Part shown: piece by piece, positions 1 through 51,747 of the stretch
How positions within the stretch are numbered: position 1 is the first letter of the stretch
Layout: the number at the start of each line of letters is the position of its first letter
Assembly (NCBI GenBank): GCA_022824265.1
Contig: JAJEAG010000095.1
Coordinates: 1 to 51,747 of the forward strand
DNA from: Candidatus Poribacteria bacterium
GTDB taxonomy: Bacteria > Poribacteria > WGA-4E > WGA-3G
Length of the DNA stretch: 51,747 nt
Reading direction: 5' to 3'
The notes under the pieces: model-generated
Seen by the model: only the letters and a program-made list of their open reading frames with translations
Told to the model about the DNA's origin: nothing
Database searches by the model: none
Translations under genes and position numbers: made by a program

Positions 1-288
1 GTGTGGCGGTTTCGATGTCGTATCACCATTTCTACGTAAGCCAAAGAAACCTTGCCAAGACTTGAAATAACGCTCACGCACAGATTGAATACTTTGAGAA
101 TGTAGAGGTTGTGTTTTACATAACTTCTTATCCATCCACAACTCACACGCTTTGGAAGTCGTTCTATACCCGTGAGCATAGTTCCACATCTCTTTCAACT
201 TCAAACATTCATTCCACACAGACGCTGAAGCCGCATTCAAATCGTCTAACTCAACTGATGAGGCTAACTTGTATTTGTAGGTAAGCAT
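1..288 (-). CDS. tnpB: IS200/IS605-family TnpB, N-terminal part (cut by window edge)
   Basis: Reverse-strand reading gives 96 residues that run off the window with no stop. It opens MLTYKYKL, has VWNECLKLKEMW near residue 25 and LHSQSIQSVRERYF near residue 62, followed by a K-P-P segment. This is the N-terminal arrangement of TnpB/OrfB (IS605, IS1341 group), the RNA-guided nuclease encoded by these elements. The RuvC-like and zinc-finger parts lie outside the window, so activity cannot be judged. No tnpA is visible upstream. A second in-frame ATG at 306 would add six residues, and both ATGs are preceded by AAAGG about nine bases away, so the start is ambiguous. The family call is firm; whether the copy is intact is unknown. 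Confidence 0.85.
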   Translation of the reverse strand, partial: MLTYKYKLASSVELDDLNAASASVWNECLKLKEMWNYAHGYRTTSKACELWMDKKLCKTQPLHSQSIQSVRERYFKSWQGFFGLRRNGDTTSKPPH

Positions 289-330
289 TGTAACAGCCTT
301 TAGCATTGTAATAGCCTTTGGTATCGTAAC
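285..330. repeat. 18-bp tandem repeat over the tnpB start
   Basis: Two near-identical 18-base units (285-302 and 303-320, differing at two positions) are followed by a partial third (321-330). Read on the minus strand, each full unit contains AAAGG, then about nine bases, then ATG. The tnpB translation-initiation region is therefore duplicated in frame. Confidence 0.75.
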
Positions 331-389
331 CGATAGCATACTACAAATACACGAAAAACTCAAGAGTTTTGATAGAACAAGGAACTTAG

Positions 390-432
390 CCGTGTCTACA
401 TCCCAAACCTAAAGGATTCGGTTTTGACACGG
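390..432. repeat. Two-step hairpin upstream of tnpB, possible IS605 element end
   Basis: Arms CCGTGTC (390-396) and GACACGG (426-432) pair perfectly. Inside them AAACC (405-409) pairs with GGTTT (420-424). The hairpin lies about 100 bases upstream of tnpB. IS200/IS605 elements are recognised through hairpins near their ends, so this may be the left-end structure. That role is an inference, because the other end is outside the window. Confidence 0.45.
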
Positions 433-509
433 AACGTTTGATAACTTTCTGTAGTTTACATTCATTTGATGACTTTGACTCATAATATAATACATGCTAA
501 AATGAAATT

Positions 510-860
510 ATGAAGATAATTGAAGAACGAGAAGCGTGGATTCATACACACTTTATCTTAGATAGTTATTACATTACAGAACAAGAACAGAGACAGATTT
601 CTCTTAGTGTTGAACCAGAGTTAATGCAACTCGGTATACAGTACGGACTGACATACAATATAGCACCGTCAAAACATCAGGCAATTGTCGTTTTAGAATG
701 TATTCCATTTGATCCCATCAAAATAATAATAAAAGATATAATCAATGAAGTCATCAAGGATTTCCCAGTTAGGCATCCAGAACAAAGGAATACTGTTACG
801 AATATCACTGTTAAAGATATGGATATTGCAGAACATAGTAAATCCGATTCGATCCCATAA
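510..860 (+). CDS. Hypothetical protein, 116 aa
   Basis: No family is recognised. The product is small and mixed alpha/beta in appearance, with no signal peptide or membrane segment. A hydrophobic strand (QAIVVLECIPF) lies near residues 58-68 and an Ile-rich stretch near 71-83. There is no clear Shine-Dalgarno sequence before the ATG; a TATAAT at 486-491 suggests a very short or absent leader. The next gene starts 24 bases downstream on the same strand, so the two may be co-transcribed. It lies next to a TnpB element and could be a passenger gene. Coding status rests on an open frame of unbiased composition and is only moderately supported. Confidence 0.45.
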   Translation: MKIIEEREAWIHTHFILDSYYITEQEQRQISLSVEPELMQLGIQYGLTYNIAPSKHQAIVVLECIPFDPIKIIIKDIINEVIKDFPVRHPEQRNTVTNITVKDMDIAEHSKSDSIP

Positions 861-884
861 GTTACATATAGGATAAGAGACTAA

Positions 885-1922
885 ATGCGGACACTCATAA
901 CAAGCCTTTGTTTTATACTACTGCTATCAACTGTTAGTACTGCCAAAATCGTATTTAAATCAATCGACGAAGGTTTTACAGGAATGTATGTCATGGACGA
1001 TGATGGCAGCAAGGTAAAACTACTGATTGGTAAATCAGTACCCGGAAATCCACGCTGGTCCCCAGATGGAAGACAGATTGTATTTGATAATTATAACTTT
1101 GATATCAAAGTTGGTCCACAAGGTAGTTACATTTCCATTATGAATGCTGATGGCACAAATATCAGACAGCTTACAAAAACAGATAACGAATCAGCGAATT
1201 ATCCATCATTTTCACCTGATGGCAAGCAAATTCTTTATTCAACATCTCATAAAGACAAGCAACGTAGCATAAATACTTTAGATTTAGATAACGGTGAGAT
1301 TAAGGAGATTGCTCATGTCAAGGCAAGTTCTCCAAATTGGTCACCTGACGGCAAACAAATTCTTTATTCTACTCATCCGTTCGGTGGTGATACTGGTGGT
1401 AATATTTGGATAATGGATGCGGATGGTAACAATGTTCGTAAACTCTTGCCAGATCCAGAGGATGGTCAGAGGATTTTACGGACAATACCCAGATGGTCAC
1501 CTGATGGTAAACAGATTTTGTATGCACAATCTGAATATGAATTACAGCAAGTAGGTAAGATTGTGGTTGAGATCCATAAGGCTCATCGATATATGATATG
1601 CAATCAAAACGGGGAGAATATTCTTGAGTTGGATGTTCCAAAGAATTGGAAACCTATGGGTGTTGACTGGATGGATGACGGTGAATCCGTGGTTATATCT
1701 ATGCGAGAAATTGAACTAAATAAACTTAATTTTGTGGAGTTACTTGACTATCATATCTATAAGTACCACATTGCTACAGAAAAACTGACCGAATTGACAA
1801 ATCCCGAAGTGGGTGGTTATGAGGTAGATTGGGTAAGTGGTGATGCGTTGTCGGTCTCTCCAAATAACAAGATTCCAACCAGTTGGGCAAAGATAAAGTT
1901 AGTTTCCACGAAACCTCATTAA
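885..1922 (+). CDS. Secreted TolB-like beta-propeller protein (PD40 repeats)
   Basis: The 345-residue product has an N-terminal signal peptide (hydrophobic residues 4-19, cleavage likely after STA). At least four PD40/WD40-like blades follow, marked by SPDG-[RK]-QI near residues 58-66, 107-115, 152-160 and 203-211. Such propellers are found in TolB and in many exported proteins of unknown role, where they act as protein- or sugar-binding platforms. It is not the cell-envelope TolB itself: there is no TolB N-domain and no tol-pal neighbours. The last 24 residues carry a tail (LSVSPNNK, then TSWAKIK) that recurs in the LamG protein at 8461-9261. Function is unknown beyond a likely extracytoplasmic location. 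Confidence 0.8.
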   Translation: MRTLITSLCFILLLSTVSTAKIVFKSIDEGFTGMYVMDDDGSKVKLLIGKSVPGNPRWSPDGRQIVFDNYNFDIKVGPQGSYISIMNADGTNIRQLTKTDNESANYPSFSPDGKQILYSTSHKDKQRSINTLDLDNGEIKEIAHVKASSPNWSPDGKQILYSTHPFGGDTGGNIWIMDADGNNVRKLLPDPEDGQRILRTIPRWSPDGKQILYAQSEYELQQVGKIVVEIHKAHRYMICNQNGENILELDVPKNWKPMGVDWMDDGESVVISMREIELNKLNFVELLDYHIYKYHIATEKLTELTNPEVGGYEVDWVSGDALSVSPNNKIPTSWAKIKLVSTKPH

Positions 1923-2015
1923 AATTAATTGGATATCCTGCAACAAAGGAGTTAGGAACCTTGTCTACCGCATCGGGAAAGTATATATAATTCGCTATAA
2001 AACAGGCACTGGAAA

Positions 2016-3368
2016 TTAGTGTCCAAGACCTGGTCCTGTGAGTATTTGTGTTCCAACAGTGCCATCTGTAATGTTGAATATTTCAGGATATTCTTCTCTC
2101 CAACCGTCATTTGCGCTTGGGCAGAATTGACGAGCGTTTCCCTCAATTGCTGTCACACTACGAATACGCGCAGCCAGTCCCGCAGAATGTAAGAACGATG
2201 TCCCTGGACAGGTTAAATCCTGTACAGCCAAAAACATATTGTATTCTTGTGCAGCTGCCCCCATCAGCAATGCTTGCGATTGTCCTTTACATGCCTTTAG
2301 TGCTACCCCAGAATACCCCTGTTCACGGGCTAATAGCAAGGTTTCAAAGTCGGTAAGTGATTCATCAATTACTACAGGTTTTATCTCAGCAGCCTTATGC
2401 ATCTTATTTTCAGGATGTGCTTTAAGATCGCGGTCGGTAGGTTGCTCAATATATGCAATACGTTCAAAAGCGTGTCTATCACCCTCCTGTATCCTATTCA
2501 AGAATTCCAAGAGGTATTCCACATCTTGACATGTTTCGTTGAAATCAGCGGAATAGTGCCATGTGTTGACACCACGTTTCGCCTGTGCTTCTGCTGTGAC
2601 CTGATCAATAGAGAGGACACGTGCAACGTCCCACTCCAAATCGTCTCCATTTAGTTTAATTTTTAAGTGAGTTAATCCATCAGCGAGGATCCACTCTGGT
2701 AGTGTTTCAGGTAATCCATCATTGAGTCGTTCTGAAATATCATCATCTGTTAGAGGATCTAATGCCCCGACGAGGTGATAGATTGGCATGTTGGGTTGAG
2801 GATGTCGTGTCGTATACTGGTCAAGATATTTTCCTGTGAAGTTGCTATCAAGAAAATGCGATAGATCCGACTGGATATAGTCTTCGTCTAATCCATTGTA
2901 ACTATTGATACCGTTTGCTTTTCCAAACCCATCATGAATGGCAGCGTCAATTGGACTTGTCGTAACAACGGTACATAGTTTTGGTATCGGTGATGTGAGT
3001 TGCATCTCCTGAGACAACTCGTCTGCAATTTGTAAAAAAGCCGGTTCAAGTACATCAGAAAGTTCAAGCGGGTGTGCACAAAGGGTACAGTCGCTTGCTG
3101 CATCAACTGCTAATTCTGCGAGATTTTTCATTGCAGCGAGACTTTGGTCAAACGGAACGTAGCGGGGTGGAAATGCCCAGACGTTGCCAAGCGGGGTAGA
3201 ACCCATTCCCTCTGCTTCTTTTCCATCATGTGTTTGTACTCGCATCCAGACATTAAAGAGAACGCAATGATCTGTGGGTACACCGCCGAACTTAAGTGGG
3301 GTACGATATTGATGCTCTTCAAAATCAAATTGAACATCAAGGATACGGATATCTGTTGGTTTTGGCAT
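2016..3368 (-). CDS. Enolase-superfamily (mandelate racemase/muconate lactonizing type) protein
   Basis: The 450-residue product keeps the active-site plan of the superfamily. A lysine motif (KIKLN) sits at about residues 236-240. The three metal ligands are D275 (SADFNE), E308 (IEQP) and D335 (VIDES), and K358 follows in ALKACKG. These enzymes abstract the proton alpha to a carboxylate with Mg2+ bound, typically in sugar-acid dehydration, epimerisation or lactone cycloisomerisation. At 450 residues it is longer than the usual 350-400, with extra sequence between residues 75 and 180. The substrate cannot be read from sequence. It is convergent with the upstream propeller gene and lies on the same strand as the oxidoreductase at 3735-4901, which suggests shared carbohydrate metabolism. 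Confidence 0.85.
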   Translation of the reverse strand: MPKPTDIRILDVQFDFEEHQYRTPLKFGGVPTDHCVLFNVWMRVQTHDGKEAEGMGSTPLGNVWAFPPRYVPFDQSLAAMKNLAELAVDAASDCTLCAHPLELSDVLEPAFLQIADELSQEMQLTSPIPKLCTVVTTSPIDAAIHDGFGKANGINSYNGLDEDYIQSDLSHFLDSNFTGKYLDQYTTRHPQPNMPIYHLVGALDPLTDDDISERLNDGLPETLPEWILADGLTHLKIKLNGDDLEWDVARVLSIDQVTAEAQAKRGVNTWHYSADFNETCQDVEYLLEFLNRIQEGDRHAFERIAYIEQPTDRDLKAHPENKMHKAAEIKPVVIDESLTDFETLLLAREQGYSGVALKACKGQSQALLMGAAAQEYNMFLAVQDLTCPGTSFLHSAGLAARIRSVTAIEGNARQFCPSANDGWREEYPEIFNITDGTVGTQILTGPGLGH

Positions 3369-3550
3369 ATTTTCTTTCCTCTTTTAAATTTTCCTTATCA
3401 TCTGGATTTTTCGTTGTAATTTGTCTTGATTAGGTTGGCGTTAAGGTGCCTTATATTTTGGGTCAGTAAAGTATTTTGATCCATCAATTTGATGAATACG
3501 CCACTCACCTGACCTTTTAGTGAGTAATTTATGTGTGGTACCAAAAGAAT

Positions 3551-3673
3551 AGCGAGGCACAGAGACCTCGCTCTAAAGTAAATGAAGAAATCGTTTGTAT
3601 ACTATAACCATCTCTGTCAATTTAATGAGATTTCAAACGGTAGATGCAGAATACAAAAGCCGCATCTACCGTT
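3551..3673. repeat. Pair of dispersed hairpin repeats in the 3369-3734 gap
   Basis: The 366-base gap between two minus-strand genes holds two inverted repeats. The first is AGCGAGG (3551-3557) with CCTCGCT (3566-3572). The second has 12-base perfect arms, AACGGTAGATGC (3636-3647) and GCATCTACCGTT (3662-3673). The second shares the CTACC end of the hairpins found at 18.6, 28.9 and 46.1 kb. Neither is followed by a clear T-run on the minus strand, so they read as dispersed repeats rather than terminators. TAAATTGACACCTTA at 3711-3725 matches element ends seen at 39.6-40.3 kb. No gene is seen in the gap. Confidence 0.7.
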
Positions 3674-3734
3674 ATTATTTTCGAGATATGTAGCAAAATA
3701 CCTTACCTTAAATTGACACCTTATGAAACTTCTA

Positions 3735-4901
3735 TTATATACCTATGTGGTCGTTGATTTCCTTCTGGTAGCCTTCCAGTTCACAATTCTCTATTTCAGC
3801 GATTGTTACTGGTCGACCCCAATATCCGGATTCATAGACAGCCATACAGATTGCTTCGGATTTCATTCCTTCAACAGCGTCCACTTCGGGTTTTCCTCCG
3901 TTGCGGATGGCATCTGCGAAGTATTTCAATTCAATAGCAACCGTATCACCCATTCCTGCGGGGAAGTAGTATTCCTTCTCGTCCTCGCTGAGACTATCCA
4001 TGAATTCTTTTTCCAAATCACCATTTGCAATTGCTTCGCCGCCACGTGGCACTAAACCTCTTCCCCAATCAAGTGCGCCTTCACTTCCGTAGACAGTGTG
4101 TTGACCGAAGCCGTGTCCAGGTGCAGATCCGACCCATGTCCATTGAGCCGTAACGCCTTGTTCAAACTTGATTGTTGCGATCATGGCATCTTCCACATCA
4201 ACGGAATAGCCTCCTTCACGTTCACCTACATTGTCATAGCGGAAAGGTTCATAAGCTTTGTTTATGGCATAAACTTCTTCAGCTTCCAAGCCGAGTATGT
4301 ATCGCATGAGATCGGTGAAATGTACGCCGCCATCTAATGCCCAACCTCCACCAGCATCCATTTTGAAGTTACGCCATCCCCATTTTCCTAAAGCCTCGCC
4401 TACCTCAATCCAGAAGAACATACGTGGTTCACCGATACGTCCTTGAGCAATTACCCAACTACGTGTGCGTTGTATACGTGCCAAACGATAGTTTTCTGCT
4501 ACGGAGATGATTCTATCATTTTCTTCTGCTGCATCCATCATCAGTTTACATGCACGCATTGTAATACCAAAAGGCTTCTCTAAGATAACATGTTTACCTG
4601 CTTCCAATGCTGGTACGGCAAGGACGTGATGTGCACTATGTAGTGCACAAATATCAACAGCCTCTAAATCGGGGTGTTTCGTAAGCATTTCGTCAAGGTC
4701 TGTATAGACAGCAGGCTTAGTGCCACCTTGGAATTCGTGTGCCTGATTCGCACGTGCCTCGGCTCTTCCTTTATCTAAATCACACGCAGCGACAATATCA
4801 TAATCTCTCAACTCTTTCGACCACATTTCACGATAACCGTTCATATGGGCACCGGACATACCTCCACATCCGACTAAACCCATTTTAATTCCTTCTGCCA
4901 T
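3735..4901 (-). CDS. Gfo/Idh/MocA-family NAD(P)-dependent oxidoreductase
   Basis: The start at 4901 is chosen because GGAGG lies just before it at ideal spacing; an upstream in-frame ATG at 4925 lacks this. The 388-residue product begins with a Rossmann fold (GLVGCGGMSG, residues 8-17). It has the family's EKP catalytic/nicotinamide motif at 108-110 and the D190-GGVH194 segment expected for the catalytic His. Members oxidise or reduce hydroxyls of sugars, inositols or sugar acids. The substrate is not identifiable. Such genes are highly expanded in Poribacteria-like and Planctomycetes genomes, often with enolase-superfamily and ThuA-like genes, both of which are present here. Confidence 0.9.
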   Translation of the reverse strand: MAEGIKMGLVGCGGMSGAHMNGYREMWSKELRDYDIVAACDLDKGRAEARANQAHEFQGGTKPAVYTDLDEMLTKHPDLEAVDICALHSAHHVLAVPALEAGKHVILEKPFGITMRACKLMMDAAEENDRIISVAENYRLARIQRTRSWVIAQGRIGEPRMFFWIEVGEALGKWGWRNFKMDAGGGWALDGGVHFTDLMRYILGLEAEEVYAINKAYEPFRYDNVGEREGGYSVDVEDAMIATIKFEQGVTAQWTWVGSAPGHGFGQHTVYGSEGALDWGRGLVPRGGEAIANGDLEKEFMDSLSEDEKEYYFPAGMGDTVAIELKYFADAIRNGGKPEVDAVEGMKSEAICMAVYESGYWGRPVTIAEIENCELEGYQKEINDHIGI

Positions 4902-4925
4902 GTATACCTCCTTCGGCACTTCCAC

Positions 4926-5438
4926 TTACATTTAGGATGTGATCCATCCACTCCTGTCAAAATTTCTTATTTCTATGTGGAATTGTATAGAATCTATGAT
5001 TAGATGTCAATATTTTTTCTTTAAAGTATGCGTACCATATATGCAAACGCTAATATTTTATGTTTGAGAAGTAATCTATATCAATTTTGAATGTGGTAGA
5101 ATGAGCGTTTGGTATTTAGTGGGTTATGTGGTTTTAGGGATTATGTTTTCGTATCGCGGGTTGTCTAAATCTCGGGTTTCTCGGATTTTTGGATATGTTC
5201 CCTCCCTAACAAACCTCAGTTCTAAAAAATACTCCCTATTAACTTCTCTAATAATGCTAACCTTGCTAGCTTGGCAGAGTAGGTCAAATTGGCAGACTAA
5301 AACGTTGATAAAACTATATAATACTTGTATTTAGATGGTTTTCCATCGGCACGAAAATTGCCTTAGTATTGTCTATGTTAAGTGGAATAAAGTTTTGCGG
5401 AAACAACGTAAATACATATCAATAACTTTAAATATTAA
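4926..5438. other. Intergenic, nothing convincing
   Basis: About 510 bases between the oxidoreductase and the decayed gene ahead of the TIR gene. The only open frame (5101-5334, 77 codons) lacks a ribosome site and has low-complexity, unprotein-like composition. No RNA gene or repeat was recognised. Confidence 0.5.
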
Positions 5439-5674
5439 ATCCGCTCACTATCTGAGCGATTGTCCAAATCTACGAATGAATGCAGAAAGCCAGATTATTT
5501 GGAGGAATTAGAAATAACAATAGAGAAGCTCTGTGAATATTTTCCAGTTAAAGATAACTCTTCAGAAAACTATGACTGGTTTGTAGAACTAATGCATTGA
5601 ATACATGGAGTGATTGAAGGTATAATCCCTGAATCAGGTATTATGTAAATGATGAAGATTTACCTAAGAATTAA
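5439..5674 (+). pseudogene. Decayed small gene ahead of the TIR gene
   Basis: An open frame from 5439 to a TGA at 5598-5600 reads as real, charged protein sequence (LEELEITIEKLCEYFPVKD, then NYDWFVELMH). It has no ATG; the first possible start is TTG at 5460. Beyond the TGA the same frame continues sensibly as IHGVIEGIIPESG. After a frame change near 5640 it ends [10 protein letters not shown] with TAA at 5672-5674, 17 bases before the TIR start. Two lesions in otherwise protein-like sequence point to a broken gene of about 78 codons. Its family is not recognised. Because it sits directly upstream of the TIR gene it may once have been part of the same module. It could also be chance open sequence. 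Confidence 0.35.
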
Positions 5675-5691
5675 CACGGAGTAATTACCAA

Positions 5692-6360
5692 ATGGCTAGA
5701 AAAATTTTTGTTTCCTATAAACATAGTGATGATAGCGTTGAACCCATTAACGACGAAACTACTGCCCGTGCTTACGTTGATGAGTTAATTGAACTATTTG
5801 AAGATGATGAAATCTATAAAGGAGAGGGCGATGAAGATTTGAGTGAATTCAAGGATGAAACTATTGAAACTCATCTAAAAGATAAGATATACGACAGTAG
5901 TATAACGCTTGTTCTAATTTCACCTAATATGAAAAATAATTTTGAAAACGAATCTGATCAATGGATTCCTTGGGAAATTTCATATTCCCTAAAAGAAATC
6001 ACCCGGAATGAGCGTACAAGCCAAACAAATGGTCTGTTAGCAGTTGTTTTACCAGACTCAAATTCATCATATAGTTATTATCTTGAAGAAGACACCTGTT
6101 CTTTGTGTCACTGCACAACCTTACATACCAATAAATTGTTCCAGATATTACGAGATAATATGTTCAACATCAAGGAACCAGAATATAATGATTGTTCAAA
6201 TCATCTGCTCACTAATCCTGTGTACACCGGAAACTCCTGTTACATCCATTCTGTGAAATGGATTGATTTTATAGATGGTATAGATACTTATCTTGAAAAA
6301 GTAGAAGAAATTAGAGATAATAAAGATGATTACAACATCACAAAAATAGTGAAAGATTAA
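5692..6360 (+). CDS. TIR-like domain protein (DUF1863 / ThsB-type)
   Basis: The 222-residue product begins [11 protein letters not shown] (residues 4-14), the first strand and loop of a TIR fold. It continues with [13 protein letters not shown] (68-80) and [10 protein letters not shown] (91-100), where E95 sits where TIR enzymes carry their catalytic glutamate. This layout matches the MTH538/DUF1863 TIR-like family that includes Thoeris ThsB, which makes an NAD-derived signal on phage infection. A region with four Cys/His residues ([10 protein letters not shown], 136-145) is unusual and could bind metal. GGAG lies nine bases before the ATG. The neighbour 112 bases downstream is a small membrane protein rather than ThsA, so a signal-plus-membrane-effector module is possible. 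No phage-defence activity has been shown here. Confidence 0.8.
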
Positions 6361-6472
6361 ATTATGAGTCAATTTGCTCTCAAAATGATATTGACAAATT
6401 CACCTATAACTTGTAGAGTTTAATTAACTATGAACAATCAGATTGCAAGATATGGTGAAGGAGGAAAGATCT

Positions 6473-6883
6473 ATGAATGGCATCGAAAAAGTTGTAAAGC
6501 ATTTGGAGATGACACAAGCCGTTATTAACCGCTTGGGACGTAACAGTTTTCTCTTAAAAAGCTGGAGTATGACAGTACTTGTTGCAGCAATGGTCTTAAT
6601 CGCCAGAGAAAACCTGCAAAATTCATATTTTGTCTTGGCACTTTTCCTGCCTATCGTGGGATTTTGGATTTTAGATGGTTACTTTCTCTGGCAGGAACGT
6701 CTATTCCGATATGTCTACGATGATATCAGAGAACAAACTGACACCGATTTTAAGATGGATCTCGGCAGGCACAAAGACAAATCGAAGAGTAGTTGGATAT
6801 CCGCTATTTTTTCGGTCACGCTAATCATTTTTTATCTGATAGAAGTTCTTTTTGTGGGTGCAATTGCCTATTTTTCTAATTGA
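6473..6883 (+). CDS. Small three-helix membrane protein, putative TIR-associated effector
   Basis: The start at 6473 is chosen for the strong AAGGAGGAA at 6458-6466; an ATG at 6443 lacks one. The 136-residue product has an amphipathic N-terminus and hydrophobic segments near residues 27-45, 52-73 and 109-134. Between the second and third lies a conserved-looking cytoplasmic loop (LDGYFLWQERLFRYVYDDIR). From memory, proteins of this pattern (HLE..QAVINRL.. NSFLLK.WS) are widespread and unannotated, and often sit beside TIR-like genes. Its position after the TIR gene suggests a membrane-disrupting or channel-forming effector, by analogy with SLATT-type and other transmembrane effectors. That function is inferred from context only. 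Confidence 0.65.
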   Translation: MNGIEKVVKHLEMTQAVINRLGRNSFLLKSWSMTVLVAAMVLIARENLQNSYFVLALFLPIVGFWILDGYFLWQERLFRYVYDDIREQTDTDFKMDLGRHKDKSKSSWISAIFSVTLIIFYLIEVLFVGAIAYFSN

Positions 6884-7216
6884 TATGGATTTTTTTGAGG
6901 CATGTATTTTAATATAAGACCTAAAAAACATCCTTGCAATGATCACACCTCCACAACCATAGTGATGCAACAGAAAACGCCCTCCATGAAGAACTTCCTT
7001 CGAAAACAATTGATAATCAACGCAAATTGTGGGTGTGCTTATTTCATCTGTTTTACTTAGAGGTAGATACCATGTAGGGTTATAGAGCCAATATTACCAT
7101 TGAGGATTTCCTGAGGTTACAAATAATCAATCAGCGTAATCCGTGCAATCCGTGTAATCCGCGATTCTGAAATGAAGAAAATACCATTGTAAAGTGTACT
7201 GATATAGGAGAGTGAT
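6884..7216. other. Intergenic with a 9-bp tandem repeat
   Basis: No gene is supported in these 333 bases. At 7136-7162 three 9-base units occur in tandem (GTAATCCGT, GCAATCCGT, GTAATCCGC), followed by GATTC. Similar 9-bp-period strings are known to me from intergenic regions of unrelated bacteria, so this is probably a dispersed short repeat. Confidence 0.55.
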
Positions 7217-8281
7217 ATGAAACTAAAATGGGAAGGGAGAGAGGCATTTGTTCACACAAAACCAGTCAATGAGTTAAATGAGTGGATTCCGCACTTCAAA
7301 AGAGTCCCGTTTAAACTACATAATGGTGGTACCAACAAATACCTTGACAATATAATTCGTCAAGCTCTCAGCACTGATGGGGAATTTGTTAAAGACCGTC
7401 AGGATATACCAGTGTGTACCGCTACGAAACAATACCGTCTCTTTCAACATCACGATGTATTCAAAGCATTGGTTAATGTATTAGATTTGTATGTTGCAGA
7501 TATACATTCTCAGGATGCAACGTTGAAGATTAAAGATTATGGTGAATCAATGTGGGTCAGTTTTACCTTAGCAAACTATCAATTAAATGAAGCGGAACGA
7601 TTTCCCTTTATGCTGGAAGTTAGTGGATTAAACACAATCGGAGCAGGTAAAGCCTTAGATATTCGGTTAAGCTGGTATGAGCCTACATACAAAACTCGAT
7701 TTCCTTACGGGATGTTGTCCTCACAGGAGGTAAACTTCAAAAAAGAACATCGTAAAAAGGTTAATGAATTGGACTCTGATACATTTACTACAGATATAGA
7801 GGCATTTTTACTTAAACATCTGGAACAAATTTCAAGAGAACGCGAGTTCTATAGACGTTGGATAACAGCTGAGGTAAGCCAAAACACATTGGCGCGTTGG
7901 ATAAATACTGCTGTTGAAGATAAATGGAATTACCAGATGGCAGCAAGCGTATACAACATCGCTATTAACGGATATGATATACAAGTTAAAAATTCAGAAA
8001 AGATAATAGATTTAGATATTGAAACTAAAAAAAGAGAAAAGATTCCACCCTCAGAACTAACAGAATATTTCCCCGATCCACATTATTTTGTATGGACAGA
8101 TCGCGCACCGGAAAAATTTGCCCCAGTGAAAAATGCGTTTGATGTGAGTTTGGTTCTGGGTTGGGTGTTAAGTCGACAACATACAATTACGAATCAACTT
8201 AAATGGGTGGACATTCCGGAACTAATGGAAAAATTGGTTGCTGCGGATGAAAGCCTTCGTTTTTTGATGCAGAAGTCTTAA
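7217..8281 (+). CDS. DUF932-like / phage-plasmid-type protein, 354 aa
   Basis: GGAGAG lies seven bases before the ATG. The product is soluble, with no signal peptide. Residues around 75-95 (TKQYRLFQHHDVFKALVN) and 150-165 (LNTIGAGKALDIRLSW) resemble the blocks of DUF932, a family encoded by phages, plasmids and genomic islands whose function is poorly known. The match is loose and made by eye. The first 30 residues and a lysine-rich segment near 265-275 (IETKKREK) have no recognised counterpart. It follows the TIR/membrane pair on the same strand after 333 bases and could be island cargo or an unrelated mobile-element remnant. Confidence 0.5.
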   Translation: MKLKWEGREAFVHTKPVNELNEWIPHFKRVPFKLHNGGTNKYLDNIIRQALSTDGEFVKDRQDIPVCTATKQYRLFQHHDVFKALVNVLDLYVADIHSQDATLKIKDYGESMWVSFTLANYQLNEAERFPFMLEVSGLNTIGAGKALDIRLSWYEPTYKTRFPYGMLSSQEVNFKKEHRKKVNELDSDTFTTDIEAFLLKHLEQISREREFYRRWITAEVSQNTLARWINTAVEDKWNYQMAASVYNIAINGYDIQVKNSEKIIDLDIETKKREKIPPSELTEYFPDPHYFVWTDRAPEKFAPVKNAFDVSLVLGWVLSRQHTITNQLKWVDIPELMEKLVAADESLRFLMQKS

Positions 8282-8358
8282 TAAAGTTCTCTTATTCCCT
8301 CCTACTAAAAATCTCACAGATTTTACAATTTTCATATCCACCACTCCCAATCATTCCA

Positions 8359-8387
8359 TTGACTAAAAATCCTTTTTTTGATAGGAT
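8359..8387 (+). promoter_or_regulatory. Sigma-70-type promoter for the LamG/beta-lactamase cluster
   Basis: TTGACT at 8359-8364, a 17-base spacer and TAGGAT at 8382-8387. It lies about 70 bases ahead of the LamG start and would transcribe the same-strand genes that follow. Confidence 0.45.
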
Positions 8388-8460
8388 AGACTCACTTAGT
8401 TCTATCGTTCAGGAAAGCAGTTTCATGATTGCTATCTATTAAATAAAAGGAGAACGAAAC

Positions 8461-9261
8461 ATGCAGCGAATCCATCCAAAGTTCTACAAGATTACAAAGT
8501 ATAGTGTAATTACGATTTTATTACTGTTTAGTGTTATGGCAGCACATGCAGTTGTTGATAGACACACCGTAGCGGTATGGCTATTTGAGGAAGGAAACGG
8601 CAAAATTATCAGAGACGCTTCTGGAAATGGGCACGATGGGGAATTCGTCGGTAAACTCAATTGGGTTAAGGCAAAAATTGGGGGAGGTTTGGAATTTCCT
8701 GGTGATGGCACCGGGTACATCGTTGTTGATTCAACCAATAAACTGGAGTTAGAAACACTCAGTATTGAAGCGTGGGTTAAGGTAGAAGCAGCGACTGGTA
8801 GATGGCAAGGTATTGTCGTTAAACAACAGGCAGGATGTACCAACCGTAACTACGGCATTTGGGTACATAATAATGCGAATGTCTTACATGCCCAAATTGG
8901 AGCAGATGGTGGATGTGCTTTTAATATGAATGCGACTTCGAATATCACAGACGACAAGTGGCATCACCTCGCATTTACCTATGATGGAAAAATGGGACGG
9001 CTTTACGTTGATGGTAAATTAGAAACCGAGAAAGCAACTGAGGTTACTTTTCAGAGTAACGATCCAATTTATATTGGTGTGCCAAATAAGGACAATACAA
9101 ACGGTTTGCTCGGTATCATTGAAGAAATCCGTATTTCAAACATCGCGCGATCTGAAGAAGAGATTAAAGAAGCAATGGATGTTGGGTTAGCTCAAATTCT
9201 TAGTGTGGACCCAAAGTCAAAATTAACAACACGTTGGGGTTATATCAAACAAGCACCATAA
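8461..9261 (+). CDS. Secreted LamG (concanavalin A-like) domain protein
   Basis: The 266-residue product has a signal peptide (hydrophobic residues 14-30, ending AHA). One LamG/Laminin_G_3 domain follows at roughly 38-240: VAVWLFEEGNG, DASGNGHDG, SIEAWVK, WHHLAFTYDGK, LYVDGK and IEEIRISNIARS. These jelly-roll domains bind glycans or other surface ligands. AAAGGAGAA precedes the ATG at good spacing. The C-terminal 23 residues (LSVDPKSK, then TTRWGYIK) repeat the tail of the propeller protein at 885-1922, possibly a sorting or anchoring signal. The gene ends 17 bases before a beta-lactamase-family gene and is probably co-transcribed with it. Confidence 0.85.
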   Translation: MQRIHPKFYKITKYSVITILLLFSVMAAHAVVDRHTVAVWLFEEGNGKIIRDASGNGHDGEFVGKLNWVKAKIGGGLEFPGDGTGYIVVDSTNKLELETLSIEAWVKVEAATGRWQGIVVKQQAGCTNRNYGIWVHNNANVLHAQIGADGGCAFNMNATSNITDDKWHHLAFTYDGKMGRLYVDGKLETEKATEVTFQSNDPIYIGVPNKDNTNGLLGIIEEIRISNIARSEEEIKEAMDVGLAQILSVDPKSKLTTRWGYIKQAP

Positions 9262-9278
9262 TCCAATAGGAGACACAT

Positions 9279-10523
9279 TTGAGAAGATTAAAATATACGA
9301 TATTATTGATATTCTGTGTTGGCTTATTCGCTCGCGGTGCTGAGACAGACGTACCGGAATACGGACTTCCGATGGCAGCTCCAGAGGATGTTGGCATTTC
9401 CTCTGAAAAACTTGATGAAATCGCACCGACTCTGCAAGGATATGTTGATAAAGGACAGACACCAGGCTTCCTTACTGCCATTGCAAGGAAAGGGAAAGTT
9501 GTCCATTTTGAGACCATAGGTATGGGAGATATAGAGAATGAAAAACCGGTTGAATCGAACACGATTTTCCGTATCTATTCCATGTCAAAACCGATTACCA
9601 CCGTTGCTGTGATGATCCTCTATGACGAGGGACGTATTAAGCTTGACGACCCTGTTGAGAACTATATTTCCTCATTCAAAGACATGAAGGTTTTTAACAA
9701 TCAACAAACACAAACCCATATCGCGAAGAATAAGATGACGATCAAGCATCTTCTCACACATACTTCTGGATTGACTTATGGGTGGGGTGATAGACCTATT
9801 GATAAGCTTTATACAAAATTGAAAGTATTTGAACCTGATTCAACGTTAGCAGAAAAAGTAGAGAAACTTAGCAATCTCCCTCTTGTTTTTGAGCCCGGTA
9901 GAAGATGGAAATATGGTGTTTCTACGGATGTTCTCGGTTATCTTGTGGAAGTTGTATCTGAAATGCCGTTTGAAGAATTTTTACAGAAGAAAATTTTCAA
10001 ACCACTCGGTATGGTAGATACTGGGTTTTCAGTGCCACAAACAAAAGTAGATCGATTTGCGGCTATATATAGATCAACTGAAACAGGAGAACTAAAACTT
10101 GTCGGCAAACCTCCCCTTGCGACCGATAACGTTACTTTCTTTCCTTCTGGTGGCGGTGGTTTTGTTTCAACTGCTGCGGATTATCTCCGTTTCTGTCAGA
10201 TGCTACTCAATAATGGTGAGTTGGATGGTGTGCGTATATTAAGGGAAAAAACCGCTAAACTGATGCGTTATCCACATCAAGAATATCATAGAGAGGGATG
10301 GTCTTACGGATTTGGATTCCATGTTGTTACACGTAAGAATTACGGAAAAAATGGACGGTCTCCGGGATCATTCAGTGGAGGTGGTTTAGCTGCAACTAAC
10401 TTTTGGATTGACCCTGAAAGAGAACTCATAGGGATTCTGATGACACAGTTAATGAATAACCGTTATCCTTTTCAAGGGGAATTCAGGAAGTTAGCCTATC
10501 AGGCATTAATTGATTCCGAGTAA
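9279..10523 (+). CDS. Beta-lactamase-family serine hydrolase, copy 1 (signal peptide)
   Basis: The TTG start at 9279 is preceded by AGGAG. The 414-residue product has a signal peptide (residues 6-20) and then a class C beta-lactamase/esterase fold (PF00144). The nucleophile motif S101-M-S-K104 is present, Y212 sits in KYGVS, and GGGGF near 289 and the SGGG segment near 365 frame the site. Members include beta-lactamases, DD-peptidases and esterases, and the substrate cannot be assigned. Residues 45-108 are almost identical to copy 2 downstream, at DNA level too, showing recent duplication or gene conversion. It sits first of three tandem copies after a LamG protein. Confidence 0.9.
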   Translation: MRRLKYTILLIFCVGLFARGAETDVPEYGLPMAAPEDVGISSEKLDEIAPTLQGYVDKGQTPGFLTAIARKGKVVHFETIGMGDIENEKPVESNTIFRIYSMSKPITTVAVMILYDEGRIKLDDPVENYISSFKDMKVFNNQQTQTHIAKNKMTIKHLLTHTSGLTYGWGDRPIDKLYTKLKVFEPDSTLAEKVEKLSNLPLVFEPGRRWKYGVSTDVLGYLVEVVSEMPFEEFLQKKIFKPLGMVDTGFSVPQTKVDRFAAIYRSTETGELKLVGKPPLATDNVTFFPSGGGGFVSTAADYLRFCQMLLNNGELDGVRILREKTAKLMRYPHQEYHREGWSYGFGFHVVTRKNYGKNGRSPGSFSGGGLAATNFWIDPERELIGILMTQLMNNRYPFQGEFRKLAYQALIDSE

Positions 10524-10638
10524 TAGCGTAATCAGTGGCAATAAACTGACTAATTTGAAAACTATAATTGACCTTACAATCAAAGGATGTTGAAATGTTT
10601 TATATTTTTATATTTTAACGTATAGAAAGGGGAATATA

Positions 10639-11889
10639 TTGAAACGATTAACATATTTGCATTTACTGATATTTTGTATCTGCTTACTCGCTTGTGGTGG
10701 TACTACAGTCGTCCCGGAACATGGTCTACCGATGGTAGGACCAGCGGACCTTGGTTTTTCCGCAGAAAAACTTGATGAAATCGCACCGACTCTGCAAGGT
10801 TATGTTGATAAGGGACAGACACCTGGTTTCCTTACTGTTGTTGCAAGGAAAGGGAAAGTTGTCCATTTTGAAACCGTTGGGATGCGAGATGTAGAGAATG
10901 AAAAACCGGTTGAGGCAGACACGATTTTCCGCATTTATTCCATGTCAAAACCGATCACAAGTGTCGCTGTGATGATTCTCTATCAGGACGGGCATTTTCA
11001 ACTTGATGACCCAGTTGAAAAATATATACCTGAATTTAAAGATATGAAGGTCTTTAACGAAGAACAGACTGAGACCCATGATGCTAAAACCAAGATGACA
11101 ATCAAGCATCTACTCACTCACACTTCTGGATTGGTATACGGCTGGGGTGACAAACCAATTGATAAGCTTTACGCGGAATTAAGGATATTCCAACGGGGAT
11201 CAACTTTAGAAAAAATGGCTCAAAAACTGGCAAAGATCCCTCTCCTACACGAACCGGGACAAAGGTGGACTTATGGTGTATCCACTGATGTTCTCGGTTA
11301 CCTTGTAGAGGTGGTATCAGGTATGCCGTTTGAAGATTTCCTTCAGAATCGACTCTTTGTTCCTCTTGGTATGGTAGATACAGCATTTTCAGTGCCGAAG
11401 GAAAAAGTAGAAAAGTTTGCGGCATTGTATAGACCTACTGAAGAGGGCGGACTTCGACTGGCGAGAAATGCCCCGCTGGCAAATGACGATCTTTCTTTCT
11501 TCCCATCCGGTGGTGGCGGACTTGTCTCTACTACTGCGGATTACTTACGTTTCTGCCAGATGTTACTCAATGGTGGTGAACTGGATGGTGTTAGGATTTT
11601 ATCTGAAAAAAATGTAAAACTAATGCATTATCCACATTTTCAACGTGGTAGAGGTGCGTTTGGACTTGGATTCGGCATTGCCACCGGTGAGAACGATGGT
11701 GAAGCAAGAAGGGCTAAAGGTTCATACAGTTGGGGTGGAGCAGCCGCTACTATTTTTTGGATAGATCCGGAAAACGAACTTGTCGCAGTTCTGATGACGC
11801 AGTTGATGAACAATCCTTACAATTTCGGAAGAGATTTTGAGAGACTAACCTATCAGGCTTTGACTAACACAGAACAAGCAGATAATTAA
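10639..11889 (+). CDS. Beta-lactamase-family serine hydrolase, copy 2 (lipoprotein)
   Basis: TTG start with AAGGGG upstream. The 416-residue product has a lipoprotein signal with lipobox LLAC at residues 16-19, so it is probably membrane-anchored, unlike copy 1 whose matching position reads FARG. The SMSK nucleophile motif, the YGVSTDVLGY block and the C-terminal GGAAATIFWIDP block are intact, so it should be active. It is the closest paralogue of copy 1 and lies 115 bases downstream. Tandem family members with different cellular locations suggest the same chemistry applied in different compartments. The natural substrate (cell-wall peptide, ester or beta-lactam) is not known. Confidence 0.9.
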   Translation: MKRLTYLHLLIFCICLLACGGTTVVPEHGLPMVGPADLGFSAEKLDEIAPTLQGYVDKGQTPGFLTVVARKGKVVHFETVGMRDVENEKPVEADTIFRIYSMSKPITSVAVMILYQDGHFQLDDPVEKYIPEFKDMKVFNEEQTETHDAKTKMTIKHLLTHTSGLVYGWGDKPIDKLYAELRIFQRGSTLEKMAQKLAKIPLLHEPGQRWTYGVSTDVLGYLVEVVSGMPFEDFLQNRLFVPLGMVDTAFSVPKEKVEKFAALYRPTEEGGLRLARNAPLANDDLSFFPSGGGGLVSTTADYLRFCQMLLNGGELDGVRILSEKNVKLMHYPHFQRGRGAFGLGFGIATGENDGEARRAKGSYSWGGAAATIFWIDPENELVAVLMTQLMNNPYNFGRDFERLTYQALTNTEQADN

Positions 11890-11921
11890 TTTTCCCATAT
11901 ATACATAAGGAGAATGGATTT

Positions 11922-13094
11922 ATGGACTATGGAATTCCGCGCGCTGTCCCCGAAGAAGTTGGTATGTCAGCAGCGCGGTTAGAACGAATTGCCCCCGCAA
12001 TGCAACGTTGGGTAGACGACGGTAAAATACCTTGTGCACTAACAATGATCGCACGTGAGGGTAAACTCGTTCATTTTGAAAAAGTCGGTATGCAGGATGT
12101 TGCATCGTCAACACCGATTGAATTTGATACTATCTTCCGCATATATTCAATGACAAAACCGATTACCAGCGTTGCCGTGATGATGCTCTATGAAGAGGGA
12201 CATTTTCAACTCAATACACCCGTATCCGAATTCATTCCTGCCTTCAAAGACATGAAGGTATACGCCAACCATGGTGATGCAATTGTTGACGCGGAACGAG
12301 AGGTTACCGTTAAACATTTACTCACACATACTGCGGGAATCATCTATGGGGGTGACTGGGTGCACCCGATTAACGATAGATATAGAGAGGCAAATTTTTT
12401 CTCTGGTGATCTCTCGCAAATGGTAAATGAACTCGGTAAAATCCCACTCTTACACCAACCGGGTGACTCATGGAATTACGGGATGTCTACGGATGTTCTC
12501 GGTTATCTTGTTGAAGTGGTTTCAGGTATGCCGTTTTCCGAGTTCCTGCAAAAGCGTATTCTCGAACCCTTGGGAATGGTAGATACTGACTTCTCTGTGC
12601 CAGAAGATAAGGCTGACCGATACGCAACATTATATGAACCGACTGAAGATGGTGGTATTCAGGTGATGGAAAATATACCTGTTGCGAGTGGACCACTTAG
12701 TTTTTTCCATGCAGGTGGTGCGGGACTACAGTCAACTGCGGCAGACTATCTGCGGTTTTGCCAAATGATGCTCAACGAAGGTGAACTTCACGGTGTCCGC
12801 TTACTCGGAAGAAAAACGGTTGAACTGATGACGATGAGTCATATTCCTGACGATTGGCAACCCCTATGGAGAACTGGGTCCGGTTTCGGTTTAGGCTTTG
12901 CTGTTGTCACCGATGTCGCTGAAACACATACGCTCGGCTCTTTAGGCACTTACAGTTGGGGAGGTTTGGCAAGTACTACATTTTGGATTGATCCTGTGGA
13001 AGATTTGATCGCTATTATGATGACACAATTAATCGGTGATTCCCCCTTCCATCCCCAATTCCGTGTACTGACCTATCAATCAATTATTGATTAA
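11922..13094 (+). CDS. Beta-lactamase-family serine hydrolase, copy 3 (no signal peptide)
   Basis: AAGGAG lies ten bases before the ATG, 32 bases after copy 2. The 390-residue product starts directly at the mature domain (MDYGIPRAVPEEVG), without signal peptide or lipobox, so it is probably cytoplasmic. The SMTK nucleophile motif is at residues 76-79, with YGMSTDVLGY and a C-terminal GGLASTTFWIDP block. It is more diverged from copies 1 and 2 than they are from each other, implying an older duplication. Cytoplasmic PF00144 proteins are usually esterases or peptidases rather than true beta-lactamases. It is followed closely by an ABC exporter. Confidence 0.9.
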   Translation: MDYGIPRAVPEEVGMSAARLERIAPAMQRWVDDGKIPCALTMIAREGKLVHFEKVGMQDVASSTPIEFDTIFRIYSMTKPITSVAVMMLYEEGHFQLNTPVSEFIPAFKDMKVYANHGDAIVDAEREVTVKHLLTHTAGIIYGGDWVHPINDRYREANFFSGDLSQMVNELGKIPLLHQPGDSWNYGMSTDVLGYLVEVVSGMPFSEFLQKRILEPLGMVDTDFSVPEDKADRYATLYEPTEDGGIQVMENIPVASGPLSFFHAGGAGLQSTAADYLRFCQMMLNEGELHGVRLLGRKTVELMTMSHIPDDWQPLWRTGSGFGLGFAVVTDVAETHTLGSLGTYSWGGLASTTFWIDPVEDLIAIMMTQLIGDSPFHPQFRVLTYQSIID

Positions 13095-13160
13095 AGAGAG
13101 TTCTCCATTCGATGATAGTAAATTATTCCAACCGATTTCCATGCAAATTTGGATAAAACT

Positions 13161-14084
13161 ATGAACCTTATTCAGTTAGAAAATGTCCGCAAACAATTTG
13201 GCAATTTCACCGCTGTTGACGACATCTCATTTAGCATAGAGAAAAGTTGTATATACGGATTGCTCGGTCCTAACGGGGCAGGTAAAACGACGACACTCCG
13301 CATGATAATGGACATTATCGCTCCAGATTCCGGTAAGATTACGTTTAGTGAGAACCGACAGATAAGAAACTTCTTGGACCGTATCGGGTATCTACCGGAA
13401 GAACGCGGTCTTTACCGAAAAATGAAAGTGCGGGATGTTGTCCTTTTTATCGCAGAATTAAAAGGTATGCGTAAAAGTGATGCTATGGTTGAGATAGAAA
13501 AATGGATTGTACAAATGCAACTAAACGAATGGATAGACAAGCGGGTTGATCAACTCTCAAAAGGGATGGCACAGAAAATCCAGTTCATCACAACCGTAAT
13601 ACATAACCCAGAATTAATCATTCTGGACGAACCTTTTTCTGGGCTTGATCCAATCAACATGACGCTACTCAAAGATATGATGCTTGAACTCCGAGACAAC
13701 GGTGCCACAATTATCTTCTCAACTCACGTGATGGAACAAGTCGAAAAATTATGTGATAGCATCTGTCTTATTCATCAAGGTAGTATTTTGCTTGAGGGTG
13801 AACTCCGTACTATTAAGCAGAGATTCGGGAAAAGTTCAGTGGAAATTGAATACATCGGCAGCATTGATCCTATTCGAGATTCACAATGGATACAAGACTG
13901 CAATGACTTCGGACAGTACGCTGAGATTAAACTAAAGACTCCAGAGGACTATCGTCCATTTCTACGCGAACTTGTTGATAAAAAGGTTGACGTGACGCGG
14001 TTTGAATTAATGGAACCGACACTGCATGATATTTTTGTCCGTAGTGTAGAAGCACACGGAGGGACGGTGCCCGATGTCGAATAA
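13161..14084 (+). CDS. ABC-2 type exporter, ATP-binding subunit (NatA-like)
   Basis: Counting from the ATG at 13161, Walker A is GPNGAGKT (36-43), the signature is LSKGM (132-136) and Walker B is LIILDEP (152-158), with a switch histidine in STHVM. A TTG at 13149 would add four residues; neither start has a strong ribosome site. The domain plus a C-terminal extension of about 100 residues fits the NatA/CcmA-type subfamily, which exports sodium, drugs, lipids or polysaccharides. Its stop overlaps the permease start by 11 bases, so the two are translationally coupled. The substrate is unknown. Proximity to the hydrolases may be incidental. Confidence 0.92.
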   Translation: MNLIQLENVRKQFGNFTAVDDISFSIEKSCIYGLLGPNGAGKTTTLRMIMDIIAPDSGKITFSENRQIRNFLDRIGYLPEERGLYRKMKVRDVVLFIAELKGMRKSDAMVEIEKWIVQMQLNEWIDKRVDQLSKGMAQKIQFITTVIHNPELIILDEPFSGLDPINMTLLKDMMLELRDNGATIIFSTHVMEQVEKLCDSICLIHQGSILLEGELRTIKQRFGKSSVEIEYIGSIDPIRDSQWIQDCNDFGQYAEIKLKTPEDYRPFLRELVDKKVDVTRFELMEPTLHDIFVRSVEAHGGTVPDVE

Positions 14085-15405
14085 AGTCCTTACTGTCATC
14101 AAACGTGAATACATGACGCGTGTTAAATCTAAGGGATTTATTGCTTCTCTATTCCTTATGCCATTGTCAATGTGTGTGATGGTGTTTCTATCGGTTTTCC
14201 TCACAACCATGCAGTCCAAAACCAAAGAGACGAGAGAAGTCGTAGTTATTGACGAAACAGGACAAATCTTTGCACCGATGCAAGCAGCTATCTCGGAGCA
14301 TAGGACATTTAAACATAAGGGAGAACTCGTCTATCAACTGCAAGAGGAGACTTCTACGACTGAAGATGCAATAACCACACTCAGGAAGCAGGTCGATAAA
14401 AAAGACCTCTATGCATACATTGTAATTCCAAAGAATGTTTTTGAAAACGGTGAGGTCAGATTCTATGCCAGAACAAACACGAATTTTGAAGTGCAAAGTG
14501 CGTTCCGAAGTATCATCTCAAATATCGTACGTGACAAACGATTCGCTGAGAGTGGTTATTCTCAGCAAGAAGTCAGCCGACTCATGCGCTCTGTCAGATT
14601 CAATGCTTATGCTATTAAAAGTAGCAAAGGAAATACTGATGGCACAGATGTTGAAAGTGCCGTAGAAACGGGGGCGCGAATTGGACTTGGATATGTCCTC
14701 GTATTTGTACTATACCTTTTTGTGATGATCTATGCAAGTTCCATCATGCGGAGTGTATTAGAAGAAAAAACAACTCGAATTGTCGAAGTAATCATTTCCT
14801 CAGTAAAACCGCATCAACTTCTACTCGGTAAACTTGTTGGGGTCTGTTCTGTTTGTCTAACAATGTTCGCTATCTGGGTGCTGTTTGGTGTTTTACTTGT
14901 GATAAACATAGATCCACTGCTCGGAATCATAGGTATTGAGGGTATTCCACAGCAGTTTATCGGTGTGATTGAAACCGTCAAAGAGAGTAGCGTTGGAGTG
15001 CTTTCATACTTTTTCATCTATTTCATCGCCGGCTTCTTTATGTATTCAACAATGTTTGCAGTTGTTGGTGCGATTTGCAACAGTGAAGAGGAAGCACAAC
15101 AAGTAATGGGACCGCTCATACTACTCATCATTATACCGTTTATCCTGATGTTTCATTTATTCAGGATTCCCGATTCGACAATAACTATAGTGCTCTCACA
15201 CATCCCGTTTTTCTCTCCGATACTTATGTTCATGCGTATCAACGTACTGATGCCACCTTTTTGGGAAATTGCACTGAATGTCTTGTTGATGTGTGCGACT
15301 GTCTTACTTGTCACATTTATCAGCGGAAAAATCTATCGGGTTGGCATTCTAATGTACGGTAAACGTCCAACGTTAAGAGAATTATGGCAGTGGAGCAGGT
15401 ATTAA
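14074..15405 (+). CDS. ABC-2 type exporter, permease subunit (NatB-like)
   Basis: The 443-residue product has one N-terminal membrane helix (about residues 24-45) and a large extracytoplasmic domain (about 50-205). A C-terminal block of five or more helices (about 208-435) includes the VLEEKTTRIVEVIISSV segment typical of NatB/ABC-2 permeases. GGAGGG lies upstream inside the ATPase gene. It forms the transport pore with the ATPase at 13161-14084. The NatB class extrudes Na+ in Bacillus, but many relatives move other substrates, so no specific cargo is claimed. Confidence 0.9.
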   Translation: MSNKVLTVIKREYMTRVKSKGFIASLFLMPLSMCVMVFLSVFLTTMQSKTKETREVVVIDETGQIFAPMQAAISEHRTFKHKGELVYQLQEETSTTEDAITTLRKQVDKKDLYAYIVIPKNVFENGEVRFYARTNTNFEVQSAFRSIISNIVRDKRFAESGYSQQEVSRLMRSVRFNAYAIKSSKGNTDGTDVESAVETGARIGLGYVLVFVLYLFVMIYASSIMRSVLEEKTTRIVEVIISSVKPHQLLLGKLVGVCSVCLTMFAIWVLFGVLLVINIDPLLGIIGIEGIPQQFIGVIETVKESSVGVLSYFFIYFIAGFFMYSTMFAVVGAICNSEEEAQQVMGPLILLIIIPFILMFHLFRIPDSTITIVLSHIPFFSPILMFMRINVLMPPFWEIALNVLLMCATVLLVTFISGKIYRVGILMYGKRPTLRELWQWSRY

Positions 15406-15480
15406 ATGTTCATGACATCTTTAGGTAGACAAGGAATCCAATAAAGCTTAGATTCGTTCACAGTAAGGAGAAAAAATATA

Positions 15481-16095
15481 ATGCAAATTGCAGTCGTAAC
15501 CGGGGAACACGGGTTTCGCGAAAAGGATTTTGATAAGGTTTTTAAAAGTATGGAAGACATTGAGTTTGTTAGAGAGGATCTTGATGTCTTTGTAGATAAC
15601 CAAAACCAGAAAGAATACAATACCGTTGTCTTTTATAATTTCCACAGACCGTATCCAACAGATAAACAAGCGGAGACGATTCTCGGTCTGACTAAACGCG
15701 GACAAGGTATAGTCATACTACACCACGCCATTCTTGCATTTCCTGAGTGGGATGCTTTTTCCGATATGTGTGGTATTGATGAACGTTCTGATTTTGACTA
15801 CTTTCCGAAACAGACGTTTCAAGTGCAAGTGGCTGATTCTACGCACCCAATTACCGAAGGACTTTCAAACTGGGAAATGGGTGATGAAACCTATACGATG
15901 AAATCTGCTGGTGATGACAGTACAATCCTACTAATAACTGATCATGCCGATAGTATGGACGTGTTAGGTTGGGCGCGTGAATATGGCAATTCACGTATTT
16001 TTTGTCTCCAGAGCGGACATGACAATGTTACCTATTCAAATCCAAACTTTCGTGAGGTATTGCAGCGCGGTATTCAATGGTGTGCTAAACAATAG
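15481..16095 (+). CDS. ThuA-like domain protein
   Basis: AAGGAG precedes the ATG by nine bases. The 204-residue product has the ThuA/glutamine-amidotransferase-like fold: a first strand VVTGEHGF (5-12), GIVILHHAIL (75-85) where classical amidotransferases carry the nucleophile Cys, HPITEGL (120-126), and a terminal LQSGHDNVTY, NFREVLQRGIQWC block. ThuA was named from trehalose utilisation in rhizobia. Free-standing copies are expanded in Poribacteria-like and Planctomycetes genomes and may act in sugar metabolism. There is no signal peptide. A second, longer ThuA-like gene lies at 50431-51366. Confidence 0.85.
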   Translation: MQIAVVTGEHGFREKDFDKVFKSMEDIEFVREDLDVFVDNQNQKEYNTVVFYNFHRPYPTDKQAETILGLTKRGQGIVILHHAILAFPEWDAFSDMCGIDERSDFDYFPKQTFQVQVADSTHPITEGLSNWEMGDETYTMKSAGDDSTILLITDHADSMDVLGWAREYGNSRIFCLQSGHDNVTYSNPNFREVLQRGIQWCAKQ

Positions 16096-16096
16096 T

Positions 16097-16215
16097 AGAA
16101 CTTACGCAAAATTCAGATATATTCAACGATTATAAAAATGAGTGATTTTCTGTAGAATATTGAGATTCCAGCGCACTTGGAAAGTGCAACCGACTTTGCA
16201 TATTTACTGGTACTT
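16097..16215. repeat. Degenerate copy of the MITE-like element at 28.8 kb
   Basis: It begins AGAACTTACGCA (16097-16108), one base different from the terminal repeat of the element at 28800. It shares the internal order of that element, with TTCCAGCGC followed by a hairpin. Here the stem is GCACTT (16173-16178) and AAGTGC (16182-16187), versus GCGCGCTT/AAGCGCGC in the other copy, so the change is compensated on both arms. The right end has decayed. A separate palindrome ACAAACT-TC-AGTTTGT lies at 16231-16246. Confidence 0.55.
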
Positions 16216-16331
16216 TGACACTTCTGTAACACAAACTTCAGTTTGTATAATATCTCACAACATTATACGAGAATACAAATACATCACCGAGTAGATGAAC
16301 AAGTTTGACGCAGTATAGTAAGGGTAACAAT

Positions 16332-18497
16332 ATGAAATTCAAAGTTTTCTTATCACTATTATTGATTGGATTTGGTATTTTCTTCAGTGTAATTTTTTTG
16401 ATAAAATACTTAATACCGATTGTTGTCAGCCAGCAAGCAAATGACGAGTATATTTCCAAAGCAGATCAACCCCCTCCACTTATCCCACGAACTGTTGAAA
16501 TACCAGATGACATTCGACAGAAATTCGCTACTGTTCCTGAAATACCTGAACTTATTGCAGAATTCGTACAAGGTGGTTCCTTACAGTCTGTTAAATTTTC
16601 ACCTACTAACCACAATTTAGTTGTAAGTAATACCTTTGATAAAAATAATGAGAAAAATATCAAATTGTGGGATATCAACAATCCTACGACTCCATTAGCA
16701 GAATTCAGTGGAGATTCAGTTTCATTTTCTCCAGATGGAAAAATACTTGCTATTTCTGAATTGGGTAGTATTCCTCATGGTGTGAATTTATGGAATATTT
16801 CAGAAGGAAAGTTTATCAGTCATCTCCAGGCTCTAGGATTTAGTGCAGCTTTTTCGCCAAATGGAATTCACTTGGCGGTTGTGACTAAGGGTTTAGAACT
16901 TTGGGATGTTAGTAACCCAACAATGCCAGTAGTAGCATTCAAATTGAAAGGAAATAACATGGAAAAAAACCATACATTTTCTGTAGATGGAAAACTAATG
17001 GCAACGATAGATTCAAGAAAGGATATCGTTAACATCTGGGAAATTAATGAAAATCAGGTCATCAAGCGAGAAAGTATTGATGTAATAGACGAAGAAGTAG
17101 GATGGATTGAGGCTATAAAGTTCTTACCCGATCCACAGAATCCTATACTTGCAATTGCAGATGATGATGAAGATATCAGATTATATCATCCACCAAATTG
17201 GCAAAACTATAACGTAATTCCTGCTGGAAATATCAAAGATTTTGTATTTACGAAAGATGGAAACACCATTGTCAGTGGTGGATCCAATGAACTGGAATTT
17301 TGGTCTGTGGACAACGGGAATCATTATGCATCAATCGAAGGATATTCCGGTTGGGTTAAATGTGTTGATGTCTCTGCAGATTCAAGGTATGTCGCTGGGG
17401 GTGGTAACGATGGTATCATCCGTATTTGGGATATATCACACTTTTTGCCCTCAAGACAAAGTAATATCCCAAATGTCGTTGTCCCAATTTACTTCTTACC
17501 GACTGACCTTCTACCTCAGACAGATATACAGGAGCAAATAGATAAAATATTAAGAGAAGCACAAACTTTTTTTGCAGATGAAATGGAACGACACGGGTAT
17601 GGAAGAAAGTCTTTCAAGTACGAAAAGAATAGTAATGGTACTGCAAAGGTATATCTGTTTGAGGGTAAGACAACGGATGAATACTACCGTAAATCTACTA
17701 ATTCAAGAGTGATAAATGAAATTAAACATCATTTTGAGACAGACAACAAATTCTTTTTTATCGTCGTGGAAAAAAGCAACGAAAAGAAACCTGATGCAAA
17801 TATACTTGCTTCTGCTGAACTAAAACGCCTTTCTAATGAAAACAAGAGACTTTCTGCTGAACTAAAACGCCTTTCTATTCGGTTACAAAATATTGTTTTC
17901 AAGGAACAAGGCGGCGAGATTATTTTACATAGCTCCCTTGACAGATATTCAAAGGATGACATTACATCTAAATTTGCACATGCCTTTGGTTTAAACCGTG
18001 ATTACAGAAGTCCAACTTATCTAATGTCGGACAGCAATCAATCTAAACATTTATCTAAAAGTAGTGCCGCTTGGTTAAATAAGTATCGGTTTTTTAATTC
18101 TATAAAGACCTATTTTGATGATAAAACGATAATTGAGAAACTCTCACCATCAAGAAAAAAAGCAAGATTTAAGGTGGAAGATGCTGATGGAATTCATCAG
18201 GTTCGGCTATTAGTTACACCAACCAGCGAAAATCCTCCTCAAAGTTTTCAATGGAAAAAAGATCTAACCGAAAACAAAACAGAATGGAAAAAGAAATTTA
18301 AGAGAAAAAATAACGTTTTGCATGATGTCCTGACAATGGATGGTGAGAAGAAGGCAATAGTTGAATTGGATTATCCGAAATTTGCTGACAATATGGTCGA
18401 AATACATGTTATGGATAAACTTGGAAACAGAAAATTTATGATCGTTGACAAAAAAGGAAATTCGTTCGCATCCTTCCTTCGTAGAATTTTGAATTAA
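16332..18497 (+). CDS. WD40 propeller protein fused to a metzincin-like domain that has lost its catalytic residues
   Basis: The start at 16332 is chosen for AAGGG at good spacing; an upstream TTG at 16305 would precede the membrane helix awkwardly. Residues 4-32 form a membrane anchor. Residues 80-370 hold about six WD40-like blades (KLWDI, LWNIS, LWDVS, IWEIN, FWSVD, RIWDIS). Residues 385-600 match, in my recollection, a metalloprotease-like domain common in Poribacteria (FFADEMERHGYGRKSFKYE, AHAFGL, LMSDS, LSKSSAAWLNKYRFFN). The zinc motif HExxHxxGxxH reads S546-K547-F-A-H550-A-F-G553-L-N-R556, so two of three zinc ligands and the catalytic Glu are gone. A leucine-rich heptad segment (495-520) comes from a direct DNA repeat. 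Likely a non-catalytic binding or scaffold protein. Confidence 0.75.
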   Translation: MKFKVFLSLLLIGFGIFFSVIFLIKYLIPIVVSQQANDEYISKADQPPPLIPRTVEIPDDIRQKFATVPEIPELIAEFVQGGSLQSVKFSPTNHNLVVSNTFDKNNEKNIKLWDINNPTTPLAEFSGDSVSFSPDGKILAISELGSIPHGVNLWNISEGKFISHLQALGFSAAFSPNGIHLAVVTKGLELWDVSNPTMPVVAFKLKGNNMEKNHTFSVDGKLMATIDSRKDIVNIWEINENQVIKRESIDVIDEEVGWIEAIKFLPDPQNPILAIADDDEDIRLYHPPNWQNYNVIPAGNIKDFVFTKDGNTIVSGGSNELEFWSVDNGNHYASIEGYSGWVKCVDVSADSRYVAGGGNDGIIRIWDISHFLPSRQSNIPNVVVPIYFLPTDLLPQTDIQEQIDKILREAQTFFADEMERHGYGRKSFKYEKNSNGTAKVYLFEGKTTDEYYRKSTNSRVINEIKHHFETDNKFFFIVVEKSNEKKPDANILASAELKRLSNENKRLSAELKRLSIRLQNIVFKEQGGEIILHSSLDRYSKDDITSKFAHAFGLNRDYRSPTYLMSDSNQSKHLSKSSAAWLNKYRFFNSIKTYFDDKTIIEKLSPSRKKARFKVEDADGIHQVRLLVTPTSENPPQSFQWKKDLTENKTEWKKKFKRKNNVLHDVLTMDGEKKAIVELDYPKFADNMVEIHVMDKLGNRKFMIVDKKGNSFASFLRRILN
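17811..17876 (+). repeat. Exact 24-base direct repeat inside the WD40/metzincin gene
   Basis: The same 24 bases occur at 17811-17834 and 17853-17876, 42 bases (14 codons, two heptads) apart. Each encodes SAELKRLS, producing a short coiled-coil-like stretch. Confidence 0.85.
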
Positions 18498-18607
18498 ACT
18501 ACCTAAACGTCGGATGATAAATCAAGTAGGATATTGGTAAAATAATGAGGTGCTCCCTTCATTACAACGAGTATTATAGTAAAACCATAATTATTTTCAC
18601 TACGGTA

Positions 18608-18668
18608 GGTTCGGTTTCCTAACCGAACCGATGTTTATTCAGTCTCATAAAAGCGGTTAAGAAACCGC
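18608..18668. repeat. Two hairpins of the CCTACC-flanked repeat family
   Basis: First hairpin: GGTTCGGTT (18608-18616), loop TCCT, AACCGAACC (18621-18629); on the minus strand the loop reads AGGA and the 3' flank reads TACCGTA. Second: GCGGTT (18653-18658), loop AAGA, AACCGC (18663-18668), with ATCTACC following. They lie in the gap between the WD40 protein and the epimerase and are arranged as an inverted pair. No T-run follows either. Confidence 0.75.
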
Positions 18669-18733
18669 ATCTACCATGGAGTATGCCTTTATTTTAGGTT
18701 TCACTATAAAATGTCAATAGCTGAGAGAGAACA

Positions 18734-19846
18734 ATGAAATTTAACACTTTCTCTTTTCTATGTATTCTCTCTGTTGGGATAATCTGTGTTCTTCTATTAC
18801 TTTCAAATATATATGTCAACACTGATAAAGGGAAAACGATGGCGCAAACATACTATATAGCAGGTAAATCTACACAATCACAAGGTTATGATGTCTACTC
18901 CATAGAACAGAAAGGTAAAGCTATTGCAGAAATTGTTCCAGAACTTGGCAATAACTGCTATGCCTTCAGAGTCAGCGATGGAAATCATTGGTTCCACTTG
19001 ATAGACTCACCACCTGATTTAGACACATTGCAGCAACGTCCGACAGCATTTGGTAATCCGATACTCTTTCCTTTTCCAAATCGAATTCGGAATGGCAATT
19101 GGGAATTTGAAGGTAAAACCTATCAGTTTGATAAACAACCAGAATCACCAACGACAATACACGGTCTACTGTTGAACTGCCCCTACAAGGTTGAGGAACA
19201 TGTAGTGGGTGAAAACGGAGCGACGTTGGTATGTTCACTAAATTCACAAGATTTTCCCGAAATTATCCGACAATATCCTTTTCCATTCAAAATTGAGATT
19301 ACCTATACAATCAGAGATGCTATATTATCAATGGATGTTATGATTAAGAACACAGGAAAGAACAATATGCCGATGGGATTTGGTATACATCCTTATTTTA
19401 GGGTAGACATTTCTGCTAAAGCGGATGCATCAAAAGCTGTAATAACTGTTCCTGCTAATAAGTATTGGGAATTGGATGATGTGCTTGTTCCAACAGGAAA
19501 ACAACTTGATGTTGATGGAACACTTGATTTACGTAATGGACAACCATTTGAGAAACTAAAACTTGATCATGTTTTCACAGATGTCCAATTCGTTGACGGT
19601 GTCAGTCAGTGTCTAATAGAAAATAAAGATACAGGATACGGCATGGTCATGGAATCGGATGCAATATTTAGAGAACTGGTTGTCTACACACCACCGGAAA
19701 GAGATGCTATATGTTTTGAACCATATACATGTCCGACTGATGCGATTAATTTGGAGTCTAAAGGTATTCCTGCAGGAGTGATTGTTCTGGATCCCGATGA
19801 GACCTTTTCCGCAACCGTGCGTATTCAGGCTATTATCCCACAATAG
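18734..19846 (+). CDS. Aldose 1-epimerase (GalM-like), membrane-anchored or exported
   Basis: The 370-residue product starts with a hydrophobic segment (about 8-27) that is a signal peptide or anchor, then a galactose-mutarotase-like beta-sandwich. Recognisable blocks are FGNPILFPFPNRIRNG (95-110), TTIHGLLLN (135-143, with the conserved first His), MGFGIHPYFR (213-222, with the catalytic-site His-Pro-Tyr) and CFEPYTCPTDAIN near 322. Such enzymes interconvert alpha and beta anomers of aldoses, with His as acid and Glu as base. An exported version would act on sugars outside the cytoplasm. It is followed 15 bases later by a secreted protein gene on the same strand. Confidence 0.85.
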   Translation: MKFNTFSFLCILSVGIICVLLLLSNIYVNTDKGKTMAQTYYIAGKSTQSQGYDVYSIEQKGKAIAEIVPELGNNCYAFRVSDGNHWFHLIDSPPDLDTLQQRPTAFGNPILFPFPNRIRNGNWEFEGKTYQFDKQPESPTTIHGLLLNCPYKVEEHVVGENGATLVCSLNSQDFPEIIRQYPFPFKIEITYTIRDAILSMDVMIKNTGKNNMPMGFGIHPYFRVDISAKADASKAVITVPANKYWELDDVLVPTGKQLDVDGTLDLRNGQPFEKLKLDHVFTDVQFVDGVSQCLIENKDTGYGMVMESDAIFRELVVYTPPERDAICFEPYTCPTDAINLESKGIPAGVIVLDPDETFSATVRIQAIIPQ

Positions 19847-19861
19847 GAAACGTCAATAATA

Positions 19862-20815
19862 ATGAAAATGAGATCATTTGCATTACCGCTCTTTTTTATG
19901 CTAATCGTACTTACGATACCGTGCGATGCTATCTTTGAAGGCACTGCTAATGCCAACATCTTTATCAATCTCTATAAACAACGCGATGACTTCGGTAGAC
20001 TTGCCCTTTGGCACGAAGCAGCAGCCGAATGCCTCAACCTTATTTCTGTCCCGATGAACGAGATTTTATACAAATACTATAAAAACAACGGATATGAGAA
20101 GTCGGTTGCACGGACAGAAAAAGAGGCACTTGAAATACAGGAACAACGTCAGTTTCATCTCAAACGTGCCGAAGATGCGTGGAAAAAGTCAAAAACTACT
20201 GAAAATGTGCTAAAAGCAGAACGCGAAAAGATTGCTAAATTCATTAAAACGTGGTTGCCTCACTATCCCGACAGGTTCTATAAATTTGGAATCTATGCCG
20301 TCTTTTTCAGGGAACAACTGGAACGTGCAGAACAACGAAAAGACTATGCGAAAGTTCTTCAACTGGAAGCAGAAGCAGCAGAGATGTGTGCAGCACAATA
20401 TGAAAAAATACCAATTGCTTATGGATTGGAAAGTTATACAAAAATTCGAGACGCTTATCTAAAACGTGCCACCTTACTCCGAACACTTGCGAAACAATCC
20501 CCAGAGAGATTACCGTCCGATGTGAAATTTGGTGAACAGATCAAAAATCTGAAACCAGATCCGAAAATATCACCTAAGAAAAATGCTGACATAATCCTTC
20601 ACACTGCAAAATCTGATCTGCGTATCAAAACTGTGTTGGCAAATCAGAAAGGTGTGCGTGAATATGCTTGGTTTCAGGGATTCGCATGGACAGTCAGTTT
20701 CTATAATCACGGTTGGGGCAATCTTGCAATTGTCATAGTAGACGACCAAACAGGAAAAGTTTTAGACATTCTAAAAAGTGAACACGAAACTGATAAACTC
20801 GAACTTGTGGATTAG
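19862..20815 (+). CDS. Secreted helical protein of unknown function, 317 aa
   Basis: The family is not recognised. A signal peptide (residues 5-24, ending CDA) is followed by a strongly helical, Lys/Glu/Ala-rich middle (about 30-225) in which paired helices resemble TPR-like repeats (LALWHEAAAECLNLI, YAKVLQLEAEAAEMCAAQYEKI). A small mixed domain at the C-terminus (about 240-317) ends IVDDQTGKVLDILKSE. AGGAAA precedes the start. The gene ends six bases before the giant subtilisin, so co-expression and possibly physical partnership with that protease are likely, for example as chaperone, inhibitor or adaptor. That role is inferred from position only. Confidence 0.65.
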   Translation: MKMRSFALPLFFMLIVLTIPCDAIFEGTANANIFINLYKQRDDFGRLALWHEAAAECLNLISVPMNEILYKYYKNNGYEKSVARTEKEALEIQEQRQFHLKRAEDAWKKSKTTENVLKAEREKIAKFIKTWLPHYPDRFYKFGIYAVFFREQLERAEQRKDYAKVLQLEAEAAEMCAAQYEKIPIAYGLESYTKIRDAYLKRATLLRTLAKQSPERLPSDVKFGEQIKNLKPDPKISPKKNADIILHTAKSDLRIKTVLANQKGVREYAWFQGFAWTVSFYNHGWGNLAIVIVDDQTGKVLDILKSEHETDKLELVD

Positions 20816-20821
20816 CACATT

Positions 20822-23800
20822 ATGAATCAACAGACTACATCTAAAACTCTATCGCTTTTGCTACTGATCGTTTGGTTGATTAGTTTCAGTTCTACCTTTG
20901 GAGATATTCCTGTACCTAAGATTACTCCTGGTGAACTATTAATTCGACTAACACCAGAAGCATCAAAGGATTCACACGATTTAAATGCTAAATCAAATAT
21001 TGTCTCCCTTTATTCAAAGCACAAAGTAGAATCCTTAAAACCTATTTTCCCATCTTCCATCAACTCTCCTACTCTACAACGTACATATCTCCTTCGGTTT
21101 TCATTAGATACCAACCTTCCTGCTCTTAAAGCAGCGTTTAAGGAGAGTGGTCTGATTGAGGAAGTTGCGTATAATTACCTCCGTCCAACCTTATCAGATC
21201 AAGTTATACCTAACGACCCAAAATATTCGGAACAGTGGAGTCTTCCTCTGATTAGAATGCCACAAGCATGGGGTATTGAGAAAGGAAATAAGGATGTTAT
21301 CATCGCCATCATCGATTCTGGTATTGATTATAGACACGATGACCTTGCACCAAAAATATGGATAAATCCTGGTGAAATTGCCGATAATGGCGTAGACGAT
21401 GATGGGAACGGTTATATTGATGATATGCACGGGTGGGATTTCACAGATGCTCCCAATTTACAAGCAGAAGGTGACTTCACAGATGGCGACAATGAACCTG
21501 TAGATGAAACGGGACATGGGACGCATGTCGCTGGTATCGCAGGAGCAATGCCAGACAACGGTATCGGTATTGCAGGAATTGCATGGAATTGTCCGCTGAT
21601 GGCGGTGCGTGCGGGGTTGTCACTCGGAGGTAGTTCCAGAATGCAAGATGATGACTCCGCAGCTGCAATTGTCTATGCTGCAGACAATGGTGCGAATATC
21701 ATCAATATGAGTTGGGGGAGTTCACAACATTCGTTTGTTATTGAAGATGCTATTGATTATGCCCATTCACGTGGGGTTCTGTTAATAGGAGCAGCCGGCA
21801 ATTCAAAGGATCCAGATAGTTTTTTTCCAGCTGCATATAAAAAAGTCGTGTCCGTGGCTTCAACAAACCAACACAAACAACTTTTCAACCGATCAAACTT
21901 CGGAGCATCTGTTGACATCGCTGCACCCGGAAATGTCATTCTTAGCACGCAAATCCGCAATAATTATCGTATTCTTACTGGCACTTCTATGGCATCTCCA
22001 CACGTTGCCGGTATTGCTGCATTGATGCAATCAAAACGACCCGACCTTACCAATGAAGAGACCCGACAGATTCTTATCAATACTACCGATATTGTTTTAG
22101 ACAAGGATACCGGAGAACCTGATCCGAAACTTGCTGGAGCAGGAACTGTCAACGCAGAACGCGCTTTGTTAGGTAGTGGTGTCTTGCAAGCACGTATTCA
22201 TGCACCGCAAACAAACAGTGGCGGATCAAATTCAATCACCTTAATCGGTACAGCAGGTGGGTATAAATTTCAGCAGTGGCAGCTATTTTATGGTAGTTCT
22301 AATGTCCCTACCTCATTTGAACCGATTACTGATGCCATAACGGTACAGAAAGTCACTGAACAGTTAGTTATATGGGATACAACGAATGTACCAGAGGATG
22401 TATATACTGTCCGTCTCGTTGTCACGAGCAGAGATGGTGCACAAACACATGATCAGGTTGTATTAACAGTAGACCGAACCCCACCCGATATTACTTCTAT
22501 CACTGCTATTGAAACCTTATATGGAAATGAATCAACTACTCTTTTCACGTGGACAACTGATGATGTAACCCGAAGCACCTTCTATTATAGACATATAGGT
22601 AGAATCACCCCTTTTTCTTCTATTGAGGAGAGAGCACTCGGTAAAGAGCACTTTTTCTCTTTAGGATTAGAGACGGGTACATACCAGTTTTACATTGCAG
22701 CACAGAACACCGTCGGTTTAAAATCTGTCAATGATAACAACGGGAAATACTACACAATAGATGTTGACAGTAATGTAATATCACCAAATGGGTTTGTTGA
22801 AAAAGATCTCGGTCTTTCCTCACATCACTTCGCAAGTGTTGCTGCAGACTTTGATCAGGATGGTTTGCCTGAACTTGTGGGTGCATCCCTATCTAAGCCA
22901 GCTAAAGGTGGACTTACAACACCCGATAGCCTCGTTATTTATGAACGTGCACCAACAGGTCAATATAAACTTATACACTCCCTATCAGATCAGGCAATGA
23001 TTGTAGATTCTGCTGAAAGTCTGAATTCAGAGATTGATTTAGATACATTTACACCGTGGTCGATTGATGACACTGATAACGACGGTCTACTGGAAATACT
23101 CGCGACTGACAAAGAAAGAACATTTCTAATAGAGAGCGTAAAACCTAATGGTTACCCAACCCAAATTGTCTGGGAGACCGAATTTATTTCGGTAGGTAAA
23201 AGTGCTGACCTTGATAGAGATGGTAGAAAGGAAATCGTTGGGATTGATAATAACAACAACCGAATTCTCATTTTTGAGAATAGAGGAAATAACCTATATG
23301 ACAGAACTGTAGTATTAGTCAATGAAACTGATGGGAAAAACAATTTTGCTCAGAACTTTGTGATTGATGACCTCAATGTTGACGGAAACATTGATATTGT
23401 TTTTGGTGATAGTGAAGGTGAACTTTTTATATATTCCAATAATGCAAACGACACTATCAATCTTACATGGCAAAATAACCTAAAGATGGATGATGTTGAG
23501 TTATTAGTCTCTGGAGATTTGACAGGAGATGGCACCCCAGAATTGGTTGTCGGTGGAACCTTTTCACCTCCAGATGTACCGTCTGTTTCACCTATATGGA
23601 AATTCATAATCTTAACCTACACATCAGGAAACTATCGGAAGTTGTGGGAACAAGCAATTGCCCCGTATCGACTTGATGGAAATAGCATCGCAATAGGAGA
23701 ACTTGATGGAGATAATATCAACGAACTTGTAGTCCTCACGCAACCGAACCTATATATCATGAAGTGGGATGGCGGAACATTTATACCTGTCTATCATCAG

Positions 23801-24847
23801 AAAGTTGCCGAAACCCCCACACTCTTTGCGGCGGATCTGAACAATAACAGTTTCCAAGAACTTTACATTAATGTTGATAGAGGTATGAGTTATATTGAAT
23901 CTGCTTTTGCATCAGATAGCGATTCTGTAGATGTACTTATACCTTGGGACGTTTCCGCTACTCCGATAACAGCAAAGGTTGTTCAAGTTACTTGGGAGAC
24001 AGTGAAAAATACGCAATCGCAAGCAAATTTTACACTCTATCGCGCAAAAGGAGCAAAAAGTAAAACACCTGATAATACTAAGTTTGAAATCATTGCTCGT
24101 AACCTTACGTCCACCAGATACTTAGATAGAACCGTTGAAAAAGATACGACCTATTGGTATAGTGTTACAGCGAAGGACGAAAAAGGTATTGAAACAGAAC
24201 ACAGTGAACCGGTATCAGTAACACCACGTACTTCTCCAAAAATTGTGGGTGCAATCTACCGGTCACCTAATTGGATTATTGTCACCTTTGATAGGCAAAT
24301 GAACTCAACAATTGGCAATGAACGTCAATATTTGTTGCGTAAACCGAACGAACTTAGTGGGTTGTTGCCAATGTCTGCAATCCGTGATAGAATGGGTAGA
24401 CGGGTATTATTAGCATTTGATAGAGAGAAACTGGATTCACTGTTTTCTATTCCGACTATCCAATATGAGATTGTAGTATCTAATGTTACAGATATTGATG
24501 ATAACGCTATTCAAGTCTCTACGACTCCGGTTGAAATCCATAAGGATGTGTTTAAATCTGAAATAAAGGACTTCACGCAGTTACGGGTCTATCCGAATCC
24601 TGTTCGTCCTCACCACACAGACAAAGGAACAATTACATTTGATAAAGTTCCCATTGGAACACGCATCCAACTATTCACACCAAAGGGAGAATTACTTGAA
24701 AAAATGGATGTTACCGAAAGCGATGGAAATACTAAAGAGTGGTGGTTGACAAACGGCAGTGTCGGAGATGTAACAACCGGTATCTATATCTATATGTTGG
24801 AATTTGAGACACAGAAAAAGGTGGGTAAGATTGCTGTAATAAAATGA
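20822..24847 (+). CDS. Large secreted subtilisin-like serine protease with FG-GAP, FN3 and C-terminal sorting-type domains
   Basis: The 1341-residue product has a signal peptide (about 8-27) and a propeptide-like region (30-125). The S8 catalytic domain (about 130-450) has the triad D165 (IIDSGID), H232 (GHGTHVAG) and S389 (GTSMASPH), with oxyanion N327 (AAGNS). A calcium-loop-like segment GVDDDGNGYIDDMHGWDF is at 190-207. Residues 460-640 look like Ig/FN3-type repeats. About 660-1030 carry FG-GAP/VCBS-type repeats (DFDQDGLPELVG, DTDNDGLLEIL, DLNVDGNIDIVFGD), and an FN3-like domain follows near 1050-1140. The last 85 residues (YPNPVRP... GIYIYMLEFE) resemble a FlgD-like or type IX secretion C-terminal domain. 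Probably an extracellular scavenging protease. Confidence 0.9.
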   Translation: MNQQTTSKTLSLLLLIVWLISFSSTFGDIPVPKITPGELLIRLTPEASKDSHDLNAKSNIVSLYSKHKVESLKPIFPSSINSPTLQRTYLLRFSLDTNLPALKAAFKESGLIEEVAYNYLRPTLSDQVIPNDPKYSEQWSLPLIRMPQAWGIEKGNKDVIIAIIDSGIDYRHDDLAPKIWINPGEIADNGVDDDGNGYIDDMHGWDFTDAPNLQAEGDFTDGDNEPVDETGHGTHVAGIAGAMPDNGIGIAGIAWNCPLMAVRAGLSLGGSSRMQDDDSAAAIVYAADNGANIINMSWGSSQHSFVIEDAIDYAHSRGVLLIGAAGNSKDPDSFFPAAYKKVVSVASTNQHKQLFNRSNFGASVDIAAPGNVILSTQIRNNYRILTGTSMASPHVAGIAALMQSKRPDLTNEETRQILINTTDIVLDKDTGEPDPKLAGAGTVNAERALLGSGVLQARIHAPQTNSGGSNSITLIGTAGGYKFQQWQLFYGSSNVPTSFEPITDAITVQKVTEQLVIWDTTNVPEDVYTVRLVVTSRDGAQTHDQVVLTVDRTPPDITSITAIETLYGNESTTLFTWTTDDVTRSTFYYRHIGRITPFSSIEERALGKEHFFSLGLETGTYQFYIAAQNTVGLKSVNDNNGKYYTIDVDSNVISPNGFVEKDLGLSSHHFASVAADFDQDGLPELVGASLSKPAKGGLTTPDSLVIYERAPTGQYKLIHSLSDQAMIVDSAESLNSEIDLDTFTPWSIDDTDNDGLLEILATDKERTFLIESVKPNGYPTQIVWETEFISVGKSADLDRDGRKEIVGIDNNNNRILIFENRGNNLYDRTVVLVNETDGKNNFAQNFVIDDLNVDGNIDIVFGDSEGELFIYSNNANDTINLTWQNNLKMDDVELLVSGDLTGDGTPELVVGGTFSPPDVPSVSPIWKFIILTYTSGNYRKLWEQAIAPYRLDGNSIAIGELDGDNINELVVLTQPNLYIMKWDGGTFIPVYHQKVAETPTLFAADLNNNSFQELYINVDRGMSYIESAFASDSDSVDVLIPWDVSATPITAKVVQVTWETVKNTQSQANFTLYRAKGAKSKTPDNTKFEIIARNLTSTRYLDRTVEKDTTYWYSVTAKDEKGIETEHSEPVSVTPRTSPKIVGAIYRSPNWIIVTFDRQMNSTIGNERQYLLRKPNELSGLLPMSAIRDRMGRRVLLAFDREKLDSLFSIPTIQYEIVVSNVTDIDDNAIQVSTTPVEIHKDVFKSEIKDFTQLRVYPNPVRPHHTDKGTITFDKVPIGTRIQLFTPKGELLEKMDVTESDGNTKEWWLTNGSVGDVTTGIYIYMLEFETQKKVGKIAVIK

Positions 24848-24959
24848 TTATGGTCTAACACTGTATCCTAACAAACATCTTTAAAGAAACACAATTTAGG
24901 CGTATAATAAACGCATTTCTTATATTCAAATATGAATTTGAAATAAACACAAAACCAAT

Positions 24960-25856
24960 ATGGACAATTTCATCCTAATCGCAAATCCAATATCCGGCAA
25001 AGGCAGAGCAAAATTAGTTGCTGAACAAGCATTGACCGAGTTGACGGCAGCCAACCATAAAGGTCAGATCCAATTAACAACTGGGGCAGGAGATGCGAAA
25101 CGTTTTGCACAAGAAGCGGTATCAAATGGAATTAAGTGGGTTATCTCCTGTGGAGGAGATGGTACACTACACGAAATTGTCAACGGTATTGCCAAAGTTC
25201 CAGATGTGACGTTAAGCATACTTCCATGCGGTAGAGGTAATGATTTGGCTACCGCTCTAAAAATACCGCGAAAGCCCCAGCCTGCAATCCAAACACTATT
25301 GACCGGTACACCCAAGCAAATTGATTTAGGATATGTCCATTCAGAAAATGGCACAGAACGTTATTTCACAACGATTACCACCTGTGGTTACGACACAGAG
25401 GTTAGTCGTCGCGCTGCAGCGCGCACTACTCCATTTTCAGGAACAGCATCCTATGTCTACGCTGCTATTGCAACACTATCCCAATACAAGTGTCCATCTG
25501 TTCGGATTGAAGGTGATTTTGGTGTCTATGAAGGGACAATACTACTTGCTGCAACGGGAAGCACAAACAGCTATGGAGGTGGATTTAAGATTGTACCAAA
25601 CGCACAATATGATGATGGTATCTTTGATGTCTGTATCATTCGGGAGGTTGCATCTTCTACGGTGTTGTTGCTTATGGTTACGCTTTTCTGGGGAGGACAC
25701 CTATTTCACCCTGCTGTGAATATACATCAGACTCGCAGTCTAAAGATACAAACCGACCCACCAGTTACCCTATATGCTGATGGTGAACCGATGTGCGAAA
25801 CACCTGCCACAATTGAGATTATCAAGCATGGACTTACTGTTCTTGTGCCGTCTTAG
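24960..25856 (+). CDS. Diacylglycerol/lipid kinase family protein (DagK/YegS-like)
   Basis: The 298-residue product opens LIANPISGKGRA (6-17) and carries the nucleotide-binding CGGDGTLHEIVNG motif (62-74) and the PCGRGNDLATAL motif (88-99), all hallmarks of the diacylglycerol kinase catalytic domain. The C-terminal sandwich domain includes GGGFKIVPNAQYDDGIFDVCII (208-229). These soluble enzymes phosphorylate diacylglycerol or related lipids to recycle them into phospholipid synthesis. No Shine-Dalgarno sequence is seen before the ATG. It stands alone, 112 bases after the subtilisin gene. Confidence 0.92.
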   Translation: MDNFILIANPISGKGRAKLVAEQALTELTAANHKGQIQLTTGAGDAKRFAQEAVSNGIKWVISCGGDGTLHEIVNGIAKVPDVTLSILPCGRGNDLATALKIPRKPQPAIQTLLTGTPKQIDLGYVHSENGTERYFTTITTCGYDTEVSRRAAARTTPFSGTASYVYAAIATLSQYKCPSVRIEGDFGVYEGTILLAATGSTNSYGGGFKIVPNAQYDDGIFDVCIIREVASSTVLLLMVTLFWGGHLFHPAVNIHQTRSLKIQTDPPVTLYADGEPMCETPATIEIIKHGLTVLVPS

Positions 25857-25935
25857 GTGTTTTCCTATGGAAAAGTCGTAGATTGGATTAGACAATGTGA
25901 GACCACTGAATCGTATAATTCGTTTTACACACACC

Positions 25936-25964
25936 TTGACTTATCAGGGTAAACATGATACTAT
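25936..25964 (+). promoter_or_regulatory. Sigma-70-type promoter for the toxin-antitoxin pair
   Basis: TTGACT at 25936-25941, a 17-base spacer and TACTAT at 25959-25964. It lies about 80 bases before the toxin start. Confidence 0.5.
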
Positions 25965-26042
25965 ATGTCAAAGTCTGTGTAAGTTTTAATCAGCATAACT
26001 CAGTATAGAACTTGTTGCTTATTTACATGTGAAAAATCATCA

Positions 26043-26390
26043 ATGCGTGATGTTCATCCGCGAACAATAATTTTTTATCAAATTCCAGACGGTTCCCAAC
26101 CTTTCATAGAATGGTTTAATTCAATTCGGGATACGAGGACAAAAAATCGGATTCAAGCACGTATAGATTCTGTTGAAACTGGCAACCTCGGTGTCTATAA
26201 ATCTGTAGGTGACGGGGTTATGGAACTAAAGCTTGACTTCGGTCCAGGTTATCGCATCTATTATGGTGAAGTGGACAATAGAATCGTTCTCCTGCTTTGT
26301 GGTGGTGACAAGTTTTCACAGAATAGGGATATTAAACGCGCAAAAAGTTATTGGACAGAATACAGGACAAGGGAAAAGTTAAATGACTAA
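26043..26390 (+). CDS. RelE/HigB-type toxin (phage Gp49-like, PF05973)
   Basis: The 115-residue product reads as a RelE-superfamily toxin of the phage-derived Gp49-like/addiction-module-killer group: FIEWFNSIRDTRTKNRIQARI (21-41), VYKSVGDGVMELKLDFGPGYRIYY (53-76) and a terminal CGGDKFSQNRDIKRAKSYW (88-106). Relatives cleave mRNA on the ribosome. Toxin precedes antitoxin, the usual order in HigBA-like modules, and the two genes overlap by eight bases, which implies coupled translation. It sits in a segment with mobile-element traces. Confidence 0.88.
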   Translation: MRDVHPRTIIFYQIPDGSQPFIEWFNSIRDTRTKNRIQARIDSVETGNLGVYKSVGDGVMELKLDFGPGYRIYYGEVDNRIVLLLCGGDKFSQNRDIKRAKSYWTEYRTREKLND

Positions 26391-26766
26391 GATATATGGA
26401 ACATGGCGAGAGTTCATGATTGAACAACTTGCCGAAGAGGAAGATATGAGTGGTTACCTCTCGGCTATAATGGAAGAATACCAATCCCATGGGAATGCAG
26501 CTGTTATTCAAACAGCATTAGAGAGTATTGTTACAGCAAAGGGAGGTATTACGGAAGTTGCAAAGAAATTCGACATTGATACCGATGTTCTCTCAGATGT
26601 GTTAACGAGCACCCAAGCACCACGGATTGACACACTCAGAACCGTACTCAATGCTTTAGGATGCTGTCTTTCAATTGCACCATTAGAAAATGTAGAAACA
26701 CATATTGAGATTGTTGACGACGCTCCGATAGAAACATCAATTCAACCGGTAGATGCGATTAGATGA
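26383..26766 (+). CDS. HigA-like helix-turn-helix antitoxin
   Basis: The 127-residue product has a helix-turn-helix region near residues 52-98 (GGITEVAKKFDIDTDVLSDVL, then PRIDTLRTVLNALG) of the type in addiction-module antidotes paired with Gp49-like toxins. The first 45 residues (SGYLSAIMEEYQSHGNAAVIQ) probably contact the toxin. It is likely to neutralise the toxin at 26043-26390 and repress the shared promoter at 25936. The acidic tail after residue 105 has no recognised role. Confidence 0.85.
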   Translation: MTKIYGTWREFMIEQLAEEEDMSGYLSAIMEEYQSHGNAAVIQTALESIVTAKGGITEVAKKFDIDTDVLSDVLTSTQAPRIDTLRTVLNALGCCLSIAPLENVETHIEIVDDAPIETSIQPVDAIR

Positions 26767-26787
26767 TAATAGAAAACCTGTCGGACT

Positions 26788-26874
26788 ATGCCCACACATA
26801 TTACTATCGCGGAACAACATAATGCGAAACTACCAGAAGACATCATAGCAATTTTAACACCTGTGCAGAAATAG
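26788..26874 (+). CDS. 28-codon ORF, possibly a truncated antitoxin
   Basis: ATG at 26788 gives a short peptide (THITIAEQHNAKLPEDIIAI, then LTP) before TAG. It resembles the start of AbrB/VapB-style small antitoxins, but the rest of such a protein is absent and there is no ribosome site. It is probably a remnant behind the HigBA-like pair, or chance. Confidence 0.2.
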   Translation: MPTHITIAEQHNAKLPEDIIAILTPVQK

Positions 26875-26891
26875 CAGTTGAAACCAAAAGA

Positions 26892-28667
26892 TTACGACTC
26901 GTCAGGATACATACCCTCTATCACATCATTGTATTTTTCTATAATAACGTTTCGTTTCAGTTTCAATGTTGGAGTCATTTCGTCTTCTTCCTGTGAGAAT
27001 TCCTTTTCAAGCAAAGCAAACCGTCTGACCTGTTCAAAGTCAGCAAAATCTGTCAGACGTTCACGAATTTCACTCTGAATAAGTTGTTGCACCTCGCGTG
27101 TTTTCAGTAATTCTGGGAGGTCGCTTGTGTCGACACCGTTCTCTGATGCCCACGATTTGAGCGCATCAAAATTCGGTACAATCAGCGCAGCAATATTCTT
27201 TCGTTCATTTCCCACCAACATTATTTGATTGATAAAAGGACTTTGTACCAATTGGCTTTCTAACGGCTGTGGCGCGACATTCTTACCATTGGATAGGACA
27301 ATAATATTCTTCTTACGATCAGTAATCTTGATAAATCCATCTTCATCAAAAATGCCTATGTCTCCAGTGTGGAACCATCCATCTGAATCAATAGACTCTG
27401 TGGTAGCTTCTTCATTATTGAAATATCCTTTCATTACATGAGGTCCACGAGTTATTATCTCACCATCTTCAGCGATTTTCACTTCAATTCCAGGGATAGG
27501 TGCTCCGACAGTACCAAATTTCCATTTGTCGGGGTGGTTCATACTGATGATAGGTGAAGTCTCTGTTAGACCGTATCCTTCCAGAATCAGAATCCCGGCT
27601 GCATGGAAGAACTCTGCAATTGATTTTGGTAATGCTGCTCCACCAGATACGAAGAATCTAAGCTTTCCACCAGTTGCAGCCTTTAATTTTGCGAAAACAA
27701 GTTTATCCGCTATGCTCTGTTTCAATTGTAATAATGCAGAAGGTTTTTCTCCGTGTTGTATTCTTGAACTCACCGCTGATCCGACTGAAACACCCCAGTG
27801 GAAGATCTTCTGTTTGAGGGATGACCCCGCCTGTACAGCCCGTAATACCCTATCGTGCATTGTTTCATACAATCTTGGCACACTGAGCATTACTGTCGGT
27901 GAAACATCTTGCATATTTTGTGCGACGGTGAATGTGCTTTCAGCATACGCAACCTTTGCACCAGAAAACAGAGGAACATAGTGTCCACCAAGACGTTCAA
28001 ATACATGCGATAACGGAAGGAAGGATAACAACACGTCAGTTTCAGTGACATCAATCAGTGATTTAGCAGCATTGTAGTTGGAAATAAAATTCGCATGTGT
28101 TAGCATAACACCTTTAGGGTTGCCTGTCGTTCCAGAGGTATAGATTATCGTCGCAAGATCGTTTTCATCTATATCAGTTTCTATAGATCTGTCTGTCTCC
28201 GAACCTTTACTACATACATCTACAAATTGGCTTACATCTGCTGGAACTTCATCATCAAGTTCATTATAGATAATGACGTGCTCAAGTGATGGCACTTCAT
28301 CGCGAATAGATATTACCTTCTTCAATTGATCTTTGGTAGATACACAGATAACCTTAGCACCAGAATCTTTGAGTATATATCCGACTTGTGCTGCGGTCAA
28401 TGTAGAAAACATCGGTACATTAACTGCACCAATTTTAAGGATACCGAAGTCTGTAATTGCCCATTCTGGACGGTTTTCGGATAGAATGGCTACCCTATCA
28501 CCTTTTTGTACCCCTAACGCATTTAGTCCTTTGCTGAAAACATCTACCGATTCTCCGAATTCGGTGTAAGATATATCTTGATAGGTTCCACCTTTCGGTT
28601 TATGTGCCAATGCGGGTTTATTACCGTAATCTTGAATTGCCTGCTCAAACAGAGATATTAGTGTCAT
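26892..28667 (-). CDS. Long-chain acyl-CoA ligase (AMP-forming)
   Basis: The start at 28667 is chosen for GGAGAGGAG a few bases upstream; the open frame extends 12 codons further without a ribosome site. The 591-residue product has the P-loop YTSGTTGNPKG (176-186), a GYGLTETSP motif near 356, GWFHTGDIG near 421 and the C-terminal hinge region DRKKNIIVLSNGKNVAPQ. It belongs to the bacterial FAA1-type long-chain fatty acid-CoA ligases, which activate fatty acids for degradation or phospholipid synthesis. The catalytic lysine region near the C-terminus looks intact (TPTLKLKRN). It is transcribed alone. Confidence 0.93.
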   Translation of the reverse strand: MTLISLFEQAIQDYGNKPALAHKPKGGTYQDISYTEFGESVDVFSKGLNALGVQKGDRVAILSENRPEWAITDFGILKIGAVNVPMFSTLTAAQVGYILKDSGAKVICVSTKDQLKKVISIRDEVPSLEHVIIYNELDDEVPADVSQFVDVCSKGSETDRSIETDIDENDLATIIYTSGTTGNPKGVMLTHANFISNYNAAKSLIDVTETDVLLSFLPLSHVFERLGGHYVPLFSGAKVAYAESTFTVAQNMQDVSPTVMLSVPRLYETMHDRVLRAVQAGSSLKQKIFHWGVSVGSAVSSRIQHGEKPSALLQLKQSIADKLVFAKLKAATGGKLRFFVSGGAALPKSIAEFFHAAGILILEGYGLTETSPIISMNHPDKWKFGTVGAPIPGIEVKIAEDGEIITRGPHVMKGYFNNEEATTESIDSDGWFHTGDIGIFDEDGFIKITDRKKNIIVLSNGKNVAPQPLESQLVQSPFINQIMLVGNERKNIAALIVPNFDALKSWASENGVDTSDLPELLKTREVQQLIQSEIRERLTDFADFEQVRRFALLEKEFSQEEDEMTPTLKLKRNVIIEKYNDVIEGMYPDES

Positions 28668-28799
28668 CTTGTCTCCTCTCCTGTTTTTTGGATATTCTAA
28701 CACGTTGCAATGATGTCAGTCAAGTTTTACAGTTCGTGTTGCAGGATTATTTTGTTAGAATATACATTGAAGGATACTACAAGGAATATATATCATAAT

Positions 28800-28918
28800 A
28801 GGACTTACGCACTTTTCGCGATTTTTCAATAATTATGACTAAAATGGTGTGTTTTTTAGCAGTATTCTGAGTTTCCAGCGCGCTTACAAAGCGCGCCTAC
28901 CACTTTTGCGTAAGTCCT
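28800..28918. mobile_element. 119-bp MITE-like element with terminal inverted repeats
   Basis: Left end AGGACTTACGCA (28800-28811) is the exact reverse complement of the right end TGCGTAAGTCCT (28907-28918). Inside is a hairpin GCGCGCTT (28878-28885), loop ACA, AAGCGCGC (28889-28896), followed by CTACC. There is no coding capacity. Ends of this sequence are familiar from IS630/IS5-type elements in other phyla. An IS630-type transposase starts at 51672 in this window, but a link is unproven. The rest of the 28668-29033 gap shows nothing else. Confidence 0.75.
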
Positions 28919-29033
28919 GTCATAAGTTGGTTAAAACGAAGCGATACCTATGAGATTGAACAATCAATCCCAACTATGGACTGAATGCGTGTGTCTTTGA
29001 ATTGTTCGGATAATTGTCAAACAGGTTATATTT

Positions 29034-32000
29034 CTAAGCATTAGGAAGTGTGTACACCCCTCTCCGAACTTTTACAATATCGCCAAGTTCTATAAGACGT
29101 TTGAGTTCGTTTCTAACGGAGGTTGGATGTCCTTCAATCGCAGCAACCAACTCAGCAGTCTTTTTATCACCATCGGCAAGGAGAGATAGAATTTGCTCAC
29201 GGAATGGAATGCGTATAATTCTACCACCTCTGAGTTTGTTCAATATACGGTTTGCATGAACTTTCGAACATCCCAAAACTTGTTGTACCTTATCTCTTCC
29301 AGATTCAGCAGTTAAATTGTCTCTTTCTGTTTCGTAGTGCTGGCGTGTAGCAATGGTTTCATCCAGTTTGTCTAATCCACCAGCAATCTCAAAGTCTTCC
29401 CAATCAAATAGCAACGTTTCAGGTCTATCAGTTATGTTGGACAGTGGTGTTCCTGTCAGTAAAACGACTGTTTTGTTCGGTAAACGGTTTAATCCTACTT
29501 GACCAATAATATGTTTGAGTAATCCGTCTACATTTCGTTTATAAACAGACTGGACACGTTCGTCTTTATAGTTTCCAAATTCCGATTCTCCCTCATAACT
29601 GAGGGGTGTTTCACTGTTTCCATACATAATCTGTGCATTCCTTAAAGTGACCCCAGGTGATAAATACGGTACGCCAACTAACCAAATTACGTCTGCTGTT
29701 TCAAGTATGGAATCTATGTCGTCTAACTGTTTGTAATTTTTCACGACACATACATTCTCAATTGATGCGATATTCTCCAAATGTCTACCTGTTGGTGCTC
29801 CTGAGATAATGGCGTGCTTAACGTTTGGATTACTCTCAATTTCTGCTTGGATACCGAGAAAAAAGCGTTGCCCAATTTCAGACATACCAAGTACGTCCCA
29901 ATCCGTATCATAGTTTAAAATCGTTTGACGTGGATAGATACCAGATCGGATCTGATATACACGATTCCCTGGTACCCATGTAGTGGGTTTGATCTGTTGT
30001 GTTTTTATTTCCTCATCTGGGAATATTCTGTGTAAGTCTCTGTCGTTAAGAGTTGACGACATGATTAGTAACCGTTTGACTTTCGGATGCAGAACTGGTG
30101 GCACCCAGAACTCCAGCATTTCGTTATCCCATATCATCGGTGTATCAGCATCCCTCTTGTAATATGTGAAGAAACGTTTGATCTGATGCCAAAATGTCCA
30201 ATCTGGATTACGATAGACTTTTGGTAATTCTCTGATTTTTTCTATGGTGGATATATCCAAGATACCTAATTCAATGGCTTGTGTGATTGACATTGAAATT
30301 TTTATATCCTTGTTAGGGACAAAGTCTTCAAGTGGAAAAACCTTGACTTTTTGTTCAATAAGTCTGGTTGTTGCGTTTTCGTCAAGTGGAATATAAGCAG
30401 AAGTTCCACCTTCGAACTCTATGGAGAAATGTGCTAATGTATTCCCTGTTTCATCATCAATTAACTCACGTGGTACAACTTTACCAGATATATTGACTAA
30501 GCACATCTGTTGGATAAGATCATCTTCCTGCGGTTCAAATGCCTGAATAATTGCACGCATACACCTTATAGCATTGCGATTTGGCACATCACTAGTTTGT
30601 AGTGCATTTATTAATGCATCCGAAAAACTTCCTAATGCCTTCCCTTTCCATCTCTTTCCCCAAACTTCTAAAGAGTGTTTTGATATATTACATTTAATGT
30701 GAAGTTGCTGAGCTTTTGCTTCATCAATGATACATAATCTATCTGTACCATCTACCTGATCAAGTAATTCTTCCGCAATTTCAGACCGTTCTGGGTCCAA
30801 AAATATCCTTGCTGGATGTGCTATTTGTGCTTTAGCATTAATTAATGCGTCTTTCTGAGACAAATATCCTTTATGCTGACACTCAGTGAAGACCGGACAC
30901 TTCGGACATATACTTTCGTCTGGATTCCCACCTTTTATTTCAAGTGCAGAACAACGTTCCATATCCTCACAAACATTGCCGCGTTGAAATGGTGTCGCCA
31001 TTCGTTCCGCAACAGGTATATTTCTTACCTGTTCCCACAAGTAACTCCGAGGTTTCCTAACAACCATTTGAACACCTCGTTTCTCAAAGTCTCGTTCAAT
31101 TTCTTTCAGAGTTTCGAGGTTACTTGTAAGACTAACCGTGCCATCGTTGAGAATATAGGAACTTACTGCATAACTCTTCCCTGCTCCTGTTTCAGCAAAA
31201 AGACCAATAATACGTGCATTCTGTTTAAATACGCGATTCATCTGTCTGGATGTCTCTTCAAGTGTGTTGTAGGTTTTGTTGGCAGGATCTGGCTTGTGTA
31301 GAACAGGAGATGGTCGTTTTAATGCTAACGGACTAAGATTTCCTTCACGGATAGCTAACACCTTGTCTGCTACAGGTATTTCTTTACTACCCAAAGTCGG
31401 TAAGATACCGGTATCGTCCCATACATCTGTTATTGGTGTTGCTTCCATCGGCATTCCATATTCAGGAGTAGATGCTTCTACCCATACAGTACCTTCATCC
31501 TCCCATAATGACACATGATTAACAGCGACCTTGCTTTTTTGATGAATCCAGTAGTGTACATTGTTTTCTTCTCGTAAATATATAAAATCTTTCTTAAGAA
31601 ACGCCTGTATCGCCAGATTAAGATTTAATGATCGATTGAATGCAGTTACAATAAGATTATTTTGAGTGGATGTTTCCGATATATCTTCTCCCAATGGAGT
31701 TGGCATGTGAAGTAAATCACGAAGAGGATCAATTGCAGCGAAAAGTACCTCTTTTGATATGATAGGGGGATTTAACAGGTTTCCAATTAATATCTCATAG
31801 CGTGCATCCCATTTGCTGTATCCTTCTTCCGCAATGATTTCAAGGTATACATCACGATGGTATGGATTTTCTGAGGTAGGATTATGCTTATAGATGTATT
31901 GTCTTGTGTCCTTAGCATTCGGATGGAGATAATTCGGTACTCTGCAGGAAAAGCGGATTCCTCCCGATTTTGATATGGTCAATAAGGGGTTAGCAACAGC

Positions 32001-32426
32001 ATTGGTGAGTGCCTTAATGCATGTATATACAGCGTCTGGGGCAGTACAAATAGTGTCATAAGTAATCTCAACATCGTGCCAAAGCGCGCCATTGCGTTCT
32101 GAAGGTTTACCGGTATATATTTGTATCCCCCATGATTTGTGCCATATTGATCCTCTCCAGTCTGATGTACTTTGACGTTTCAATAACCGTTCACCTGTAA
32201 AATGCCGGGGACCGCGATCGTGATATGGTGCACGTCCTATCGGCATAAAGGAAATACCCGCTTGTTCAAGTTCATAGAGTCTTATCGGGTATTTATACGC
32301 ACACTGGACAGTAAAATGATAAGAGATACCTTTATACAGTGCGGGTGTTGCTTTTGTTTTACGCTGCCGAAGTGAATTCTGGTGACGATAGTGGCAATGT
32401 TCAATAAGATTTTCCAAGTTTTGCAT
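29034..32426 (-). CDS. Large XPD/DinG-like SF2 helicase with Cys cluster, possible primase-like N-terminus and C-terminal winged helix
   Basis: The 1130-residue product has Walker A ETGAGKS (412-418), five cysteines at 486, 492, 507, 510 and 516 (C-x5-C ... C-P-K-C ... C) suited to an Fe-S or zinc site, and Walker B IIDEA (566-570). MSSTL (789-793) takes the place of motif III and GQVGLNR (975-981) resembles motif VI. That order matches XPD/DinG helicases. Residues 115-215 (WHDVEITYD, then SKSGGIRFSCRVPN) are reminiscent of primase-polymerase domains, a weaker match. Residues 1040-1126 look like two winged-helix units. It has its own promoter. It may belong to a mobile or defence element; the restriction-modification pair lies 2.3 kb upstream on the same strand. 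Confidence 0.65.
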   Translation of the reverse strand: MQNLENLIEHCHYRHQNSLRQRKTKATPALYKGISYHFTVQCAYKYPIRLYELEQAGISFMPIGRAPYHDRGPRHFTGERLLKRQSTSDWRGSIWHKSWGIQIYTGKPSERNGALWHDVEITYDTICTAPDAVYTCIKALTNAVANPLLTISKSGGIRFSCRVPNYLHPNAKDTRQYIYKHNPTSENPYHRDVYLEIIAEEGYSKWDARYEILIGNLLNPPIISKEVLFAAIDPLRDLLHMPTPLGEDISETSTQNNLIVTAFNRSLNLNLAIQAFLKKDFIYLREENNVHYWIHQKSKVAVNHVSLWEDEGTVWVEASTPEYGMPMEATPITDVWDDTGILPTLGSKEIPVADKVLAIREGNLSPLALKRPSPVLHKPDPANKTYNTLEETSRQMNRVFKQNARIIGLFAETGAGKSYAVSSYILNDGTVSLTSNLETLKEIERDFEKRGVQMVVRKPRSYLWEQVRNIPVAERMATPFQRGNVCEDMERCSALEIKGGNPDESICPKCPVFTECQHKGYLSQKDALINAKAQIAHPARIFLDPERSEIAEELLDQVDGTDRLCIIDEAKAQQLHIKCNISKHSLEVWGKRWKGKALGSFSDALINALQTSDVPNRNAIRCMRAIIQAFEPQEDDLIQQMCLVNISGKVVPRELIDDETGNTLAHFSIEFEGGTSAYIPLDENATTRLIEQKVKVFPLEDFVPNKDIKISMSITQAIELGILDISTIEKIRELPKVYRNPDWTFWHQIKRFFTYYKRDADTPMIWDNEMLEFWVPPVLHPKVKRLLIMSSTLNDRDLHRIFPDEEIKTQQIKPTTWVPGNRVYQIRSGIYPRQTILNYDTDWDVLGMSEIGQRFFLGIQAEIESNPNVKHAIISGAPTGRHLENIASIENVCVVKNYKQLDDIDSILETADVIWLVGVPYLSPGVTLRNAQIMYGNSETPLSYEGESEFGNYKDERVQSVYKRNVDGLLKHIIGQVGLNRLPNKTVVLLTGTPLSNITDRPETLLFDWEDFEIAGGLDKLDETIATRQHYETERDNLTAESGRDKVQQVLGCSKVHANRILNKLRGGRIIRIPFREQILSLLADGDKKTAELVAAIEGHPTSVRNELKRLIELGDIVKVRRGVYTLPNA

Positions 32427-32513
32427 AACAGTAGAAATCGGTATGAAGAATGGGATATGTTGTTCTAAGAATTCCGGGTCAAGGATGAATTATTCAATAA
32501 AGTATAACTTTCA

Positions 32514-32541
32514 TTTTATTATGAGTATTGTTAATTGTCAA
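32514..32541 (-). promoter_or_regulatory. Sigma-70-type promoter for the helicase-like gene
   Basis: On the minus strand TTGACA (32541-32536), a 16-base spacer and TAAAAT (32519-32514). It points at the helicase-like gene with a leader of about 80 bases. Confidence 0.5.
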
Positions 32542-32658
32542 GATTAGACATGTAAAATTCAGGATAATTTAGTTTAAGCATTCTGTGTTTATTGTTACAA
32601 GGGGTTGTATCGTAGTTCGGAGCGCGTTGTGACCTATGAAGTGCTAAACTGAATGCCG

Positions 32659-33465
32659 TCATAGACGAAAACCTGTTTCTGTGCGATGCCAATTCTGTCC
32701 TTGGTCAGGGTGCCGAAACGGTATATTTCTACCTAATAACTGTTTCAGAATATCACTTTCATCAACTAACACATCGTCTGCCAACTGCCGAGGCATATCC
32801 TCTTGTGGATAGATAACAGAACGGTTATACATACCAAGTAACCCGACACGCGGGGAATCGGTAGTATTCGGAAGACATTGATGCCAAATTGCTCCGTTTG
32901 TAAACAGAATAGAGCCTTTCGGAGCGATTGCGACACTCATCTCAAGTCCTTCCGCTTCTCCTAATTCAGGACGGCGGAGGGTTTTGTGTGACTCCGCAAT
33001 GCATGCAGTTGCCCCGTTTTCTGACGTGAATTCATCTAACATCCACACTGTTTGTCCAGTTAGAGAACCTGATGGAAACGGCGATTGCATTGCCCAATAT
33101 GGGTAATCAATGTGCCAACCACCCGCAGGGGCACCCGGTCCTACGATATTCGCGGTAAACGTTGAGGCAATCATATCCTCGCCAAGCATCCGTTTCCATA
33201 CTGCAACTACCGTTGGATGTTGAATAAGTTTTCTGAAGATTGGTGATTTTCCAACAATTGCCCAGACGCGTCGTATTTTACCATTACCATAACTGTGGTC
33301 ATATCCGTTAGCAATGTCTTCATCAACCATTTTCCATATTGCTTCGCGTGCTTCGTCTGCTTCTTCAGGAGAAATCACATTCTCAATGATATGGAACCCG
33401 ATTTCGCGTAAATCATGTTCAACAAGATCCAGTCTTTCTGAGTTTAACGCTGATTTTATTTGCAT
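32659..33465 (-). CDS. Phytanoyl-CoA dioxygenase (PhyH) family protein
   Basis: The 268-residue product has the iron(II)/2-oxoglutarate dioxygenase facial triad H118-x-D120 (GWHIDYPYW) and H195 (IWHQCLPN). R206 (SPRVGL) is placed to bind 2-oxoglutarate. AGAGG lies upstream of the ATG. PhyH-type enzymes hydroxylate lipids, halogenated compounds or small metabolites. They are strongly expanded in Poribacteria-like genomes, with mostly unknown substrates. It ends and starts close to the epimerase gene upstream (18 bases apart), so the two probably form an operon. Confidence 0.9.
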   Translation of the reverse strand: MQIKSALNSERLDLVEHDLREIGFHIIENVISPEEADEAREAIWKMVDEDIANGYDHSYGNGKIRRVWAIVGKSPIFRKLIQHPTVVAVWKRMLGEDMIASTFTANIVGPGAPAGGWHIDYPYWAMQSPFPSGSLTGQTVWMLDEFTSENGATACIAESHKTLRRPELGEAEGLEMSVAIAPKGSILFTNGAIWHQCLPNTTDSPRVGLLGMYNRSVIYPQEDMPRQLADDVLVDESDILKQLLGRNIPFRHPDQGQNWHRTETGFRL

Positions 33466-33483
33466 TATCTCTTTACCTCTCAG

Positions 33484-34476
33484 TTAACGCATGCGTGGTA
33501 GGTTGCGGATTGTTTCTATAATCTTATCTTCCAAATCATCAGCATCACTATCCGGTACACGATTGTGTTTATCCATCCAAGCAATGTTTTCTGCAACACT
33601 TTGGGTTACTGGAATTTGTGGACTGAATTCAGGTATAGCTGTTGCAAGTTTTTCGTGGCTAAAAATCTGTGTATGTCCGAAATTTCCTCGTAAACCGCTG
33701 AACCGTTCAGGTGCCATCGCTATCAGTGTCTCTTGGGATACGTGGACAATTTCTATCTCAACACCGAGTGCTTCGGCAGCAGCACGGTGCCACTCATCCC
33801 AAGTGCGTGCTTGCGGATGGACGATATTGTATATTTCACCAAAACATTCAGGTTTACCGAGTATTCCTGCAAACGCATCTCCCGCATCCCGCGATGCAAG
33901 GAATTGAAAATAGTTCAATCCATCACCAGCAGAGAGAATTGGTTTCCCTTTTCGTAGCCGATCAATCCAACTCCCATCTCCACCTACTTGGCGTAGTAGA
34001 TTCATACCGGGACCGTGCGTATAGGAGGGTTTGAAAATAGTTACAGGGAATCCATCGCGCGCATGTGCTTCTAATAATAAGTTATCTGCTGCAACTTTGT
34101 TAAGTCCATATCCGGATATGCCTTGTAAAGGTGCTGTTTCGGGCAGATTTATTCCGCTGAAAGGTGGTCCATAAGTCATTACGGTTGAGCATTGGATAAA
34201 GTGTCCGATGTTTCCCTGACATGCCCACAGTGCAGACGCAGCATCTTCAGCATTGAAACTAATCATATCAATGACAGCGTCCCAGTCTTCCGCGCTAACT
34301 TTTGACTCAAAATCGTCGCGATGTTGTCGGTCACCGTGAATCACACGAATATATGTCGGTGGTGGGTCAACATGCTGTCCACGGTTAAAAAGAACAACTT
34401 CGTGGTTTCTGTCAAGTAGTGCTGCGACGATTCCACGACTGATATTTCCCGTCCCACCGATAACTAAGACTTTCAT
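33484..34476 (-). CDS. NAD-dependent epimerase/dehydratase (extended/atypical SDR)
   Basis: The 330-residue product starts with VLVIGGTGNISRGIV (3-17), a glycine-rich nucleotide loop. It has CSTVMTYGPPF (about 96-106) and a YGLNK segment (about 128-132) that supplies the SDR Tyr-x3-Lys pair. AAGGAAA precedes the start. The pattern fits UDP-sugar epimerase-like or isoflavone-reductase-like SDRs; the substrate is unknown. The following PhyH gene begins 18 bases downstream on the same strand, suggesting a two-step oxidation or modification of a sugar-like metabolite. Confidence 0.87.
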   Translation of the reverse strand: MKVLVIGGTGNISRGIVAALLDRNHEVVLFNRGQHVDPPPTYIRVIHGDRQHRDDFESKVSAEDWDAVIDMISFNAEDAASALWACQGNIGHFIQCSTVMTYGPPFSGINLPETAPLQGISGYGLNKVAADNLLLEAHARDGFPVTIFKPSYTHGPGMNLLRQVGGDGSWIDRLRKGKPILSAGDGLNYFQFLASRDAGDAFAGILGKPECFGEIYNIVHPQARTWDEWHRAAAEALGVEIEIVHVSQETLIAMAPERFSGLRGNFGHTQIFSHEKLATAIPEFSPQIPVTQSVAENIAWMDKHNRVPDSDADDLEDKIIETIRNLPRMR

Positions 34477-34692
34477 TGGTTAGTTTCCTTTTCAATTAAC
34501 TTTATTTCTGCGGGTGTTAATTCGTGTGAAAGTCGGGTACTGTGTGAACGAAGCCAAGACCTACGAAATAAAATTAATAAATAGTAGTATACACATGTAT
34601 TTTGGGTACTGGATTATTTATCCACTGGTGAATTACTGTCTGTTTAGTTGTAGAAACATTTAAAGATATTATCTGATATTATCTTGAATAAA

Positions 34693-35361
34693 TTATTGCA
34701 AAAGAAGTTTCTCAACAATTTGAGGGACATCCCCGATGGGACATGCAAAACTATAGGGTGGTTCTTTTCGTGTACATTCACGCAACATGGATAAGTTCTG
34801 TTCGTTGTAATAAGGTCCATCACATATAGCAAAAAGGGCTATTTTTGTATCTGTACTTCTGTTAAACGATTGTAGAAGCCTAAGAAGTTCGTTGCGTTGA
34901 TGGTCTTGTGCTCCACCTGATTCACGCGTAACTTTATGGGCAGCAAAACATCTAATATGAGTATTACCTACTATCCAAGTAAAATCTAATGACTTAATTC
35001 CTGTTGGTTTCTTTCCAGTAATTATGCTACCGTTTTCATCTAAATATTTCGCGTTTTTACCGCTTTTTGGCAAGGTTTTAAATAATCGCATTATATTCGG
35101 AAACATCCTGAGATATTTTTCCGCTTCTTTTTCTTCAAAACCTGTCTTTTTTGCATCTTTTGCAAAACAACAAGCGAACATGAAATCATTTTCTATTTTT
35201 TTACATACTTCTCTTTCATCAAAACCGAATCGTTCGCAAAACGTACGAATCCGTCGCATTAGTCCAAGGTCTTGTCTATCTAATAGAATTACAACTTCAG
35301 AACCATGTTTTTTCCATAATTCTCTTTCTACTTTGTCATAGTCAGGTGGATGAATACCCAT
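34693..35361 (-). CDS. Type II restriction endonuclease, PD-(D/E)xK-like
   Basis: The 222-residue product directly follows the DNA methyltransferase. Its central block reads KSLDFTW (about 128-134), CFAAHK (about 144-149) and ESGGAQDHQRNELL (about 153-166). An aspartate, a following [S/A]-H-K and a GGAQDxQ stretch are a pattern I recognise from several type II restriction enzymes of the PD-(D/E)xK fold, although the usual Glu before Lys is Ala-His here. GGAG lies seven bases before the ATG, inside the end of the methyltransferase gene. The recognition sequence cannot be read from the protein. Confidence 0.72.
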   Translation of the reverse strand: MGIHPPDYDKVERELWKKHGSEVVILLDRQDLGLMRRIRTFCERFGFDEREVCKKIENDFMFACCFAKDAKKTGFEEKEAEKYLRMFPNIMRLFKTLPKSGKNAKYLDENGSIITGKKPTGIKSLDFTWIVGNTHIRCFAAHKVTRESGGAQDHQRNELLRLLQSFNRSTDTKIALFAICDGPYYNEQNLSMLRECTRKEPPYSFACPIGDVPQIVEKLLLQ

Positions 35362-35364
35362 TTT

Positions 35365-36372
35365 CTACTCCAGTCTCATTGTAAGTTGTAAATTCTCTAC
35401 ATCGATAATTGATCTGGCTAAAGCCCAATCTAATCTGCGTCGGTAGCATCCATCACGACGTAAACCTTTGAAAGCAGTCAAAAAAACATCGTAGGTATTT
35501 TCTCGAATTGTTGTTAAACGAGTGTTTAGTATGTCTATATCTACATTCCATGGTACACCGATTTTTGTAATTGAACGGCATTGAGTCTTCACCTGATACT
35601 CACCTAATTCTGCTGGTGGACAAAATCGAATGGAGGCAGTAACAGTATTATCTATAGCAAATAGTCCCAAATTTCCTTTTGGATCATTAAACACAATGCT
35701 ACGGTTACTGGATGGCAGCGGAAGGTGTTGTCGCAGCTCACTAAGTTTTCCAAGTAGTTTGTTATTTCGCCATATTCTTACGTCTGATGTATAAGATGGG
35801 GCAAACAGTGCTAAACCTACAGGATGTTCTGTGTCTTCAAACATACTTGATGTTTCCCTTTTTTTATTTTCTAAGTTTGTTGACTGTTGTTTCTGTGGCA
35901 CTAAGGAAATAAAATCGCATAATCGTTTCTGAAACAGACCACTCCTGATGAATGCTTCAGGGATAATTGCTGCGACCCATAGACAATTTATCAAACATTG
36001 TTCAAGTGCATATTTGTACAGATCGTCGTAATTAGTCGACTCTGGATAAGGTAGTCCCCTACGTGTTGCGGAGTTCCGAGCAAGCCATGGTGGATTGGTA
36101 ATACACACATTAAACCCTTTAGGAAAGTCTGCAAGTGTATCACGTTGTACGATACCTTTCGCACCTGGTTCTATGTCGTAAAACTTCCAATCCTGGCATT
36201 CCAATTGCGTTGCATCTATCAATTGGGGAATGTTCTTAGCACCTGCAAAAGGTTCTAATACAATCTGTTGTTCTAAGTCAGATTCTTTCGCCCATCTTTG
36301 GAATGGCTCTAACTGAAAAGGATTACCACATGTATAGTAGCGTCCATTTGCCCGTTTTTTATCTATATTCAT
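35365..36372 (-). CDS. N6-adenine DNA methyltransferase of a type II restriction-modification system
   Basis: The 335-residue product has RANGRYYT near residue 8, the SAM-binding motif VLEPFAGAKNI (38-48) and the catalytic motif IV TNPPWLARNS (91-100), which marks amino-methyltransferases modifying adenine. The C-terminal half (about 180-335) would carry target recognition and has no assignable specificity. Its stop is three bases before the endonuclease start, so methyltransferase is made first, the order expected if host protection is to precede cutting. No controller (C) protein gene is recognised upstream. Confidence 0.85.
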   Translation of the reverse strand: MNIDKKRANGRYYTCGNPFQLEPFQRWAKESDLEQQIVLEPFAGAKNIPQLIDATQLECQDWKFYDIEPGAKGIVQRDTLADFPKGFNVCITNPPWLARNSATRRGLPYPESTNYDDLYKYALEQCLINCLWVAAIIPEAFIRSGLFQKRLCDFISLVPQKQQSTNLENKKRETSSMFEDTEHPVGLALFAPSYTSDVRIWRNNKLLGKLSELRQHLPLPSSNRSIVFNDPKGNLGLFAIDNTVTASIRFCPPAELGEYQVKTQCRSITKIGVPWNVDIDILNTRLTTIRENTYDVFLTAFKGLRRDGCYRRRLDWALARSIIDVENLQLTMRLE

Positions 36373-36423
36373 ATTTTATATTTTAACCTGAAAGAATTGT
36401 TGGTAAGTTATTTTGTTCAGACG

Positions 36424-36747
36424 TTATTTACCATTATACCTTAACGTTATGTTTCCAATAAATATACACTTTTTCTTACAAAATATCAAGATAAATATGA
36501 AGAGTATGTAGCAATCAGAATTTAGCATATAGTTGTTTCTTACGGAGTCATTCAATTGTTGATTTTTTTCGCTGAGTGGTTGTTCCGACCTGCAAGAGTT
36601 GGAAGATGTCCTGTTATGAATAGAATTGCTTCGAAAAAAACGCACTAAAAAAGGGTGTTTTTCGTACATTAGTGCGTTTTGGAATTCGGGTTTATGCCAG
36701 TCTGAAACTGAGTTTATAGGGTGGTACGATTTTTTTGATATTTTCAT
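36424..36747 (-). CDS. Doubtful hypothetical, 107 codons, upstream of the methyltransferase
   Basis: The first 40 residues look protein-like (YHPINSVSDWHKPEFQNALM, then YEKHPFLVRFFRS). The rest is low-complexity and ends in an Ile/Phe/Cys-rich run that is more likely non-coding. No family is recognised and the ribosome site is distant (AAAGG about 14 bases away). It could be the broken start of a gene lost when the restriction-modification pair arrived. Confidence 0.25.
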   Translation of the reverse strand: MKISKKSYHPINSVSDWHKPEFQNALMYEKHPFLVRFFRSNSIHNRTSSNSCRSEQPLSEKNQQLNDSVRNNYMLNSDCYILFIFILIFCKKKCIFIGNITLRYNGK

Positions 36748-36779
36748 TTTTGTGCGTTTTTCCTTTTCGGTATTTTTTC

Positions 36780-37030
36780 ATATTTAGTCGTTAGTTTGCA
36801 ATACACCTGTTGCCTCTCTGAGGCTTGGTGTCCTTGTGGTAGGGTCGCGTTTCGGAGATCGCTCCTACAGAATGTAATGTCCGAGGCGCAATGAATTGCG
36901 CGACTACGAACGCATCCGATATGCATTGTGTCAATACGGGCGGGGAAACCCCACCCCTACGATGGGCATGAGGTGACAAATGCAAATAGTCGCAATGAGT
37001 TGCGCGACTACGAACGCGTTTTTGAGTTAA
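36780..37030. repeat. Cluster of dispersed hairpin and REP-type repeats
   Basis: Within the 36373-37349 gap this stretch holds several repeat types. At 36875-36910 and 36985-37020 are two copies of a string with GCAATGA-ATTGC or GCAATGAGTTGC and the flank GCGACTACGAACGC. At 36938-36956 is a hairpin GGGCGGGG-AAA-CCCCACCC with one mismatch, followed by CTAC. A copy of the CCTCTCTGAGG type lies near 36812. The same units recur at 39.6-40.3 kb and beside the RAYT gene at 49.5-50.4 kb. No gene is seen. Confidence 0.75.
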
Positions 37031-37274
37031 TAAAAGTTTCATTTCGAAATGATGTTATAGTTTAACGGACTGTAGTTTGTGGTAAGTAGGTTATCAAGGA
37101 GGTGGAACAATATATATCCAATATGTTTTATGTGGGTTTTATTTTTAGTTGTCAGTTTGTTGTCTGAACCACGGAATATCTCTTAAAGGGTATGCTATAT
37201 ATTAGAAATGGAATAATTATGGCTTTACTATAATACGGGATAATTGAATACCTCTGTTTTATTTAAAATTTTAT

Positions 37275-37303
37275 TTGACAAAACACATTGACCGTGCTAA
37301 TAT
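37275..37303 (+). promoter_or_regulatory. Strong sigma-70-type promoter for the multicopper oxidase
   Basis: TTGACA (37275-37280), a 17-base spacer and TAATAT (37298-37303). A 9-base direct repeat, ATACATAAT, at 37302-37310 and 37314-37322 overlaps the -10 box and the expected start point, with 12-base spacing, and could bind a regulator. Confidence 0.6.
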
Positions 37304-37349
37304 ACATAATCAAATACATAATAGAGGATAAGGATAAATTTATATTATT

Positions 37350-38402
37350 GTGAATATGAGTCTCAATATCATAAAAAGATTATCTACAGTGTTATTTTTT
37401 GTTAGCATACTATTGTTTATGTGTGTATCGTTTGTTGATGCGGCAACGCGTGAATACTGGATTGCTGCAGAAAAGGTTGTCTGGAATTATGCACCGAGTG
37501 GTAAAAACCTTATTCGTCCAAAATTGGGTTTGGATGTTTGGGGTAAGGTCCTTGCTTATCACAAGTATCGTTATATTCAATATACCGATGACACCTATAC
37601 TACACAGGTTGAACAACCTGAATGGATGGGTATTCTTGGACCACAAATCCGTGCTGTGGAAGGTGATAGTATTAAGGTGCATTTTCTGAATCGTGCTGAT
37701 AAACCACTCAGCATTCATGTTCACGGATTGCAATACGATGAAGCAAATGAAGGTGCGGATATGAAAGGACCAGGTGGTGCTGTGCCACCGGGTGGTAAAT
37801 TTACTTATCAATGGGAAGTGAACGAGGACGCTGCACCTGGACCGAACGATCCATCATCAATTGTCTGGTTATATCATTCGCATGTTGATGCTGTGACAGA
37901 AGTATATGATGGACTGATCGGGTCAATAATTGTCACGAAGAAAGGAATGGAACGTTCTGATGACGATCCACGTCCAAAAGATGTTGATAAATCGTTTACC
38001 ACGTTGTTCCTCATCTTCAACGAAAATGACCGTGAAATAGCCGAAAATGTGCCGCATGAAGCCTATGAATCACCTGAAGAGGAAGAGGAAGGCAATCTGA
38101 AGCATGCTATCAACGGATTAATCTTCGGTAATTTGAAAGGTTTAGAAGTTCAACAGGACGACAGACTCCGTTGGCATCTTGTGGGGTTGGGTACTGAAGT
38201 AGATATGCACACAGCACACTGGCATGGACAAACCGTCTTGAATGCAGGTAAGCGCACAGATGTTGTGGACCTGTTGCCGGGTAGTATGGTTACTGTAGAT
38301 ATGGTTGCCAGAACTCCGGGAAACTGGCTTTACCACTGTCATGTTGCTGACCATATTACTGCGGGAATGAATACACGTTGGCGTGTTTTGCCAAAACGTT
38401 AG
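37350..38402 (+). CDS. Exported two-domain multicopper oxidase, candidate ferroxidase
   Basis: GTG at 37350 or ATG at 37356 can start it. The 350-residue product has a signal peptide (about 10-31) and two cupredoxin domains. The four copper motifs are all present: IHVHG (about 126-130), LYHSHVD (about 175-181), HWHGQ (about 288-292) and WLYHCHVADHITAGM (about 323-337), with Cys as the type 1 ligand. Two-domain forms are smaller than the three-domain laccases and resemble ceruloplasmin-type blocks. An iron(III) binding protein follows 157 bases downstream, so oxidation of ferrous iron before uptake is a reasonable role, though other substrates are possible. Confidence 0.88.
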   Translation: MNMSLNIIKRLSTVLFFVSILLFMCVSFVDAATREYWIAAEKVVWNYAPSGKNLIRPKLGLDVWGKVLAYHKYRYIQYTDDTYTTQVEQPEWMGILGPQIRAVEGDSIKVHFLNRADKPLSIHVHGLQYDEANEGADMKGPGGAVPPGGKFTYQWEVNEDAAPGPNDPSSIVWLYHSHVDAVTEVYDGLIGSIIVTKKGMERSDDDPRPKDVDKSFTTLFLIFNENDREIAENVPHEAYESPEEEEEGNLKHAINGLIFGNLKGLEVQQDDRLRWHLVGLGTEVDMHTAHWHGQTVLNAGKRTDVVDLLPGSMVTVDMVARTPGNWLYHCHVADHITAGMNTRWRVLPKR

Positions 38403-38559
38403 CATGACACGAGCGACAGTTCTGAATATTTTGCTATCGTTGTAGTTTTACAATTAAAGGGGAAAATTTGAAGAGCTTAACTATGAAAATGAGTTACCCA
38501 AAATCCATAATTTCTTCTATGGTATCTATGGTTTTAATTTTAATAAAAAGGAGATGTCT

Positions 38560-39570
38560 ATGTTTAACGATCGTTTCATAATGATCAAATATTTAATACC
38601 AATCCTCCTGTTGTTCACTCTCGTTGGAGTTGTGCATGCAGAGACGTTAACACTCTATTCTGGTCGTAGTAAAAGTCTGGTTGATCCGATTATTCAGCAA
38701 TTCGAAAAAGATACTGGTATTGAAGTAAAGGTAAGTTACGCAAATACAACCCAGTTGGCAAATAAACTCCTGACCGAAGGTGAGAAGACCTCAGCGTCCT
38801 TATTTTGGGCACAGGATGCAGGGGCACTTGGTGCAGTGAGTAAAAAAGGATTATTTGCTAAACTACCGGAATCAGTTCTTACAAAAGTTCCGAAGACATT
38901 CCGACACAGTGATGGCATGTGGGTCGCAACAAGTGGTAGGGCACGGGTTATTGCCTATTCACCAGAACGCGTCTCGATGGATGCATTACCTAAGAGTGTA
39001 TTTGATTTGACGCAGCCGAAGTGGAAAGACAAAGTTGGATGGGCACCGCTTAATGCATCGTTTCAAGCGTTTGTTACTGCCATGCGTGCTCAAGTTGGTG
39101 AGGAACGTACCGAAAAATGGCTAAGTGATATGAAAACAAATGGTGCAAAAACCTATCCTAAAAATACACCTATCATAGAAGCACTCGCTGCAGGTGAGAT
39201 TGACCTCGGTTTACCAAACCATTATTATCTATTTCGTTTTAAAAAGGGTAATTCTAAATTCCCGGTTGCACAGACTTTCTTTAAAGCGAACGATGCGGGT
39301 AATCTTGTGAATGTTGCTGGTATTGGATTGCTAAAAAGTAGTGATAACCAAGAAACTGCGTTAAAGTTCATTGATTACCTTCTTTCCGCTAAGGCACAAC
39401 AGTATTTCGTTAGCGAGGTATTTGAATATCCTGTGACTGAAGGTGTGATCCCGAATGCGAATTTATTGCCGTTAGATGAATTGCTTAAGATAGTGCCTAC
39501 TTTTGACTTAAATGAGATGGATGATTTAGAAGGGACTATCAAACTTTTGCGCCGCGTTGGGATAATATAG
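38560..39570 (+). CDS. fbpA: Iron(III) ABC transporter substrate-binding protein (FbpA/FutA-like)
   Basis: The start at 38560 is chosen because AAGGAG lies six bases upstream; ATG at 38554 overlaps that site. The 336-residue product has a signal peptide ending VHA. A type 1/6 binding-protein fold follows (LTLYSGRSKSLVDPIIQQFEKDTG near 26-49, SLFWAQDAGALG near 80-91, LPNHYYLFRF near 225-234, the last being the Tyr-rich iron-binding segment). FbpA proteins carry ferric iron to the FbpB permease, which is encoded 0.8 kb downstream beyond a repeat cluster. Confidence 0.88.
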   Translation: MFNDRFIMIKYLIPILLLFTLVGVVHAETLTLYSGRSKSLVDPIIQQFEKDTGIEVKVSYANTTQLANKLLTEGEKTSASLFWAQDAGALGAVSKKGLFAKLPESVLTKVPKTFRHSDGMWVATSGRARVIAYSPERVSMDALPKSVFDLTQPKWKDKVGWAPLNASFQAFVTAMRAQVGEERTEKWLSDMKTNGAKTYPKNTPIIEALAAGEIDLGLPNHYYLFRFKKGNSKFPVAQTFFKANDAGNLVNVAGIGLLKSSDNQETALKFIDYLLSAKAQQYFVSEVFEYPVTEGVIPNANLLPLDELLKIVPTFDLNEMDDLEGTIKLLRRVGII

Positions 39571-39576
39571 GTAAGA

Positions 39577-40322
39577 ACATAGGTGTCAATTTAGTGAGGA
39601 ACATTTGTGCATCTGATACACCTTTCGCCCTGCTGGGGGCTTTAGTGTGCATGTCAAAGGTCGCTTCGCTCGCTCCGACCTACAGGACTATATGCGAGCA
39701 TGCGTGCGAGGAGACCGCGCCCCTACGGAATGTCCGAGGCGGAATGCATTGCGTAACTACGAACGCGTTTCCCCCTTAAATTGACGCTTATGGCAGAATG
39801 CGCGTTTGGCATTCTGCATTGGTTAGGAAACCGCACCATAAGCGTCAATTTAGTGTTCCGTTAGGGCATCTGATACACCTTTCGCCCCTCTGGGGCTTGC
39901 TATTAGAAGGATCAACGTTTACTATACACCTTTCGCCCCTCTGGGGCTTTAGTATGCCTGTTGTAGGTCGTTACCGCTCGCTCCGACCTACAAGACTGTA
40001 TGTGATACCATTTCTAATTGACAAATTGTCATAATGTATTGTAGGTCGAGTTGAGGAATGAAATCCGACAAGACACTATAAAAAGTCGGGTTTCGCTACC
40101 GCTTCTACCCGACCTACGAAATAATGTCCTGTTATCATATAGAAATGGTATGAGCATGCGGGCGAGGAGACCTCGCCCCTACGGAATGTCCGAGGCGCAA
40201 TGAATTGCGCGACTACGAACGCGTCCTTTGTTAATGAGAAACTATTATTTAGATATGCTATAAGAAGTGTAATCAACTACGCGACCTACGAACGCATCTC
40301 GTTCATAAATTGACGTTTTATT
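39577..40322. repeat. Dense repeat cluster between the iron transporter genes
   Basis: This 0.75-kb stretch splits the transport operon. It holds copies of a TTAAATTGACG-type end in both orientations (39581-39593, 39777-39791, 39838-39852, 40306-40315). Three copies of a CACCTTTCGCCC ... GGGGC hairpin lie near 39620, 39880 and 39930. A GGGCGAGG-AGA-CCTCGCCC hairpin is at 40160-40178, and REP-type strings with GCGCAATGAATTGCGCGAC near 39735 and 40195. A GTAGGTCG/CGACCTAC pair lies at about 40040-40130. Open frames here are repeat translations, not genes. Confidence 0.8.
39777..39852. mobile_element. 76-bp palindromic MITE-like element
   Basis: TAAATTGACGCTTAT (39777-39791) and ATAAGCGTCAATTTA (39838-39852) are 15-base perfect terminal inverted repeats. 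Between them lie a perfect 9-base hairpin (GCAGAATGC, GCATTCTGC) and a GGTTAGGAAACC hairpin of the dispersed family. A related end (TAAATTGACACCTTA) occurs singly at 3711-3725. Confidence 0.65.
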
Positions 40323-40344
40323 GTTTTGTGAGATATTGAGGTGA

Positions 40345-41907
40345 GTAGTTATCCAGAAACACGCCATTTTTTACATTGAACAAAGAAAGTTCTTCTTCAT
40401 CCCCGCACTAATTGTCTGTATATGCGGACTTTTTCCGTTAGTATATTTAGTTGCAAAAGCAATAGAGGTTGAGAGTGTCGTCCTCGTTGAAAACCTGTTT
40501 CGGTCTCGCAACGCGAGACTTTTTCTCAACACAGTATTGTTGACGATTGGTGTTTTAATCCTTGATATACTCTTGGCAACACCGGCGGCATGGTTGACTA
40601 CACATGCAAATCTGCGAGGGAAACGGATTTTTAGTGTCCTTTGCACGTTGCCGTTAGCAATTCCAGGCTACGTGATGGCTTATGCACTCTTAGGTCTCGG
40701 TGGTAACAACGGAATATTTGCTTCATTTTTCGGTAAAAGCCTCTCACGTCTAAGTGGTTACTGGGGGGCTTTAATCGCGCTTTCCTTCTACACCAGTCCA
40801 TATCTTTTCTTAAATTTACGGTCAGCACTCTTGGGACTTGATCCAAATCTTGAGGAGTCTGCGCGGAGTCTTGGTCATAAGCAGTGGAGCATATTCATTC
40901 GCGTCATCCTTCCTCAACTTCGTCCTGCATTCTATGCATCGGGATTGCTTATCTGTTTACATGTTCTTGGGGATTTCGGTGTTGTCTCGTTGATGCGTTT
41001 TGAAACATTTAGTTATGCGCTTTACGTTGAATATGAGATTGCATTTGATGGTCATAACTACGCTTCATGGCTTGCACTGATACTCCTTACCTTTACCGGA
41101 TGTTTGCTTTTTCTTGAAACACGTTTATTACGTTCTATAACTTTACATCGTGCTGGTCACGGTGTTTCTCGGCATCGGTCACCGATACCACTTGGTAAAT
41201 GGAAAAGCGCGGGTTATACCTTCTTGATTTTGCTGTTTATTGCGACTGTTGCCATACCTGCAATTACAGTATTTCTTTGGATGTTCAGAGCATTTGAAGT
41301 ATCTGCATTAGATGGACTATTAGAAGCACTTATCGGTTCTGTAGGTATTGCTATACCATCCGCATTATGTTGTGCAATTTTAGTTGTTCCGTTTGCATAT
41401 ATTGGCGTACGTAATTCAACGCGTTTCTCAAATATGTTAGCGCGCATCCCGTATGTCATTTATGCTATTCCACCTCTTGCATTTGCTTTAGCCATCATTC
41501 TTTTTCTGGGTAGTCCTCAAACGGTAATTGTTTTAATTTGCGCGTGTATTCTACATTTTCTTGCAGAAGCGATAGGACCGGTTCGTAGTTCACTTTACCA
41601 AGCCTCACCTAATTTAGAAGAAGCAGCACGGTCACTCGGCTCTTCACCTGTAGGTGCATTTTTCAGAGCGGTATTTCCACTTATCATACGTGGAATGCTA
41701 ACAGCTACAGCACTTGTGTTCCTCGCAACAATGAAAGAGTTGCCGTTAGCCTTCCTTTTACGTCCTGCCGAATATGAAACGTTAGCAATAAATGTATGGG
41801 ATTACACAAGCGAAGCAATGTATGCGCAAGCAGCTCCTTATGCCTTCCTCATCCTACTTTTTTCTGCTCTATTTGTGGGTCTTCTCATCCGTAAAGAGGA
41901 TACGTGA
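40345..41907 (+). CDS. fbpB: Iron(III) ABC transporter fused permease (FbpB-like), start codon unclear
   Basis: The open frame begins after a TGA at 40342-40344. The first canonical start in it is TTG at 40537, which would delete the obvious first membrane helix (FFFIPALIVCICGLFPLVYL, about 40387-40446). The protein otherwise has about twelve helices and two EAA loops (ESARSLGHKQWSIFIRVILP and EAARSLGSSPVGAFFRAVFP), the mark of the fused FbpB/ThiP-type permease. Initiation may use ATC at 40351 with GAGGTG seven bases before it. Alternatively GTG at 40341 could be used if one T is removed from the T6 run at 40366-40371. No ATPase gene (FbpC) is in the window. Confidence 0.8.
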   Translation, partial: VVIQKHAIFYIEQRKFFFIPALIVCICGLFPLVYLVAKAIEVESVVLVENLFRSRNARLFLNTVLLTIGVLILDILLATPAAWLTTHANLRGKRIFSVLCTLPLAIPGYVMAYALLGLGGNNGIFASFFGKSLSRLSGYWGALIALSFYTSPYLFLNLRSALLGLDPNLEESARSLGHKQWSIFIRVILPQLRPAFYASGLLICLHVLGDFGVVSLMRFETFSYALYVEYEIAFDGHNYASWLALILLTFTGCLLFLETRLLRSITLHRAGHGVSRHRSPIPLGKWKSAGYTFLILLFIATVAIPAITVFLWMFRAFEVSALDGLLEALIGSVGIAIPSALCCAILVVPFAYIGVRNSTRFSNMLARIPYVIYAIPPLAFALAIILFLGSPQTVIVLICACILHFLAEAIGPVRSSLYQASPNLEEAARSLGSSPVGAFFRAVFPLIIRGMLTATALVFLATMKELPLAFLLRPAEYETLAINVWDYTSEAMYAQAAPYAFLILLFSALFVGLLIRKEDT

Positions 41908-41926
41908 GACAATTTTCCAACAATTC

Positions 41927-41956
41927 TTGGACATATATGTCTAATTTTGATATAAT
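41927..41956 (+). promoter_or_regulatory. Promoter with embedded palindrome upstream of DUF4956/CotH genes
   Basis: TTGGAC (41927-41932), an 18-base spacer and TATAAT (41951-41956). A perfect 12-base palindrome GACATATATGTC (41930-41941) overlaps the -35 box, which would let a repressor block initiation. Confidence 0.5.
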
Positions 41957-42050
41957 GCGGGATTATGATATTCTGTAATCAGTTGCGTGTGTTGATTGCA
42001 ACGGAAGACAGTTTACTGATATCTGAATTTTTAATATTGGAATATAGAAT

Positions 42051-42701
42051 TTGTTAGAATTTATTACAATACCTACGTTAGACACGCTGGGTGTGAATGT
42101 TCTCAGATTACTTCTTGCATTTACACTGAGTGTGTTTATTGTGTTTATCTATCAGTGGACACACGCAAAAGCACCACAAAAATCATTTACTGATACCCTC
42201 ATTATTCTATGTATGTTAATTGCTGTGGTGATGGTTGTAATCGGTGATAGCATTGCGCGTGCCTTCAGTCTTGTCGGTGCTCTGTCAATTATTCGTTTTC
42301 GCACAGCAATCCAAGACCCGCGTGACATCGGCTTTGTGTTTTATGCGTTGGCTGTTGGGATGGCTGTAGGTGCTGGAAGTCCTGCTATTGCAATACTTGC
42401 AACGTTCACTATCGGTATCATTATCCTCTGTATGTACCATTGGCATAAGTATTTTGCTAAAGATAACGAATTTGCTCTTGAAATATGCGTGCTGCCTGAT
42501 CAACAATCCGAAACGGTATATCGACGTATTTTTGATAGGCACGTTGTTAAACATCGATTAATTGATAAACGTATAAAAAAGTCGCAGGTGATTGAGTTAA
42601 ATTTTCGTGTCAAATTGGCAAATCCGGATGCATGGGTTGCGTTTTATAATGAACTTTCAGAGCATAATGACATCACAGAAGTAAAAATAGATAAGGAGTA
42701 A
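42051..42701 (+). CDS. DUF4956 membrane protein
   Basis: TTG start with GGA nine bases upstream. The 216-residue product has four membrane helices (about 15-33, 45-65, 90-108 and 112-132). Between the second and third lies the conserved GALSIIRFRTAIQDPRDIGFVFYALAVGMAVGAG block that defines DUF4956. A cytoplasmic domain of about 75 residues ends it. In other bacteria DUF4956 genes sit with a VTC-domain polyphosphate polymerase-like gene and a CotH gene. Here CotH follows 58 bases downstream but the VTC gene is absent. The biochemical role is unknown. Confidence 0.85.
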   Translation: MLEFITIPTLDTLGVNVLRLLLAFTLSVFIVFIYQWTHAKAPQKSFTDTLIILCMLIAVVMVVIGDSIARAFSLVGALSIIRFRTAIQDPRDIGFVFYALAVGMAVGAGSPAIAILATFTIGIIILCMYHWHKYFAKDNEFALEICVLPDQQSETVYRRIFDRHVVKHRLIDKRIKKSQVIELNFRVKLANPDAWVAFYNELSEHNDITEVKIDKE

Positions 42702-42759
42702 AATAGGTATATTAAGTTATGTATATATCTAAATCGGAAATCATAATAAGGAGAATTAA

Positions 42760-45252
42760 ATGAAGCCAATCAGAGTCATCGCACTCATAGGACTTATATT
42801 AGCACTGGCAACTTATTCTTTTGCCCTACAAGATGAAAAAGCACCAACACTCACAGAAGATCAGGCGCGTTTTGACCTTGATGGAAACGGTGAACTTAGT
42901 TCTGAAGAAAACTCACTGATGGTTCGAATCACAGGTATAGAGGCTATTAGTGGTGGCAAATATACACGTGAACAAATTGCACAGATGCGTGGCAATAATC
43001 CTCAAGGTTTTTTTGGTGGGGGACCACCTCCTGGTATTGGAGGAGGACCACAGCCCGGTGCCGGTAGAACGAGACGCGGACCACGACCAGCAGAAAAATT
43101 AGTGGTGCATTTTGATACCGACAAAGATGGGAAATTAACTGGTGATGAAAGAAAGGCTGCCCTTGAATCACGCGGGGAAGCATATAATCCCTCACAACGT
43201 GCTGGCACAGTAGTCGGTGATATTCAAGACGATATAAAATCGAGTCAGGCATCTACCCCAAAAGATTCCCCTGCATTCTATGATGCAGGAACTCTCCGCA
43301 CCTTATATCTTCGTTTCCACGATGAGGATTGGTATGCACAACTGAACGCATTTTATCGTACAGATGTTGAAGTGCCTGCTGAACTTGTCGTTGATGGAAA
43401 GATCTATTCTGAAATAGGTGTCCGCGCACGCGGCACATCGTCCTACTTTACTGTTGAATCTGCGAAGAAGTCCTTTAATATTGCAATAGACTACGGGGTT
43501 GACAACCAACGACTTTACGGGTACAAAACACTCAATTTGTTGAATGGACATAGAGATGCTTCCTTCTTGCGAGAGGTGTTATACAATCGTATAGCACGAG
43601 ACTATATTCCAGCCATGAAAACGAATCTTGTTAAATTGGTTATCAACGGTGAAAATTGGGGAGTTTATATCAACCTACAGCAGTATAACAAAGATTTTCT
43701 GGATGAGTGGTTTGATACAAGGAACGGAATACGATGGAAAGTGGGTCCTGGTGGAGGTGCGCTAATCGTACCAGGAAACGATATTGGATCGTATCAACAG
43801 ACTTATCAACTCAAGACCTCTAATGTTGAAAATCCGTGGGAAAAATTAATTGAGCTCTGTGAAATGCTTGATGCTAAAACACCTAATGAGAAGTTGGAAA
43901 CAGATCTGCTTTCTATATTTAACGTTGACCGCGCCTTGTGGCAGCTTGCTGTCTCCAATGTCTTTATGGATGACGATGGGTATATACATAAAGGAGGAGA
44001 TTTTTCAATTTATCAGGATGTCAACGAAAGATTTCATCTCATTTCGCACGATAACAACGAAAGTTTCATGTTTGGTGCTAATCGTGGTGGTGGCGGTCCA
44101 GGTGGCAGAGGTCCAGGCGGTTGGTCATGGGGTGAACTGTCAGTAGGGATGGTATCTCCAGTTACACATGCAGACAATGCTATGCGTCCAGTTATTAGCC
44201 GTCTTCTCGGTATTCCGGAATGGAAAGCAAGGTATATCGCACATGTAAAGACTGTCGTAGATGAATGGCTTGATTGGGGAAAGTTGGAGCCGATTATCAA
44301 AGAATACCATTCACTCATTGATTCAGAGGTACAGCAAGACAACAAAAAACTTTACGACTACAACGGATTTTTAGGAAGTGTTGATGGGGACCGTGGAGGA
44401 CGCACACCGAGTTATAAACGATTTGTTTTCCAAAGACGCGAAAATCTGCTTAATCATCCAGAATTGAATAAACCCACTCCGAAGATTACTGCCGTTTCTG
44501 AACCACAAGATGTTTTACCTGATCAACCCGTTGAAATTACAGTTGAATTGGATAATACTATTGCAGCAGATTCGGTTCTATTGTACTATGGTACTGACCG
44601 GCATTCAGTCTTTAGTCGCACGGTGATGTCAAAGCGTGGGAACGAATTTGTTGGTAATATCCCTGCTTTTCCAGTTGGAACAAAGGTTTATTATTACGTA
44701 GAAGCAAACGCTGTGAAAACACACGGCACAACAACATTTTCACCTGCCCGTGCGGAATTCGGTGCATCTGATTACCAAGTTCCAGCACCACGTGCTAAAG
44801 AGGTAGCAGTTGTAATTAACGAACTGATGGCAGCCAATACTGATAGTATTGCTGATCCACAGGGACAGTACGAGGACTGGCTTGAACTGCATAATATCAC
44901 TGATAAACCGGTTCTACTAACTGGAATGTATCTTACGGATAAAGTAGATAACCTGAAAAAATGGAAGTTTCCTAAAAATACTACGATTCCCCCGCGTGGG
45001 TACTTAATTGTGTGGTTAGATGAAGATGGTAAGGCAGCGGAAGGGCTGCATGCAAATTTTAAATTATCCCAAAATGGTGAAACAGTTATGCTTGTGGATA
45101 CCGATGCGCGCGGTAATCAAGTGATAGATGAGATTACATTCGAACAGCAGAAGAAAGATACTGCTATTGGAAGATTACCTAACGCTACTGGATCATTTCA
45201 AGTTATTCAGATGACACCTGGGACACAAAACCAAAAAACAAAAGAATATTAA
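42760..45252 (+). CDS. Secreted CotH-kinase-family protein with EF-hands and a lamin-tail domain
   Basis: AAGGAG precedes the ATG. The 830-residue product has a signal peptide (about 5-22) and two EF-hand loops, DLDGNGELSSEE (39-50) and DTDKDGKLTGDE (119-130), separated by a Gly/Pro-rich linker. The CotH domain follows at about 180-470 (GVRARGTSSYFT, KSFNIAIDY, YGYKTLNLLN, LKLVINGENWGVYINL-like block, FHLISHDNNESFMFG). A beta domain lies near 560-640, and a lamin-tail domain (VVINELMAANTDS, DWLELHNIT) at about 685-800. CotH is an atypical kinase that phosphorylates spore-coat proteins in Bacillus. This copy would act outside the cell, possibly on surface proteins. Confidence 0.9.
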   Translation: MKPIRVIALIGLILALATYSFALQDEKAPTLTEDQARFDLDGNGELSSEENSLMVRITGIEAISGGKYTREQIAQMRGNNPQGFFGGGPPPGIGGGPQPGAGRTRRGPRPAEKLVVHFDTDKDGKLTGDERKAALESRGEAYNPSQRAGTVVGDIQDDIKSSQASTPKDSPAFYDAGTLRTLYLRFHDEDWYAQLNAFYRTDVEVPAELVVDGKIYSEIGVRARGTSSYFTVESAKKSFNIAIDYGVDNQRLYGYKTLNLLNGHRDASFLREVLYNRIARDYIPAMKTNLVKLVINGENWGVYINLQQYNKDFLDEWFDTRNGIRWKVGPGGGALIVPGNDIGSYQQTYQLKTSNVENPWEKLIELCEMLDAKTPNEKLETDLLSIFNVDRALWQLAVSNVFMDDDGYIHKGGDFSIYQDVNERFHLISHDNNESFMFGANRGGGGPGGRGPGGWSWGELSVGMVSPVTHADNAMRPVISRLLGIPEWKARYIAHVKTVVDEWLDWGKLEPIIKEYHSLIDSEVQQDNKKLYDYNGFLGSVDGDRGGRTPSYKRFVFQRRENLLNHPELNKPTPKITAVSEPQDVLPDQPVEITVELDNTIAADSVLLYYGTDRHSVFSRTVMSKRGNEFVGNIPAFPVGTKVYYYVEANAVKTHGTTTFSPARAEFGASDYQVPAPRAKEVAVVINELMAANTDSIADPQGQYEDWLELHNITDKPVLLTGMYLTDKVDNLKKWKFPKNTTIPPRGYLIVWLDEDGKAAEGLHANFKLSQNGETVMLVDTDARGNQVIDEITFEQQKKDTAIGRLPNATGSFQVIQMTPGTQNQKTKEY

Positions 45253-45371
45253 CGGATCTCCAAAAGAAAAACGAACCATTTTGTGAGTGCAATGTCTAAC
45301 GGGTTAAAAGCATCATTTAAAACCCAAAACGAATAGAATTCGTGAGACGCAATTGACCTCTGGAGGAGATA

Positions 45372-45992
45372 ATGTCCGTTACTTCGCTTACTGCTGATAT
45401 GGAAACTTATTCGGAAATTGCCCAAGTGGAAGAATTTGACTCCCAACAGGAACGTGAATTAATCTTGCGATGTCAAGAGAGAGATACTGCTGCGATGGGA
45501 ACCTTAGTTGTGCAATACCAACATTGGGTTTATAACATTGCTTTCGGTCTACTTGGTCACCATGAAGATGCTCAGGATGCAGCGCAAGATGCATTTTTAT
45601 CGGTTTGGCAGAATATTGATAGTTTTCAGTTCAGATCCAGATTCTCCACTTGGCTTTATCGAATAGTCAGAAACAAGTGTCTTAATGTCATTGACCAGCG
45701 CAAACGTAGAAAGACCGATCCGATGGAGATAGACGACTCGCAGCCTTGGGTGCCACTTGATAATGTGACACCTGAACATGAAACACTCCGTACCGAACAG
45801 AATGAGATACTTCATGCTGCACTTGATAGGTTAAAGGAAAGTTATAGAACGATTTTGATTTTGCGTGAATTGCGCGAACTCTCTTATGAAGAGATTGCTG
45901 AAGTGCTGAATTGCACGCTTGGTCGTGTCAAATCTCGACTGCATGAGGCGCGGAAAGCATTACGAACAGAACTTGAACGTATTGATTGGTAA
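45372..45992 (+). CDS. ECF-type RNA polymerase sigma factor (SigE/SigW-like)
   Basis: GGAGGAG lies four bases before the ATG. The 206-residue product has sigma region 2 (VYNIAFGLLGHHEDAQDAAQ, then FLSVWQ, near 53-82, and STWLYRIVRNKCLN near 94-107) and region 4 (LKESYRTILILRELRELSYE, then EIAEVLNCTLGRVKSRLHEARK, near 155-196). Region 3 is absent, as in group IV sigma factors. A zinc anti-sigma gene and an RseB-like gene follow on the same strand, reproducing the rpoE-rseA-rseB order. The cassette should respond to envelope stress. Confidence 0.92.
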   Translation: MSVTSLTADMETYSEIAQVEEFDSQQERELILRCQERDTAAMGTLVVQYQHWVYNIAFGLLGHHEDAQDAAQDAFLSVWQNIDSFQFRSRFSTWLYRIVRNKCLNVIDQRKRRKTDPMEIDDSQPWVPLDNVTPEHETLRTEQNEILHAALDRLKESYRTILILRELRELSYEEIAEVLNCTLGRVKSRLHEARKALRTELERIDW

Positions 45993-46103
45993 AATGTTGG
46001 TTTGATAATAATGGTAGATATGAATATTACTCTAACGACTATGAGGTGTATTTGAAGACTTTAACTGCTAATGCCAAATTAACCTGATTCGTCATGTTTT
46101 CAC

Positions 46104-46165
46104 GGGCGAGGAAACCTCGCCCCTACTGGCAGTTCTTTGGTCCAAGTGCGGTTAGGAAACCGCAC
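46104..46165. repeat. Two hairpins of the CCTAC-flanked family between sigma and anti-sigma genes
   Basis: GGGCGAGG (46104-46111), loop AAA, CCTCGCCC (46115-46122), then CTAC. Next GTGCGGTT (46146-46153), loop AGGA, AACCGCAC (46158-46165), then CTACC. Both have 8-base perfect arms. Placed between co-functional genes, they could attenuate transcription or stabilise the upstream message. Confidence 0.8.
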
Positions 46166-46227
46166 CTACCGTTGAAAAACAAGATAAATCTCGTTAATTG
46201 GGTATAATAACTTAATTGGTTAATAAA

Positions 46228-46737
46228 ATGAAACATCATCGTATCCAAAAACATTTATCTGCGTATTTAGACAATGAATTAACATCTGTTCTGCAAAAGA
46301 AGGTGGATGACCATGTCCGTGTCTGTCAAGAATGTAAGGACATGCTTGCAGATTTCAAGGTAAACCGAGAGCTGATTGCAGAACTTGTACAACCTGCGCC
46401 GTCTATGAAGGACGCTGTTTTGGCAAAAATTCGTGAAACAGAAAGTGCAGGTGAAAATATTATTTCAACCTTAAGACGTTGGATTTTTCGTCCTATTACT
46501 GTTGGTGCAACAGCCTTTTCAACGGTCTGCCTGGTTGTTGCGTTGTACTATTTCACATATTCACCTGTTCCGCAATATGATGAACTTGTTGATTTCTATT
46601 TTGGGGTTCACACGGAAGAGGTGGCGAATAATCCGTTGAAGTCGAATGTTGTAACTCCGCTTAGTACTCCTGAAACGGACACTACGGATTTTAGTGAAGA
46701 GACAGAGACGTTACTTGATTTATATTTTGAGGATTAA
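46228..46737 (+). CDS. Zinc-finger anti-sigma factor
   Basis: ATG at 46228 is preferred over TTG at 46216; neither has a strong ribosome site. The 169-residue product begins with an anti-sigma zinc-binding domain whose HVRVCQECKD segment (residues 28-37) gives the H-x3-C-x2-C ligands. One membrane helix follows near 92-112 (TVGATAFSTVCLVVALYYFT). A short acidic extracytoplasmic tail completes it. It should hold the ECF factor encoded at 45372-45992 at the membrane until proteolysis releases it. A TATAAT at 46203-46208 hints at an extra promoter. Confidence 0.88.
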   Translation: MKHHRIQKHLSAYLDNELTSVLQKKVDDHVRVCQECKDMLADFKVNRELIAELVQPAPSMKDAVLAKIRETESAGENIISTLRRWIFRPITVGATAFSTVCLVVALYYFTYSPVPQYDELVDFYFGVHTEEVANNPLKSNVVTPLSTPETDTTDFSEETETLLDLYFED

Positions 46738-46773
46738 GGTCTCATCTGGTTGAATCAAACATTTGGTGATCCT

Positions 46774-47847
46774 ATGCGAATGAAACCGCTATTTGTGTTT
46801 TACTGTTTGACGTTATTTGTTCTTATCTTGACATCCAGTTCCCTTTTTGCTGATGTTGACACGTTAAAACGTATCGCGGAAGCAGAAAGTGATGTTGCTT
46901 ATGTTGGTCTCCGTCTCAAGACATTTAGCACATCAAACGGTTCACGGACAATGGAAGAGATGGTCATTCATAAAACCGTAGAAGACTCTTATCGTAAGGT
47001 TGTATCCATTGTCGGAGGACCAAAGTCAATTACCGAAGAGAACAAGCCTGAGAAGCAAGGGAACGACAACAACAGAAACAGAAATGACCGTAGGAGAAGT
47101 AGAGAATTTAGATGGATGCGTCACCGAAGCCAATTTTCAATAAAAGAAATTGAATTGATTGCCCAAAACTATGAATTGGAACTAAGACATTGGGGAGAAA
47201 AGATTGCTGGTCATGAAACAGATCTACTAATCATTCAACCTAAATATACTGGTAGATCTACAAAACATATCTACTTTTCTCGCGAGAAAGGGGTGATTTT
47301 GCGGGTGGAAGATTTAGATTCTGCTGGTATCTTGAGGGATATGTCCGTTTATAACCGCATTAGTTTTGATACCAAAGTAGTGAATAACAAGTGGGAAAGT
47401 TTAAAAAAGGAAATTAAACCGGAACCGAGGAATAACAGTCCTGTTATTACAATTGCTGAAGCTGCAAAAGTACTTAAGAAAAAGCCAATTCAACCGAAGT
47501 ACTTACCCCCGGGCTTTCAACTCCAAGGTTTGTATAAACTTCAATTTAGAGGGAATCATCCGATTCGATTGAAATATTCAGATGGTTTGTTGGATTTCAA
47601 TTTATATGAGACTACAGAAGAGGTCCGATCTGAAGAATCAAACAGACCAGATAATCGTGGGGATAGAAATAGAAACAGACCTGTGCTTAAAATTGGTGAT
47701 ATTTCAGTGCGTAAATATCAACGTGGACCGGACAATGCATTTGGTTGGTCAAGTGATGGCATCAATTTCTTTTTATCCGGTCCGATACCCGTTGACGAAT
47801 TGCAGAAAGTGGTGGAGTCTATCATTGTCAAAAAAGATTCGAAGTAG
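46774..47847 (+). CDS. RseB/MucB-like periplasmic sigma-regulatory protein
   Basis: ATG at 46774 gives a good signal peptide (LFVFYCLTLFVLILTSSSLF, cleavage after FAD region); TTG at 46750 is an alternative. The N-terminal half (about 25-210) follows the RseB/MucB lipoprotein-like fold (SDVAYVGLRLKTF, KHIYFSREKGVILRVEDLD), and the C-terminal part (about 235-355) has YLPPGFQLQG and SDGLLDFNLYE. An Asn/Arg-rich insert (NDNNRNRNDRRRSREFR) near residue 90 and a second (RGDRNRNRP) near 298 are unusual. RseB shields the anti-sigma factor from proteolysis and senses mislocalised lipoproteins or LPS. The position supports the same role here. Confidence 0.8.
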   Translation: MRMKPLFVFYCLTLFVLILTSSSLFADVDTLKRIAEAESDVAYVGLRLKTFSTSNGSRTMEEMVIHKTVEDSYRKVVSIVGGPKSITEENKPEKQGNDNNRNRNDRRRSREFRWMRHRSQFSIKEIELIAQNYELELRHWGEKIAGHETDLLIIQPKYTGRSTKHIYFSREKGVILRVEDLDSAGILRDMSVYNRISFDTKVVNNKWESLKKEIKPEPRNNSPVITIAEAAKVLKKKPIQPKYLPPGFQLQGLYKLQFRGNHPIRLKYSDGLLDFNLYETTEEVRSEESNRPDNRGDRNRNRPVLKIGDISVRKYQRGPDNAFGWSSDGINFFLSGPIPVDELQKVVESIIVKKDSK

Positions 47848-47877
47848 TTTTAAATATAGAATAATTGATGTTTTGTA

Positions 47878-47913
47878 GGTTGGGTTGTACGTTGTGTAAG
47901 CCCGACCTTTTTT
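47878..47913 (+). terminator. Rho-independent terminator after the sigma cassette
   Basis: GGTTGGG (47878-47884) pairs with CCCGACC (47901-47907), one G-T wobble, followed by six T (47908-47913). The loop is long (16 bases). The sequence also resembles the GTAGGTCGGG-type dispersed repeat, so it may be a repeat recruited as a terminator. Confidence 0.6.
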
Positions 47914-47962
47914 GTTATAGAACGGTATGCTGGAATTAACTCAAAATTTATAGGAGATAATA

Positions 47963-48757
47963 ATGAAGTATGTTAATTTACTAATAATTGGACTACTTTT
48001 TATAGGGAATGTATATGCTGATAGTATTAAAGACGAACTTGAAAAATCACCGCGACATGGTGAGTGGGTTAAAATCACAGCTGCGGATGAGCATGCTATC
48101 AATGCTTTTATTGTATTTCCTGAAGTGAAAGAACCTGCAACGGCTATCATTGTTATACACGAGATTTTTGGCTTGACCGATTGGATTCGTCTTGTTGCAG
48201 ATAGACTTGCTGCGGACGGGTTTGTTGCTATTTGTCCAGACCTTTTGACTGGTTTGGGTCCTGATGGTGGTGGAACGGAGAGTTTCGCCTCTGGCGATGA
48301 TGTGCGACGTGCAATCCGTAATCTATCCAAAGAACGCGTGAATACTGACCTTGATGCAGTCCGCAAATATGTCAGTGATTTACCATCAACGAATGATAAG
48401 GTTGCGGTATCTGGTTTCTGTTGGGGTGGTGCTCGGACATTTCAATATGCTGTTCATTCTGATGAGATCGTTGGTGCATTTGTGTTTTACGGTTCGGCAC
48501 CTTCAGTAGATGATATACCTAAAATTTCTGTGCCTGTCTACGGGTTCTATGGTGAAAACGATAATCGGATTAATGCGACAATTGATGCTACCAAAGAAGC
48601 CGCGGATGCCGCTGAGGTTACATATCAACCTGTTATTTATGAAGAGGTAGGACACGGGTTTTTACGGAGAGGTATGGCGGATGATGCAAGTGATACACAG
48701 AAAGCTGCTGTCAAATCGGCGTGGGAACGGTGGATTAAGCTTTTAGGTGAACTATAA
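47963..48757 (+). CDS. Exported dienelactone hydrolase-family protein
   Basis: GGAG lies seven bases before the ATG. The 264-residue product has a signal peptide (about 4-19, YADS) and an alpha/beta-hydrolase fold with the family's Cys nucleophile C153 in GFCWGG, D200 (YGENDNR) and H231 (GHGF). Dienelactone hydrolases open lactones in chlorocatechol breakdown, but this broad family includes many carboxylesterases, and an exported copy is unlikely to be the catabolic enzyme. The neighbouring SDR starts 13 bases after its stop. Confidence 0.9.
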   Translation: MKYVNLLIIGLLFIGNVYADSIKDELEKSPRHGEWVKITAADEHAINAFIVFPEVKEPATAIIVIHEIFGLTDWIRLVADRLAADGFVAICPDLLTGLGPDGGGTESFASGDDVRRAIRNLSKERVNTDLDAVRKYVSDLPSTNDKVAVSGFCWGGARTFQYAVHSDEIVGAFVFYGSAPSVDDIPKISVPVYGFYGENDNRINATIDATKEAADAAEVTYQPVIYEEVGHGFLRRGMADDASDTQKAAVKSAWERWIKLLGEL

Positions 48758-48770
48758 ACAGGGAACACAC

Positions 48771-49535
48771 ATGGCAAACCGACTAAAAGATAAGATTGCA
48801 ATTGTTACTGGTGCCGCGCGAGGGATTGGTGCGAAAAGTGCTGAACTCTTTGCGGCAGAAGGTGCATCTGTTGCTATCTGGGACTTGAACGAGGAACGCG
48901 GCAAACAGACCGCTCAACAGATACAAGACAAAGGCGGCACTGCGATTTTCTGTAAGTGCGATGTTACGGATTCAGAGCAGATAGAAAAAGCAACACAACG
49001 GGTTACATCAGAACTTGGAACTCCGAATGTGCTGTTTAATAATGCTGGTATCGCTGTCGTTGGAGAATTGGAACATATTTCTGAAGCGGATTGGGATCGA
49101 CAGTATGCTGTGAACGTAAAGAGCATCTATCTCGTCTCACGGTCAATTATTCCGTTGATGCGTACTGCGGGTGGCGGTTCAATTATCAATATGGGAAGTG
49201 AATCAGCATTTGTTGGTTTTCCCATGCATCCTGCCTATACCTCCTCCAAGGCAGCAGTGGTTCATCTCACTCGGAGCATGGCTGTTCGTTATGCTGAGGA
49301 TAATATCCGTGTAAATAGTCTGTGTCCGGGTACGATTAATACCGAACTGTATCAGGAATTTATTGCACAACAAGCGGATCCGGAAGCAGTGAATAGAGAG
49401 ATTGATGAGATGCATCCGTTAGGTATCGGTGAACCGGTTGATATTGCTTGGGCGGCGGTTTATTTGGCATCTGATGAGTCTCGGTATATGACGGGTGCAC
49501 CGATGCTTGTTGAGGGTGGGATATTGTCAATGTAA
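48771..49535 (+). CDS. Short-chain dehydrogenase/reductase (classical SDR)
   Basis: ATG at 48771 is chosen for AGGGAA seven bases upstream; an ATG at 48747 lies inside the preceding gene. The 254-residue product has TGAARGIG (the nucleotide loop, about 13-20), the NNAG motif near 90, the catalytic Ser in NMGSESAF near 142, and Y-x3-K in YTSSK near 156. SLCPGTINTELY near 184 completes the fold. The substrate is unassigned (many are 3-oxoacyl or sugar alcohol dehydrogenases). Its stop codon sits inside a 30-base palindrome. Confidence 0.92.
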   Translation: MANRLKDKIAIVTGAARGIGAKSAELFAAEGASVAIWDLNEERGKQTAQQIQDKGGTAIFCKCDVTDSEQIEKATQRVTSELGTPNVLFNNAGIAVVGELEHISEADWDRQYAVNVKSIYLVSRSIIPLMRTAGGGSIINMGSESAFVGFPMHPAYTSSKAAVVHLTRSMAVRYAEDNIRVNSLCPGTINTELYQEFIAQQADPEAVNREIDEMHPLGIGEPVDIAWAAVYLASDESRYMTGAPMLVEGGILSM

Positions 49536-49561
49536 GAGGCGCAATTCATTGCGCCTCTTAC
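49532..49561. repeat. Perfect REP-type palindrome upstream of the RAYT gene
   Basis: GTAAGAGGCGCAAT (49532-49545), spacer TC, ATTGCGCCTCTTAC (49548-49561). The 14-base arms are perfect. It overlaps the SDR stop codon and could act as a transcription-ending or message-stabilising hairpin. The core GGCGCAAT recurs in the array downstream of the transposase gene. Confidence 0.85.
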
Positions 49562-49652
49562 ATTCGTAAACAAAATGAATGAAGATGTATCGTTATCGTA
49601 AACTTACCCCTATTAAAAAACAGAAACTATTAGACAGAGACATTTGAGAGGT

Positions 49653-50174
49653 ATGCCAAACCATAGACCACCGCGTTTTGGAAACTTCAGCGGATTTTTC
49701 CTGATAACCGCGTCTACTTATGAACATAAATCATATTTTAACAACGTTGAAAAGCGAACATGGTTATACAATGAACTACAAAGAGAATTACAGAATGCCC
49801 AAATTCCTATTAGTGGATGGGTGGTATTACCGAATCATTACCACTTGTTAGTAGAATGTAATCCACTTTTATCAATTAGTCTACCATTGCGGAGCGTTCA
49901 TGCCCGTAGTGCGCGTGAATTGAATCGTCGCGATGGAGTGTCTGGTCGTAAAGTTTGGTATCTTTTCAGCGATCGGCAAATTCGCAATGAATCTCATTAT
50001 TACACAACGCTAAACTATCTTCACTACAATCCGACAAAACATGGTTATGTTGAAAAACCATTAAACTGGAAATGTTCAAGTTTACATTGGTACGAAAAGC
50101 ATTTTGGAATAGATTGGTTACGGGATCTGTGGCAAAAATACCCTGTACTCGATTATGGTAAGGGTTGGGATTGA
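49653..50174 (+). CDS. REP-associated tyrosine transposase (RAYT, Y1/HUH type), 5' end frameshifted
   Basis: From ATG 49653 the product has 173 residues with the Y1 transposase fold: FFLITASTYEHKSYF (15-29), the metal-binding PNHYHLLVE (60-68, HUH-type H62 and H64), SDRQIRNESHYYTTLNYLHY (106-125, containing the catalytic Tyr) and NPTKHGYV. A conserved RAYT-like N-terminus (MYRYRKLTPIKK) is found at 49585 in another frame and stops at 49645-49647. One extra A in the A6 run (49615-49620) would join the two frames. The HUH domain is complete even without that end, so activity is possible. The gene is bracketed by the palindromes it may act on. Confidence 0.88.
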   Translation: MPNHRPPRFGNFSGFFLITASTYEHKSYFNNVEKRTWLYNELQRELQNAQIPISGWVVLPNHYHLLVECNPLLSISLPLRSVHARSARELNRRDGVSGRKVWYLFSDRQIRNESHYYTTLNYLHYNPTKHGYVEKPLNWKCSSLHWYEKHFGIDWLRDLWQKYPVLDYGKGWD

Positions 50175-50228
50175 TAGGTTTGTAGGATTAAGGTATTTAG
50201 TATATGTGGTGTATGAACTAAAAATATA

Positions 50229-50407
50229 ATGTAAGAGGCGCAATTCATTGCGCGACTACAAACGAATGTAAGAGAATATGGATTGTGCTTATATAAACGG
50301 ATATAAAAGGCACGTGGATTGCCCAACTACAAATGGATGTAAGAGACTATGTATTTTGCTTGTATAAACGGATGTAAGAGGCGCGTGAATTGCGCGACTA
50401 CAAACAC
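50229..50407. repeat. Tandem REP array (five units, alternating A-B-A-B-A)
   Basis: Units start at 50229, 50266, 50301, 50337 and 50372, each 35-37 bases and beginning ATGTAAGAG or ATATAAAAG. Units 1, 3 and 5 hold a short palindrome (GCGCAATTCATTGCGC in unit 1) and end ACTACAAA. Units 2 and 4 are AT-rich and end TATAAACGG. The A-B pair therefore repeats every 71-72 bases. The array lies directly downstream of the RAYT gene, matching the known pairing of such transposases with REP clusters. Confidence 0.8.
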
Positions 50408-50430
50408 ACCTCCTACAAACAATATTTTAT

Positions 50431-51366
50431 CTACAGGGCATGATCAGAGGGTTTGAGACCCTTCTTATATGTGCCAAAACCGAAGAAGGTTGGATCATAA
50501 TTGCCGACATAATCAACATTACTTTCATCAGGAATAAGATCTTCCATCTCCATGCCCCAAAAACATCCGTTAACAAGCAGACGGCGAAGTCCTTCGCTCT
50601 CTAAATCAACTGATGCACCCATCGTAGTATTAAAGACACGTGAGGTGTTCCCCGTATCACCAGTATAGGTTTTGATCCATGCCATCGGCATTGTGACAGT
50701 ATCCGGTTTGGGTGGATCTGTGGGTTCCATTCCAACGAGGACCTGTCCGTGCACTAATACCTGAGAGTCTCCCGTTAGTTCCTTTATACCGTAAACATCT
50801 GAAGGTCCCCATATATCTGTAACGCCTTTAAGAATAGGGTGACCTTTGTTTTCCTCGTCAATAACGCCACGTGCACTTTCTTTGCCGTGGTGTCCGTGAT
50901 GATTTATCCACGTTTCTCCGAGCACTTGCCTACCGTATCCACCTTCAAAATCTTTATTGTTGAAACTATATTTTGCATAAGGACTATCCTGATTTCGTGT
51001 ATAGTTGAATGCGTGTGTGGCAGTGCGTAAACCCATCACAGGTTTGCCAGCGTTGGTATAGTCTACAATATACTTCATCTGTTCATCTGGCAGCTCTCGG
51101 AATCGTGTGAACAGCACCATCATATCCGCTTCTTCAAGGTTCTGTAATCCCGGTATGTTTGTTTGGTTTGTCGGATCAATTTCACCGGTATCGGGATTAA
51201 TTGCAAATAGCACGGTACATCGGAAACCGTGGTGTACTGCTAAAATCTTTCCTAACATCGGACATGCTTCTTCGGAACGATATTCTTCGTCCCCGCTGAC
51301 TAATACAATATGTTTGCCGTTGCCGACTCCATGATTTCCATCATATACAACCCATTCATTATTCAT
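50431..51366 (-). CDS. ThuA-like domain protein, long form
   Basis: The start at 51366 is preferred because GGAG lies ten bases upstream; an ATG at 51387 lacks one. The 311-residue product opens EWVVYDGNHGVGNGKHIVLV, with a ThuA-like core: HIVLVSGDEEYRSEEACPML (about 19-38), ADMMVLFTRFRELPDEQMKY (about 79-98), VMGLRTATHAF (about 109-119) and NGCFWGMEME near the C-terminus. An HHGHHGKE segment (about 157-164) may bind metal. There is no signal peptide. It is larger than the 204-residue ThuA-like protein at 15481-16095 and belongs to the form common in Planctomycetes and Poribacteria. Its role is presumed to be in sugar metabolism. Confidence 0.85.
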   Translation of the reverse strand: MNNEWVVYDGNHGVGNGKHIVLVSGDEEYRSEEACPMLGKILAVHHGFRCTVLFAINPDTGEIDPTNQTNIPGLQNLEEADMMVLFTRFRELPDEQMKYIVDYTNAGKPVMGLRTATHAFNYTRNQDSPYAKYSFNNKDFEGGYGRQVLGETWINHHGHHGKESARGVIDEENKGHPILKGVTDIWGPSDVYGIKELTGDSQVLVHGQVLVGMEPTDPPKPDTVTMPMAWIKTYTGDTGNTSRVFNTTMGASVDLESEGLRRLLVNGCFWGMEMEDLIPDESNVDYVGNYDPTFFGFGTYKKGLKPSDHAL

Positions 51367-51671
51367 CAAATATAAACTCCAGTTCATTAGATTTTATGTG
51401 TGCAGTATAGCACAATTTCTAAGAATTGTCAGGTTGAAAGTATTATTGTGTCATAATATAGGCTTATTTAGTTTCGGTTTTCCTAAGGGATTTGGCACAA
51501 ACGTGTATACTGATGTGTTGTCTGAATCAGAATTTTCAAGATTACAAAATTTTCAGGATAAGAGTTTGTCCATTCACATTTCTTTCAAAATAAGCAAAGC
51601 ATTCTTAAAACTATAGTGACCATCAGAATTAAAGAGACATTTTTTGTATTTTGTTATAGAATGTATCTATT
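51367..51671. other. Intergenic, nothing recognised
   Basis: About 305 AT-rich bases between the divergent ThuA-like gene and the IS630-type transposase. Open frames here have no ribosome site and no recognisable product. The left end of the IS630 element should fall inside it, but without the right end its terminal repeat cannot be identified. Confidence 0.5.
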
Positions 51672-51747
51672 ATGGCATATTCAACAGATTTACGTAAACG
51701 CGTTTTAGATTTTATTGAAGCTGGCGGGAAAAAAGCCGAAGCTGCCC
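51672..51747 (+). CDS. IS630-family transposase, N-terminal fragment (cut by window edge)
   Basis: Starts MAYSTDLRKRVLDFIEAGGK and continues KAEAA to the window end. This is the first helix-turn-helix of IS630-type transposases (AYS.DLR..V...I..G.S..EAA). Only 25 codons are visible, so the family is recognisable but integrity is not. Confidence 0.8.
   Translation, partial: MAYSTDLRKRVLDFIEAGGKKAEAA

Follow-up and report, generated by a model that had tools for sequence, protein, structure and literature searches.

Does the one RAYT (REP-associated tyrosine transposase) gene of a Poribacteria genome account for the REP repeats that lie beside it and throughout that genome? The gene is found in a stretch of 51,747 nucleotides, the whole of which we call the window, and which is contig 37 of the 4.45-Mb MAG (G000) of a sponge-symbiont-type bacterium. 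Proteobacteria, Cyanobacteria, Chloroflexi and the PVC group all have known GTAG REPs and RAYTs, and it has been noted that the repeats do not correlate strictly with RAYT genes (PMC3733652). In a study of pseudomonads, the exceptional REPs without a RAYT were attributed mostly to RAYT loss (PMC3686654), and REP abundance that tracks the cognate RAYT is a usual, not a universal, trait (PMC3686654, PMC3733652). In the current model REPs multiply only with an active cognate RAYT, and decay once the RAYT is lost. A sequence-only reading of the window had proposed that the gene may spread both the palindromes next to it and related units some distance away, in a lineage where REP biology was said to be little described. 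Our literature searches among open-licence papers found no work on Poribacteria REPs, and nothing direct on REPs inside MITEs.

The RAYT gene and its flanking repeats

The gene (49644..50174, plus strand) matches NF047646, the curated RAYT model, with 93.4 bits against a cut-off of 80 (E 1.2e-26), and PF01797, the Y1 transposase domain (E 6e-6), for which it is the sole match in the G000 genome. The only solved structure that matches is TnpAREP of E. coli (PDB 4er8; E 3e-6). These matches bear out the first identification of the Y1/HUH gene as a RAYT. The HYH motif (the HUH motif) and NYLHYNPTKHG, with the single catalytic tyrosine, are conserved in an alignment of the window protein, 20 relatives and TnpAREP. 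The neighbours are a short-chain dehydrogenase (SDR) gene at 48747-49535 and, on the opposite strand, a ThuA-like gene at 50431-51387. The last bases of the contig, 51672-51747, code for the beginning of an IS630-type transposase (PF01710, 3.6e-6); the assembly probably broke there because the element is repeated.

Is the gene intact? Its core is open over 176 amino acids, and the conserved reading frame reaches upstream as far as 49617. The conserved N-terminal segment, MYRYRKLTP... (49585..49620, plus strand), is not read in the frame of the remaining gene, and the two frames separate near a six-A run at 49615-49620. Relatives of the RAYT start MYxYRxLTPEQ... in a single frame; the ATG frame of the window gene ends after 20 codons. 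In a tree the window RAYT groups among Poribacteria RAYTs, where it has the longest end branch, 0.33 versus 0.03-0.18. Because the N-terminus is out of frame and the end branch is the longest, the gene may be decaying, though the frame break could instead be an assembly error in the A-run. Programmed frameshifting was considered and rejected: the frame-0 codons at the A-run form no canonical slippery heptamer, so that a one-base change or an assembly error is likelier.

The perfect palindrome reported ahead of the gene is present at 49529..49564, as 36 nt of the form AATGTAAGAGGCGCAAT-TC-ATTGCGCCTCTTACATT that consist of two REP tails with perfect arms of 17 bp. It folds as DNA at -17.8 kcal/mol (z -9.2), overlaps the SDR stop codon (49533-49535), and carries a REP tail on both sides with GTAG on neither strand, the tag being missing. 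Downstream, at 50229-50405, three A units of 35 nt are spaced 71 nt apart, with two B units between them. The five-unit A-B-A-B-A array described earlier is thus there in outline, but the B units are diverged, A2 is degenerate, and the loop of A1 is reversed relative to the dispersed units, reading TGAA from the GTAG where those read TTCA. All three A units have minus-strand orientation. A1 (50229..50263), with GTAG on that strand, and A3 (50371..50405) keep the CGACTAC end, and A2 (50300..50334) ends in CAACTAC. The core of A3, GGCGCGTRAATTG, is the unit common to the window and the sister species G033, at a site where G033 has no RAYT. GTAG is therefore borne by the units downstream of the window gene and is lacking from the palindrome upstream, whereas RAYT relatives are flanked on both sides.

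RAYT relatives in other phyla

Do the GTAG hairpins belong to the gene? We compared 80 homologous RAYT loci from Poribacteria, Planctomycetota, Verrucomicrobiota, Cyanobacteriota, Chloroflexota and others. A GTAG hairpin lies at most 400 nt from the RAYT in 54 of the 80 loci, and on both sides in 38, and the density of tagged hairpins is 3.47 per kb near RAYT homologues versus 0.14 per kb further away. The tag near RAYTs is almost constant (GTTC or GTTT, then GTAGT), and the stems vary, with 45 kinds seen. Since units picked by their perfect stems show pairing by construction, the association was tested from the tag alone, with no preselection of hairpins: a hairpin follows 154 of 253 GTTYGTAGT tags near RAYTs, versus 0.27% of shuffles. 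Because RAYT relatives in several phyla thus share the tag with changing stems, we regard the window gene and its GTAG hairpins as a genuine REP/RAYT pair, judging from sequence comparison.

Three RAYT-like genes of other members of the genus, L116 in G031, L118 in G036 and L121 in G041, are flanked by different GTAG hairpins (TGTAGGTCGGGT.., GGCGCGTTTxxAAACGCGCCTAC and GTAGGAGCGAGCTCCAGCTCGC), which suggests that several REP/RAYT systems coexist in the genus.

The REP family of G000

Read from its tag, the REP is GTTYGTAGTC-GCGCAA-TTCA-TTGCGC-CTC(TT/GG)ACATT, with a CT dinucleotide directly 3' of the stem. The sequence-only reading had called for a genome-wide collection of the repeats. In G000, GAGGCGCAATNNATTGCGC has 79 exact matches, with none for the reversed control, and GTAGTCGCGCAATNNATTGCGC has 119 matches (73 exact) when as many as 2 mismatches are allowed, again with none for the control. 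A 3-mismatch scan of the window gave 13 REP matches where 0.74 were expected, a number that none of 100 shuffles reached. Only one of 53 copies lies within an ORF, although ORFs make up 80% of the sampled sequence. As a tagged palindrome of 20-40 nt that is extragenic and present in 119 copies, the repeat has the properties of GTAG-class REPs.

The related units noted earlier at 36.9, 37.0, 39.7 and 40.2 kb are real members of this 119-copy family. All are on the minus strand: two have the exact core (36886..36907 and 40195..40216), one has 2 mismatches (36990..37011) and one 3 (39739..39760). Dispersed and RAYT-flanking REPs are alike in tag, stem, loop and tail (CTCTTACATT/CTCGGACATT).

The intergenic blocks that hold the dispersed units, at 36525-37275 and 39571-40330 (about 750 nt each), consist of many short repeat modules. 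G043 lacks both blocks, with about 20 nt instead, and G033 lacks the second, which surrounds the unit at 40195..40216; such intergenic repeat mosaics grow or shrink as whole blocks. At 39700-39760 and 40165-40216 two kinds of REP form a composite, in which the REP described here often has another GTAG hairpin (GGACATTCCGTAGGGGCGAGGTCTCCTCGCCC) next to it in head-to-tail order.

Repeats and RAYTs within the genus

Does the number of repeats follow the gene? The genomes compared are MAGs, most of them 81-97% complete, from which a repeat-flanked RAYT is easily lost at contig ends; G046 is a single contig. A close, window-type RAYT occurs within the genus only in G000; none of the 17 congeners has one. 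With at most 2 mismatches allowed, REP copies number 119 in G000 (73 exact), 227 in G040 (171), 222 in G036 (131), 116 in G045 (86), 74 in the one contig of G046 (24), 60 in G044 (34) and 36 in G030 (28); G043 carries 8, and no member of the family was found at this threshold in G031, G034, G037 or G042. Whether the number of repeats tracks the RAYT was a check named with the sequence-only reading. The counts in G040, G036, G045 and G046, which have no window-type gene, speak against it, and among related genomes neither the count nor the intactness of the REPs follows that gene. Repeats in relatives lacking any RAYT had been named as grounds for giving up the proposed link. For the window gene this is largely what was found, though other Y1/RAYT proteins are present in those genomes. 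The Y1 protein of G046 (C1:2314248) has no REP of the present family beside it.

How old are the insertions? Syntenic stretches were compared by BLAST chaining, a single contiguous alignment having given noisy gaps, and 13 REP sites of G000 were located in G040. Ten align through the REP position, one of these without a recognisable REP, so that about nine REP sites appear common to G000 and G040, and those REPs therefore predate the species split. The other located sites comprise one clean gain of a MITE with its REP in G000, one replaced block, and sites that reach contig ends.

The RAYT site itself differs between species. In G033 no RAYT lies between the SDR and ThuA-like genes, only a single degenerate REP, which overlaps the SDR stop with its tail. 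G000 has at this place the RAYT in a segment of 842 nt, at whose two ends a 13-nt stretch of the REP tail is directly repeated (ATGTAAGAGGCGC, at 49530..49542 and 50372..50384). The site in G043 has a relic of the palindrome, and that in G040 has none. The state of the G033 site is what one would expect after, or before, an exchange between the 13-nt repeats. The exact position of the RAYT segment at a REP, between two copies of a REP-tail repeat, suggests that it entered, or leaves, by exchange at REPs; the sequence fits gain and loss alike.

REPs carried by MITEs

If the window gene is not followed by the repeats, what else might carry them? The left arm TTTCTAAATAATAACTTCTCATTAAC is joined to a REP in all 18 sampled copies, and full elements have the form TA-ATACCATTTCTAA...REP...TTAGAATTGGTAT-TA, with right arms that differ and lengths that cluster at 112-114, 124-126 and 134-136 nt. 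In G000 both terminal inverted repeats (TIRs) are found around 14 of 70 REPs (20%), versus 25 of 4000 random positions, and at least one MITE end at 34 of 70 (49%), versus 194 of 4000. Proportions are similar in G040 (both TIRs at 6 of 38, at least one at 19 of 38) and G046 (6 and 15 of 30). For the remaining 36 of the 70 G000 REPs no TIR was found at the tested distances, and other routes of spread must therefore exist.

Insertions that differ between G000 and G040 are informative. A site that is empty in the window (42031..42033) is filled in G040 by a 139-nt MITE carrying the present REP, and conversely a MITE with this REP, of about 127 nt, lies in C4 of G000 where the G040 site is empty, and its TA is duplicated. 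Both of the cleanly resolved polymorphic insertions that carry this REP are therefore MITE+REP units; none is a bare REP. Given these presence/absence polymorphisms between sister species, we conclude from the sequences compared that the REPs spread at least partly as MITE passengers, independently of the window RAYT. REPs in RAYT-less sister species, together with the many copies inside MITEs, likewise argue that the window RAYT cannot be the only thing spreading them.

REPs belonging to more than one RAYT family appear to travel in these MITEs. Within a TIR element of the same MITE type in the window (TACCATTTCTAA...TAGAAATGGTA, 145 nt, 40006..40150), another GTAG repeat (TGTAGGTCGRGT) occurs as an inverted pair, and G040 has an element of this type, inserted at a TA, whose GTAG repeat pair likewise differs from the present REP. 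The REP, in turn, is found combined with several types of MITE arm and also in surroundings without TIRs, and copies outside MITEs adjoin other repeat modules, for example CCATAAGCGTCAATTT. This distribution indicates that the REP has at some time also moved or recombined between backgrounds on its own, as a RAYT would make it do. Exchange of one MITE right arm for another may take place at the REP. In a search for an autonomous partner of the MITEs, about 0.7 Mb of sampled sequence contained no TIR pair 0.7-2.2 kb apart that encloses a long ORF.

Origin and spread of the repeats

What combination of events accounts for these observations? We think it probable that the locus is a REPtron with a single-copy, probably degenerating RAYT between GTAG-tagged single-strand hairpins that belong to its own clade, and that the distribution of the REPs is not due to that RAYT alone, the REPs being partly MITE cargo. 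By analogy with TnpAREP work (PMC8266576), the RAYT would bind the single-stranded GTAG hairpin, cut at the adjacent CT and join the ends. The REP family probably goes back to earlier seeding by RAYTs of this lineage, and the REPs would have been largely in place before G000 split from its sister species, to persist and amplify in congeners without the window-type RAYT. Part of them now appears to ride in short MITEs with a TA target (TACCATTTCTAA...TTAGAATTGGTA), which would jump together with the REP as one unit, moved by a cut-and-paste transposase for which the TA duplication suggests the IS630/Tc1-mariner type. The RAYT segment itself would come in or go out by exchange at REPs. A bolder form of this proposal, in which REP hairpins captured by TA-target MITEs amplify today mainly as cargo, uncoupling REP copy number from the RAYT across the genus, is one that we hold evenly balanced.

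Could the classical REP/RAYT relationship suffice, with the window RAYT, or copies of it recently lost in congeners, spreading all the repeats, and with the REPs of RAYT-less genomes decaying? The identity of tag, stem, loop and tail in flanking and dispersed REPs is what such a relationship predicts, and this much of the proposal that the RAYT is the source of the dispersed repeats stands. REP abundance does usually follow the cognate RAYT, exceptions often being put down to RAYT loss (PMC3686654), and the G046 REPs are partly degraded, 24 of 74 being exact. Nevertheless, we consider this explanation unlikely. In G040, G045 and G030 the REPs are abundant and, with 171/227, 86/116 and 28/36 exact, more intact without the gene than those of G000 with it (73/119); neither clean polymorphic insertion is a bare REP; and the window RAYT gene itself looks damaged.

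More distant RAYT-like proteins of the congeners might act on the REPs in trans. Most congeners encode such NF047646-type proteins, and G040 has a different RAYT adjoining the same ThuA gene. That another RAYT subfamily is what mobilises the GTAGTC-GCGCAATTCATTGCGC REPs we nevertheless think quite improbable. The flanks of the other subfamilies in the genus, read by eye, hold GTAG repeats of different sequence, such as TGTAGGTCGGGT and GGCGCGTTTxxAAACGCGCCTAC. Moreover, such RAYTs occur in G031, G034 and G042, where no copy of the present REP was found, whereas G030 and G043, in which the NF047646-type family has no match, carry 36 and 8 REPs. A host role for the REPs (transcription termination or mRNA end protection, for example), with spread mainly by recombination or gene conversion and only a historical RAYT link, would suit their nearly exclusive intergenic position and the greater uniformity of core and tail than of MITE arms in G046, but is the least probable explanation, as several congeners have no REP copy, copies bear mobile-element ends and show clean insertion polymorphisms, and the uniformity of the core is partly imposed by the search pattern.

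If the REPs of this genus are indeed both RAYT-seeded and MITE-borne, REP counts would not measure RAYT activity unless copies carried by other elements were removed first. Because near-identical repeats occur in genomes of this genus that have the gene and in others that do not, and a second carrier has been pinpointed, comparison of sister genomes can separate the two routes.

Comparison with known systems

The Poribacteria REP/RAYT pair is a new member of the REPtrons, and GTTYGTAGT-tagged pairs are thereby extended to Poribacteria. With the RAYT/TnpAREP REPtrons of E. coli (TnpAREP, 4er8), Stenotrophomonas and Marinomonas it shares a single-copy Y1 HUH protein of the NF047646 type, GTAG-tagged hairpins with a perfect stem, a CT beside the stem, and intergenic high-copy repeats; its TTCA/TTTA loop resembles the TTTA loop of the Marinomonas REP (PMC8266576). 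It differs from those systems in its Poribacteria host, in the abundance and intactness of its repeats where sister species lack the gene, in the large share of repeats enclosed by TA-target MITEs, and in a gene that is probably frame-damaged. The 71-nt A-B-A-B-A array, and the inverted pairs at related RAYTs, recall the arrays and spacer-containing mosaics of REPINs and BIMEs, but the dispersed REPs here are mostly single, and are joined to MITE arms or other modules and not arranged as regular inverted doublets. MITE-borne REPs that uncouple copy number from the RAYT are a variant that we did not find described in open-licence papers. The carriers themselves, at about 110-145 nt, with TIRs, TA ends and clean presence/absence with TA duplication, are like the TA-target MITEs of the IS630/Tc1-mariner group, such as cyanobacterial Nezha, and differ from them in that their interior cargo is a RAYT-type REP hairpin.
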